From positions 1-64,000 of the forward strand of contig CAMPDV010001071.1 in assembly GCA_946699065.1 (NCBI GenBank): a stretch of DNA of 64,000 nucleotides, read 5' to 3'. Shown piece after piece: positions 1-64,000 of this stretch (position 1 is the stretch's first letter; each line of letters begins with the position of its first letter). The translations under genes were made by a program, and so were the position numbers. The notes under the pieces were generated by a model. That model saw only the letters and a program-made list of their open reading frames with translations. It was not told the DNA's origin and ran no database searches. This stretch comes from Loxodes magnus. Its lineage: Eukaryota; Ciliophora; Karyorelictea; Loxodida; Loxodidae.

Positions 1-2840
1 GTCATAAATAAATAGCATTAAATAAACAGATTTTATATATAACTTATTAAGATACTATTAGCTCTTTTTAAGAAAGGCTTAATTTACCTATTACTTTTAA
101 ATATATTAGTTATATCATTAATTGGGTAATTATAAGTATTTTGATTCTCCCTATTTTTTCATTAATTTTAGGTAAGAAAATAGAAGAGTCTCTAAACTAG
201 TACCTAAGAAGATTTTCTTTAAAACTTTAAACTAAAGGTTTATTAATTCTTATATACTAAAACTTAGGAAAGGAGGAATATCATTACATTTAACTAAATC
301 CCAATTACTTGGAGATTCTTGTACTAGAGTTTTCTGAGCTTTCTACTCCTTGAAAATGTAAATCAATACCAGCGTAGTAAAAGACCTCTTGTTATAATAG
401 ACTAAGAAATTAAAGATATTCACTTTAAGGCTTCCTCTTTACTAGAATTCTCTAGGATTATCTTCTAACTTAAATAAAACGAAAAGGAATTACTTAATAT
501 AAATCTTTAAAGCAACAAAGAATTGTGGACAGTAGATCTTAGTTAATTATACATCAGCCAGAAATTTTAAAATTTGGGAGTAATTAAAAAGGATTCAATC
601 AGTATAGAGACAGATAAGCATTTTAACGTTTATTTCATTTAAACTGCACTGGAATACTCCTAATTATTTTATAAGATCTGAAATCCTTATTAAAAGTACA
701 ATCTTGCAGTAACATACGAAATTCAGCTAAAAAAAAGTACTTTTACTAAATACTAAGATAAATCTGGAAGCATTCTATTCTGAAAGATAGATATCTCATT
801 AAGCTGAAACGAAAAGCTATGAAAATACTATTAAATAAGAGCATAGGAGTAATATTATTTTTTAGGGTCTGAAAGAATTTTAGTCATAAGTACAAAAATG
901 AGTAAGTTTTGTATAAATAAGTAAAATAAATATAGTAGAAGATTAGGCTAACCTAACAACTGAATCCGAAAGTATACAAACATTCAAAAAACTGATATGT
1001 AGCTTGAAGAAGATAAACCTTTTTATGAGGTTATTAAAAATACCTTTTCTTGTTCAAAATAACTTGGGCCAAGAATCTGAATTTTAGTAGTGATTTGAAC
1101 TGATTTATGCTGGTTCGTTGACATAAACTCTATTTAATTTAAAAGAGTGAGCTGAGTAAAGAAATAGAAACTTAAACTTTAATCTTTATGATTAAAGAAT
1201 TTTAGAAAATATGATTATAATATCTAATAAAATGTGTATGTTCCTTGATATAGAAATTAAGGAAAAGCTTAATAAAGGAATTATCTTAATTTGAAAGGAA
1301 AATTAGTAAGAGAGCAGTGCAAAGATTACTAAAGAATAGTTTGAAAAAATGTATTATAAACGATCCAAGGACGAATAAGAAATTTCTTAATAATAAACAA
1401 ATCAATAAGAAAAAAGCTTTAAAATTAGAGAACGTCAAAATATCAAAAACTTGTTTTAAGTTTCTCGAATTAAATATAAATTCATCTTCCAAATTGAGTA
1501 AACTTTCTTTATAACCTTAATTAACTATTAAATATCAATGTATTTCTTGGTGAGTCCTCTTGTAAGTTCATTTTATTAAAATTCAGGAATAAATAAGCCT
1601 GATTTTTGTCTGTATTACCTTATAAATTACATTTAATGCGTTTATATTATCCCTCTAATTTATTCTTTCAGTCTTTGAAAAAATTGAATGTGAATTGCTT
1701 AAAATGATAATAATTATTTTACAGGAGAGATTTATAATCTAATAATTATATATTTTCTTTAGGTAATTTCATAATTTTAAGATTTATATAAGAGAAAGAC
1801 TACACTAATTGATTTAACCATGAATGATTGACTTTATTAAATTTCTAATGTATAAAATTAAAGTTTCTTGATGATAGAAATGAATGGTTTATTAGATTTG
1901 AACTATAAGTTATTTGATTGTTATTTCTTTGAATTAAGATTCTTTATTAATCTTTTACAATTTTACATTCTTTTAACATCAAAGATTTATTACTTAGAAT
2001 TTCCATCCTTTTTATGAATTAGTAATTATTGAAAATACTTAGTGATATAGAAATAGAGGAAAACAAAGATAAAAGTATTTATACTTTCTTATAGGTGATA
2101 TAAGGCTAATTTAAGCAAGATTCTCTCTATTTATTTGAAATTAATTTACAGCTTAACTAGATTTTTGCTATTCCTGCTAAAATTTTATGGATTATATATA
2201 AGTAAAATTTACTAACTAACTGATAAAGAAAAATTACATAAATACTAGATTATAGAGTTTAGATTTTCAAATGTCCTATATAAATAGATTGAAGCATCAA
2301 TTTACAAAAATAAGTTAATCAATAAAATTCATAAACACAAAACTAAGTAAAAGGAATAGAATCAAAGCTAAATGATTAAATAGTAGTAAATAGCAAACTA
2401 AAGCTAGATTATTTATTAAAATAAATATCTAAATTAATTAATTCATAGTCTATATAAAGTTGCAAGTTCAAAAATAAATGAATGTTCAGTGACTTTATAT
2501 CAATTAATAGAAAATTTATATACATAGAATGTCTATAGCACATAAGAAGAGTAAACTAATAGCCATTTTAACTAAATTCCTAATCATTCATAAGGTGAAG
2601 CCACTTTAATTACTTTAGCTATTTAAGATAAAATATTAAGCTTATTAAAGAACCTCCTTCAAATTTTTAGTTTGTTATCTAATTAAGAAATAATTTAAGC
2701 AATTATGCTTGAAACTATTTTAAGTATTTCATGAACTTTATTACAAGAACCAAACTTCTTATTCTACTAAGATAAGAATAGAACCTAATAATTCTAGCTA
2801 AGATCTATAGAAAATTAAGGAAACATAACTATAAGAGGCT
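1..2840. other. AT-rich stretch with coding-like but unassigned DNA
   Basis: No family could be recognised. Plus-strand frame 1 between about 240 and 1130 gives a protein-like translation if TAA/TAG are Gln and TGA is Trp. Under that code every frame is open, so this is weak evidence. A possible short intron (GT...TTTTAG) lies at about 127-171. No RNA gene, repeat or transposon end was seen. Confidence 0.3.
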
Positions 2841-2844
2841 CTAA

Positions 2845-3048
2845 TTGTTTATTTTCGAAAGCTATTTAAAAGAAAAAAGAAATTATTTGCTTGGACAGGC
2901 TATAAATCATAAAAATGAAACGGCTTTTATTGAAAAATGTTTGAAGCTTTACATGAGAAAACCAAAAGCTACTAAAAATTTATATAACGAGAAGTTAAAA
3001 ATCCTGCTAGTAGAAAATTTAGCATTTATTCAGTTGAAACTCTGTTAG
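2845..3048 (+). CDS. hypothetical coding fragment
   Basis: This is 67 codons without any TAA, TAG or TGA, which is notable in DNA this AT-rich. The product is lysine-rich and probably helical, and includes KCLKLYMRKPKA. Similar protein-like sequence continues to about 3650, but the frame appears to change near 3050. The reading start is unclear because there is no obvious ATG. It could be one exon of a larger gene or a decayed copy. No function is proposed. Confidence 0.25.
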   Translation: MFIFESYLKEKRNYLLGQAINHKNETAFIEKCLKLYMRKPKATKNLYNEKLKILLVENLAFIQLKLC

Positions 3049-3649
3049 ATGTACTTGGAAAGATGAAAAAAGTCTTCTAGAAAATTACCCTAAAACTGTA
3101 TAAAATTTACTAGATTTATTCGAAAAATCTATGATTAACCTGCTGATATATCTTCAAAGGAACTGCATTAGAAATTTGGATAACTGCGACAGAGAGTACA
3201 AACAGTTTAGCATTAGAAATTTTAAGTATCTTGAAGGATAATAAATAAAAATCTCAAACCATCAATAGAAAAATGAAGCAATTCTTTAAAATTTAAACAA
3301 TTGGGATCTCATAGAAAGCAACAATTCTATCCCTGCTCAAATAAATTAAATGGGCTTATTTGAAATCAAGCAATAATTAAATAATTAAAAATCTAATATG
3401 AAACTTGATTCCTTAAGTGCAAACAAAGTAAAATAGAATTAAACTGCTTACTGCTTCGTCTGCTTAACTATTTAAGATAATATACCAAGATAGCTTCAAC
3501 TAGTTTTTCTAGATTTATTACATCTTAACAAATGATTGATAAAGCCATTTAAGATTAAGTTCAGAATGCTGCATTTAGATCTTTCAATTTTTTATAATTT
3601 TGAATTTGTTCCTAAAGGAATAGAAAAGCAATACAATAATAGAATAATG

Positions 3650-5340
3650 TCTTGACTAGCTAATTATGGCTAAGGAGCAATTATAATTTACCTGCTTTAT
3701 CATGCAAATACTAGAATAAATAAAATTTAGAAATTCTAAGCAAATTAAAAATAAATCCAATAGAGATGCAAGAAATCTCTTACAAGAGAATTAAAATAGA
3801 AGTATACTCTCCTAGCAATAGGATTTTTTCATTTTATATTTCAGAATTTTTCTAAGTGATCACACTAATTTTTACCCAGGTAATTAAAATGAAGTTTGGT
3901 TTTATCTTTTGAGAGAATAAAAGAGAACAACTAGAAGAAGTTACTTGAGTATAAGTAAAGATCTTATCATAACTACTTATAGCAAAAAGCAAAAAAGATA
4001 GTTAAACTAAGTAAAAAATAAAGTAGTAGAAAACAGAAAATCAGGTTTAAGAACAAAAATGAAAAGTAGCAAAATGTAAAATTGATTTTAGGAATTAGCA
4101 AATAAAGATTATCTTTAGACTTATAGAAGTTGTTATAACTTACATAATCTAAAAATAATAAAAAATAGAAATAAAGAATTTTGATATAGCAAGTGATTAG
4201 TATCTTTTAATAGTAGAAGCTTTAATTATCTTTAGAACAGTACTAAGTATAAACTTAAAGCAATCTAGTGAAGATCAGAGCGATTATAAGCAATCTTAAA
4301 TGCTTAAAAATGGCATTAGTGAATAAAATAGTAGATGATAAAACTACTAAATCCTTTTGTTCTTCTGTTGCGCAAACTCCTATAAAAGCCTAAAAATGAT
4401 GTAGGTTTATGAGAAAGTATCAAATAAAATATAAACTAAGAGTCTAGCAAACTAATAGTAGCATTATTTTATGGAAAAATAAGAGTGCTCACTAAAAAGA
4501 GATTCTATGATAGTGAAACTATGGATATAATAAAAATTCCATTATATGTAAGAAATTATTTAATTGGCATGTTTAAATCTTAAGAAACTAAAAGAGATAA
4601 ATTTAAACACTAAAAATATCTGAGTGGTTAAGTAGTTGGCGCTATAAAATAAAATTGATAGCTGCTAAAAATATTCTAATAAGAGATTGTAAGGAATAGA
4701 AAATAGCTCTATAAATGAATAAGTTCTAGATAAGATATTAATACATTAATCTCTAATTTTTGTAATTTAATTTTAGAAAAGCAAACATAGAAGCTTAGTG
4801 CAGATAAATGAATAATTTAGACTTAAGTTAAACTTAAAATACATCTGAAGAAAGTTACAGGATTAGCAAAGAATTAGTATATTATTTATAAAATTTGAAA
4901 AGTTTAAATATATTTGATTTTTAAGTGAGTATAGAATAAGCTGCGTAGATAAATTAAAAATAAAAAGATAAATATTTAAGTAAAAAATACATAAGAGATT
5001 GTTAGATAAACATAAATTTAGAGGAAATCTAATATGAATTAAAATAATAGTTTAAGTTCACAATTATTATAATTCTTAGTATATTGATTTATCAAATGAT
5101 TTTAATTTAAGATACAACTGCTTGTCTATTAGTGGACCAGTTAGTTTATAATATTTGCTTGAAGTAATGTTTATAGAAATAATGGTTATACTTATAATCT
5201 TTACTAAGGTAGTTAAAAATCTATTTAAAAGCCTTTACTAGTAAATCTATTAATGGTGATATCACGTTAATTTTTTATTAAACTAAAATGGTTTTATTTA
5301 TTTTATTCAGAAGCTCAGTCATAACTCCTAAAATATAGTT
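3650..5340. other. AT-rich stretch, nothing assigned
   Basis: No motif-bearing gene, RNA gene or element end could be supported. A tRNA-like A-box string occurs near 4620 but no tRNA fold follows it. Confidence 0.4.
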
Positions 5341-5580
5341 TTTAAATACTAATAATTACTGGTGGTATGTATGGGAACAGACAGTTGATAAACGGATATA
5401 AGCCGTCAAGAGAGATTCATCACTATGGACTGCCTTTTGCCAAGACCCTACCAATGATAATAAACCGAATAATTTAATTTTACTTTGAGTAAGGAGACTA
5501 CATTCTTACTAGTGACCTGTATCTAGGTATATACGAAGCCCTACTGATGAAGTTACCAAATTTAATCTATTGATGTTAGG
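5340..5580. other. GC-richer structured island, SINE-like
   Basis: A short island of near-balanced base composition sits inside very AT-rich DNA. It contains GGATATAAGCCGTCAAGAGA, which loosely resembles part of the SINE D head at 24.88 kb (GGATAAGCTCCGTTGAGACA). The 3' LINE-type hairpin found on other SINEs is missing here. It may be a diverged SINE head or another structured RNA gene. Confidence 0.3.
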
Positions 5581-6570
5581 TTAATTAATTTATTGATAGT
5601 AAATATTTCTCATTATCCTTTATTAATTACAAACAAATGTAATCTTTGCTTCTCTTTATTCATCTATCGCTAAATTAATATTGTTTTATTCTCAAGCTTA
5701 CAATTGTAGAAATATAACAATTATTGAGTTACATAAATTTGAAATTAAGTAACTAAATATAAAGTTTAAGATTGTACTGCTATTAAACTTATTTTATTTT
5801 AAAGTACCATATTAATAAAATTATATGCTTCGTAATTGCAGAAGTAAGATTATTCTATATAATGAGAAGATATCCATTCCAATAAATTTTAAGATTTATC
5901 ATGTTATCTAAACATACTTTAATTATTACAAGCATTCTTTAAATATCACCCCTACTATCTGTCTGTCTTCTTCGTTAATTTGATACTGAAATATACCAAT
6001 TAAATTCCCATATACAAATAAAAATCTCAAATATTTATAATCAATTAGCTAAACTTATTCTACCAAAAATAATCAACAAAGCAACGCTGCCCTAGATTAT
6101 TCATCAGCAAAAAGATATTTATTCCAATGTTATTTTACTGACTATCCATAGAAAAAATAGAATCAAGTGAAATAATTAAAAAGACATTTAAATCCACTTT
6201 TAAATATATTTCAGTTTAGATAGCAAGAGAAATAACAAAATTATCTTTTCCACGTAACTTCAAAGGGAAGAAAGCGAGATAAACAGCTCAAATCTTAAAT
6301 TTATTAATTTTAGATGATCAATATAAAACTAGATTAAGCTATCGATATCTAATAAAAAAGTAAAAGAAAAGTTCTAGAAAAGTATATTAGAAATAAAATA
6401 AAAGATTAACAGATAAAATCTAGATAAACTAAACTTAAAGAGCATAAAAATTCATTTTTATATAATTATCACGAAGAAAAATGGAAAATTTCTTGCAATA
6501 AGTCTCTTCTTAAAAGGATTCATCTTATTCAAAATATGATTAATAAAAAGTACTTTAAGAACTTCAAGTT

Positions 6571-7120
6571 ATGCAATTAGAAAATTTAAAACTCCTAAGA
6601 ACAGTATAAGAACTAGAAAGAAAAATAGAATATCTGATGACTAACTCACAAGAGAAAAACATTGAAAATAAACAGTCAGGGAATATAAGAATATAAAAAT
6701 TAGAAGAAAAATTAAACCAATTTGCAGAATTAACTGAAAGCATATTCTTACAAAAAATATAAGTGTATGATCCGATGGATGTTGAGCAACAGCCCACAAC
6801 AACTTTCATTCCATATTGGAAAATAATGTGATGCTTGTACTGCAAGCGACTAGGGCCCAAAGTAAGAAGCTTTCTAATTTTAATAAAAATGAAAGAAAAT
6901 AATAAAAAGCAAATGGGAAAATATTTTCAGGATCTATCGCAATTGAGAAGGTAAACTGTTTAGAAAAAAAAATTACAACTAAAGAATAAAGCTCCTTAAA
7001 TCTAATAGGCGGTTAACGAATTCAATAAAAAGTGACTGGAATTCAACCTATCGGAAAAAATTAGAAATAAAATCTAAAAATTACCAAGACTTATGATAGA
7101 CAAAATCTGTTTAGATTTTA
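6571..7120 (+). CDS. gag-like ORF1 of a retroelement, degenerate zinc knuckle
   Basis: The start is the first ATG of the frame. The first ~75 residues are a coiled coil containing QELERKIEYLMTNSQ, which closely matches QELERKIAYLISNTQ in LINE 2 ORF1 near 45.19 kb. Next comes DPMDVE, a motif shared with the ORF1s at 12.9 and 25.6 kb. A knuckle remnant CLYCKRLGPKVRS follows, where GH and the last Cys of a CCHC box appear replaced. A TGA just before the knuckle reads as Trp or ends the frame. The C-terminal limit is uncertain. No endonuclease or reverse transcriptase follows, so this is a lone ORF1. Gag-like ORF1 proteins of LINEs bind element RNA. Confidence 0.55.
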
Positions 7121-7469
7121 AGTTGATATTTATGCCTAACTTTAAACTTAAAAGTGATTAGCCTAAAAATGGCTGACCCACTATAATCAATTATTTATAT
7201 TTATTTATTAATAAAAGTTGTAAGGTATAACATTCAAAAGTATGTCATGCGACTGATTGGTATTATATTCAAGAGTGTGGAAAACATTTATAAAAGTTCG
7301 AAAACGTAGATTTTATTGGGCTTTCATCTTTGGTGACTGAACGATAGATTCTATATTAGTAAAACTTTATATAAGGGGATTCAATTTCCATCACTCGATA
7401 AAAAATGTTTATAGTCTGCTGAGTCATAAGGATACCTACAGTTAATATCTGGTGAAATGTAAACTTAAG

Positions 7470-8160
7470 ATTCAATCATCTTTACCTAATTATGTTAAGC
7501 AATTAATTTAAAGTACTCTTAAAATATGATTATAAAGATTAACTTTAGCCTAAGAAAAATAAATAAATAGGTATTAATTTTGATAAAATGGATATAATTA
7601 AATAAATGATTATTTCTACTTAGCAAAATTAAGTTAAAATAATAAGTAGAAACTAAGAAAAATAAGATAGATTTAATCTAATTTAAAAATAGTAGGATAA
7701 ATGCTTTATTTAAACTAAATATAGCAAACATTAAATCTTAAATAGTATAAAAGAGAATAAAAAGTTAACCATTTAAACTATTTTAGATTTATATAGCTAA
7801 AGTTAAATTTTTTTAAGCTTTATAAATTTTTATTTCCAGCAAGCAAAATCTCACTCAAATTAATGTCTTAATTATATAATTTGGAGATTAAGCTACAATA
7901 TAAAATATTAACATACTTATTGCTAAGTCAAAAAATTAAAGAAATTAAGGTTTATATTATTTTCCCTAAAATAACCTTTTAGAAATAAAGTTAAAAATAA
8001 ATCTATAAAAGCAATAATAAATTTAGATAGGTTAAGCTTATAAAATAATATATTAATGAAAAATAAATAAATTTAATTTGTTTTAGCTATTTAAAATTAG
8101 TTTGTTAAAGAATGCTTACATTATAATTATTTAAATTTTAGCTTAAATAAAATAAACTTA
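7470..8160. other. AT-rich spacer
   Basis: A/T-rich DNA before the kinase gene. No gene or repeat is supported. Short A/T runs just upstream of 8163 could hold the promoter, but no element is diagnostic. Confidence 0.5.
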
Positions 8161-8162
8161 TA

Positions 8163-9895
8163 ATGGAGGAAAATTAAGAAATCGATCTCACTGACTTAAG
8201 ATATCAAGTTAGACTTGGTATTCTTCAAGAGTGACCTTCTGGATACTTATAAATAAATGAAGCAAAAAAAATTATCTAAGAAAATTAAGGAAAAGTATAT
8301 GAAAGCTAAATTTGTGGTTAATCAGTTGCTATAAAAGCTATAGAAAATTTAGAAGAAATTTAAAAATCATTAGAAGGTATTAGGAATCATGGAATTTTAA
8401 ATCATCCTAATATTCTAATTTTAAAAGGATTCAGTTTTCATTAAAACAAATTATATTTAGTTTCTCCTTTTTAGAGTAAAGGATCCTTAGAAAATTGCAT
8501 ACATGAGATAAACTAAATTTAAGATGCTTAAGAAAAAGAAAAATTAATCCTTGATATATTGATTGATATAGCTAAAGGTATCTAATGCCTTCATTCTAAA
8601 AGGATAATTCATAGAGATTTAAAGACTGGAAATATTTTATTAGATAGTTATTTTAATGCTAAAATTGGAGATTTAGATTATTCGGTGAAACAAGGTTTTG
8701 ATAGTCCCTTTACAGTTATAACTGAAAATTATTCTGCTCCTGAATTAAATTTGAACCCTCCTTAAGTTTCTGAAAAAAATGATATTTATAGCTTTGGAAA
8801 AATAGCCTATAACTTATTTGGCAATGTAATATCATAAGATTATATCATTTTAGTAGATTGTATAAAAGAAAATCCTGAATAAAGACCTTCAGCAGATTAA
8901 ATTTTAGATAAATTAAATAATATAAAATAAAAAAAATTTAAATAAGGTTACACTATTTCTTAGCTAGAAAATAAAAAGGAAAAAGATACAAGTAATAAAC
9001 TTAATAACTTTATCTACGACTTTATATAATTTATTTATTTTATATTTCATACTGGTTATATCTTATATATGATTAGATAAAAAAATTATTTTCAAATATG
9101 ATAACAATTGAGAAACAGTATGAAATTAAACAATTTAGCAAAAGATCTTTGATAATGAACTTGATTATACTTTAGTATTCTTCGAATATCATTGGGATAA
9201 CTAATATTTATAAACTTTCTATAACTCTCTTGAAGTTAATATAAAAACCTTTTGGAAACCAGAGTTATATTAAAATAAGTCAGAAATACCATAGTGACTA
9301 CAAATATTTCAAAAGTAAAAAGAGTGATATGAGAATATAAAATAAGATGAAAGAGAATATAATGAAGCAAAGCAAAATTATAAGAAATTAGAAAAAGTAT
9401 ACACAATTACTATAAGCTTGATTTGTGCTAAGTTTATAAAGGTGAGGATTAAATAAATTGCATCCTTAAAGATTTTTTACTAAATTTTATAAGTTATGGA
9501 AAAAATTAACTAACTTTACAATATAATTTCCTTAAGAATATTAATATAACTAATTGGAAATTTTAAACGATCTTTACAAACCATTTGTTGGTATAAAAAA
9601 TTACGAAGAAGTTCGGTGAAGAGAATCTCTTGAATTTCCTATTTTATTCTATAAATGAATGATTTATTTACATTAAAATAAGTTTATAGGAGTCAATCGA
9701 TGCGAATAATTTTGGTCTCCTTTTGGTGGCCCTTTTTATTACATCGAAACCTCACTTTTTTATTACAAGGACAATATAAAATTGGCAATGATGCGTAAAT
9801 GGATCAAAAGACACAAAGAAATGCTGCAGTTCTATTTTGATTTTGAACAGTTTCAGAAAAGAAGTAATTAAAAATCTTAAAAGTTGATTAAATGA
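8163..9895 (+). CDS. protein kinase with transmembrane segment and C-terminal domain
   Basis: The start is the ATG that opens the kinase frame. A TGA sits at codon 24 and the kinase continues in the same frame. The VAIK lysine is K58, the catalytic loop IIHRDLKTGNILLD has its Asp at 152, and IGDLDYS replaces the metal-binding DFG with D170-L-D. NPEQRPS marks subdomain XI. A hydrophobic segment follows near 9010-9070. Then comes a domain also present in the paralogue at 19.7-21.3 kb, including SEIPQ(TGA)LQIF, SPFGGP and RHKEMLQFYFDFEQF. The frame changes near 9.0 kb and again before 9.7 kb, so this copy is either damaged or contains undetected introns. The final TGA is at 9893. Likely a membrane-anchored signalling kinase; its substrate is unknown. 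Confidence 0.7.
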
Positions 9896-9899
9896 ATAC

Positions 9900-10600
9900 T
9901 TAATAAATATAACTATTATTTAGGCTTTAATGATTAATTTTATAATTAAATACTACATATAAATTCTTTTTAATATTACTCTTATAAATTAACTCAAACT
10001 AAATTATAAAATTATCTATCTTCTATCAAGTTTTTACTTACTAAATGAAGAGGTTATTTCATATGCGTTATGCTAAATAAATATTTAAGTTAACTCATCT
10101 TTACTAAGCTAGTTAAAATTAAATTGTAATCTAATTATTTTGTTTGTTAATTGAATAAAGCCATCTCACTCTTTTATTTTATTGTTAACTTTTTGATATA
10201 AAGGCTGAAAAAAAGCAACAAATAAATTAATTTAGCAATCAAATTTTTACTAAAGCTAGATATTTACCTTATTAAATTTCATAAAAATATCTTCTAGGTT
10301 TTAAGATTTGACTATTTTAAAATATTATTAGCTAGATTATTTATTAAAAGGCAATTAGTATATCTAAGTATCTTTACATAGAATTTTTCTTCTTAGGTAA
10401 TTATAATATATTTCAAATATAACTTTACAATTTACCTAATAATTATTAATAATTAAATTCGTTATACTTTGGCTTGACTCATTATAATAAAAATTTGCTT
10501 ATCTGTTATCTTCTTAAGATTTATACTTCGAGTAACTCAAATTTTTTCTTTGATAATAGAAGCTGACTCAATCATAGATTTCCTGATAAATATTTAACCT
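9900..10600. other. AT-rich spacer
   Basis: No gene is visible. The region runs into the TTTA-repeat tail of LINE A on the minus strand. Confidence 0.5.
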
Positions 10601-10694
10601 AGCAAATATTTCCAAATAAATAATAAATAAATAAATTTGATTATAGAGCACGTAGCACCTCGTTGATGCGCAGCTCTTTCTATACTTCAAAATA

Positions 10695-13600
10695 TGTCCA
10701 TTTCTTCAAGTAAACCTTCAGGTAATAGAAATTCAGCTCTTATTAATTAAATATCTTCTCCATTTTTCTCAACATTATCTCTTATTCTTCTGTCTTCTAC
10801 ATATCTACGCTTTATTAGATCTTTATTGCAAGTTTCCTTTATTTTTCTTACATATCTTGCTAATATTTGTTTCTAATTATTTTCTTCTTAATCAAGTTTT
10901 TATAAGTTCATAAAAAATATCCTTTTCCTGCTCCATGGTATTTTCTTTTTCATTCAATTTTCTTTTCTATTTATCCTTTTTTCTAATATATATTTTATAT
11001 AATCTTTTATTATCAAGTCAGCTTTAGATCTTTTTAACTCTTCTTAGGTTCTAATAAATTTCTCGAATTTGGCCGTACTTCATATTATACGAAATAGTTC
11101 CATTCCTTATCTCTCTACTCATATTGCTTTTAGATTTCATATGCATATTTATCTTCCTGCTTTGTATTCTTGCTATTCTGCTATAGTAAGCCTTTTATTT
11201 TCTAAAAATCATTGCAGATAGGATATTGGCTTGTCACAACTAGATGTCTTTCTTTTAAACAATCCTAGTCCCCATTATATATCGTTCCTATTCTAAATAT
11301 GTAGCATATTTCTTCTTTTCTGTTCTATTGTAATTCCGAAGTTGAGTGGTCCTACTATATATTCATCAAATAATGTCTTTCTTTACTGTTATATTGCTAT
11401 CATTTACTCCTTCTATATATTCTACATATAATCTATATTCACATATTACACCAATAATGCTTTTCTTTTTTCACCTATTATTACCATCGTTTACAAATAT
11501 TTCTTTTTCCTCAATTTTTAATTAAAAAATGTTTTCGTGCAATATAATTAAATATAAATTTCTCTTCTTTACTTAGATTTAACATTAATCCGTCTGCCTT
11601 TTTTTCTTAGTTACCTAGTAATCTACCTCTTAATCTCAACGTTTTTTGTCATAGGTAATTATTAAATTTTATAACTACAGTTTATGTTCTAACATATCAT
11701 TTTACACTTAAAAAAAGGCATTTATGATATTCGTAAGGATCTTATCTACATTATTTCTATTTGTTCCATTACTTATTTTCCTTCAAATTATTCGCAATAT
11801 GGAATCACTTCTGTTCCATAACTGAAAATTGAGTTTGCGAAAGTTTTAATCATTATTCCTGAGTTATACGGTATTAATCCCTTATTCATTGTTATTTTCC
11901 CCAGTTACATGTTTACATCTTTTATGCTTTTCTAGCATATTCCTCATGTTTTTTTCAAAAATGATGTTCTTTTCTATTATATGACTAGGTTCTAAAAGGT
12001 CGTTACTCTTTTGATCCTTAAATTTCCCACCTCAATAATATTTCTATATTTTTTCATTTACTTTTTTCTACTACTTTTCATATCATTTTTTTTATAATCT
12101 GCAATTTCTAATTTATTCTTTTCTGCCCATGGGGTTAAATTTTCGATTACTTCCTCTAATTATTCCCATTCACTTATTAAGGCTAGGTCATCTGCTTATG
12201 CAAAAACATCCTGCATATATTTCTTTATAAGGCATCCCTCTTCGTTTTTATACTCTATCATAATTCCTAGCTTTTAATCTTCCAATCTTTGAAGAAATCT
12301 TGCTCTTATCAAGTTAAACAGTCTCAGCAACGTTATACTTCCCTATTTTAGCCATTTATTTTTCGCAAATGATTTTGCTATTTAATCATTGATTTTCAGG
12401 AAAAAAAATGGTAGAAGGGTTCAAGAAAGGTTTTTATACCACCTCCTAAAAAGGGGAGAGAAAGTAAGAACCCTCATCTCTAACTAACACGTCTTCTTCC
12501 TAGAAATAATCTTCTTCTCAAAACCTTCAAGAATAATAGACTCAACTAGGAACTTCCAGATCAACTTAAAAGATGGGACAAAAGCGCCAAAAGGCTACAT
12601 CGATGACACCAACTGAAGAGGAAGGACCTAGAAAGGTGCTGGAGACGCAAGAAGCAGCAGCCGTGCGAGAGTTTGCGATGCCACAGTTCCAGGAAGAACA
12701 GGCATAAATTTTAGTCGCATTCTCTGACCTGAATGAGGAAGTAAAGAAGCTACGATTAGAGAATAGAGCTCTAAAAAATCAAGTTACTGAGCTCAAGGAA
12801 TGGAAAGAAAGCTTCTGGGAAGTCTACGATCGAGAGTAAAACACTTTCTTCAGGGAAATGGGATTGCTACAGCAGAGAACAACTGTGCTTGAAGAGAACA
12901 GTAAGTAGCAACAGTAGACAATTCAAGATCCAATGGACATAGAAGGAGCTATTAATTTACCGAGGAGTCCAGACAAGAAATGAATTAGGAATAAACCAAG
13001 ATGTTTTGTATGCAAACAAACTGGACATAAATATAGACAATGTTAGAAATTGAAATTAATTAAATAATAGTACTGGAATAGAAAATAATAAGAAAAATAA
13101 TAGTACTAATATTAGGATAAGATTAGACGAGAATTCTGTAACTAATTTTATCCGTCAGGAGGTCAAATCTATAAACCGAAGTGGTATACAATCTAAGGCG
13201 ACTGAAGAAAGAGTCCTGAAGGGAGCTGGTTCCAGCCAGGTTATCAAACTGGTCCTGTGAACACGATGTTGAAAGTCCTCCAAGTTCACTAAACTCCAAT
13301 TTAAACTTTTTAATTTAATTAATTTATTCATTGATTTTCAGTCTATTTCTTCTTCTCAATAGAAATTTGCTAAAAGTTTAATTATCTATTCCAGTATTTT
13401 TAGATCGTTTAGGATTTGTTATATAAAAAATAATTTAAATAGGGTGGAAAGTCCTTTCCTTCGGATACTGCTTGGAGGCCCAGTAAGGCAACAAAAAAAT
13501 GAGCTCGGAAGGAGAATAAATTGGAGGAAGAGAAACTAATAACAAGAGAAGGAAGATGTGACAAGCTGGAGAACTCTGAATACCAGGAGTAAACTTTCTT

Positions 13601-14600
13601 CATCATAGGTCGGGGAAATGTACCCGTAATCGCATATTGCATCCTATGCTTTGGAAGGAGAAATTACAGGTACGTACTGAAGGAAGAGAAAACAAGGATA
13701 GAGAGACATCAAAAAATTTTAAACATTAAATAAAATTAATTTAAAGAGCTGCACACCAACGAGAGTGCTACGCGCTCTAAAATCCAATTTATTTATTTAT
13801 ATATCTTTTCTTTGCCTTGAGTCATAAGCTTTCAAATATTTTTGAATATTATATTATGTATTGTTGTTTCATCTCCTAAGGTATTACTCCCTCTTAAATC
13901 ATCTTAGCTATCATTTTGCAAGTTATTTCCATTAGATTTTCCCACTTACTAAAATTTTTCTATTTATATTTAGCAGGTCCAGCTACTTTTTATTTCGTTA
14001 ATTAGTTATGCTTTCTCAAATTTCATATTATTTATTTGTCTCTTATTCAAGAATTTGTTAGTAACGTATTATCACCATCTTCATATAAATACTATCATTC
14101 ATCCCTGAAAGTCTTAAATTCTTCTTTTCTTCTTTTGATAAAGTTACTCTTTTAATTATATTTTTATATAGCAGGTATTTTAATTTCTTCCACATTTCTG
14201 TCAGATTTCCTTTATTTATAATTATCTATAAATAGGTTAAGTTAGTTTATTTTTTTCTTGATTAAATATATTCTTGTCTTGTTCTTTGGTATTCTCTATA
14301 TTTCTCGTTTTATTGATTTTCGTTTATTTTAATTGTTTGCTGCATTTTCCGAAAATTTTTATACGCTAATTTTGTTGTTTCTGAGTACTTATATATCTTA
14401 AAATTTATGTTTAATTGCTCCATATACCATTTAAACTCTTTTTTATATTTTTTTCTTTCATCATTTATAAGTTTATGTACCGTTTAGGCTATTAATTTCT
14501 TCTTCTTTGACATTTTCTTGTAGAAATCTTACAAATTATTCTCAATCTCTTTTTATTTAATAGTGGGTAACCTATTTTTGTTATCTTTTTGGTTTTCTAA
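10695..14600 (-). CDS. LINE A reverse transcriptase, interrupted
   Basis: The RT is recognisable by LKQGSITLLRLFNL (motif around B/4, plus 12345-12300) and by DVFAQADDLALIS (motif C, plus 12187-12201). The two Asp are present, but the preceding aromatic residue is Gln encoded by TAA. The C-terminal part to about 10695 ends LLPEGLLEEMDIF and TGA. In the truncated relative a C-terminal knuckle CFFCNDARENERHIIKNC is intact; here that stretch (about 11230-11190) is out of frame. Two insertions split the ORF at 12386-13341 and about 13431-13802. RT copies element RNA into the genome. Confidence 0.75.
12386..13341 (+). mobile_element. gag-only retroelement nested in LINE A, 14-bp target duplication
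   Basis: It is flanked by identical 14-bp copies of TCATTGATTTTCAG at 12386-12399 and 13328-13341. The minus-strand RT reading frame of the host LINE is restored when one copy and the insert are removed. The leader (12418-12570) contains TTCAAGAAAGGTTTTTATA, matching the LINE A leader near 17098-17060. Only one ORF is present, and the 3' hairpin of other families is absent. It is either a 3'-truncated or a non-autonomous element. Confidence 0.85.
12573..13334 (+). CDS. gag-like ORF1 with coiled coil and CCHC knuckle
   Basis: The first ATG gives a ~253-codon frame if TGA is read through at 12981 and 13203. It stops at a TGA inside the target duplication. Residues ~50-110 form a coiled coil (EEVKKLRLENRALKNQ). 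The DPMDIE motif lies near residue 122, and a perfect knuckle CFVCKQTGHKYRQC starts at Cys144. A Gln/Tyr-rich basic tail follows. Codon use is less AT-rich than neighbouring DNA, which suggests a young insertion. Both internal TGAs lie before or after the knuckle with homologous sequence continuing in frame, so they are sense codons or recent mutations. Confidence 0.75.
13431..13802 (+). mobile_element. SINE family A, copy 1
   Basis: This is a ~370-bp unit shared with 45461-45840 at high similarity. The head AGGGTGGAAAG...GAGGCCCAGTAAGGCAAC is followed by a purine-rich body containing TCATAGGTCGGGGAAATGTACC. The 3' hairpin is at 13744-13778 and a TTTA-repeat tail ends the unit. No protein is encoded. 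The 3' end matches that of LINE A, so retrotransposition by LINE A enzymes is inferred. It is inserted in LINE A; TTATATA on both sides may be the target duplication. No convincing Pol III A/B boxes were identified. Confidence 0.8.
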
Positions 14601-15290
14601 TCTCTTTAATAATCTTTCCTATATAATGCCAGGCCTATGGTCCGCTTTTACGTATGAGTAATAAAATCACCTTTAGTACCTTTTCTCCCATTATTTCCCC
14701 AATTACAAAGTAATCTGTTTTATATTCATAGCTTTAGTGAACAAAAGTACCTATTTCAGTTGGGTCTCGCATATTAAATTATTCTGTTCACTTAACTATA
14801 GTATTCTTTCCAGCTGAGTTTGTTTTCTTTGGTAACCATTTCTCTATATGCACACTTCAATTTCCTATGATCATTAAATTAAGTCCTTTTTCTGTTTCTT
14901 AATTTTTAAATTAATTTCCCTAAATTGTAGAATGGTTCATGTTACTCGATGTCATTTGCAACAAGCGTATATAAATTTATTAATGCCAGTTGTTTTATTA
15001 TTTCAACGACAATTAGTCTCGTCTCCAAAAAACATAATTTGATTCACTTCATTTTATGTTTCCCTAATCTTATTACATATGTCATTTCTAATATAGAATG
15101 CTACTCCTTCCCTTTTTTGATCCCACATTAATTAAGCTTTTATATCCTGCTATACTGCACATATCTTTTTAGTCTTCAATCTATATCTCTTATATTACCA
15201 TTATGTGGATATTTTTTTGGGGTCATAAATTTAGCTAGCACCTCTTTTGTGCTTCTAACTCCCTTAAATCTGCTGTTCCTATTTTTATGT
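14600..15290 (-). CDS. LINE A endonuclease (APE-like) domain
   Basis: The N-terminus KIGTADLREL near 15285 corresponds to NVGTANIRGIR in LINE 3. The core strand has MIIGN(TGA)SVHIEK near 14860, where APE nucleases usually have GDxN. The Asp and the following Asn are therefore replaced (N and S). KTDYFVIGE near 14720 matches the DYF segment of LINE 3. APE domains nick target DNA to prime reverse transcription. The substituted catalytic motif suggests reduced or lost nicking, or a local error. The exact frame between motifs was not verified throughout. Confidence 0.55.
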
Positions 15291-15759
15291 CCTTTTCTTA
15301 TTCTTACTTTTCTTTTCCACCCATCCTCTCTTCTTCCTCTTCACCATTTCTTCTTTTTATTCATCTTCCTTCTCCATCTTTCCTTCTTCTTATCTGTCAT
15401 TCTATGCTTCCATAATTTTTTATTATTAATTCTATTCCCTTTTTATCTTTTCCACTTATTATAAACTTTTTCCTTTTTCTTACCTATCCTATCCTTTTCT
15501 TCTTTTTTTGCCTTTTCTTATAAATAGCTGTTGGGCTATTGTTAATTTTTGTTTTTTGGTTTCTTAGCATAGTAAATTCTAATTAAAACTTGATTCAGTT
15601 TTCTTCTTACTTCTCCCTTTTACCTTGTATCCTATTCTTTTTCTATTTGAGCTTGCGCTATTTCCTTTTGCTTTTTTTCTTTATTTAAGCTTTTCCTAAC
15701 ATACTCCATTATGCTATTTTGCTTGATTCTTATTTCTTCTGTTAGGGTTTAGCGTTTTT

Positions 15760-17007
15760 ACCATCACTAATCATATCCTTTTCTCTTATTTGTTTTATAT
15801 TATATCTTATTATATAGTTGATTGCTTTCTATATTATTTAATTCTTTGAATATTTCTCTATTCCTCTACCTTACTTATGTCTAATTCCATTTTGAATAAA
15901 ATAATTCTTATTTATTCTTTAGCATACAAATTTTTTATTTCTTAATTGTTCAGTTGCTTTAATTATTTTTCTATTCTCCTAATTTTATTTACTTCTCTTC
16001 TCTCTTGCTTCCTCTATAATCATTTATTCTCTTTCTTTAATTATATTATTATTTGCTTGATTTTTCTTTAAATCTGGTTTGTTTATTGATAATTTAACTT
16101 CTGCTTCAAACATCTCTAATTCTTTTGTATGCAATTTTTTCCTTTTTGCTGCTTCCACCCTTCTGCATTGTTGGTCTGTGTGCCCTTTCAATTTGCAAAG
16201 GTAGCAAATAAAATTTACTGGATGTTGTATTCTCATTTATTTCCGTTCAGGTCTATTACTTCTGATATCCTCTTTATTTCGTCTATACCTTTAAATCTAG
16301 GTACACTAAACTGCTACTTGTTAGTATTATAGTGTTTGAGTATGTATGCTGTACCTCTCCTCAGAATTTTCCATATTACATTATTTTTTCCATTACTTCC
16401 TTCATGTTTGATTATTCGTTTATTATGAAGTAAACTGGTTAGTTATAAATGTCAAAGTATTTTAAATAGTATCTTACTTAGAAATTCTAACGCCTTAGAT
16501 TGTTCATTCCCTGAATTACGCGAATTGCTAGTATCTTTCTTCATTTTTGAAGAATAAATATACTATTCCACTTTGCTTAACAATAAATTTGGCTACTACA
16601 TGTCCGTACTTGCTCCATTTATGTCTCCTAAACACTGTTATAACTTCTTATTCTATAATCTTTTTCTCTACTGAATCATTTTTTTCCAGATGGTGGTTAA
16701 AATAAACTACATCAACCATATCTGATAGATCATCATAGGTGTTTTCTAGACACTAATCAATTAGTTTCAGGGACGTTGATTGAAATAAGTCATTCATTCT
16801 TTTGTTAAATTATTGCTTGGATTGAGTATTTTTTACCACTTTGATCCTTTCTTATTTTATGCTCCTCCTTTTAGTGAAGTCTGTCCAATCACAGATATAT
16901 TGTATTTTTTTTCGTGTTGAGCATATTATTATTTCATGTTAATTCAATCAGTGAATTTATTTCTTTGTTGTCTGTGTGCTTGTGTTATGAGTCTGGTTTC
17001 CATTCAT
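15760..17007 (-). CDS. LINE A ORF1, gag-like with CCHC zinc knuckle
   Basis: The ATG is at 17007-17005 on the minus strand and begins MNGNQTHNTSTQ. About 190 residues of mixed helical sequence follow, including an alpha/beta stretch with FAQFRE(TGA)TIQGVRI that recalls an RRM-type fold. A clean zinc knuckle CYLCKLKGHTDQQC comes next at about 16195-16155, and then a long Lys/Glu-rich helical tail. TGG Trp codons (DWTD, HKWSK, KQWKK) coexist with two TGA codons where Trp would fit. The expected role is binding of element RNA in an RNP. The C-terminal end is approximate. Confidence 0.7.
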
Positions 17008-17099
17008 AATAAATAAGTTTGAACTTGTTAAAAAGAAGATATGGTAATAGAAAGTGCTTCAGATTTTCTCTTAATCTAAGGAGGCAATATAAAAACCAT

Positions 17100-18555
17100 T
17101 CTTGAAGCTAGCATTTTTTAATATATATAATAGTTTAAATTAATAATTAGTTTATTAATTCTAGATACCACCATTCTCAAACGAAGGATCATAAAACTAC
17201 TTTTAAAATTTGTAATTTTAATTTGATTTAAAAATAATGAAGTAAAAGCTTTAAATAAATGATAAAAGTTAAATTTATTTATTTAAAGCATTTAATTAAA
17301 TATGAGCAAGTCATTCAAAATAGTATTTTCTAAAATTAATTTAGATTAAATTAGCAGCATTAAAATTAAAAAAATACTAGTTATTTATTTAAAATTATAT
17401 GCTTATAGATAATTTTAATAACATCAGAGTTATTCTGCTTTTATTATTTTAATTATCTTCATTCATTTAATTTATTTTACTAATTTTAATTTCTGCCTTT
17501 TAATTTAATATTTTCTTAAAATATTTAAATTTTATTAATCTCTTTTATTTTCTTTTGCTTAGATAACCTTCATAAATTATTTTCTGACTATAAAAAAATT
17601 AATTTTATAAAGTATGTAATAGATGAAAAGGAGATAAATTAGTTGTTTTAATTTAAAATAATTACTTAATTAAACTTTATTGCTATAATGATGATAATCT
17701 TTATCTTCAAAGAAGATAAATTTTTATATCTTTTAATTCTAGATTGTAAGTTTACTTATATGTATTATACTTGAAAGCAAAAGGCTAATGCTCTTATTAA
17801 ATAAATAGTTATTTTTATTTTGCTAATATTTTAAAAGCATTTAGACTTAAAATTAATTAATGCATATTAGATGCTATTTACATTAATACTTTTTTATTAA
17901 ATCTCAAAGCTTAGAATTATCACTTTCCTTTCATTTTTCTTTCTTTTAATATTTTCGAAACAAATATAAGAATATCAAATACCTTAAATATAATATCATG
18001 TAATCATATCTATAAACTTTATAATTCAACATGTAGATTTTCAACTTCACTTATTAAGAATCAACCAAGTTATGAGGATATATTTATTAATAATAACTTG
18101 CCATATACTATCTTTAAACCTAAACTATTTGTTGAAAGTTTGTTTTTACATGATAAGTCCATATAATTTATTAACTATATTAATAAATCTTTCTAACTAA
18201 CTAAATTTGCTTTATTTTTTTAGCTTCTATCAAGATTAAATATGAGTAGAGCTTAGTTTTCTCTAAATATTTCTACTAGTTTACCTAATAGGTTTAATTT
18301 CCTTTTAGTATCTTTATTATCTACCTTATTTTTTTTGCTGAAGATTAAGTTAGATGTTAGTTTAAATAAATTAAAACTTTTAAATAACTAAATATAATCT
18401 CAAGCTTATTTAATCTAAAGTCAATTTACCTTTTATTATTATTATTAAAATAGTTAAGTTAAAGGAAATTTTCGAGGATTTTCTTCTCTTCATGCCATTC
18501 CAGATTGCTCCGGGATTAAAAAAAGGTTTATAAGTCTCTACTTCTCTCCCACCTA
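17100..18555. other. AT-rich spacer
   Basis: About 1.4 kb of A/T-rich DNA between the 5' end of LINE A and the next ORF1. No gene or repeat is supported, apart from GGTTTATAAGTCTCTACTTC near 18527, which loosely resembles the LINE A leader. Confidence 0.45.
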
Positions 18556-18569
18556 TTTATTCTTGTTGT

Positions 18570-19394
18570 CTCTAACTATGTCTTCCGTTCAGCAAAGGTT
18601 TCTTCCTATAAATATTTCCAAGCTAGTTCATGAATAGTCTCTCTAATTTTCCTTTGTTATACTTGTCTCATTTCTTTTGCTACGCTTGCTATTTCTTTTA
18701 TTTTCTCCAATATGGTTCTTAAAGTTTAGGAATTATTCACATCTTCTTCATAGGTATTTCTCTGAATTACAATAGTAACACCTTTTAACTACTTTGATTG
18801 GCTTAGTCTTCTTCTTCTTGTCAATTACCTCTATCAGCGTTGGATCACCTCTTCGCTCATTAAATTTCATTTGCTGTTGCAGCTTCTCTTCTATTTCTCC
18901 AAGCTTGTTGCCCAGCTCCGTCTGTTTCTATTGCTAATTTTAGGATTAGCAGTTCTGACTCTATGATATGTTCCAAAATACACTTAATTCCCTTTTTTAG
19001 GACATAATTTTGACTCGATTTCATCTTGCTTGTTCATATTCTCCATTAGCTTGTCGTTGTCCTTCTTTAGTTTCTTGACATCTTCCTAGAGGTTTAGTAC
19101 AACTTGGATGAGCTGTTCCATGCTCATCTGGCCAGAAGGATTAAATTCCGACACCTCCTGATGTAAAGCAGACTTTGTCTGCTTTCTAGGCTTCTCTAGT
19201 GAAGTTGGTGTTTCAGTATGCTTGCTTTTCTGAGCCTTCTTCTGTTCCTCTTGTTAAATTCCAGGTTGTTAATATTAAGAAAAAGGTTAAAGTTGTGAAG
19301 AAGACGACTGCCAAGAAGTGGTTTCTTGGTTCCTCCCTTCCTTTTTGGCTTGGGAAGAGATGGTATAGAAGCCTTTGTTGAAAGGTTGGAGCAT
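18570..19394 (-). CDS. gag-like ORF1 of another LINE family, frameshifted
   Basis: The ATG is at 19394-19392. A Gln/Ser/Lys-rich N-terminus is followed by MSMEQLIQVVLNLQEDVKKL, a coiled coil related to SFDQLIKLVLDFQKEVKKL in the ORF1 at 29.3 kb. A one-base shift near 18950 separates it from LGEIEEKLQQQM and then a knuckle CYYCNSEKYL(TGA)RRC. In that knuckle the usual GH is KY, so zinc binding is doubtful. No APE or RT follows downstream on this strand. It is a lone ORF1 or the 5' part of a truncated LINE. Confidence 0.6.
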
Positions 19395-19399
19395 TTTTT

Positions 19400-19726
19400 G
19401 ATGGAATAGAGTTTTTAAATTAATATGAATAGTAAGTTTGTTAATCTCTTGAAAGATGAAATATTAGTTATTTTAGACTAGTTGAATTGATTACTAACTA
19501 TTAATGAATTATATTTAAAATATTTGTATATAACTTATATTTAAGAATTAAAATGCTCTTAGTACTTAGTATTTATAAGTAATTTTATTAGCAGCTTTTA
19601 CTAATTATTTTATATTTATTTTGACTGTTGTTTATATAAAATCGTATTTTGGATGACTAAATAATTTAAATAACAAAGAGTTAGTTTATTATTTAATTAG
19701 TAATATAAACAGTTTAATATCATTTC
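19400..19726. other. AT-rich spacer
   Basis: No gene, RNA or repeat was seen between the ORF1 at 18.6-19.4 kb and the kinase/TM gene. Confidence 0.5.
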
Positions 19727-21290
19727 TCAAATCTCATCCTTATGCAACTCTTCAAAATCAAAATCAAACTGAACCATTTCTTTGTGCTCTTGTAACCAGA
19801 TATTTGATAATTCTTTCCAAATAAAAGGACTTTTGTAGAAATCATTTTATTCATATGATAGTATAGGCCCTCCTACTGGAGAATAAATAAGATGATATTT
19901 ACTTGTTCATAAATATTTATTTCTATCTTTATTTATTAGTCATTTATGCCTAAAAAAGTAAAAACCAGAAGCATTAAAGCATTCAGTTTTTTAATAAGCT
20001 TTACCATCTTTCTTTAAAAACTGAAAAACGTCATTTATTATCTCTAATTATCCGAATTCCTTAAATTCAGGAAATTTTGCGGTTTAATTAGTATAAAAAT
20101 GTCATAATAAACACTATTTTTTAAATTAATTTTTTTCTATTTCCACTTACTTGTCACTTTCAACTGTTACTATTTACTTTTGATAGTATTTAATTCTTTT
20201 CTTTATTTCTTTCAACTTTTGCTTAACTTCCTACTTCAACTAAGCATTTTATTTCATTAGATCAAATTTTTCTTTCTATTTCCTAAATACTTAAAGTCAT
20301 TATGGCACTTCTGACTGATTTTTAAAGTCTTATTTCCAATAGAACTTAATCTTCATTTCTAGAGATATTGGCCAATCTTATAAAATGAAATTATCGTATT
20401 TATTTTCTAAGAAAGCAATATTAACTTCACTTTCATTGTGAAGAATTCTGTTTTTTTAGATATGGTCTCAGATTTTGAATTCCTGGAACTCTTTTCCGTT
20501 ATTTCATATAGCTTACGTAACTATAAGCAAGAGTAAAACAAACCAAATAATTATCTAGTAAAAACAGAAACTTATAACTGGATCTTATTCTCCTTAACTA
20601 TACCTTTTTAAATTTAAGTTATTTTAGTTTTATCTGCTTTAATTTTCCTAATTTTGATGTATTTAATTTTTTAATTCTTCTAACTTATTTACAATTTCAT
20701 TTATTGAAGGCCTCAAATCTTAGTTTTGTTAAGTACAATTTACTAAGAAGTAATAATCTTTTTTTATTATCAAATAAGAAATATCCTATTTTTCCAAAGC
20801 TATAAATATCGTTTTTTCAGAAAATTAAGGAGGATTAAAATCTAACTCAGGAACATGATAATTTTCAGTTATAACTGTAAAAGAGCTATCTTAGTCAAAT
20901 TTTACTGAATAATCTAAATCTCCAATTTTAGTATTAAAATAACTATCTAATAAAATGTTTCCAGGCTTTAAATCTCTATGAATTATCATTTTAGAATGAA
21001 GGTATTAGATACCTTTAGCTATATCAATCAATATATTTAGAATTATTTTTTCTTTTTCTTAGGCATTTATTATTTGTTTTATTGACGCAATTTTGCAACA
21101 ATCCTTTACTTTAAAAAGGAGAAACTAAATATAATTAATTTTAATGGAAGCTGAATCCTTGTAAAATTAGAATATTAGGATGATTTAAAATTCCTTTATT
21201 TCTGATACCTTCTAATGATTAACTAATATCTTTTTTACTTTCTAAAACTTTTATAGCTCTGGTTAACCGCTATAATCAATAAACTCATAT
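19727..21290 (-). pseudogene. kinase/TM paralogue, N-terminally truncated
   Basis: Paralogue of the gene at 8.16 kb. The kinase part has [33 protein letters not shown] and again IGDLDYS (DLD for DFG). A shift near 21070 breaks the frame. From about 20980 down to the TGA at 19729-19727 one frame stays coherent: PEQ-type kinase end, a hydrophobic segment IIIWFVLLLLIV (about 20555), a coiled coil QLKQEVKQKLKEIKKRI and SPVGGPILSYEQ. TGA occurs in EFKI(TGA)DHIQ, VPQ(TGA)LQVF and RHK(TGA)LINK; the VPQ one matches a TGA in the paralogue. The glycine loop is lost where it joins the RT fragment at 21290. Confidence 0.65.
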
Positions 21291-21640
21291 AATCTTCATT
21301 AATAAAAAATCATCTGCTCAAGCTTTAGTAACAAATAAATTTTCACATATTTTAAAGCCAAATCGTTTTTAATAAGTTTCTAAATACCTGATAAAAAGAA
21401 AATAGTTAGAACTGATCTATGGGAACTTTCTTACAATACTCCATTACTATAATTTTCTAGAAAATTAACCATCTAAAATGGAATCTTATATCAAGTTTGT
21501 GAAAAAATGATTCAAATCAATTTATTAGGGTAAGAGGTAGTTTAATTCTACTTAAATGAAGCAATAGCCTTCCGTAAATAGTTTCAAACACCTTTTCTAT
21601 AGGCAACACATTTATTAAAATTTTCTGTCAGTATTTGCTT
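21291..21640 (-). pseudogene. reverse transcriptase fragment, LINE 2 family
   Basis: The protein resembles the RT of LINE 2 at 42.28-42.60 kb. The order of conserved stretches is the same, including the end of the palm region with A(TGA)ADDF at plus 21309-21323. The catalytic Asp pair is visible but the fragment stops immediately after it. The next bases belong to the kinase paralogue, so this is a chimeric junction. Both ends are missing, so it is non-functional. Confidence 0.6.
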
Positions 21641-21744
21641 TACTTTTCAAAGTTTTTTCTATTTATTATCTTATTAAACTGCTTGCTATAATTTTCAATT
21701 AAAATTTTAATTTTTCCCCCTAATTATTATATATTTATTAAATC

Positions 21745-22240
21745 GCCATAGTTGTTCGAAGGTGAACAACAAGGGACGGCTTCATCAGAGGTTGGGGAGG
21801 CTAAGTACCCATAATCGACTTTATGTATTTCTCTGCTTTGACTTGGCCTCGAGACATCTGCTAGTTTGACCTTCGGCACTGACTTATTTTAATTTTTAAT
21901 TCTGGAAATTAAAGGAAATTATTTTTGCGAGCTTTATTAGAGGTGGGGAATTTAAGTACCCATAATTGATACATGTCGTCCTTCTGCTTTGGTGATGCAA
22001 TGAGACGCAACCCTGCCATGTCCTTGAACCTCCAACAAGTATTAAAGATTACGAGTATTCTGAAATTATATCAGTATTGAACATTTTTATCAGTACTGAA
22101 TAATTATACCAGTATTGAACAAGGTTTATCAGTATCTGATAGTTTTATCAGTAGCAAACATTCTTGTCGGTATGAAACATTTTTTAAAGAGCTGCGCACC
22201 AACGAGAGTGCTACGCGCTCTATAATCAAATTTATTTATT
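21745..22240 (+). mobile_element. SINE family A-related, with duplicated internal module
   Basis: It ends with the shared 3' hairpin at 22188-22221 and a TTTATTTATTTAT tail. Two copies of an internal module similar to SINE A occur, at about 21785-21840 (AGAGGTTGGGGAGGCTAAGTACCC) and 21930-21990 (AGAGGTGGGGAATTTAAGTACCC). Each is followed by a TCTGCTTTG-like stretch. Between 22070 and 22180 there are five near-repeats of (T)ATCAGTATTGAACA. The 5' end is approximate. GTTGTTCGAAGGTGAACAAC near 21752 forms a short hairpin. Confidence 0.7.
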
Positions 22241-22464
22241 TATAATCCTTTTTTAAATGATTTTTTCCTCTTTTTTACTTATTTTTTATTCCTTTTTTCA
22301 CTTAATTTATTAAAAAATAATAATTTTATTGATTTTATAGATCCTTTTTTTTCCAGAAGCATAAACTTTTATCCTGTTTTATTTTATATCTTTTATTAAG
22401 TATATAAATTTTTATTAATCATTTTTAGAACTTAATGCTTATAATTAAATATCAGCTTAATAAT

Positions 22465-24155
22465 TAAATTAAACCATCAAATTTATCATTTCTTCCTCAC
22501 TCCTTTTTTCTAAATTTTCTTTGTCTATAATTAAAACACTTACCTCTACCTTCTGATTATTATTACTATCTACTGACCACAACCTCACCAGCCCATCATC
22601 AGATCCAGATGCCACCCATCTTTTGTCTTAACTAAAGGCAATCGAATTCACACATGCTGTATGTCCTTATAATGTTCTTATGCACTATCCTGTTTAAAAC
22701 TCCCATATCTTAATCATCTTGTCTGCAGAACCAGATATGATATATTCATTGTCAACTGAGATACATACCGATCTAACTGAGTTAGAATGTCCTGACAACG
22801 TCTTCTTACAACTTCCAGTTGTCCAATCTCATATTTTTATTGTCTTTTCTAAGCTTCCTGAAACTATTCATCTTTAATCACTTGAGATGCATACCGATCT
22901 AACTCAGTTAGAATGTCCTGATAACGTTTTCTCGCAAGTTCCGCTTTCCCATTCTCATATTTTTATTGTCTAATCACTACTTCCTGAAACTATTCACTTT
23001 AAATCACTTGAAATACATACTGATTCAACTGAATTGGAGTGTCCTGATAACGTCTTCTTACAACTTCTACTTTCACATTCCCATATTTTTATTGTATCAT
23101 CTTTGCTTCCTGAAACAATTCACTTAAAATCAAATGAAATACATACTGATAAAACAGACTTAGAATGGCCTGAAAATATGAAATCTATAAAGATATTTAA
23201 ATTTTACCTTTGCTATTCATGAAATTGAATGGAATTTATTCACAATTATCTGTTAGGATATTAGATTCTTCCAAGGGGATTTACTCATTTATTTAAGATT
23301 TATGAATTTTTTATCTGATTCCAACATTAGCCTGATTCCCCTTAATCTCTCTCAAAGCTACTTGAAATCCTTTTATTACCTCCTCTATTGTCATTCTCTA
23401 ATCTGAATCCAAGCCCAACATCCAATTATCAAATCTTAAAATTCTTAAGGACAATCTTTTGGTAATTACTCTCTTTCACCCTCAAGCACTCCCTTTTCTA
23501 TAAAATATTACTATGCTTCAGTAAATGGTAATTATCTCGAGACTATCTCCCAATAGATAATTCCCAGGGCATATATATCTGATTACTTACTGTATTTAGG
23601 CCTTAAATTCAACAATTCAGGAGCCATCCAACGTATATTCCCTACTTTTGATATTATCTCCCTTGATTTTGATTCCGTCTTAACTTTCGACAACCCAAAA
23701 TCCGTTATCTTTGCTTTCAGATTCATATCAATCAAAATATTATCACTTTTTAAATCCCTATGTATTATATTCTTTTAGTGAATATGCTCCAATCCCAATG
23801 CTATGTCCAATCCTATCTAATATTTCTACTATCATGATAATTCGCACTCACTATGTAACAACTATAACAAACTTTATGGCATCAGCTCCATCACCAAACT
23901 TAAAGGTTATTTACAATAACCATATACTACTATCACATTCGGATGTCTCATCTTATGTGTTATCGATATCTCCTTCTCCATATCTTTTCTCGCCTATTAA
24001 GTTATATTTTAATTATACAACTCTTTTATTGCCACCTCTATACTTCCCATCCACATACCTTTATATATAATCCCAAAGCCACCCTTACCTATCTCGTTTA
24101 TTTTTACCAACTAAGAAGCATTGATTATGTAATCCTTATCTATAGCCGAAACCAT
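22465..24155 (-). CDS. protein kinase-WD40 fusion (TKL-like kinase)
   Basis: The ATG is at 24155-24153. The kinase domain has IGKGGFGIIYKG, VAIKEL, HRDLKSDNILID, ITDFGLSK and RWMAPEL, so all catalytic residues are visible. ELS(TGA)QQKY replaces the conserved LSW of TKL kinases. A one-base loss near 23405 separates GCW from LDSDQRMTIEEV, and a further shift near 23200 precedes the WD region. At least five WD repeats follow, several with an exact 126-bp period, with GHSNSV, WIVSGS and TIKIWE signatures. TGA stands for Trp in KWIVSGS (three times) and IKIW (twice), and once at a Ser. The last repeat ends VRLWSV. The WD propeller probably recruits partners for the kinase. The shifts could be errors or decay. 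Confidence 0.75.
22740..23200 (-). repeat. 126-bp tandem WD-repeat units
   Basis: Near-identical segments recur every 126 bp, with matching anchors at about 22763, 22889, 23015 and 23141 (plus strand, TTAGAATGTCCTGA-type). Each equals one 42-residue WD repeat. The high nucleotide similarity implies recent duplication or gene conversion. Confidence 0.85.
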
Positions 24156-24199
24156 TATTTTATTTTTAGTAAAATTTGGACTGAATTATAATAATTTTA

Positions 24200-24765
24200 A
24201 TCTATCAATAAGAAAATAATATTTATCGTTATTTTTTAATGATCTATGATTTAAAACTAAATTATAGTTAATTGTATGAAAAATAAACTATTAAAAAAAT
24301 TTAAATATGCCCAAAGAGATGATGCAAAAGCTTATTTTGTTAAACTTTTAAACTAAATAATAATTTATTGGCATTTTAATTACATTCAGACTTAAATTAT
24401 TATATATTTATTAAATCATTTATCAAATAAAATAATATTAGTTATTCAATATTTTACTAATAACTACATTGAAATATTGCTTTTGTATATTCACTATTTT
24501 ATCGTATGAATTACCAAAATATTTTAATAGTAATCAGAGAAGATAATTTATTGGACTGATAATATTAAAATAATTCAATAGGACTAGCACCAGCACTTTG
24601 GGGCACTTGCTCTGAATTTTAAAATTTGCTTAGGAAAATATCTAAATAACGCATTTCTTAGAAATAAAATTTAATAGTTTCAATATATTAAGATACATGA
24701 GTCAAAAATTACAACTTGTCAATAGCTGACAAACAAAAGTATTATATTATATTATTATAATATAT
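24200..24765. other. AT-rich spacer
   Basis: No gene or repeat is supported upstream of the kinase-WD40 start. Divergent promoter sequences may lie here but none is recognisable. Confidence 0.5.
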
Positions 24766-24769
24766 AAAA

Positions 24770-25195
24770 TGGATGTCGACCCGTCAGCCAAACTAGTAGG
24801 CAATCTGGTGCAGTGTATACTACATTGCGAGTAATCTCGCACTAGATGTCACCACAGGGAAGGGTGGATAAGCTCCGTTGAGACATACCTAACTTACCCC
24901 GAGGGTTCTCTCTAGCAGTATGAAAGTTTGAATGACGGGCCTTCTAATTACCAACTTAATAACTATCTCTTATTTGGCCTTATTCAAGAAGACTGAAGCA
25001 TTTGACTCAAGATTTTAGAATAAATTTTAATAAGAAGATTCCCCATTTAGAGAAGCTGACATAACTCATCGGACCTCTAGAATTTTAACAAGAAACATGA
25101 GAACATTTTCTTAATATTAAATATTAATATTGAAAGAACTGCGCACCAATGAAGTGCTACGCTCTCTATAATCATTTTTATTTATTTTATTTATA
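24770..25195 (+). mobile_element. SINE family D
   Basis: A GC-richer head (24775-24960) contains stem-loops such as GCGAGTAATCTCGC. A related head lies at 63.83-64.0 kb, with the same stems formed by different bases. The body is followed by the shared 3' hairpin (25134-25168, GAACTGCGCACC...GTGCTAC) and a TTTA/TTTATT tail. The gag-only element at 25204 begins directly after the tail. No protein is encoded. Confidence 0.7.
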
Positions 25196-25203
25196 TATAT
25201 AAA

Positions 25204-26070
25204 ATGGCTTCTAAGAAATAACAGAATTTAGAACTAAATATTTAAACAGGAAAATTCTCTAAAAAATAAAAATGAAAATTAGGTACAATGAGTGAAAGTG
25301 AGAAATATGATTGATATGACTAATATTAACCACTTGGAAATCCAGAACTAAAAAAATTTCCGACACATACTCAAATAGAAATATTATCTAAGTCATTAAA
25401 AGAGTTTATGTGTAAAAATAGATACCTCACTGATGAAGTAGAAAGAAAAACTAATAACGTCTTTACTTGAGAAGCAATATTAATCATCATAAGAAATAGA
25501 AAACAAATTGGAACAAAGATTTCTTTAAATTTAATAATAAGGTCAGTTAACGCCATTTTCGATTTAACATAATTAATCAGATCCTATGGAAATAGAAAAT
25601 GAAGCCTCAAATTAAAATAAACAGTAAACGTTTATTTAAAATAAGTAGTAAATTTAAATTAAATAAGTGTTACAGGAATAATAGTTTAAAAGAAGAATAA
25701 AATGCTACGTGTACAATAAATAACACCAATAAAAATACTGCTACTAACTAAGCGAAATTTAAAGAAAGAATAAATAAGATATTTTTAGAAAACTATTTAG
25801 GATATATCCAACATAAAGTCTAAAAGATTATAGAAAAAAATTCTTTAATTCAAATCTTAATCCTTGGATAAATAATTAGGAACGCTACGTGCAAGATCAA
25901 AACTATTCAGAATATTAAAGGATGGTGCACTAAAGAAGTGCTACACCGCCTAACTATGCCTAGTAAAAATTCAAGACAAACTAATGGAGACAAGCTGATA
26001 GAATAGGTCAGATGGCTGACTACTAAGGCTTTAACAAAGCTTTTTAACTTTTAACTTTTTTTATTATATA
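25204..26070 (+). mobile_element. gag-only element family B, copy 1
   Basis: It is related to copies at 38.86 kb (+) and 57.28 kb (-). The ORF starts MASKKQQN. A coiled-coil region and DPMEIE follow, and then a knuckle CYVYNKQHQQKYC whose second Cys is Tyr in this copy (Cys in the others). TGA occurs in KYD(TGA)YD at the same place in all three copies. After the ORF, 25920-26070 holds a hairpin GGTGCAC...GTGCTACACC, the stem GTCAGATGGCTGAC and GCTTTAACAAAGC before a T-run. No APE or RT is present, so it is non-autonomous. Confidence 0.75.
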
Positions 26071-26084
26071 TCATTTAAATATGG

Positions 26085-26480
26085 ACGACAACCACTGTCG
26101 GTAGGGTTTTCAATCTTGGATGATGCTTATGATAAAGGTGGATGGGCCCTATGGGAGATGCCTAACTTATTCGGATAACGCTAGAGAGAAATTTCTACTG
26201 ACGATAGACTCTTAGTCAAAAGCTCCTGGCTTTAGATCTTATCTCTGCCCTTCCATGTTAACTAACAAGGTGGTAGATTCAAGAAGTAGAAGAAAAGACA
26301 TAGAGGAGCTCCATTATTTTTGATTTACTATTCTGGAATCTAATTTCAAAGAATATGATTATTTAATCAAGATTAAAAAATTATAATTTACAAGATGTTC
26401 CCATTTGGAAATTACAGTGTCTCGAGATTGCGTCGCAAGAAATAATAGTCGTTAAGAGAACCCTTTTAGGTTTTTATTTA
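26085..26480 (+). other. structured GC island, SINE D-like head
   Basis: It contains GGATAACGCTAGAGAGAAAT and GCCTAACTTATTCGGATAAC, similar in order to ACCTAACTTACCCCGAGGG in SINE D. GACGACAACCACTGTCGGTA begins the island. The 3' hairpin is not present before the next element. Probably a truncated SINE D relative. Confidence 0.4.
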
Positions 26481-26529
26481 AACTAAATTCGTGACAATTT
26501 GTGGTCAACCTATCAATGGTGAAACCACG

Positions 26530-26880
26530 TAAATTAATTCGTTCATTCATTAATAAATAAATAAGATTAGAAAGAGCGTAGCACCTCAATAGCGCGCAGC
26601 TCTTAATAAAGATTTTTAAAGTAAAAAAATTATTTTCTGAAATCTTCCACAGTGCTAGTATCCTTTGTGATTCTTTTCTTCTATGTAGTGCGATGAATGC
26701 TTCCTAAGAGATCTTAGTATCTAGCTTCTTTCATCAATAACGTTACTTGATGCTCTCTTTTGTTTTTTGTCTTCTTTATTGGCTCCTACCAAAATTCTTG
26801 TTCGGTTCTTCGTTCATGGATGCTTCCTGTCACCAGATCTTAAGTCAATCTCAGTTGGAGTATTGCTCCTCCCTATTTAT
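26530..26880 (-). mobile_element. SINE family C, copy 1
   Basis: It lies on the minus strand. The head GGGAGGAGCAATACTCC (near 26870) and a body with AGGAGCCAATAAAGAAGAC lead to the shared hairpin at 26603-26572 and a TTATTTATTTATTAATG tail. A second copy is at 47650-47975. The AGCCAATAA stretch also occurs in SINE A, so the families share body modules. Non-coding. Confidence 0.7.
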
Positions 26881-26889
26881 TTATAAATA

Positions 26890-28615
26890 AAATAATAATA
26901 ATAATAAACTATAAGAGTTTCAATATTTGAAATATTAAGAAATAATTGCATAATTATTTAAATAATCAGGCAAACTATGTTAAATTTAAAATTTTCTTCA
27001 TTTTCAATCATGCCTCTCTTTCACTCTCTTCTCAATAAGGACTTGAGTAGCTCATTAAACCTAATTATGGGTTTCTTTTAATAGGATGTATTTCTTGTTC
27101 ACTCTAGTCTTTAAAAATTAAAAATCTTCTTCTAAATAATTATAAATAGATTATTTTTATATACTTATCTACTTTAATAATCTTATTTTTTGTAAATTAT
27201 TGATTAATATAGTATTAGTCTTATAATTAGTCTTCTATTATCGTTCCAGTAATTATTTTGTGTTTTTTAAAGTTCTTAAAAATATCTGTATAAAAATTAC
27301 ATTGGAAATGTGCTCAACTGCAAAAATTCCTATCTATATAAAAATTGTATTAAATTAAGATTTGATATATAGCTGATTCAGTTCATATTAAAAATTATAA
27401 GTGTAAGTCCTTATTTTATAGATTTAAATAGTTTCATGTGATAGATATCTATTGTATTTAGTGCATGTTATTAAGTGAAAAACATTTTAATTACTTTCAA
27501 TTTAGCCAACAAATCTTTTTGCTGTTGACATGAATGTATTTCTTTAAAGGTATTCTTATAAGGATTTTTAGATTTAAATAGTGAGATGCTTATTAAACTC
27601 TTTGAAATCATAAGTTATTTAAATATTTAAATCCTATCTTTTCATTGCTTTATCTATATATTACTTGTAGGGAAGGTTAAATTTATTGCATTTTTTTAAT
27701 AAAAAGGCTATATCTGAAATACGATTTTCTTAGCTGAATCGAGTTATTTTTCAGTCAAAATGCATAAATTTTTATGTCGTTGAGTGGATAAATGGAATTA
27801 AATTAGATCAGCAAAGCAAGCCTCATTAAAGGAAGGATAGAAGATTTGAAAGCTAATCTTGATATAAGTTTTGCTATCTAGTAATTTTTCTAATCATTTC
27901 TCTAATTCCTGACATTAAACTTCTAAATATTAAGTTTAAATCTAAATTCCTTTGTCTTTTTGTAAGGAAAAATAGTTTAAATAAGTTTATGATGAAATAG
28001 AGCAACTTAATTTAAAAATTAAGTAGATGCATCTTAAATAATTATTTATTGTTCCTTATTCTGTTATTCAAAAAATGTGTTATTTCTGAGATTCACTTTT
28101 ATTTCAAATTTAATGTGCTTTAAAACTCAAGGTTTTTAGTTTTAACTTCTTTTACTGATAATTAAAAAATCATATTTATATTTAAATTTTTAGTCTCTTA
28201 CTTAGTTCAAAATTAGAAATTAACTTTATAGACTTAATCAGCAAACTTCTTAAATAAATCAGTTTAATTACGATTTTCTTCAATATTTGCTTAGTTAATT
28301 TATACAGTTTATTCTTTATTTGTAGCATGATTTATATGCTATTTTGATTATAACTATAAATTATTTTAATAAATCTACTTTTTTAACTTTACAATTTATT
28401 CTGCATTTTTTTCTTATAGACTTTACAAAGAAAAGCTAGGTCCTTTCTCTATTTGTCTTGTAAGTAAATAAGTTCATTTAAATTACTTTAATCTGTTAAT
28501 ATTGGATTTGAAACTTTCAATTTAATTAAATATTAAATTTAAATGATAAAGTTTCTTTTTTCTAATTTTATATTTCTATTCTTTATTTTTTTATTTTTCT
28601 TATATATATAATTAA
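26890..28615. other. AT-rich stretch, nothing assigned
   Basis: Long A/T-rich DNA with no gene, RNA or repeat that could be supported. Confidence 0.45.
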
Positions 28616-28619
28616 TTAA

Positions 28620-29060
28620 AGTGGGCCTACCATCATTAAGTTAACCGTCTTTAAATGTTCAATGCTAATAAATAAATACCTCTTGGAGTCATAACATGTT
28701 GCATCTCTTCTAATTAGTCCATATAACTTTCATTACTAAACCGTTTGTGTAAAACAATGCACCTATATATCTTTCTTCAGCATAATATTCATTATCCACG
28801 TTTATTAATATTCCCATTCTCTTATACTTTAGATCATTTAGGAGTACATTTATAATTATATTGAATAATATTGGAGAAAAAGAGATTCCTTACTTGATTC
28901 CTTCCTCAAATTCAAATTTGTCTGATATTAAATTGTTTATTTTTAAATTTATATCTTCTTATCTATATAGTTCTTCCAATAGTATAATTATCTATTCAGG
29001 TGCTTCAACAATATTTAATATCTTTCAGATATCTTTTCTTGTTATGGATCAAAGTTTTTT
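28620..29060 (-). pseudogene. reverse transcriptase fragment with altered catalytic box
   Basis: On the minus strand, FEEGIKQGISFSPILFNIII is a clear RT motif (compare GVRQGxPLSPLLFN) and is followed by NVLLNDLK. About 45 residues later the catalytic box reads FYTNGLVM where YADDLVL is expected, so both Asp are replaced. The ends are missing and no partner domains surround it. It abuts a plus-strand gag ORF at 29086 in head-to-head orientation. It cannot be catalytically active. Confidence 0.65.
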
Positions 29061-29085
29061 TTTTAATGTCAAAAAATAAAAAAAG

Positions 29086-29810
29086 ATGTTAGGATTCAAA
29101 CCAGGATTTTTAGTGGCTCCAAAAAAGCACGAGTTAACGACATCCTAGAAAGGCTAAGACCAGGAACAGGGGATCAAAAAAGTCACATATCAGATTGTGT
29201 TTTCCACCTCTAAAGAAAAGAAATCGGTTAAAAATATAATGTGTTCGGAGAAAAATCTTACCACATAGTAGTAAATAAGCTTTGATTAGCTGATTAAATT
29301 GGTGCTAGACTTCCAGAAAGAGGTCAAAAAGTTGAGGAAAGACAAGAAGAATTTAATGGAAAAACTTAAGATTGTAGAGGAAATAAAATCAAGATTCTTG
29401 AACTAAGAAAAAACCCTAAGGCATTTTGATATTTTTCTCAAGAAAATAATAGTTTATCAAAAAACTAGCAATAGAAACAAAAAGAACTGATAAAAAAGTT
29501 AGAAAAAAATGGAAGAAAATCAGTACAAATTGCTATTTAAATGGAACTGAAAGAATAAAGGAATAATCCAATGATATCTGAAGGTGAAAAGAAATCAAGA
29601 ATTCAACCTAAAGAGCAAGCGAAAAGTGCTATTAATGTAACTCTAAAAAATTTGTGGCAGATGTGCAAGAAATTCCTCAAGATTAAAGTAAGAAAATTGA
29701 AAAACATGAATAATTGGAAAAAAGAAAGAAGATGAGCTTGATGAGATAAAGTTATAAGGACCTTTATAAATTTATTAAATATAAAACAGCGATTCATGGT
29801 TAACATATTA
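29086..29810 (+). CDS. gag-like ORF1, lone
   Basis: The ATG opens MLGFKPGFLVAPKK. The coiled coil SFDQLIKLVLDFQKEVKKL is related to the ORF1 at 18.6-19.4 kb. A Cys pair (CGRCARNS) near 29650 may be a knuckle remnant, but a full CCHC is not visible. TGA codons appear from about 29495 on, so the original protein may end there. No APE or RT follows on this strand. Confidence 0.5.
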
Positions 29811-29829
29811 ATGCTAATGGCACGCTGAA

Positions 29830-31780
29830 ATATTACATAATTATATTTAAAAAAAATTAAACTTTTATTGTAACTTTAGAGAATAATGGATAATTTTTAA
29901 TGCTAAAATTGTTATCTTCGAAAAGAAGATAACGAATATGCGATGTTAATCAAAGTAACTTATAGACTTCACCGTTCATTTTAATGACTTTTTATTTAGC
30001 TCAAAGAAATATACTTTCCTTCTTCACTTCGCTTTTCTTAGAATATTTTTTTATCTTCTAAATTTTTTAAATTATTTTCAATCTAAAAGCTTTTTTGCTG
30101 GTATAAGGTTCTTTTCGCATTTTTTTAATTTTTAATTTTATTTTCAAATCTATTTTTTTTAATTTTTTAATTTTTTTATCTTTTAAGCTTTATTTTTTTC
30201 TGTTTAGTTTTTTTAAAATTTTTTTCATATGAATAAATTATCTTTAACAGTACCATTTAAATTTTATATATTTAAATCAATTTTTTTATTTGGCAAAGAT
30301 TTTTTTTTGTAGTTATCAGAGTCATTTTTTTAATTTATTTTTGTTTTTTTTAGTCGCTTATTCGATTAAAAAAATAAGATTCTACTTATTATGCTTTCTG
30401 TTTTTTACTTCTTATTTTTTTTAATTTTTTAATTTTGCTTTTTTATTATTTTTTTTCAAATTATTTAATTTTTAAGTTTTTTTTGGATTTAATTTTATTA
30501 TTTAAAATTTTTAGATTAATCATTTAATTATTTTTTTTTATTTTTTATAAGATTTGGCTTTTTTATAAAAATTATTTTTTTTTATTTTCCATAGATTTTA
30601 TTATTTTCTTTTAATTAATTTATTTTTTTTTAATTTTAAACGAGTTTATTTTCACTTTCTCTTTTTTTAATTCAATTTGTTTGATTTTATTTTCTTTTTT
30701 TTCGAAAATCCATTTTACTTATTTTTCTTAGACATGCTTGATTTTTCCACTCATTTCGATGATATTTTATTTTTGTAAAAGATTATTTTTTCATAAAATA
30801 ACATTTATTTTATTTTTATTTCTCTTAATTTTTGTTTAGGTAAAAATTTTGTAATTTAAGTGAAAGTTCGTAAATATTTTATATTTTTTGTCTTTTTAAT
30901 TGTTTAAGATTTTTAAAGTTTTTTGAAAGTACTTTAAATTTTTTCTTAAATAATAATGGAAAACTATCCTATACAATGTTTTCTTCTTTGTTTTAGTAAA
31001 AGTAAATATTTCAAATAAAATAATTTTTAAGATATATTGCATGTTAATATGTATTTTTGAAAAATTTCATAATTCTTTTTGAGACTTTCTTTTATAATTT
31101 TTCAAACCTCTTTGATTTTTCTAATTTTTCCCGTCCCAAAATTTTCCTGTAGTTTAAAGCTTAGAAAAAAAAAAGTTTTTTTTTATTTTTGAATTTTCAG
31201 GCTTTAGTTTTTCAGATATAAAAAAAAGAAAATTATATATATTTTATTTTATATAAGAAAACATTTTTTATGTAAAAAAATATAATATTAAGTTAAAAAA
31301 AATATGATATTTTAAAATTAATAAACATAACTAATCTAAATTAAATAAAAAGTAACTAAAAAAGTTAAAATACATATCTTTAAAATAAAAATATTTTTGA
31401 GAAAAAACTTATTTAAAAAATTATATAATGTTATACTTTAAAAATAAAAAAATATTATTTTTCTTTAAAAAAAATTTAAAATAAACTTAACTTTAATATA
31501 AAATATAACTTCTTAAATTAAATATGGATTTAGAAAAAATCAAAGTAAAAAAAATGTTATTTTAAATATAAAAAAAAGAACATACTCAATAAGAAAAGAA
31601 CTTGAGCTTTTAATACTTTAATATAAAAAATTTAAATGTTAACTCCATATATTTTCTCAAATTTTAATGTATTGCTACTTGTCTTCAACCCTCATTTAAG
31701 CATTACTCATAATATAATTCTAAAATCTCAAACCATATTCAACGTAAGCCTTATTCCAATCAGTCTTCTATATAATTAAG
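29830..31780. other. strongly T-rich then A-rich block
   Basis: From about 29990 to 31200 the plus strand is dominated by long T runs (many TTTTTTT), then from about 31200 to 31620 by A runs. No coding signature survives. It may be degenerate poly(A)/poly(T) tails or a skewed low-complexity sequence. Confidence 0.5.
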
Positions 31781-31789
31781 TGAATTTAA

Positions 31790-32260
31790 TTTTAACTTAC
31801 CTATTGCTAATTGACATTATTTTAAACACCATACAATAGTCTAACTGATTTCCATCTTCGGAAATTATAATATTTTGATTAGTTATAATTTTATCCTCAG
31901 TACTTAATTCCTTTGTTTGATACCAACCGATTGTTAGCTTTTGATAACGATAAACTACCACTAGTTTTAATATGACCAAGTAGTACACATACACATTATC
32001 CAGATTAAACGTTCCGTAGTCTCATCGTATTATCATCACTTCATTATACGATGAAGTCATTGTTTGGCGCAAAGGCGTCCGAAGTAACATAGGATGAGTG
32101 TCCAGTGACAATGTGAGGAAATTCAGTAATGACGGAGGTTAATTTGGCATTTGAGAGGTCATAGTTTATGAATTTGGAGTTGCGGAGGTTAGTTGAAGTT
32201 AGGTTGCTCAAAGTTAATTACTAGCCATTAGAATTCTCATTTAGTCAGCTGAATACTTTT
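31790..32260 (-). pseudogene. pentapeptide/WD40 repeat protein fragment
   Basis: The minus strand encodes LTSTNLRNSKFINYDLSNAK, which has pentapeptide-repeat spacing (A/xLxx), followed by TGHSSYVTSDAFAPNNDFIV and SDDNTMRLRNVQSGQCVCVL, which is one WD repeat. The usual W of xxLWNV is Arg (CGG). TGA falls in IVQ(TGA)SDD. No complete gene frames it, so it is probably a gene remnant. Confidence 0.5.
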
Positions 32261-32269
32261 AACATACAC

Positions 32270-33480
32270 GACTGAATAATAATTCTTAGTTTTAAAATGT
32301 TCATTTGCTAGTTCTAACTTTTTCTTAATTCATCAATCTCTAGCAAGATTTATTTAAACAGTTATTATACTTAACTATTTCGTCCTTGAAATTATTAATA
32401 TTAACCCATCCTTTAAGCTTATCATTATGAAACTTCGTTTGAAGCTTGAAGCTTAAATAGACGCTACAGTAAATTCTTTATTTAACTATTACTACTAGAA
32501 AACTAATCTGTTAACATTTTTAATATCAGCTGAACTGATAAGGCTTAGATATTCTGCATAAATTAAGAATTGTCCTAGATTACTTCTCTTATCGTATTAT
32601 AATAATTCTATTTTTTAATTCACTAACCCTTTAACCATTGGTACTATTCTTTGATCTGTACTTACTCAGCAATTTACTCTTAGAAATGTGTTATTTTTTA
32701 CTAAACTTGAAGTTAAGCCACATATCCTTGTAACTCTTGAGGATTTACGTAATAAACTTGCTAGTGAATTTTTCATTTTATTTCTTAATAAAATTAATAA
32801 ACTGTTTTAAAACAATGCAAGCATGAAATATAACCACACGGTAGTTGTTTAGACACATGGTTGTCTTAATCAAAGCGTTCTTTACTGTTCGGACACTATT
32901 TGCTGTCCATTTATAAAGATTAAAAACAAATGTTGTATAAATAAACTAATTATATTGAAATTAAAACTAGCAAAGTATTTTTTACATTGAAAAATTTAAA
33001 TTAAAAATAAAGAAATAAGATAAGACTTAGATTATATCCAAAATATTTTAGTATTTTTTTAATAAAAAAGAAATTAAATTAAAAAAATATATAAAAAACC
33101 TAGAAAATTAGAAATGAAAATTCTAACTAGAAATAAAAAATGCATTTTCTGAAACATTTAACTTAAAATAAAAATCTTAGATATTATAAATAAATAAAAA
33201 TTTCTATCAAAAGAATATGTATTAACGATTTCAATACAATGACTTTAAAAAGTAATATTTTTATGGAAATTGAACATATTATGACTTTTTAAAAAAATAT
33301 ATTACAAATAAATTAGTCTATGAAAAATATTTATATAGTCGATCAACGAAAAAATTGATTAAAAAAAATATGAATTAAAAAAAATGGTGGATAAAATAAT
33401 TTTTTTATAAAACTCATAAAATTTAAGAGTAAACATGAAACATCTATACTTGCATTCACTTCTTCTTTAAAAAAAAATGT
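32270..33480. other. AT-rich stretch, nothing assigned
   Basis: No gene or repeat is supported. A GC-richer patch at 32830-32910 holds no recognisable motif. Confidence 0.4.
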
Positions 33481-33489
33481 TTCTTAATA

Positions 33490-34665
33490 AATTATAAATA
33501 AATAAATAAATAAATAAATAAATTTTATTATAGAGCGCATAGCACCTCGTTGGTGCACAGCTCTTTGCATATTACAATATATGTCCGTTTCTTCAAGTAA
33601 GCCTTCCGGTAATAGAAATTCTACTCTTATTAGTAATATATCTTCATCATTTTCCTCTACATTATCTCTTGTTCTTCTGTCTTCTATCTATCTACACTTT
33701 ATTAGATCTTTATTGCAAGCTTAATTTACTTTTACTTGCATATCTAGCTAATTTTCATTTCAAATTATTTCTTCTTAGTCAAACTTTTTTACACTCATAA
33801 AAATTATTCTTTTCCCTTTCTATAGTCTTTTCTTATTTCATTTTTCCATTCAATTTTCTTTTATATATATTCTTTTTCCTTTTTTAGTATATCCTTGATA
33901 TAATCTTTTATTATCAAGTCAGCTTTAGCTCTTTTTTACTCTTTTTAGGTTCTAATTAATTTCTCGAAATTGGGCGTACCATATTATATAAAATAGTTCT
34001 ATTCCTTATCTCTCTACTACTATTGTTCTTAGATTTCATTTACATATTTATCTTCCTTCTTTGTATTCTGAACAGTTTTTTATGATATGCCTTTCATTTT
34101 CTCTCGCATCATTACAGAAAAAGCATTTACTTGTCATAACTAGGTGTCTTTCTTTTAAGCAATCCTAGCTAACATTACATCTCGTTCTTATTCTAAATAG
34201 GTAACATATTTCTTCTTTTCTATTTATATTGTATCTCAGATAGTTGGGTGGTCCTACTACATATCATCAAATCATGCTTTTCTATTCTGTAATGTTGTTA
34301 TCATTTACTCCATTCTTTCTCTATCTTCTAAGTATACTATATATCTCATATTACACGATTAATGTTTTTCATTTCTTTTTAATTGTTATTGCCATCATAT
34401 ATAAGTATTTCTTTGTCTTCAATTTTTAAGTTTAATTTTATTACTGTGCAATATTATTCAAATATAAAGTTCTTTTCCTTTCTTAGATCGAACATTAATC
34501 CGTCTACTTTTTTTTCTTAATTATCTATTAATTTGCTCTTATCTCAACGTTTATTTAATATGTAATGTTTAAATCTCACAAACTACAGTTCATATTCTAA
34601 CATCTCATTTTGCACCTAAAAAGGGGCATTTATGATAGTTCGTAAGATCTTCTCTATATTATTTC
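33490..34665 (-). mobile_element. LINE A, 5'-truncated copy
   Basis: It matches the 3' third of LINE A (10.61-11.76 kb): an (AAAT)n tail at 33495-33522, the hairpin at 33532-33564, and RT C-terminal coding ending LLPEGLLEETDIY. A C-terminal knuckle CFFCNDARENERHIIKNC is intact at about 34140-34085. Comparison with the longer copy shows TGG/TGA exchanges (KKIEW versus KIE-TGA; IIWYA versus II-TGA). The 5' end at 34665 is a typical truncation. Confidence 0.85.
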
Positions 34666-34669
34666 TAAA

Positions 34670-35040
34670 TTTAAACTTTAAACTTAAAGAGTTTTTAATA
34701 TATATAGCTGCAAGAATTACTTCCTTCAATTAAATAAATTTTTAAATGTTTTTAATATTTTTAATTATATTTATCTCTTCAATTTTTAATTACTCTTGTT
34801 ATAATCTCATCTTTTATTTCTTCCTTTTATGCTTTTTCCGTTTCTAATAATTCTAGTCTATATAATTTTAATCTTTGATGATGGCTCTTTAAAAAATATT
34901 TCCTGGAAATGCAAACTGTAATCTATCTCTATAAGAACTCTGTGAACTTAAATGCAGACAATAAAAAAACATGATCTTCTAGCCTCTGTAATGTATAGTC
35001 ATATCTAGTACTGTGCATATGAATTTTAGATTATCATCAG
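34670..35040. other. spacer between LINE A copy and LINE 3
   Basis: A/T-rich. It may include the leader of LINE 3, but no boundary can be placed. Confidence 0.4.
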
Positions 35041-35049
35041 CACTGAAAC

Positions 35050-36480
35050 TTTTGGGTGGAATGGAACAGCAAATAGAGGAACATGCTAGAAACAGAAACT
35101 ATATCTAAAAACATTGGAAGAGGCAATTAATCTGAAAAACAATTATGAATAAATCATCCAGATAGTAGGAACTGAAAGCGATTTGGACCTTTAGAAAGAT
35201 TATTATTAGCAAGAAAAACTTCCTCAGACTGAGTTGGTATTGTTTATTTTAATAACTATGTGCAATAGGAATAAAAGCATTAAGCAGTAAATAGGCTCAC
35301 TACTTGAAGCAGACCAAATTATTAAGGAATTCATAATGCAAATAAACAAATAATTTGAAAACTAGATATCTAGAGTTAACTTCCTGCCTTCAGATATTCT
35401 GATGATTGCTTTTAAAATGAAAAGGCTTTCCAAGCTTTTGGAATTATTAAAAGATGAAAATTCAGGGATATTACAATCTCATTAGAGAAAAGAAATCTTT
35501 ATGCACATTACAACTTCGAAAACTACCCAATTCACTTAAACTTAGACATTGATAATACCATTTCAAAAATAGAGGAATAAATACAGAAATACGGTTAAAT
35601 CACATAATTAAAATTTCACACTATAAGTAATACAAAACTGATGAATGATAAGGTTTCAATGTACCTCGCTCTGCAAAAACTTGAGATGTAGAAAAATCCC
35701 AGAATATATAAACATTATTGATAAAAAATCAAACTAAATCATCCCGCTTTGTGAACTTGTAATAAGTGCTATGCGAAAGAACATGATTTAGAATATTACA
35801 TAAAGTAACAAGCCTTAATTGCAATAGTTAAAGATGCAGAAGCTCTGGAAAGTAAATTAATGTAACTAGAATTAAGGTTTAATAAAGTAAATCAGCAAAA
35901 TTATGCAAATATATAAGAGGAACATGGAGAAGAAATGAAGTAGTAAAAAAGAAGAATCAACCTATAACATCAATCAGTAAATCAAAATAGGTAGGGACAG
36001 CAATGGGTTAAAGTGAAGATAAAAATTAGGTAAATAATAGTATATCTGTGATTCTCCTAACCTAAATATAATAAGAAAGAATCAACTAAACGGCTTGATA
36101 CAGAATGCTAAGAATTATGATAGAAAGATATAGGATAAAATTACTGGAATAATAAAAATAGTCAAGTTAAATAGAGCCCTAAGCAATTGGGAAAAAGACA
36201 AAAAACTCAAGAATACTATGAAAAGATATAGGATCAGGAATTAGGGTATAGTGACAAAAAAGATAATAATGGTAAAAAAAATAAAAATAAAACAGCTCTC
36301 AAAACTCAAGCGCAAAAAAAAAACTTTTGAAGATTATAGTTTCACTTATTCTAGGAAAAAAGTACAAAAATAATTGGAAAACTAAGAGTAGTTTGAGAAT
36401 GGAAATAACAACATAGTCTCTAACCCTGATGAATGAATTTAAAATGATCTGGAAAAATAAACATAAAAAAATTATGCAAG
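35050..36480 (+). CDS. LINE 3 ORF1, gag-like, degenerate
   Basis: A helical Gln/Lys/Leu-rich region runs from about 35090 to 35560 (LLEADQIIKEFIMQINKQFE, DILMIAFKMKRLSKLLELL). At 35750-35790 the frames TCNKCYAKEHDLEYY or PLCELV show a Cys-rich stretch resembling a zinc knuckle with its last Cys replaced. A Lys/Gln/Asn-rich tail follows. Frame changes near 35570 and 35750 are needed, so the gene is damaged or contains introns. Confidence 0.45.
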
Positions 36481-36494
36481 TTAGTAAATCATTT

Positions 36495-37155
36495 CATTAA
36501 ATAAGCATCTGAATATCTAAACGTAGGCACTGCTAATATAAGAGGAATAAGATCTAACAAAAATCAATTATAAGTGTTTCTGAATAAAAAAAAGATCTAT
36601 TAGATGTTGCAGGAGATTTACATTAAAAAAGCTGAAAAAATTCCATATTTATTTGGATATAAAGCAACACTAAAGCCATGTTCCAATCACAGTAAGGATG
36701 CTGCTTTCTATGTCAAAGAAAACTACTTAACTAGAGTAAAAGAATTTAACTTAGAAGGAATAAATTAAAAAGAATTCTTTAAAGGAGGCAGAATAATAGG
36801 TCTAAGCGTAAATAATTAGTTAGTCTTGATAAATGTGTATGTGCGCACAACTGTAAATCAAATAAAATTATCCTTGCTTTATGAATGTTTAAAATAATTT
36901 ATTTATACAGGATAATAGAAAAGACTAAAAATATTAATATTGGGAGATCTCAACTCGCACATCCCTTACTTTCTCCCAAATCAACTTAATATTGCAGGAG
37001 AACATCTCTTAAAACCCACGTAAGAGTTAAAATTAGCTTGCAAAGATCCGGCGGAAGATCCAACTTATATTACAAAATAACTCAATACAGGATTTAAAAT
37101 AGATTACTTCCTAACGGATAAATTTATTACATCTTATATGATGAAAACAAATTTT
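36495..37155 (+). CDS. LINE 3 APE-type endonuclease, truncated before RT
   Basis: About 220 codons run without TGA. NVGTANIRGIRSNK begins the domain, MLQEIYI carries the probable catalytic Glu, LILGDLNSHIPYF the GDxN motif, and FKIDYFLTDKF the later strand. TAA/TAG serve as Gln throughout. The frame dissolves into AAT repeats at 37155-37180, where the (ATT)n tail of the minus-strand LINE 2 copy begins. The RT part was therefore displaced or lost. Confidence 0.7.
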
Positions 37156-37159
37156 TATA

Positions 37160-38850
37160 ATAATAATAACAATAAGATATAAAAGTTTCAATACTTTTAG
37201 TTTTGGGACATAATTGCACTACTTATAGCTATTTTTCATGTGAATTATGTTAAGTATAAGAGTTTATGTAAGTTTTTCAGCAACCTCTAGTTAATTCTTC
37301 CTACTTCTGTTCTTTTGTTTCTTCTATATTGGTTCTAAATTGTGTTTTCGCGTTTTACTCTCTCTCTTCTTATTTTCAATTTTCTTCTTATTTGTTTTCA
37401 CAACCATTATTTAAATTTCTTTCTTAAATATATTTTTTCTCCCATCAATTTTTCTTTTTGCTTCAACTGCCAAATTTTTAAAATTTCTATCCTTTTTTTA
37501 AGTAATTTTTGATTAAAATTTTTAATATATTTGTCAATCTTAAGGGTTTTACTTTTTACAAAGTTTGAAATAATATAATTTTAGTCATACAGGATTAGTT
37601 TTTTACATTCAAATATATGATCAAGTTCATCATTAGCTAAACCACATGCACAATCAATTCTATTTTATGTGCTTATATGAAGCAAGTAAATTCGTATTAG
37701 AAATTATAGGTGAATTTCCTCAGTTTGTAAAAAGAAATTATGTCTTATATTCTATGTCTGCTAAACTTAGTATAAGTTATTTTAGGAAATACACTTTTAT
37801 TATTTTAAATAGATTACATATATCTTTAAGTTATAGGCATCCGTTTATTCCTTAAAAAGCACTCTTATAAAATATTTTTCTTTCACTTTTAGAATAATAT
37901 GCTAATTAAATTCTTTTAGGTTTGTCAAACTTTCAATGTCATTTTTATGTTATTCAAGGCTTTTATTTATGTATTTCATATATGGAAAATTGTACTGCTT
38001 GCACTTAGAAAATAAGAATGTTATTTCAGAGTTCAGGTTTTCTCAACTGGTTTGTTCTTGTTTAAAATAAAAACGCATAAACTTTAATAAGTCATGTGTG
38101 TAAACGGAAGTCAATTAAGATCAATGAAGTAAGATTCATTGAATACCGATCAAGGAGTTTAAATGCTTTCCTTGAAATGAGTCTTTGTAATTTTGCTTGT
38201 TTAAATAAGTAATAATTTTGGTGCCTAAAATATTGAACTTCTGTAGCAAATTATAATATATAAATTCAATGCCTCATATTATTAAGTTAGCTTTAGTATA
38301 TTTTTATGGAAATTTAAATTCCTCACACGTGCATAGTTAAGTTAGCAAGATAAAGTAACAAATCTATTTTCAATTATAGTTAAGAGATTTTAATTTTAAC
38401 ATTTTTTGAACTAAAAATTAAGCAAATTTTCCATTTATGAAGCTATATCTTTTTATAACCTTCTTAATATCAAATTAAAATAATAGATTAAGTTATTTAA
38501 GATTCAGTTTCTCTTAGTCTAAATGAGCATCTCTCCAGTTTCTCTTGCTAAATTTTATTAAATCTATTGATTAAGAATCTATATGTGGAGAGTAATCATT
38601 TTTTACTATGAAATTAGGAATATCTAAAGTTAAATTTGAGTTCTCTTCCAAGAATTCAATAAAGTGAGTGATTTCGTGTTGCTAATCCCACTTTAAAGCT
38701 TTTTAAAATTAATGAGTCTAAGATTTCGTTTTATTTTTTTAAAGCTCTGATAATTCAGCGTAGATATTTAACTTTAGTTCAATTCTAAGGGTCATATTCC
38801 TTAATTAATTAAATATATTTAATATTTAAAGTATTGTAAACCTATTATTA
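37160..38850 (-). mobile_element. LINE 2, internally deleted copy
   Basis: On the minus strand the 3' end has an (ATT)-type tail (37154-37195) and a C-terminal knuckle IDCACGLANDELDHIFEC (about 37660-37605), typical of LINE RT C-termini. The region 38060-38200 matches 41700-41830 of the other copy. From about 38340 to 38850 it instead matches the ORF1 region of the other copy (44640-45060; TCTATTTTCAATTATAGT). The endonuclease and most of the RT are missing. Confidence 0.65.
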
Positions 38851-38863
38851 TTATATATATAAA

Positions 38864-39725
38864 ATGGCTTCTAAGAAATAACATAATTTTGAACAACATC
38901 TTAACAGGAAAATTCTCTAAAAAATAAAAAAGCGAAATAATTACAATGAGTGAAAGTGAGAAATATGATTGATATGACAGATATTAACCACTTGGAAATC
39001 CAGAATTCAAAAAACGTCCGACACAAACTAAAATGGAAATATTATCTAAGACATTAAAAGAGTTTATGTTCAAAAATAGATATCTCACTGATAAAGTAGA
39101 AAAATTAGAAAAATTAATAACGTCTTTGCTTGAGAAGCAATATTAATCATCATAAGAAATAGAAAGCAAACTGGAACAAAGAATTCTTTAAATTTAATAA
39201 TTAATTCAGGTAACAACATTTTCGTTTTAATAGGATTAATCAGATTCTATGGAAATAGAAAATGAAACCTCAAGTTAAAATAAACAACAAACATTAATTT
39301 AAAATACTCAGTAAATTTAAATTAAATAAGTGTTACAGGAATAATAGTTTAAAAGAAGAATAAAATGCTACGTGTGCAATAAATAACACCAATAAAAATA
39401 CTGTTACTAACTAAGCGAAATTTAAAGAAAGAATAAATAAGATATTTTTTAAAACTATTTAGGATATATCCAACATAAAGTCTAAAAGATTATAGAAAAA
39501 ATTCTTTAATTCAAATCTTAATCCTTGGAGAAATAATTAGGAAAGCTACATGCAAGACTAAAACTATTCAGAATATTAAGGATGGTGCATTAATGAAGTG
39601 CTACACCGCCTAACTAAGCCTAGTAGGATTTCATGACAAACTAACGAAGACAATCTGATAGAATAGGTCAGATGGCTGACTACTAAGGCTTTAACAAAGC
39701 TTTTTAGTTTTTTTTTAATAAAAAT
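38864..39725 (+). mobile_element. gag-only element family B, copy 2
   Basis: The sequence is close to that at 25.2 kb, with the same start MASKKQ and the same KYD(TGA)YD. It has DSMEIENET where copy 1 has DPMEIENEA, and a knuckle CYVCNKQHQQKYC with both first Cys. Small indels shift the N-terminal frame. The 3' tail, with the hairpin at 39578-39610, GTCAGATGGCTGAC and GCTTTAACAAAGC, is almost identical to copy 1. It is inserted beside or within LINE 2 sequence. Confidence 0.75.
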
Positions 39726-39729
39726 TATT

Positions 39730-40900
39730 TTACTTCAATTGCTAAAATCCTAGTGAAAATGATTTAGATGCTATTCTTAATATTAGTCATTTTTTCACGA
39801 TCATACAAAAACTTTTTGATGTTTAAATTTATTAGTTAAATACTTAATTTGTTAGAGTTTATCTATAATTTTCTAAAGTTCTCTTACTATTCTGATCAGT
39901 TTATATCTATTAATCAATTTATTATAATTTTACATGCTCTTCTTAAAGAGTTTAAGCTTGATTATCATTAAATTATTTAAAATAATTTCTTAATTAGTTG
40001 GAATTAAGAATTAAACTTTATTTAAAACTAATTTTCTTTTTAAAAGAATAAATTCTCAATATTATTTTTATGTTATTACATCTACAATAATATACAGAGA
40101 TTTATTAGTTTTTTTTAAAAACTATGTTTCCCAACCTTGTTTAAATTCTAAAATTTTATTTTTTAATTAATGCATTAAATATCTAATGATTAGATATGAG
40201 CTTACATTAATGAGATTTTGTTAAAAACTTCACAAAGATAAATTTATTAACTTATTTTTATTAATTTATCTCTTAACTCTATAACTATTATTATATTTAC
40301 AATATGTTTAAATTTATTTTTACTAATTTTATAAAATGTTTTATTCCTCAAGGAAATTAAAGTCTTATTAGGTAAATATTTGATTATGAAGTAAATTTAT
40401 TTAAATAGATACGTTATTTCTAAATTAAGCCGTTTATTATTATTATTAGCTATTTAGCATGGATTTCAGTTTATATTCCTTTATTTAATGATTGGTCTTA
40501 TTGAAATAAAACATAAGTTTAATTTTTATTAAAATGGAATTAATTTTACATATGTTCTCTTTATTTTTTTAATTATTTGCTATTATAAATATCTTATTCA
40601 CTCTAACTTGAATGCTGAGGATCCTTTATACCTAAATCTAATATATCTTAAATCTTAATATTTTTTAATTAATTTTAGATAATCTTTTAACCGCTAATAA
40701 AAATGGTTAATCTTTCTTTTTCGATTGTTATAAGGCCTTTATTTTATACTATTTGCAATATTATTTTAGTTTTTAATTATTTCATCAATTTTATTTTTTT
40801 GATTTACAAAGCATTTTAAATGGTATTTTTATATAAAAATTTTAATTTATTTCTTTAGCTTTTTCTAAAGTTGATTCTAAGTGTTTCTTAATTAATTAAT
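39730..40900. other. AT-rich spacer
   Basis: Nothing supported. It separates the gag-only insertion from LINE 2 coding sequence and may be LINE 2 3' sequence too diverged to recognise. Confidence 0.4.
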
Positions 40901-40999
40901 TAAAATTTAATATGTTTTTACCATGTTTCATATAGGTAATAAAAAAATGCTTTGCAACTTCCATTTCAGCAATCTTGATTCAATTTTCTATATTCATTC

Positions 41000-43700
41000 C
41001 TTTTTACACTTGCTCATTAACCAAATTGTTTCAATACCACTTACACTAGTTCACCATTTTGCTCCTAAAATTTAATTTCTTCTGCGAAGCAAATTTGAAT
41101 GAAAATATTTGACTCTTTAGTCAATTTATTTTAGTAATCTACGAGTAGGGAAGTTAAGATTAATGTAATTTTGGTTGTAAGTTATAAGTTTAAGTAAATC
41201 GTAATTCTTGAAACCTTTAAATTCTTCTATTAAATCTTACAGAGCTTCGCATTAAGAGATATGTTAATAGGTATCTTATTATCCACAAATGTAAATTTCA
41301 GAGTATTTTATTTAATAGTGTCTTTATTACAAATCATACTAAAACTTGTAACTAAAAGTCCTTTCTTTGTAAATGGATACTATTTCTCTAATCATTGTCT
41401 TGTTTAATATTGTGTAAGTATAAGTTGGAAATTTCTGTTAGTCAATGTTATTATCTTATTCTTCAAAATAAATGCTTGCGGTAGGCATCGCACTCATTCT
41501 TCCTATTGCATCTTAATAAAGCTTTTATTCTAATTTATTTCAAATTTTGTTTAAATATTATTTGCTGTTACTAGCATCTTAAAGGTCTATTTGAAAATGC
41601 CTAGTCATTTATTTTAAATTCTTGAAGTATATGAGGTTATTACTCTTGTTTTGTTAAAAAGAAATGCTACATCAGAGTTGGGATTCGTTTATGATTCAGT
41701 GTAAAGTTTTATATAGAATTTGAAGAACCTCATTGCAATGTAATATTCAAAAGGTAACCAATTCAAGTCAATAAAGCAAGATTCATTAAAAGTTGAATTA
41801 AGAATTTGTAAAGCACATCTTGCTACTTTTCTTTAGCTAGTGGTTATATCATGTTTTATTTTTTTATACCCCGAAGAATAGCCCAAGGAATTACTTCTAA
41901 CCCATACTCTGCCTTCGGTATTATAAATGTTCGAAAAATTAATTTAAAGTTCTAAGGAGTAATAATTTGATATTTAGATAATTTTTAAATAGATCCACTC
42001 ACATATTTTTTGTACTTCATCGAAACTTCTTAAACATTGAGCTTTATAGTTTTCATTTTCATTAATAACATATCCTAGATAGGTGACATTTTTTGATATT
42101 TATATTTGTTAATTATTTAATTTTATATTGAAGTCTAAATTTTCGTGTTTTTAGTTCTTATTTTTAAAGCAGATATATTCACATTTTTCAGCATTTATTG
42201 TCAATTTAACTCAACCAAATATTTCGCATGTGACCTAAATTAATTAATTCATATTATCTTCGTTAGATAGCAATAACAAGTCATCTGCCTAAGTTTTAGA
42301 AAAAAATAAACGTCCACAAATTTTAAAGTCAAGTTGTTTTTAAAATGTTTCCAAATATCTAATTGCAATGTCATAGAAGATAATAGAGAGAACTGGACCA
42401 TGTGAACTTTCTTGTAAAACTCCATTGGTATAATTCAAATTTCTCGATAATATTCCATCCAAAAGAAATCTAACATCTAGATGTGAGTAAAATGATTCAA
42501 GTTAATTTATTAAAGCAGGAGGAAACTTAATTCTACGTAAATGTCCAAATAGCAAATCCCTGCTAATGGTATCGAACATTTTTTCTACATCTATAAGAGC
42601 AGCAAGAAGATGTTTTCCTCTTCCTCATCTCCTATGTAAGTCAATAATTGATTATAAAGTTCAAACTTGGTGTATTGTTTATCTCTTCTTTAAAAATCCT
42701 TGCTATGAAGGGTGTATGATCTTACGTTCATAAATATATCCATAAATTCTTTAAGTGATTATCTTATCATATATTTTGAGAATAGCATTTATAAGTGCGA
42801 TAGGCCTTCAGTTCTTTCAATTACTCTTTGATCCTTTTTTATAAATTGGAAGGATTCTAACTTGTTTGAGTTAATTTGGAATTGTATGTTTTCTTAACAT
42901 ATTATTCATAAATCTTTAAAGTACTTTATAAATTTCATTACTAGCATATTTAATGAGTCCGGCTTTGATACCATCTGCTCCTGATGCTTTATTATTTGCC
43001 AATTTCCTGATGGTTTATTTAACTTCTTGTAAGTTTATTAAACTAAATTCTTACTAATAAGAAGCTTTATGTTATATTAAAAAATCAAAATTTTTTTAAA
43101 TTTTATCGATCTTTATGTTACATTTCTTCAACTCATCTTCATCAATATTAGTATGTTTATTAAAAACATTATCTTCTCAGTCATTTACAAATTAATTAAA
43201 ATTTTCAGAATCCATATACATATTATTTCTTTTTCTTGGATTTAGGAGTTTTCTTGCTTATTAAAACATTTTAGAAGATGATTAGTTCATTATTTCTCTA
43301 TCTTCTTTGGCTTATTTAACTTTGAATATTCAATAATTATGCTTATATCTATTAAATTTTCTATTTTTTTCTTATGCTAGTTAAATAACTTTTTAGTTAA
43401 CTCTTCCATTCTAAACTAAAGCTTTTTAATAAACTATTGTGCTTATTTAGCAGCATTAAAACTATTTATTATCCTTCAAGGTAGCCAGTTTTATTTTGTT
43501 TTTTAGTAGACTTGACCTAGTACTTAATTGGCATTTTGACTTAAAGTTTTTAGAATATACTCATATTACATATCTAAATTATCTTCTTCTATTAATTCAA
43601 AATTATTTAAACATCCTTCAAATTTAGCTTTATATTCTTCTCGTATAACTAAATTCTAAAGTTTATCAGTCTTGAAATTTACTCTAGGAACAAGAATTGG
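41000..43700 (-). CDS. LINE 2 reverse transcriptase
   Basis: Motifs occur in order: NNKASGADGIKAGLI, RILPIYKKGSKSN(TGA)KN(TGA)RPIALINA, QQGFLKKRQTIHQV, LLAALIDVEKMFDT (Asp of motif A), GVLQESSHGPVLSIIFYDI, KTQADDLLLLSN (motif C; Gln from TAG replaces the aromatic residue) and INAEKCEYI. Five TGA codons occur in about 300, each where Trp is plausible, and no TGG was found in that part. The C-terminal region from about 42.1 kb is less certain. Confidence 0.8.
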
Positions 43701-44500
43701 AGGATTTCTTTTGATATTTTAAGTTCTTAATTTTAGCAATATTCGGAAGTGATCTGTATCAAGTCCACTACTTTGTAGAGAAGTAAAATCAGATAATTGG
43801 TTATTGTTAATGTGATAGTTTGCTATAATATAATCATTGCAATCAGTTTTATAATTTGATCTACTTCTAAAAGTATCAAAACTTTAATCGTTTATTATTT
43901 GTGAATCATATTCTTCAATGAATGTTTGTAATCTTTAAGCATTATCTTATAAATTGTGTCTATTATTACTTCCATAACCTTATAAGAGAGTATTAAAATC
44001 TCCCATGAATATAATAGGATAATTCCCAACTACATTAAGAATAAGATCTAAGTTTGAATATGATTATTCTTTAAATATTATAGGGGTTTTTCATCTGTTG
44101 GCATATAACATGTTGTGAAATAAATATTGTTTATTTATACTAGTAGAAACCTATCATCTTATTCTTTAAAATCTATCTCTATTTGTCTCGAATCAAGATC
44201 TTCTTTAACAATTAAGCAAACTCCGCCAGCTCTTTAATTTTTGTCACAGTTTTTATAAAATGCTCTATATCCTTGAATTTAAATAGGAACTAAGACTTGA
44301 TGTTGACAAGTCTCATTGATAGAAAAAATATAAATATTGTAATAATTTGTAAATTGTTAATTGCTTAATTATTTAGTTGTAATTTAATTTATATTACTAT
44401 GCGCTAATTTTAATGTATTTTAACTTGCTCCACCTTTGATCCCTGGTTCATAAATACAAAGTACCTTTTATCCACTTTAAATTTAGATATGAAATAAATT
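43700..44500 (-). CDS. LINE 2 APE-type endonuclease
   Basis: The core reads SINETCQHQVLVP (catalytic Glu), RAGGVCLIV, FTTCYMPTDE, IIFMGDFNTLLQGYGSNN (GDFN) and GLDTDHFRI (the DH catalytic pair, usually SDH). All expected residues for nicking are present except that Ser is Thr. About 190 codons are free of TGA. Together with the RT below, this makes LINE 2 the best-preserved enzyme set in the window. Confidence 0.8.
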
Positions 44501-44549
44501 TGGAGCTTAACTTAATGAGTTTTCTTTACATATTATTATGAATAAAGTC

Positions 44550-45195
44550 AGTGTATCATATTATTATAATAATTTCCTATCTATTTTAATTGATATTGAA
44601 TTACCATCACAAGTAACACTATTTAATTTACAAGAGAGCGTAATAAATCTATTTTCAATTATAGTAAAGAGATTTTATTTTTATCAGTGCTTTGATTTCA
44701 TGTATTAAATGAATTTTTCACTTTTAAAATTATATTTTTTTATTAATTCTTCAATATCAATATTTTACAGTCAAATATTATATTACATTGGACTAAACAT
44801 TTCTTAATTTAATTAAGTTTCTTTTCAATTTCTCTTCCCATTTTGTGTTAGTATAATCTAATTAGTAAAATGAGATGAAAGTTTATCATTTCTTATGATA
44901 AAATCTTGTACGTCTATTATGTAATTTTATTGTTTTTCATATAACTCATTGAATTGAATTGTCTAAATACTGAATTTTATTTTAAAGGCTTAAAATTTAT
45001 TTAATTGTATTTTCTTACTTTTATTTCTAAAGTTCCGATATTTTAGCGAAAACATCAATTTTTCGTTCTATCTCACATTCATTTTTGCAAATTAATTAAA
45101 TTTTGTTTCTAGTTATTCTATTCTCTTAATTGATGAGTATTTCTTTTCATTTTTATCATTAGGTGTTAGATATCAGGTACGCAATCTTTCTTTCG
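44550..45195 (-). CDS. LINE 2 ORF1, coiled-coil protein
   Basis: It begins near MQELERKIAYLISNTQ (about 45195) and continues as a Lys/Glu/Gln-rich helix (EIERKIDVFAKISEL near 45050). The N-terminal stretch matches the ORF1 at 6.57 kb. No zinc knuckle was located with confidence. The frame further downstream is uncertain. Confidence 0.45.
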
Positions 45196-45460
45196 AGTTC
45201 TTGCATGTGTCTTGAAATTCCAAAATTTCTCTCTTACATGTTTTTGAGTTCTTTAAGAATAGTTTTCTATTCGAAATTTAGTTGAGATGAATCTCTTTTA
45301 GAAGAAACTTTTTTGGAATATATTTTCTATTTATATATAATATAATAATAATTAAACCTTTATTTAAATTAATTTTTATTTCTATCATTTTAGAAATAGT
45401 TTTTCTAACTAATTTAATAATTATTATATTTGACAAAAGAAAGTATATCTTTTTAATAAT

Positions 45461-45840
45461 ATAAATAGGGTGGAAAGCCCTCTCCTTCGGATGCTGCTTG
45501 GAGACCCAGCAAGGCAACAAAAAAATGAGCGCGGACGGAGGATAAATCGGAAGAAGAGAAGCCAATAACAAGAAAAGGAAGATGTGACAAGCTGGAGAAC
45601 TCTGAATGCCAGGAGGAAATTTTTTTCATCATAGGTCGGGGAAATGTACCCGTAATCGCATATTGCATCCTATGCTTTGGAAGGAAAAATTACAGGGACG
45701 TACCGCAGGAAGAGGAAACAAGGAAAGAGAGAAAAGAGAGACCTATAAAAAAAATTTTCGACATTAAATAAAATTAATTTAAAGAGCTGCGCACCAACGA
45801 GAGTGCTACGCGCTCTATAATCGAATTTATTTATTTATAT
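45461..45840 (+). mobile_element. SINE family A, copy 2
   Basis: Closely similar to 13431-13802 across the whole length: the same head, body with AGCCAATAACAAGA, TCATAGGTCGGGGAAATGTACC, hairpin at 45781-45816 and TTTATTTATTTATAT tail. Differences are scattered substitutions, so both copies derive from one source. Its minus strand is open for 72 standard codons by chance. Confidence 0.85.
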
Positions 45841-45849
45841 AAATTTGAG

Positions 45850-47645
45850 CAAAAACTTGCTATAGTTTAAGAATAGAAGGATATAAGACATTAAATAATA
45901 AAGTGCTATTTAAATTTATTTATTTACTAGATACAAAAATGATATGTCTTTAATATAACATGACATTTTAATTAGATATTTAAAATATGTTCAAAATCTT
46001 AAATGTAATACAATATAAATTTTAGAAGCAATCAATAAGTTTACAAGATTCAAATATTTTAATCTATAGTTATTTAAAAAGCAAGATAAAAATTTATATA
46101 TATTAATGCATAACTATATACATTTAAACTAACAAAAAATTATATATATTTCTGTTTTATTTTTTTAATATAAAAGCAATGGATAAGAAACATCCAAAAA
46201 ATTGAGTATTTAAAACCAATCTTAAATAATCAACTAGCATCTTCATAAAAAAAATATTTAATTTAAATTTCTTTAACTATATAATTTAATTCAATACGAG
46301 AAATAATAAAAAGAAGCAAATCTAAGAATAGAAAATTTTAATGAAGAGAATGAAGAATAATAAAAACAAGAAAACAAAGAATAAGATGTCCAACAAAATT
46401 AGATGAAAAATGATGAGGAAGAAGAAGATTGAAACGAAGAGGAAAACGATAGCGAAGAAGAAGAAGAAGATTGACTACAAAAAAAGAAAAAAATGAAAGT
46501 TAGCTTGAAAATGAACAAGAAAGGAGATATTTAGAAGAAAAAAAACCTAAACTAGAAAATTAGTTCTGAAGAGTAATAAACTTGATATATAATAACATTT
46601 AAAAACAATATAATACCTTCAATTGGAAGAACATATTCTGAAAATTGAAGGTACCACAAATTTTTTTAGTTAAATTTAAATTTAAATATAATTTAATTAA
46701 AAATCAAAATAAATAACGCAAAGCAATAATAAGTTTAAGTCAATTTTTTTTTTCTTTATCATTCTTTTCTAATCTTAAAATAAATTAAAATTTTGCCTAA
46801 GATATAAAAAATTAAAGCATAATAATTAAATAATAAGATAAAAATTTTATTAGCTAAATAATTTATATTTTATAAATCTATCAAATTAAAGGCTATAAAA
46901 TAAATTATTAATAATCATCTCAACTTCTTTTAAAAAATTCAGGCATTTATGTAAATTAAAAAAAACTAAAAACAACTTTATACAAAAATACTCATTTAAT
47001 TAAAGCTATACTTGCCAAAAAAAGTTATGAATTATTCATAAATAAAATAAATTTTTTTCTAAAATTAGAATAATAATACACAAAAAAAAGCGAAATATAA
47101 AAAGAATCTGTAATAAAAAGTATAAGAAAATTAAAAAATAAAAAAAAGAAAGAGATATTTGAAATAGAAAATTATAAATAAAATTTATTAATAAGCAAAA
47201 TTAAAATTATGATGGGATAGATATAAAAAAATATAAAAATAAAAGATATGTTTATACCTATTAATAAAATTTAGAAAAATCTATAATATTATAGATGAAA
47301 TTAAATTAAAATTATAAAATAAATAAACATTTTACATTTTATATACTATCTATTATTATTTTGAAGGTTAAATTAATTTATATCTTCAAAGCTATTTTGT
47401 TTTACATTTTTTTTTTATTTAGCTATCAACTAAAAATTTAGTTTATGATTGATTTTCCCTTTTTCTGATATTTACTGGCTGTTCATTCTGGTTGTATTTT
47501 TAATTATCTTAGTATGTGGTAACCTGTATCTGACTAAGGTTTTTTTTTTTTAATTATTTTTTATAAAATCTTGTGAATTTTCTTCCTTGTATTCATTTGC
47601 CACAATATAATTACTAAGCCTCTGGTACCTTTTATTTTTACTTTA
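45850..47645. other. AT-rich stretch with a short acidic-coding patch
   Basis: Mostly A/T-rich. At 46396-46475 the plus strand encodes runs of Glu/Asp (DEEEED, NDSEEEEED) split by TGA codons. This is too short and repetitive to call a gene. A/T homopolymers dominate 46.7-47.3 kb. Confidence 0.4.
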
Positions 47646-47649
47646 AAAA

Positions 47650-47975
47650 AATTTGAAATTATAGAACGCGAAGCACCTCATTAACGCGCAGTTCTTTAAA
47701 AAAATTTTAAAGTTTCAATTTTTTTTATAAGTCTTAAGTGTGGTAGCTTTCCTTAAATTATCTCATCTTCTAAAGAGGTGTAATCGGTATGTTACTCCAG
47801 AGATCTTGTTGTCTGAGTATCTTTCAACTAGTTGTTACTTAATGCTTTATTCTTGAGCTACTTCTTAGCTCTTGCCAAGATTCTTTAATACTTCTTCACA
47901 TCTAAAAATACTCCATAGGGCCAAATTTCTTGTCAAATTCAACGTGAGGATTACTCCTTCTTATTTAAATTTAGT
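47650..47975 (-). mobile_element. SINE family C, copy 2
   Basis: It lies on the minus strand and aligns with the copy at 26.53-26.88 kb (GGAGTAAT...TTGGCAAGAGCTAAGAAG...GATCTCTGGAGTAAC). The shared hairpin is at 47695-47663 with a weaker stem (GAACTGCGCG...CGCGTTC, both arms changed together). The tail has degenerated to TTTCAAATTTTTTT. Non-coding. Confidence 0.7.
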
Positions 47976-48049
47976 TCCTTATATAGTTAATCAGCAAAAC
48001 TTATTTAGTTAACATTTCGAAGTTAAGAAACTCTCCATTTTATTCCAAC

Positions 48050-48560
48050 ATTCAGTAGGATATATAGTGATATGTAAACGTCTTCTATATTAATATTCAT
48101 CACACTCTTATAGTCTAAATAGTATTCTTCATAAGTTTATATCTTTTCGCTCATCCATTTTCATGATTTCTTACAATATTTTACAAATGATAAGTAGAAT
48201 AGCAGTTATGACATATTTTTTTATCATATTTTAGCATTTAAAAATCTTTTGTTTTTCTTTTTATTCTATAAACTTCTCAGATTCATGTTACTGTTATTTT
48301 CTGCTGCTTTAATATCTTTTTTAATTATAGTTTCCTGTTTTATTTCCATATTATAAATTTATATTGCTAATATTAAGCTATCTTTAATTATTAAAAAAAG
48401 TTTCCTCACTTACTAATTTCAGTTGACTCTAGCATTCAATCTGGTTACAAGTTTAAGCATAAGATCTTTTACTTAACTAATAAAATTTCTTTTTCTAGGT
48501 TTAAGCATTTTTTAACCTTAAATTATCTTCTTTTAAATGAAAAGGTTTTTTCTTTACATT
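48050..48560 (-). pseudogene. possible gag ORF1 remnant
   Basis: ICHNCYSTYHLQNIVRNH near 48215-48165 looks like a CxxCxxxxH knuckle lacking its last Cys, preceded by a helical Lys/Gln-rich stretch. No start or end can be given. Confidence 0.25.
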
Positions 48561-49620
48561 AATATAAGATAGAACTATCTCCTTAACGTTAATCTGTACT
48601 TGAGTCTTCTATAGTTCTTATTATTTTGCCTGTGGGGTAATAATCTAATTTTAATAGACTAGCTAATTTCTTGGTTACTTTTTCCTCTTTTTTAAGTTAA
48701 TTTTTACTAAGGTATATCCAATTAAAGTATTGCTTACTATAAGCAGTCTAGAATATGAAAGAAGTATGTTAAGCTTGATAAATGTAAAGAGAATCATTAG
48801 CCTATTAACTAAATTATTTGAGAAATAGCATTACTATTTTTACCTCTCTTAATTATCCTCAGTTGTGTATCTTGTTATGATTACAGTCAGATTAATTTGA
48901 TGATATCTTATTGAATCTAAGCATAAAGATGATAGAATATTTTAAAGGTGGTTGGAAATAAGTAGTAAAGAAGATTTAATAATATTAATCTAAACATTAA
49001 AGAAATTAAAACTATTCACTAAGCAAAAGCTTAGACGAGAAGAATCAACTAATAAAAATATTGTCACTTAAATAGCTAAAATAAAGATATTTCTATAAAA
49101 ACAAATAAAATTAAAAAATATTCTAAAATTAACAATATTAACTACTAAGATATATTTAGTTAGCCTATTTCTTTAAAAATTATAAAACATGCCAAACTTA
49201 ATCCAAATGTAATAGCGCTTTCTCCATTAAGCACACAATTCATATGCAAAGTAGCTTCTGATGTTAATTATTAATCATAAAGTGTTTGAGAATCCTCAAG
49301 ATTTTTACTTCTATTCGAAATAAAAATCTTTAGCGCTTATGTTACTTAACCCTCTTTTTTATGTCAAATTTCGAATCTTCAAGGATACAATCTAATTTTA
49401 TCGTTTACCATTTAAAAGCTTAATATATAATTGCCTTTATTATATCATACAAACTCAAAATGAAATTTATATCCAAAAGCTTTTCTTATAATTAGCTGTA
49501 GAGAAATTATTGTTTATATATCATAATTTTTTACTATATAGAAAGATTTTGAACAGTGATATCAACATAATTTTATCTCAGAATAAATTATATATATATA
49601 TAGTAAACTAAAAGTAATTA
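48560..49620. other. AT-rich spacer
   Basis: No gene or repeat is supported. Confidence 0.4.
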
Positions 49621-49627
49621 AAGTTTA

Positions 49628-49728
49628 GCGTTCCCTGGATTTTCAACCAGGTTTTTGCTACCATTTTTTTAGCGTGGATGGATACCACGCCATTTTTTTT
49701 TGTGGATGGAACCACTGAGAATCTTCTG
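49628..49728 (-). other. three consecutive GC-rich stem-loops separated by A-tracts
   Basis: On the minus strand GTGG-TTCCAT-CCAC, GCGTGG-TATCCAT-CCACGC and CCTGG-TTGAAAAT-CCAGG follow each other, spaced by runs of A. The loops of the first two share CCAT. They lie ~50 bp downstream of the stop of the gag ORF at 49775 and may be 3' RNA structures of that element. Confidence 0.6.
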
Positions 49729-49774
49729 TCTTTTATACGAATATCTTCTTCTTGTAAATTCCCGTTTCGGTGAT

Positions 49775-50413
49775 TCAGAGTCTGCTAAGCATTCTTAACG
49801 TTCTTTGTTGTTCTTTCATCTAAATTTATCTTCACTGATCGCAATTTTGTAATAGGTGTCACTTTGATTTGCAATAATAGCAATTTTTGATTGGTCTTTT
49901 CTTGAATCTCTTCAGAAATACTTTTTTTTCAAGTTAATCGATTCTTTGGAGTAATTCTATATTAATCTTTTCGTCATTCTATTTTTCTTGGATGTTTGTT
50001 TATGTAGAAACTTTTTAAATAATCATATTTTGTTCTTGCTTAAAATTCGATTGAGATTATTCATATAGTTACTATTCCGTGACTAAATTATTTTAAATTA
50101 ATTGTCGTCTTATTATTAGTAGCTCGTTGTTTTAATCTTCAATAGTATTCATTAGTTCTCTTATTTTTTCCCCTTGATTGTAAATTGTTTCCTAATAATT
50201 TTGTATTATTGTTTTCATTTAATCAATTTATATTTAGATTTCTGATTATTTTTGTACTTTTACTGGATTCGTCTCTATTGTTCCAATTATAACTTTTCCT
50301 TCAGATGAGGAACTTGATTTATCTTCTTCTTGTTATTGTTTCTGCATTAGTTTCGCAGCTTTCCTTTTTGCGTTCTTAATTTGGTTTTTGGAAAGGCGAA
50401 TAGATTATTCCAT
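49775..50413 (-). CDS. intact gag-like ORF1 with zinc knuckle
   Basis: An ATG (50413-50411) to TGA (49777-49775) frame of 212 codons. It has a basic N-terminus MEQSIRLSKNQIKNAKRKAA, an acidic/Ser patch, then a long coiled coil (QGEKIRELMNTIEDQNNELL, INIELLQRIDQLEKKV). The knuckle NCYYCKSK(TGA)HLLQNC has TGA where Gly normally precedes His, and a further TGA lies eight residues later. The first ~175 codons contain no TGA. The product is probably an RNA-binding Gag. No APE or RT follows, so it is a lone ORF1 like several others here. Confidence 0.65.
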
Positions 50414-50419
50414 TTTTTT

Positions 50420-51620
50420 TTATTCCTCAGAATAAATTATAACATAGCTTAAATACACTTCAGTAATAAAAGATAAAAAGTTTAAAAAATATGCGTAAAA
50501 CTAGCACTACTTATGCAAATCTATAAAACCTCAGTTGCTTAGTTGCTAATATAAATTATCCTTTATTTTTTGAGGTATATTTCTTACTAACATTTTTTCT
50601 TCTATTTAATATAAAATTGTTCGAAGTATCTGTTGCATTTATAATAAATGAAATATTTAATTTTCTTAAGTTTAAATGAAGTTGCTTTTAGGTTATTTAA
50701 AATTCTAACTTATTCTTTATGGCTGGATATTTAAAATCTGAGAAAGCCACTTGATATTTATTGTTCTATTTTTTATTCATAATTTCCTCTTCCTTATAAA
50801 ATATTCCAAATATTCGAATAAACAAAGCTTAAACTTCTTTGTTTCTAATTTCTTTAAGTTCTCTTAGAGGATGAAAATAAATTATCCCTAGTTTTAATTA
50901 AATTATTTTTCTACTTATGTCTATCTGTATTTTCTTTTGGATTTAAGAATTATATAGTATCTCTTTCAACGCTCTTTTCTCTATAATTTGATATGGAAAT
51001 GATTTAATTTCTGTATTCAGACTTTTAGTTAATTTCATTTTATGACTACTAGAAAACTAATTTTCTTATTTTATTGTTATATCTTCTTTTTTATGACCAC
51101 AGTATCTTACTATTAAATTTTCCTTCTATTGATTAAAAAAGATATAAATTTGAATGTTTCTTTAAGATTTGCAAATTTTATGGTTAGTTTTTTGAAAAAT
51201 CCTTTCATAAGCGCTTTTGCTCTCAGAGTTTTCCTTTATTTAAACTTCTTAATTTCTGTTATTTTAACCTTTCAACATTTCTTTAATCCACTCATTTCTT
51301 TCATTCTCTTAATTTTTAAAGTTTCTTTTTTACTTTTTACTTGGTTCTCTAGTGAATTTTAAAATAGTATACAAGTTATTAATATAATCAAGTTTATTAT
51401 CCCTCTAAAAGCGTCATTTTGCCTTTATTTTTTACAAGAAGCTCTTATATCAAGCATACTCTTAGCCTAAATGTCTAAATTGAAACTATTTTGCTTATTC
51501 CTTTATAAATATTGCTTAGCTTAAGATGATTAAGATCATTTTTGCCTTATTCATAGTTAGTTCTCCATGATAGAAAGAATAAATTAAAAGTCCATTTACG
51601 AAAGGAGTTGCATTTTAGAA
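50420..51620. other. AT-rich spacer
   Basis: No motif-bearing gene was found. Confidence 0.4.
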
Positions 51621-51627
51621 GCAAACA

Positions 51628-52197
51628 TGTAGATCTTTATTTCATCAGACAAACATAAGATTACCACATCAGACAAAATAGCATTAAATCATAAAATCAG
51701 ATAGTTTATATATGATGTAACAACAATACTAAAAAAGAAACCTTTCTATTGCATAGCACAAATCTCTTTTAGAAGGGGAATTAAGACTTATCAAATAACT
51801 GTGATTAAAAAAGATATATAAGACTTTATGTAATTGCATCATTAAAAAGAGCATCAACATATACAATATTTTCGCAGCAAATATTATTAAAGCAGCTTAG
51901 ATAAAATATTAATCCATAAACTTAAAAAATATTTTTTCATTTACTTCCATAAGTTATACTTGCATACAAAATTTCTAATTCTTTCTTTATTAATAAAAAT
52001 AAGCTTAAGATTGGTATATATAATCCTTCTTAGATTTGGAGAATTCATTTATATTAAATGGAGCCTTCATATAATCTGTAAATTTAATCTTCTTCTTATG
52101 ATTCGCAGAGACTTTTTTCAATCAAGACAGTATACAAAAAAAGCTTATTTTTATCATTTTCTTTATGAAGTTTTACTCCTAAATAGTATATCTTAAC
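51628..52197 (+). CDS. hypothetical protein, uncertain
   Basis: ATG followed by about 190 codons with no TGA in Gln code. The first half is polar (TTSDKIALNHKIRQF). The second half is hydrophobic (FLILSLLIKISLRLVYIILL), suggesting a membrane segment. It lies convergent to the kinase at 52.3-53.3 kb. The frame remains open beyond 52197 into the antisense of that kinase, so it could be chance. Confidence 0.2.
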
Positions 52198-52335
52198 CTT
52201 AAATTAGCTAATATATAATATTTTTACTTTAAATATTTCGATAAATCTTTGATTTAGCTAAATAGCTTTGCTCTTGTTAAGATTTATATAATTTACTTAA
52301 AATTAGATATAAACAAATTAATTAAACACTCATAA

Positions 52336-53253
52336 TCACACTGTCTTATCTTACTATTTACATATTATTCTACTAAGCTCTTCTAATACTTCCTTATCTC
52401 TGTTCATTTCTCCTTATAACCAAATATGGCTTTTTATTTACTCGTATGTACATAACCTCTACTTTACATCATTTGCTAGCATTCCTTCTATCAAACTTTT
52501 AAAACTCTCTGAAAATACTATATTCTCTGTCTAGAAGGTACTCCAATAGTTCTCTCTGTTGTTGTTTAAATCATTATAAAAATTATCTTATAATGATGCT
52601 GAATTAAATGGCATTGCTCCTCTTATCATGTTGAACAGTATTATATCTAAGCCAAACATATCTGCTTATATTCCTGTGCTCTTTTATTATAAAAGCATTT
52701 GAGGGTTTATAAATCCTTCTGTGCCTTTCTTAGATAAACAATCTTTTTACGAACTTAAACCAAAACCAGTTATTTTCACTAAGCATTTTCCTTTCTTTTC
52801 TCTGATTAAGATATTAGCAGGTTTTATATCATAATGGTAAACATTTTTCATATGACAATAATTTAGTCCTTCTAGTATGCTAATGAAAATGAATCTAGCA
52901 GTAGATTCACTTAAATTCCTTTTCAATAAGATTTTCAAAAGATCTCCGTATTAGCAGTATTCTAATAGCAAATAAGCTTTAGCATACTTCTTGTTTCCAT
53001 TATCGAAGCATCCGTTCTTATTGAAGGATTTCATTCTAATTACGTTTTAATGTTTTCCTAGTATCTTAAGTGCTTTTACTTCATCATAGAAACCACCTTC
53101 ATTTCTTTTTAAGTCTGAAATCCTATAAGTTTTAGCTACATAAGTTTACTCATTTCCAGTAACAATGAATATCTAACTTTATCCTCCTTGATGAGTTTAG
53201 GATGTAGAATTTTCGTCAATAAGGAATTCATCGAGTTTTAATGTTCTTTTCAT
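52336..53253 (-). CDS. divergent protein kinase, possible pseudokinase
   Basis: A complete 305-codon gene from ATG (53253) to TGA (52336-52338), with no internal TGA and TGG for Trp (NYWST, HIWLQG). YVAKTY carries the ATP-site Lys41. The catalytic loop is YHYDIKPANILI (HYD at 140-142 instead of HRD). The metal-binding DFG is GFG (Gly163). AXGLDIILFNMIRGAMPF-like subdomain IX and KQRLCTYEQIKSHIW (subdomain XI) follow. Loss of the DFG Asp normally abolishes or strongly reduces phosphotransfer, so a scaffold role is likely. It resembles CAMK-like ciliate kinases. The tandem TGAs at the end support TGA as terminator here. Confidence 0.85.
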
Positions 53254-53259
53254 CTAATT

Positions 53260-54713
53260 TATAATTGCAGTAGCTCTGAATGCTATATAACCAATTTATA
53301 AAATAAAAGGCATTATTTATAATTGTTTAGTCTACAATAAATATCTAGCAAAACTAGCTTATTTTCATTACTGATATAATGCTTATGTACTTTAAAATAC
53401 AAGCACTTCAAAATTAATTTCCAGTGTTTAAAATAAATATTTCTAGTCAAGTATTGCTTCCAGTTATAGACAGAAATAGGTTTTTAAAATAATTTGGCGT
53501 TTATGATGACTAGATATTGAGTGTAAAACTAGAAATTATCTTATAAGCATTTTAATATTTTAAACTAAGCTGCTTTATTTATAAAGTTCTAGAGATATCT
53601 TCATGGTATTTATAACTAAGTCATTATTTTCATTTGCTTCTCCTTCCCTTTAAAGTAGTTTTTCTTTAAATATTATAATATTTTATATAACTAGATGTAT
53701 ATTTTACAATTATAAAGAGTAAAGAGAAGATATTTCAATATCTAGGTAAAGGTTGATACTTAAATTTTAGGGTAATATTTATTAAGAAATAAAGAAATGA
53801 AAGGACCAAGAAAGATGAAATATAGGAATAAAAAAGAATAAAATTTTAATTTTTTCTATCATATATACATATTAAATGATTATCATTTTTAAATACGTAA
53901 GATATAATTATCATATTTTCAAAAGCCATAAATTAGATTTTTTCAATTTCTAAATTAATTTCATTTTTTATTCTGTTTCAGAAGATTGGAGTTCTAAGAG
54001 TCATTAAATAGATATTAGATTTAGATTTAACTCCAAGGAGCTTTTTCTACGTCAGTTGAGAAACTGAAATAAATAGTTGTAAGTAAAATCTTTTAGATTT
54101 AAGGATTGAAGGAGAACCAAAATTTGATTAAATTTGGAGTAAGTTCACTTTAAATTCGCTAACAGAGGTTAAATTTAGAAATAAACGATTATTTTTAAAA
54201 TTATATATGGATATAGTTATAAGGTTAAAGCGTATAAGGTGAACATTTTTACATTTAGATTTAGGAATCTAAGGATTGCAGAAATAAACTTAAAAGCAGC
54301 TCTTTAAATTTTTAGTTATGATCTGATTAATTTAATTAAACAGTAGAACTATAATAAATCCTATGAAGTAAATTTATTGTAAATCATAGAGATAAAGCTT
54401 ATTCTTTTATAATTGCTCAGAAAATTTTAAATCAGTATACTTATTTTCAGGCTTTAAGAAAAATTTAATTAATCTTCTTTATTTATCATTTTGTTCAGGT
54501 TTTCACATATCACTTATAAATTAAAAAAATGTATGCACTATTGTATGTTAATGAGAAAAATATATAAAAATATGTTTATATATAATAAATTAGATTTTTT
54601 ATTTAATCATAGAGATAGAACTTACAGTGTTTAACTAAAGTTTATAATCTGGTAATAGTTTAAAGTATTTATCACTCAGAAAAAATTTCTATTAAATTCT
54701 TTATTTAACGAAT
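53260..54713. other. AT-rich intergenic
   Basis: Upstream of the kinase start and downstream of the tRNA. Nothing supported. Confidence 0.5.
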
Positions 54714-54718
54714 AAAAA
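54714..54718 (-). terminator. Pol III terminator of tRNA-iMet
   Basis: Five T on the minus strand, one base after the 3' end of the tRNA gene. This is the standard Pol III stop. Confidence 0.8.
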
Positions 54719-54719
54719 T

Positions 54720-54790
54720 AGCGAGGAGTAGTTTCGATCTACCGACCTCTGGGTTATGGGCCCAGCGCGCTTCCACTGCGCTACCCCGCT
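54720..54790 (-). tRNA. initiator tRNA-Met (CAT)
   Basis: The 71-nt cloverleaf is complete: acceptor AGCGGGG/CCTCGCT with the eukaryotic-initiator A1:U72 pair, D stem GCGC/GCGC, anticodon stem CTGGG/CCCAG with loop CCCATAA (CAT), and T stem with loop ATCGAAA. The three G:C pairs in the anticodon stem and ATCG in place of TTCG are hallmarks of eukaryotic initiator tRNA. No intron. Internal A and B boxes are present in their usual places. It is the only clear tRNA gene in the window. Confidence 0.95.
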
Positions 54791-54794
54791 TTTT

Positions 54795-55625
54795 ATTATT
54801 ATTTATACTAATCTCTTAAATATCTAATTTTTCCCTTTTTTATTACTTACAAAATTAAAAAATTCGTAACCTTAAATATTTTTTTATTTCAAGCAAATCA
54901 TAATAAAAGTGCTTCAGCTTTCAAATTTTTCTTTAGATAAAATTAAAAAATAAGTATAATAATTTTCCAAAATAACTCTTTCTGAAGATCATTTTAAGAA
55001 ATAAGTATTTGGCTTAGATTTTTAATAATTTATAGTTACTAATTTTATCTTAATTTAGCTTCTAAATGTAAGTTAATACATCTTTTTAATAATTTATTCA
55101 TTCAAATCACTCTACGAATGCTAGTAGAAGTTCTAAAATGTAGCATAAATGTTTCTTCGTCATTTATTAGAGTAAATTTTTTTAGTCTCAGATTCCTATT
55201 TTTTATTGCGTTTTTCGCTAAAGAATTGCTTTACTCTTCAAATGTTAAAAATATTTTTAGCTTAGTACTAGAACTTTAGCTAATGAATGAACTTGTTAAT
55301 CTAATTGCTTAAAACACATCGATAGTATATAAATTAATGAGTGCTACTAGTAAAGCACAAGTTAATCCTTAAAGAGGATAGAAGCTAAAAATATCCCTAA
55401 TCATTTTTATTTATTGAGCTTCGTAACTATATCAGAATTGATTATACAATGAGTTTATAATTAGCTTAAACTCTAGCGTTTATAAGGAAAGTTTCTTTAC
55501 TAGATTATAAAAAGTAAGCCTTTAAAAGTAAGCAATTAATTCATTATAGAATGAATTCTCCATTTCAACTTACTTACTCCTCATTTTACTTTTGCGGTAA
55601 ATTGGTGAGTAAATCTTGTTTAAAC
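54795..55625. other. AT-rich intergenic, possible upstream exon
   Basis: An ATG near 55548 opens MNSPFQLTYSSFYFCGKL, which runs into a TGA at about 55646 in another frame from the next ORF. It could be a first exon or chance. Confidence 0.3.
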
Positions 55626-55630
55626 ACTGA

Positions 55631-56038
55631 ATTTACATCTCAAAAGTGAAATCAGGAAAAAGATAAAACTAGTTTTAGTTGAACTAGCTAACAAGCTAAA
55701 GATCGATAATAGTTGTAGAGGATAAACAACATTATGAAATAAATTTAAAAAGTGACTCTTAAAATAGATCCAAAATAATAATAAGGAAGTTAGATTAAAA
55801 TTAATATGAACTTTGTAAAAGTGAATCATTAAGGAAAATAATTGAATATATTGGAGAGATTTAACTAATAGTTTGGAACTAGGTTGAAGGAAGGAAGATA
55901 GAATAACGAGGTACATAGATTTTGGTTTATAATAGAATAGATAAATTAAAGGAAAATAAATTTTGTGAATAAATAAATGGCTTAGAAGATGGAACAACAT
56001 CTGGAGATATCGAAGAAAATTTGAGAGCAAATAAATGA
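55631..56038 (+). CDS. hypothetical protein, C-terminal part
   Basis: A 135-codon frame bounded by TGA at both ends (55628 and 56036). The product is charged and protein-like: RSIIVVEDKQHYEI, ELCKSESLRKIIEYIGEI, NGLEDGTTSGDIEENLRA. It has no ATG near its start, so an upstream exon or frameshift is needed. No family was recognised. The antisense strand is also open but lacks typical composition. Confidence 0.4.
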
Positions 56039-56434
56039 TTAATTTCCTATAAATTTTAAATTTTTAAAGCTTATTAATTTTATATATAAGAGCTCAAAAT
56101 CTTTTTTTATCTTATAATAAATTAAGCGAAAATTTAAATTTGGTTACTTATGCTGAACTGTTTTTAATTTATTAAAACTTAAATAAATTTTTTTATAAAT
56201 TAAATTAATTTATCTCAATTTGCTTAGCTTAAGAATATTAAAATTTTTCTATTTATATTATGAAGAAATTAAAACCTTAATTCCGATACTTTTCTTTCAT
56301 GAGAAAAGTAGTTCCCAATTTTAAATTTATACATAATCCTATTAAAATTCTTAAATTATACCTAATTAATCCATCTCACTAACTTATTATAATATACACT
56401 TTATGTTGAAAAATATAAAAAAAGAGTTAAAGTT

Positions 56435-57285
56435 AAAAAGCTTTGTTAAAGCCTTAGTAATCAGCCATCTGACCTATTCTATCAGCTTGTCTCCATTAGT
56501 TTGTCTAGAATTTCTACTAGGCTTAGTTAGGCGGTGTAGCACTTCATTAGCGCACCATCCTTTAATATTCTGAATAGTCTTCATCTTGCTTGTAGCGTTC
56601 CTAATTATTTCTCCAAGGATTAAGATTTGAATTAAAGAATTTTTTCTATAAATTTTTCCGCTTTATGTTGGATATATCCTAAATAGTTTTCTAAAAATAT
56701 CTTATTTTAGTCTTTCTTTAAATTTCGCTTAGTTAGTAGCAGTATTTTCATTGGTGTTATTTATTGCACACGTAGCATTTCATTCTTCTTTTAACCTATT
56801 ATTCCTGTAACACTTATTTAATTTAAATTTACTACTTATTTTAAATAAACGTTTACTGTTTATTTTAATTTGAGGCTTCATTTTCTATTTCTCAGGATCT
56901 GATTAATCCTATTAAAACGAAAATGTTGTTACCTGAATTAATTATTAAATTTAAAGAATTCTTTGTTCCAGTTTGCTTTCTATTTCTTATGATGATTAAT
57001 ATTGCTTCTCAAGCAAAGACGTTATTAATTTTTCTAATTTTTCTACTTTATCAGTGAGATATCTATTTTTGAACATAAACTCTTTTAATGACTTAGATAA
57101 TATTTCTATTTGAGTATGTGTCGGAAATTTTTTTAGTTCTGGATTTCCAAGTGGTTAATGTTCGTCATATCAATCATATTTCTCACTTTCACTCCTTGTA
57201 ATTATTTCGCTTTTTTATTTCTTAGAGAATTTTCCTGTTTAAGTGTTTTGTTCAAAGTTCTGTTATTTCTTAGAAGCCATTTTTA
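56435..57285 (-). mobile_element. gag-only element family B, copy 3
   Basis: ATG at 57280-57278. The N-terminal ~110 residues are the best preserved of the three copies (MASKKQQNFEQ, LGNPELKKFPTHTQIEIL, KVEKLEKLITSLLEKQYQ coiled coil). KYD(TGA)YD is conserved, and the knuckle is CYVCNKQHQ(TGA)KYC. A 1-2 base change at the DPMEIE site shifts the frame. The 3' tail is nearly identical to the other copies: hairpin at 56534-56565, GTCAGATGGCTGAT and GCTTTAACAAAGC, then T/AAC runs. Confidence 0.75.
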
Positions 57286-57289
57286 TATA

Positions 57290-57860
57290 AATAATCTAGT
57301 TATTTTATTTAATACTCATTACATTAGAATTAAATTTATCACTAAGATACTAATATATTTACTTTAATTAGTAGATGCTTGATTTGTAATACTTATATTA
57401 TACTATTTGATTAATAATCATTTTGATTTAATTATATTAGCATAACTTTTAATATTTCTATTTATTTAATTAAATGTATTCTTCATTTTAGTTTATTACT
57501 ATAATTCTCTATGAAATAAATTTTATCTGTGCCCTTTGAGTTTATTCTTTAACTTATGATCTATTAACTATAAAAATTTGCTTTAATATTTTCCACCTTA
57601 AAGTTATTTATCCTTAAATCTATTTTATTATTTTAAATAAAGATTTTCTTCTCACAATAATAGATTTTTAATTTATTATGCTTATTTATATTAAATTAAG
57701 TTTTATATTATTTTTCTAAATTTTAAATTTAATATATTTTTATTTTTTACCTTTTTATTTAAATTATACTATTTGCTTAAAGAATATTAACTACAATACT
57801 ATTATTTTAGTTACTTTTAGATGCTTTTTTATTTTTTTATTATTGATACTTTTTTATTAA
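57290..57860. other. AT-rich spacer
   Basis: Nothing supported. Confidence 0.5.
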
Positions 57861-57865
57861 ATTAA

Positions 57866-58690
57866 ATGGTACCTAAAAAATTACAGACGTCTATCAACGA
57901 ATACCTAAAAAGATTTGAATAGCAATCTAATTTAATCAAATAATAATTTTAATAAGATAAAGTACAATAATCTCATGAATTTTGGATAATCAGTTCAGTA
58001 AAGGATATTAAATACACAATATGAATTAAAAAAATATAGATTAAAGATTGAAAAATTATAATAGAAACTTGAAAAAATGAAAGAATAACTAAACCCTTAA
58101 TTTTCATCTATAGAGGATGCAATAGATAGCATATAATCGTAAATAAGATATAAACTGGATGAGTTTGACAAATAATTTAATTAATTTCCATAAATGTTTT
58201 AATTTTATTTTTCTTAATTCCAATTTAAAATAAAAGAACTTTAAGAAAGAGAGAATATCCAATAATAAATTATATTAAGAAGCAATTGATAACAAGGAAA
58301 TATTCTTCTGACATCGAAAGCAATTAACTATAATAAAGCTAAGAAGAAAAATAAGCTTTTATGTATGTTAAAAGTAGTATCATTATAATAGATACTGGTG
58401 AAGAAACTAAATCTATGTAAACAATAGAAGAAATATAGCAAAATACCTATTTCAAATATGATCAACTCAAACATGTTAAACATAACATATAGTGAAAAAT
58501 TTTATAATAATAATATTAAGAATTTTACAAGTAATTTATAGATGAAAAAGACTAACCGTGAAAACCAGATTATAAATGTAGATGGCAGACTAATGAAATC
58601 CTAAACCGCCCTGTAGTTCTAGAGAAGAATTTTCCAAATTCCCTGGATGTATAGGCCAAATTTTGAAATTATTAACTCTTTTTAACTTTT
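57866..58690 (+). mobile_element. gag-only element related to family B
   Basis: The ATG opens MVPKKLQTSINEYLKRFEQQ, a Gln-rich coiled-coil type N-terminus, with decay after about 55 codons. The 3' part has GATGGCAGACTAATGAAATCC...ACCGCC (58580-58611), aligning with the family B hairpin GATGGTGCGCTAATGAAGTGC...ACCGCC, and ends AACTCTTTTTAACTTTTTTT like family B. It is therefore a diverged relative. Confidence 0.5.
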
Positions 58691-58694
58691 TTTA

Positions 58695-59400
58695 AACATA
58701 TTTGAAGTTTTTTAGATAGCTTTAATATCTTCTTATTAAAGCTTATTATATCTAAACTTTCTTAAATAGAAAATTTTACAGTATTTATTTAATTCTTTCA
58801 AATTTTATTTTTAATTATATCTCTTATTTTAACCCAACTATTCATTTTTAGAATAGATTCTTATAGAATTTTATTGTTGATATGTATATTCACTAATATT
58901 TTATTATTTAACTCTTTATATTATAAACTATGAATATCTTCTATCTCTTAGACTTATTATTTTTTAAATTAGTTATATTCAATTATTGTAAAATTCACAT
59001 ACTTATCTTATTGATTATTATACCTTAAGTTAAATAGCAAAAATGAGAGAGTTATTCTTAACTTTAATGAAAATTATGAATAAAAATGTTATATTAGGTA
59101 TTAATAATAATTGTCTCAGTCTTTTTTTTAGTTGTAATTTAATAATTTTTTTAATGCTTAGCATACATTTAATTTCTTTATAAAGTTTTTTAGTTTTTCT
59201 TAGAAATAAATAATTATATTCCTTTAATTATTTTTAGATAGTACATTGCAATATTAATGCTTAATTTTAAAAGAAAGATCAAATTAATATTGTTCTTAAT
59301 TATTTTATTTCAGATTACAACAATTTACATGCTATGCTGTTTTAGATCCAATATTTTTTAGTTTACTTGTTTTTGTTTAAATTCTGAACAGATTTTGTTT
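58695..59400. other. AT-rich spacer
   Basis: Nothing supported. Confidence 0.5.
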
Positions 59401-59404
59401 GCTA

Positions 59405-59575
59405 TACTATCTAGTCGGAACCACTTCTTCCCTCAGCGTCATCGATATCTCCTGCTGGGAAAAGTGCGTTAATCATCTTCCTAGATTGGGTTAGAGTCTC
59501 GTTTGTTGGAGCAAACGAGTAGAATCTCCTATAGAAGTGATCCTGTACGAGTACAGTCTTACTAATATTTTTCTT
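59405..59575. ncRNA. candidate structured RNA island
   Basis: A GC-richer 170-bp island with perfect stem-loops. CTCGTTTG...CAAACGAG at about 59492-59519 (8-bp stem) and CTGTACTCGTACAG at about 59551-59564 are the clearest. It has no 3' LINE hairpin. It may be a SINE-type head or a stand-alone RNA gene. Confidence 0.35.
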
Positions 59576-59579
59576 CATT

Positions 59580-61435
59580 CAATATATTCCTTTATCTTTT
59601 TATTCTATTAAGGTTTTAATCATATAAATCAATCATTTCGTTTATAATCACTTTAATTTAAAAATATTTTCATGCTACTTTATTTTTCATTTCTATATAA
59701 TTCAAATAAATTCCCTTTAGATTTGAGTATTATTACATTTATTATAAAAAACAAATTTACAAGTTGAAACTGGATTTAGATTATCCTTAAATAAGTGAGC
59801 CTAACTAACTTTATCTGTTTTGGAATTTTACCTTCTTTTTATTACTAAGTCAGAACATATTTTCCAAAAAACGACTTAAAGTTTGAAAAATGTTTTTAGC
59901 TTAAAAAATATTAAATTTAGTTATAAAAAGAAATATAAGCTTTTATGATATTTATTTACTTACTAAATCAAATAATAATTTCCCATTGTTTGTTTGATGA
60001 ATTGTAGCTCTTTGAATCCGTATAAAAGTTAAATTAATAGATGCTATTTCTTTATAAAACTGATTATTCTAAATCTTTTTATTATATAAGGATGTTTTTC
60101 TCCTTTTACATCAATTAATTAAGTCAAAGATTTGAGCTTATAGTTAAGAAAAATTTACTCTGATAGAATTTTTTTTATTTATGTAGCATAATTTGCATAA
60201 GCATATGCTCTTTGAGTTAACTTCTAGTTACTCATCATTCGCTAATTTTACTTACTCTCAAATATTTAAATTTTATCTATTTAATTTAATTATTAATAAA
60301 AATATCCACCAAACGTATAAACCTTAGAATAAACTTAGTCATATAAATAATCATACTTCTTAATTAACACTTATTATATACTTTCGAAATTTTTGGCCCA
60401 AGCTAAATATTTCACTCTTTTTGATACATCTATATTCAGATATTTATTGTTAAATCTTCGCAAAATAATGCAAACTAGTTTTTTTATTAAAGCTTGTTTT
60501 ATGAAAGTTATTTTAGATTTTCATCTTATAAGCTTATGCATCTTTTAACAATACCTTCGAATCTAATTTAGCTAAATTATTATCCTCTTGGAATTATTAA
60601 ACTTTATTCAAAAATTGCTTTTTTCCATTAATCCTTAATTTCAGCCTCTTTAGTTGAAAAAGTAATTTTTTAGCCGAATAAGTTCTAATAGTTTAAAAGC
60701 TTTAGAAAATAGTAGAAATAGATTTATAAAGCATAACTTGAACTAAATTAGAGCGAATTTCACATTTTAAACTTCTCTCGATAGAAATATAAATTAAATC
60801 TGCTTCCAATTTTAATAAACATACACAGCATACGAGTGCTGTAACTGTCTGAAGTAAGATAAAATAGTTGAATAAAGCAATTTTGAAGAACTTAAGAATG
60901 GGAAAGTGCAAGAAATAGTATAATATGCTACTGCTACCAGGCATTTTAGCAGCAAAGAAGAAAAAACGCTAAATTTTAAACTAAATCTGTGAGAATAGTT
61001 TTAACTAATTTTTTAGATTTCTCACTCGATATAAAATGTAAAAAATTGATCTTAATAAGAATTAGAATGAGCTCCATATAAATGATAATGCATAACAATT
61101 AAATAAGTTTTTAATCTGATCTAAAATAGGCAAATAATTAAATTTTCTACTGATAAATAATTATAAGGAGCATATATAGTAAGTTTTAACAAAAATCGAA
61201 GAAATTAATGATTGAACTATTAAAAGGGGAATAAATCCAATTTTATTATTTAAACAATTCTTTTAAATTAAAATATATTCATCACCAGATTAAATAAATG
61301 AACATTAAATAAGAAACTATTCATCAAAAGATATAAAAGATATTTCAAGTTGCTTTAAGTTAAATTTTTTCTAATAATTAGTCATTTTAACTTAAAGATA
61401 AAAAAATTAAAAATTAATTGATAATTTTAATTTTT
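59580..61435. other. AT-rich stretch, possible coding near 60.7-61.0 kb
   Basis: At 60820-60970 the plus strand gives NKHTQHTSAVTV and MLLLPGILAAKKKKR, which is protein-like but unassigned. The rest is A/T-rich. Confidence 0.3.
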
Positions 61436-63494
61436 TTCTATTTATCCTCATAATACTTTTTTAAAATCTTACACCCTTTACTATTTAAACTTCATACCCG
61501 CTTTAAATCTTTATTCAAATTTTACACTCTTTTATTCTTAATTAAAATACCACTTAATGCTATTTATTATTCTTACAGTCTTAAATTATTGAGTATTTTA
61601 ATTAACTTACATACTATGCAAAATCAAATCTTAAAATCTGTATGATTTTCCCATCGTTAACTTACAATCTAAATTTTTATAATCTTTCACTTACAGTCTA
61701 TTTTATTAATCATATTTTCAAATTACAGTCTTCATCAATAATAAATTTCCTGTTTACTCTCTTTATAATTTTTACAATTAAACTTACCAACTAGAGCATT
61801 TTTATTTTTACTTACTCCCTAATTATTTATCAACTCTTATACTTACAAACTATATTTGGTATCAATTCTAAATACAATCTGTTTTTATCACTTTTGTCTT
61901 ACTCCCTCGAACAATTAATTTTACTTCCTATATAATTTTATTTATTAACTTACCTGCTGTTTTGTTGTAGAATATTCTACTTACAGGCTATATTAAAAAT
62001 GAACTCTTTCTTACTGTCTTTATTTGATTAATCATTCTGCTTACAATCTTTGCGATTATAAATTTTACTTCCTGATATAAGTTTTCTTATTTACTTCCTA
62101 TAGATATTGTAATTCCTTTTACTTACTGCCTACGTTATCAGTTTGTAAAATTACCATCTATACTTATTTCAATTTTATTCTTACCTTCTAAGCAATTTTT
62201 AGTTCTGTCTCTTACCATCTTTAAATTTAGATAGTTATCGTTACCTCCTATGATAATTATAAACTTTGATACTTACATTCTTTATACATCTAATTTTATG
62301 TTTACCCTCTGAATAAAGAGTCATTTATTACTCTCTACATTAAGAATCAGTCTTTTTCTTACAATCTAATTTAATAGTAAATATTTACTCAACTTCATCA
62401 GCAACATTGACCCATTTATAATTCCCAATTACTATAAAGTTGCATTATTTTCTAGATCTTAGTTATTATTTTCTATGAAAATATCGATGTGATTTTAATT
62501 AATTCCTGTTTAGCTTTGTATCTTATTTTTTATTTGATATATTTGTTCATTTTATGCACTTGCTATCTAAATTCTCTTATTATTAGGAGACTTTATTGTG
62601 ATTTAAAACAAGTTTGTTTCTTATTTTTAGTCATGGCGTTTACTTTATTCATAATCTAGATTAAACTGCTTAATCTAATTTATCTAGCTTTATAATTAAG
62701 ATATCTAATCCTGATAATATCTATCTTTATTTTCACTTAGAATTAGCTAGCTTTATAATTATTCCTCTAGAGCTCTTTATTTACTGTAAGCTTCTTGATA
62801 TTCAGAAGTCACTATTTATATTTACTATTCAAGTCTTAATATTAGATCTTGCTAGTAATTTATTATTTCAATATTCTTTATATTTTGCTGCTTTAATATC
62901 AAATGCTCATCAAATATGTTTGCCTAATTCTAGTTTAGTTTTATTTATTCTTGTTTAGCTAATTCTAATTTTTCTTTACCTTCTTGGATTAGATTTTTTA
63001 AATGAAAGCTTGATTAATTGTCTATAATTTTGGTTATTTCACCTATTCTTTTAAGAGTCCAGATGATGCTTAGGCATATTTCTTTATTTACATTAGCAAC
63101 TTTTATAATACCTTTTGCATTTTCATACTATCACATAACTAAGATTGTTCCACCATCTTCATAACTGTTAGTTATACCTAATACTATGTCTTAGTTATGT
63201 TCTTAAGCACTTACTTTAGTTCTAATTCTAGAAGTTTTAGAGTAGTTAAGTAATTATTTGGTACTTCCTTTTATTACTTTACTACTTCAATCACCTCTAT
63301 GTCTTTCTACAGTTCTAAAGGACTAACTTAGAATATTTAATTACAATCAAATTGAGCACATTAGATTTAAAGGGATTTTTGAAGCTAATCATGCAAAGGT
63401 AGCATAATAAGTGCTGACATGGTAGAATCATAGGAATCTTTTTTCATTCATCGAAGTTTTCCTTACAAGCAATACACTTGAGAGCTATAGACAT
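61436..63494 (-). CDS. RING finger-coiled coil-ubiquitin-like protein with microexon 3' region
   Basis: The ATG (63494-63492) opens MSIALKCIACKENFDE, then PCQHLLCYLC, giving the CxxC and CxHxxCxxC part of a RING finger; TGA follows FDE. A one-base shift after a run of A near 63385 is needed to reach the last RING-like Cys residues (QCAQFDC), and another to reach the main frame. The main frame has QDIVLGITNSYEDGGTILVM(TGA)QYENAKG, then a coiled coil (QDLILRLEQQ, RALEEQLQSQL). At 62615-62390 a ubiquitin-like domain follows: NLFQITIKSPNNKRIQIA, IKNKIQSQTGINQNHIDIF and LEN..TLQQLGIINGSMLLMKL. RING plus UBL suggests an E3 ubiquitin ligase. The exon then ends at GTAAAT and enters the microexon array. 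Confidence 0.6.
61469..62367 (-). other. array of ~26-nt introns separated by 3-nt exons
   Basis: On the plus strand TTAC-NNN-CT occurs exactly 28 times, and four near matches (about 61494, 61554, 61631, 61872) fill the gaps. Spacing is 19-34 bp, mean about 29. On the minus strand this is AG-NNN-GTAA: an intron 3' end, three bases, and the next intron 5' end. Sequence between units is unrelated, so it is not a satellite. NNN varies freely and the flanks do not. In minus order the triplets begin ATT, AGA, AGG, AAT, GAG, ATG, AAG, ATG, GCA, GAA. The array follows directly on the ubiquitin-like exon, whose end leaves phase 1. Confidence 0.85.
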
Positions 63495-63499
63495 TTATA

Positions 63500-63825
63500 A
63501 TAATTGATAAATATGCTTCAATTAATAAACAAATATTGCTTTTCATAAAATTTAAACTTAATTATTCAAATGTCTAATAACTAGTTTAATTAGCATGTAA
63601 ATTAAATAAACTAAATAGAGTGACAACAAGACTAGTAAAGACTAAACTAATGATGTATGATGAGACAGTAGTATAAATTCTAAGGTATTATAATTGCTAA
63701 TCAATTAGCTATTTATACTTGCAACAGTTTAATATAAAAGTGAATGTCTTAAAGGAGAAGTTCTTATTATTAATATTTAATATTTTAAATTTTATAATTC
63801 CTACATTATTATATAATTTAAAAAT
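63500..63825. other. AT-rich intergenic
   Basis: Upstream of the RING/UBL start. Nothing supported. Confidence 0.5.
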
Positions 63826-63829
63826 AGAC

Positions 63830-64000
63830 AGTATGCAGTAGGCAGCCAAGTTGGTAATCCGCTGCAGTTTAGACTGCATTTCGAGGACTCTCGTAATAGA
63901 GACCATCATGGATAAATAAGAACGTGTCCTTTGTTGGATAAGGCTTTTTTTTGAGGGTTCACTCTAGAGGTACGAGAAGAATGGCTCATCATCAATGCTT
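63830..64000 (+). mobile_element. SINE D head, running off the window
   Basis: It aligns with the SINE D head at 24.78-24.96 kb. TGCAGTTTAGACTGCA and CGAGGACTCTCG form stems where SINE D has TGCAGTGTATACTACA and GCGAGTAATCTCGC. GAGGGTTCACTCTAG matches GAGGGTTCTCTCTAG. The 3' part lies beyond the window edge. Confidence 0.6.

Follow-up and report, generated by a model that had tools for sequence, protein, structure and literature searches.

The minus-strand region 62388-61456 of the DNA analyzed here (the window, a 64,000-nucleotide stretch of Loxodes magnus contig CAMPDV010001071.1) very probably encodes the 3′ end of a gene, in which tiny GT-AG introns would be spliced out serially to give the variable C terminus of a member of a RING-ubiquitin-like (RING-UBL) family.

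Array anatomy and host gene in the window

From 62388 to 61456, as delimited by motif search and parsing, 31 stretches, all of which start with GT and end with AG (31/31), alternate with 30 exons of exactly 3 nt each. GTAA begins 28 of the first 30 introns, whose lengths over the whole array run from 17 to 52 nt with a median of ~26 nt, the value given in the initial annotation of this DNA. That annotation had placed about 32 single-codon exons at 61469 to 62367; the three-base exons hold good (we count 30), but the limits lie further out on both sides, and the exons do not amount to one codon each, the introns being in phase 1.

Within 61469-62367 there are 30 exact matches to AGNNNGTAA on the minus strand, 2 of which overlap a neighbor (AGTAAGTAA), leaving the 28 nonoverlapping copies originally counted. 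First-order Markov sequences of equal length with the composition of the window gave a mean of 0.32 matches (maximum of 4 in 2,000 trials), in line with the earlier estimate of less than one chance match, and sequences with the array's own composition gave a mean of 1.3 (maximum of 6). When gaps of 0 to 15 bases were scanned on both strands, a long chain (17 at a spacing of 18 to 36) appeared at a gap of 3 and on the minus strand only; at all other gaps, chains never exceeded 2. The longer pattern GTAAN{15,27}AGNNNGTAAN{15,27}AGNNNGTAA has 21 matches in the window, every one inside the array, against an expectation of 0.02.

Intron 1 (62366..62388, 23 nt) is in phase 1; other arrays have a phase-1 donor at the matching place after the UBL sequence. 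Introns of 52 nt (61614..61665) and 48 nt (61529..61576) look like fused units in each of which one triplet has decayed, the first perhaps by loss of one GT donor (..ACAG ATT TTAAG..) and the second perhaps by a 1-nt loss in the triplet (..AAG TG GTATT..); our final parser, which allowed introns of up to 48 nt, read the 61614..61665 region otherwise, as a 27-nt exon. The last intron (17 nt) and the terminal exon, TATTATGA (61448..61455), were picked by us among four possible acceptors; in phase 1 this exon reads L-L-stop (TTA TTA TGA), and the ends of two other arrays, L152 and L156, resemble it (TGTTATGA and TGTTGTGA, respectively). The spliced tail of the window array, in phase 1, is predicted to be NQKEWDEDGRRNYTSGRNFWIENYYLYQSGLL-stop.

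The ubiquitin-like exon said to precede the array is there: 62389..62608 (minus strand, like all parts of this gene) matches PF00240 with an E value of 7.7e-6 (26 bits; curated cut-off, 25.4), and its final nucleotide, the A at 62389, is codon base 1 ahead of intron 1. Farther upstream lie a region that is coiled-coil-like by eye and translates as a single open frame with TGA as W (62609..63190) and a RING-like gene start (63364..63494; MSIALKCIACKENFDEwKKIPMILPCQHLLCYLC.., with one TGA as W) that matches zf-C3HC4 with an E value of 0.005, under the curated cut-off. The frame changes after the RING-like segment, where we saw no GT-AG intron by eye, and this change reflects either an assembly indel or a decayed copy. 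The window copy may be a decaying family member, because its end, LYQSGLL, has diverged (it is without the family's W, and two further residues differ) and because its RING part carries the frame change; the evidence is stronger for the family as a whole than for this copy.

Related arrays across the assembly

In the genome assembly (705,730,643 bases), the three-unit motif has 16,111 matches, compared with 41 for the reversed pattern, and the triplet series TAT-ATC-GTG and xxG-AAT-GGG have 88 and 302 matches, respectively, each against 0 for the control. We compared the window with 44 stretches (L151-L194), of which L168 is merely the window's neighbor and L171-L190 were picked via TAT-ATC-GTG (the tail-chosen loci). 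These 20 tail-chosen loci hold a mean of 16.5 motif matches each, which extrapolates to ~980 arrays, and 19 other loci with a match hold a mean of 5.7, which extrapolates to ~2,800. By extrapolation, then, arrays number roughly one to three thousand, a total in which single matches can be chance and which may be too high if copies stand uncollapsed in this repeat-rich assembly. Viral contigs with a pattern of two or more units yielded no long chain: among the 120 matches listed, the longest chain was 2, the length guaranteed by the pattern, in 105, 3 in 14, and 4 in 1.

Inspection by eye of the upstream frames of 12 loci revealed readable UBL-type sequence in 11; in L167, a RING-like stretch was visible and no UBL was seen. 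A UBL-type Pfam family was matched by 7/9 stretches searched (6 above the curated cut-off and L155 below it); the nine include L162, queried in the wrong frame, and L154, which gave no UBL match though similar by eye. In these other arrays, the UBL exon usually closes ..M(K/E)(L/F/W) A|GTAAG, which is a phase-1 junction. In the search for RING domains, L170 matched zf-C3HC4 with an E value of 1.3e-5, above the cut-off, and L155 did so below it, while 6/8 stretches were without a match, several of them having been queried in the wrong frame. No protein homologues were found at the thresholds used. The uninterrupted tail TTATAYMGNGARTGGGGN, in the one codon set tried, has 0 occurrences in the genome, and another split pattern of the tail has 1 match.

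L153 and L170, both left unparsed by the final script, make up a subfamily with RING and then UBL-like sequence, mid-array introns mostly of 24 nt, and the tail triplets TTA AAT GGG AAA. At L169:130-2526, a long array region consists of about eight broken chains with diverged introns and many non-GTAA donors and is perhaps a decaying array. The later array of L193 is near-identical to that of L192, with an unalignable upstream half, suggesting a truncated or recombined array.

Exon length and reading phase

A dynamic-programming parser that applied an equal penalty to exon lengths of 0 to 12 nt recovered arrays from 31 of the 45 candidate loci (the window plus L151-L194) and left 14 unparsed. 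Of the 877 exons obtained, near-duplicate loci included, 786 are 3 nt long, 35 are 0 nt, 32 are 6 nt, and 24 have other lengths; none has 1, 4, or 5 nt. Exons of zero length are AG|GTAAG junctions, present in some arrays. Outside the window, the GT and AG ends were required by the parsers and are thus given by construction, as in part are the stops, since an in-phase stop earned a bonus. The array introns have a mean length of 28.5 nt in the final parse, and 195/921 have lengths divisible by three (the copies are not independent). RNA-mapped introns of L. magnus, as described in the text of PMC11441545, have a mean length of 19.3 nt, with 93% at ≤25 nt and multiples of three depleted, and the excess of the array introns over this mean counts against our main explanation, the shared scarcity of multiples of three in its favor.

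Comparison of the arrays suggests that each triplet straddles two codons, giving the final two bases of the first and the opening base of the second (phase 1), so that the UBL frame would continue through the triplets. Read in this way, E-W-G-L ends 7 of the 11 arrays that were not tail-chosen (the window, nine parsed arrays, and L152); the exceptions are the window itself, L151 (VWGL), and L158 and L161, which also differ. E-W-G is found in 16/18 tail-chosen parsed loci, where Y and R were fixed by choice and E, W, G, and L were not. The codons for G-L vary (GGA-TTG, GGA-CTG, GGG-TTA, GGT-TTG in L152, and GGT-CTT in L154). A start of the form N-x-(Q/K)-(G/E)-W is present in 17/28 arrays of an earlier parse (two being identical copies), although outside the window it mostly needs a 6-nt exon, for which a parser allowing 0-nt exons reads 0 nt instead; the window start, NQKEW with W encoded by TGA, equals that of L174, where W is encoded by TGG, in the earlier parse, and in the window it needs 3-nt exons only. 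The final parse shifts phase in L154 and L182, and the earlier one does so in L182 and L185. Phase 0, in which a triplet is a codon and the tail reads IRRNEMKMAEEITPQEG.., was set aside after comparison with other arrays; its attractions are a 23-nt first intron that is readable in frame and a slight, weak preference of codon usage (4.4 nats in the window, against 1.8 and -0.9 for the other phases).

Coding signal and alternative explanations

The strongest alternative is that the array is a single long intron, or 3′ untranslated region, dotted with decoy or ratchet sites and that the triplets are leftovers absent from the mRNA. GT-AG ends by themselves do not prove inclusion, the exonless junctions of some arrays are ratchet-like, and, except near the ends, triplets mostly resemble one another between arrays no more than the introns do. 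Nevertheless, synonymous differences between triplets are commonest in the phase that the UBL exon dictates. Of the tail codons that differ among 10 arrays that were not tail-chosen, the share that are synonymous is 0.225 in phase 1, 0.094 in phase 0, and 0.053 in phase 2; the shares are 0.194, 0.116, and 0.015, respectively, among 16 distinct tail-chosen arrays and 0.220, 0.155, and 0.046 among 27 tails that include near-duplicates and misparsed rows. The signal for phase 1 grew stronger once tail-chosen loci were left out. UGA is likewise rarest in the UBL-set phase: over the last 20 array codons, it occurs at 2/497 in phase 1, 21/502 in phase 0, and 62/497 in phase 2 (raw rates, with no correction for composition at each exon position). 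Such scarcity fits a genome in which UGA is avoided within coding sequence shortly ahead of the stop, as the text of PMC11441545 describes for L. magnus. Moreover, the triplets of the window are GC richer than its intron interiors (36.7% versus 17.3%), the last three triplets are common to arrays, and an in-phase stop, partly by construction, follows the array.

The conservation of those last triplets is narrow. In 10 arrays that were not tail-chosen, the last three are 0.59, 0.64, and 0.81 identical, compared with 0.50, 0.57, and 0.64 for the introns that follow them, and in 17 tail-chosen arrays the values are 0.65, 0.85, and 0.81 versus 0.68, 0.66, and 0.71. Triplets are therefore clearly better conserved than introns at the second and third places from the end but not beyond the selected part. 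At positions 4 to 9 from the end, in arrays that were not tail-chosen, triplets are 0.27 to 0.43 identical and introns 0.55 to 0.57, which is no signal either way, because unrelated triplets would give ~0.33 and unrelated AT-rich introns about the level observed. Higher values of tail conservation obtained at first (0.76 to 0.94) are discounted, as the rows had been chosen by the very motif, and remeasurement confines the conservation to the final two or three triplets. On balance, we consider it improbable that the region is a long intron or untranslated region.

Ciliates excise short DNA segments, and the segments between the triplets might be removed from the DNA in macronuclear development in the manner of internal eliminated sequences. 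Such excision is most unlikely, because the arrays sit in an assembly that appears to be macronuclear (somatic), to judge from its 705.7 Mb against the 706 Mbp (MAC) and 848 Mbp (MIC) given in PMC11441545; in addition, a section heading of that paper says that classical IESs were not detected, and the ends of the segments are GT..AG. Nor is there much chance that a tandem satellite or protein-binding array lies by accident after UBL genes: many arrays do have tandem units with near-identical spacers, but the spacer cores of the window are barely more similar than shuffled ones (mean local score of 5.89 versus 5.68; standard deviation, 0.11) and yet the AG-NNN-GTAA rule holds, exon lengths stay at 0, 3, and 6 nt, and the UGA and synonymous-share signals follow phase. 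The initial annotation had named these three alternatives (a decoy-rich long intron, DNA excision, and a binding array); each fares worse than serial splicing: the first leaves the coding signal unexplained, the second is unlikely in an apparently macronuclear assembly, and the third leaves the phase unexplained. Its leading proposal, three-base exons between tiny introns, gains support across the genome from the keeping of phase, the UBL exon that leads in, and the peptide ends predicted to be shared in one phase.

Proposed serial splicing

Under serial splicing, the host pre-mRNA would carry dozens of tiny GT-AG introns three nucleotides apart, which the spliceosome would most likely remove successively. 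Each ligation would place the next GTAAG donor beside a long 5′ exon, as in recursive splicing, and an intron size limit may discourage the skipping of units: to skip one would require an intron of ~60 nt, above the size that PMC11441545 gives as usual for this species, with the frame kept regardless. Read onward in the UBL frame (phase 1), the joined triplets would run to a UGA stop, giving, in many related genes, fairly conserved ends that flank a variable segment. An array may store codon cassettes, because gain, loss, or exchange of an exon-plus-intron unit would leave the frame intact.

For the published L. magnus gene models, introns supported by short-read mapping were removed and predictions overlapping low-complexity sequence were singled out, as the text of PMC11441545 describes; in our judgment, 3-nt exons could hardly be placed by short-read mapping. 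The main text of that paper has no mention of ubiquitin.

Variable array middle

Away from the ends, triplets vary far more than the introns between them. In 226 units from 19 arrays with a 29-nt intron at ≤4 changes from the consensus, per-site heterozygosity is 0.616 for triplets and 0.045 for introns, the latter held down by the consensus-based choice of units; in a looser class of 274 units, the values are 0.620 and 0.131, respectively. Eleven units of L184 have no intron variation and a triplet heterozygosity of 0.628, and intron variation is higher (0.151) in L174 and L186. Adjacent units with cores ≥90% alike (68 pairs) have 42% of triplet bases in common. One intron, GTAAGTTAAAGTTTAAGGTGAAAATGAAG, has 150 exact copies in 13/31 parsed arrays, and 15 different triplets come directly after it. 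Eight triplets (ATG, ATT, AAT, GGA, CAT, TGA, AAA, and ATC) account for 165/180 units in runs, and Y, Q, N, D, K, E, and W abound in the variable segment (306 residues from 19 arrays).

Among the near-identical copies L191, L192, and L194, 3/90 exon sites and 16/929 intron sites vary, so nothing in these copies shows fast mutation of triplets; one of them lacks exactly two units (62 nt), a clean in-frame loss. Identical neighboring triplets are slightly enriched (33/163 versus 26.1 expected; P = 0.07), as are triplet pairs of the form abab (8 versus 3.4 expected; P = 0.03), and no dependence of the third base on the next two bases was apparent (P = 0.74). Copying and shuffling of exon-intron units, with the introns staying alike, fits these observations. 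Diversifying selection on the triplets is possible, and homogenization of the introns by gene conversion, or by reverse splicing and reverse transcription, is a guess. We put forward only tentatively, as a conjecture that may well prove wrong, that the arrays form a codon-cassette diversity system, in which triplets are reshuffled by frame-safe recombination while the introns stay near-identical and serial splicing of 3-nt exons reads them out as a Y/Q/N/D/W-rich segment on at least a thousand RING-UBL proteins. More speculatively, such a system might be compared in its logic to an immune or self-recognition repertoire.

Relation to known systems

The micro-exon genes (MEGs) of Schistosoma are alike in that they form an expanded family, encoding variable proteins, with series of very short exons whose lengths are mostly divisible by three (PMC10526429), and the feature by which genes of that type are recognized, tandem micro-exons in multiples of three after longer exons, is found here in gene anatomy, as distinct from mRNA. 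As described in PMC10526429, however, MEG exons are mostly of 15 bp (6 to 81 in the text and 3 to 81 in the abstract), with 10 to 20 per gene, introns of 0.1 to 5 kb, 35 genes, and secreted proteins, whereas the Loxodes arrays have exons nearly all of 3 nt, introns of ~28 nt, many more arrays, and ciliate UBL genes as hosts. Recursive splicing likewise juxtaposes acceptor and donor and implies stepwise removal, and the Loxodes arrays have some 0-nt exons, but ratchet points are mostly in long Drosophila introns, and the exons included are longer (51 nt in Ubx), according to PMC8605326; dozens of consecutive steps, each adding three coding bases, are predicted for Loxodes. Isolated micro-exons include a single-nucleotide exon in Arabidopsis (PMC4674806) but occur singly, where Loxodes has dozens in series. 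Stwintrons and introners, like the array introns, are sequence-similar introns multiplied in a genome, but those described in PMC8469720 and PMC9860276 are nested introns or elements in many genes, and the Loxodes copies stand three bases apart in one gene family. The introns of karyorelicts and heterotrichs are also very short and depleted of multiples of three, and serial 3-nt exons are not described in the passages of PMC11441545 consulted. We found no description of such exons in ciliates among the titles and abstract openings listed in our searches of open-access papers. Tiny introns, micro-exons, and recursive splicing are each known; a large family laid out in consecutive three-base exons is what we did not find described in those searches.

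If transcripts confirm this layout, the spliceosome joins tens of consecutive 3-nt exons in one message, and minimal exon size, splicing order, and intron definition would become directly testable. The arrays would also be a natural case of introns serving as frame-safe spacers, with evolution proceeding in three-base steps. Such genes readily escape short-read mapping or are dismissed as tandem repeats, so similar arrays may hide in other genomes.

Genetic code and other features of the window

In the window, TAA and TAG are read as Q and TGA as W. A 137-residue stop-to-stop piece of a reverse transcriptase matches with an E value of 6e-7, which falls to 5e-22 when the frame is read through TGA as W, and repeats at 23110-22481, WD40-like by eye, have W at TGA. 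This assignment matches the karyorelict code of PMC11441545, the main text of which ascribes this code to L. magnus, along with tiny introns and an abundance of LINEs. The repeats are part of a kinase-WD40-like gene (by eye; 22481-24170, minus strand), in which the frame shifts by 1 nt toward the end of the kinase part. Two frames of this gene are joined (by eye) by an ordinary 23-nt GTAAAA..TATAG intron, so introns resembling those of the array are used elsewhere in the window. A LINE-like element at 41001-45000 (minus strand), probably a decayed copy, matches an endonuclease (PF14529) in one frame and a reverse transcriptase (PF00078) in another. Near-equal translations (..HHRSGKCTRNRILHPMLWKEKL..) at 13490-13708 and 45534-45740, both on the plus strand, mark a dispersed repeat. 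The window also contains a methionine tRNA gene (54719-54790) and a U3 small nucleolar RNA (59409-59560), both on the minus strand.
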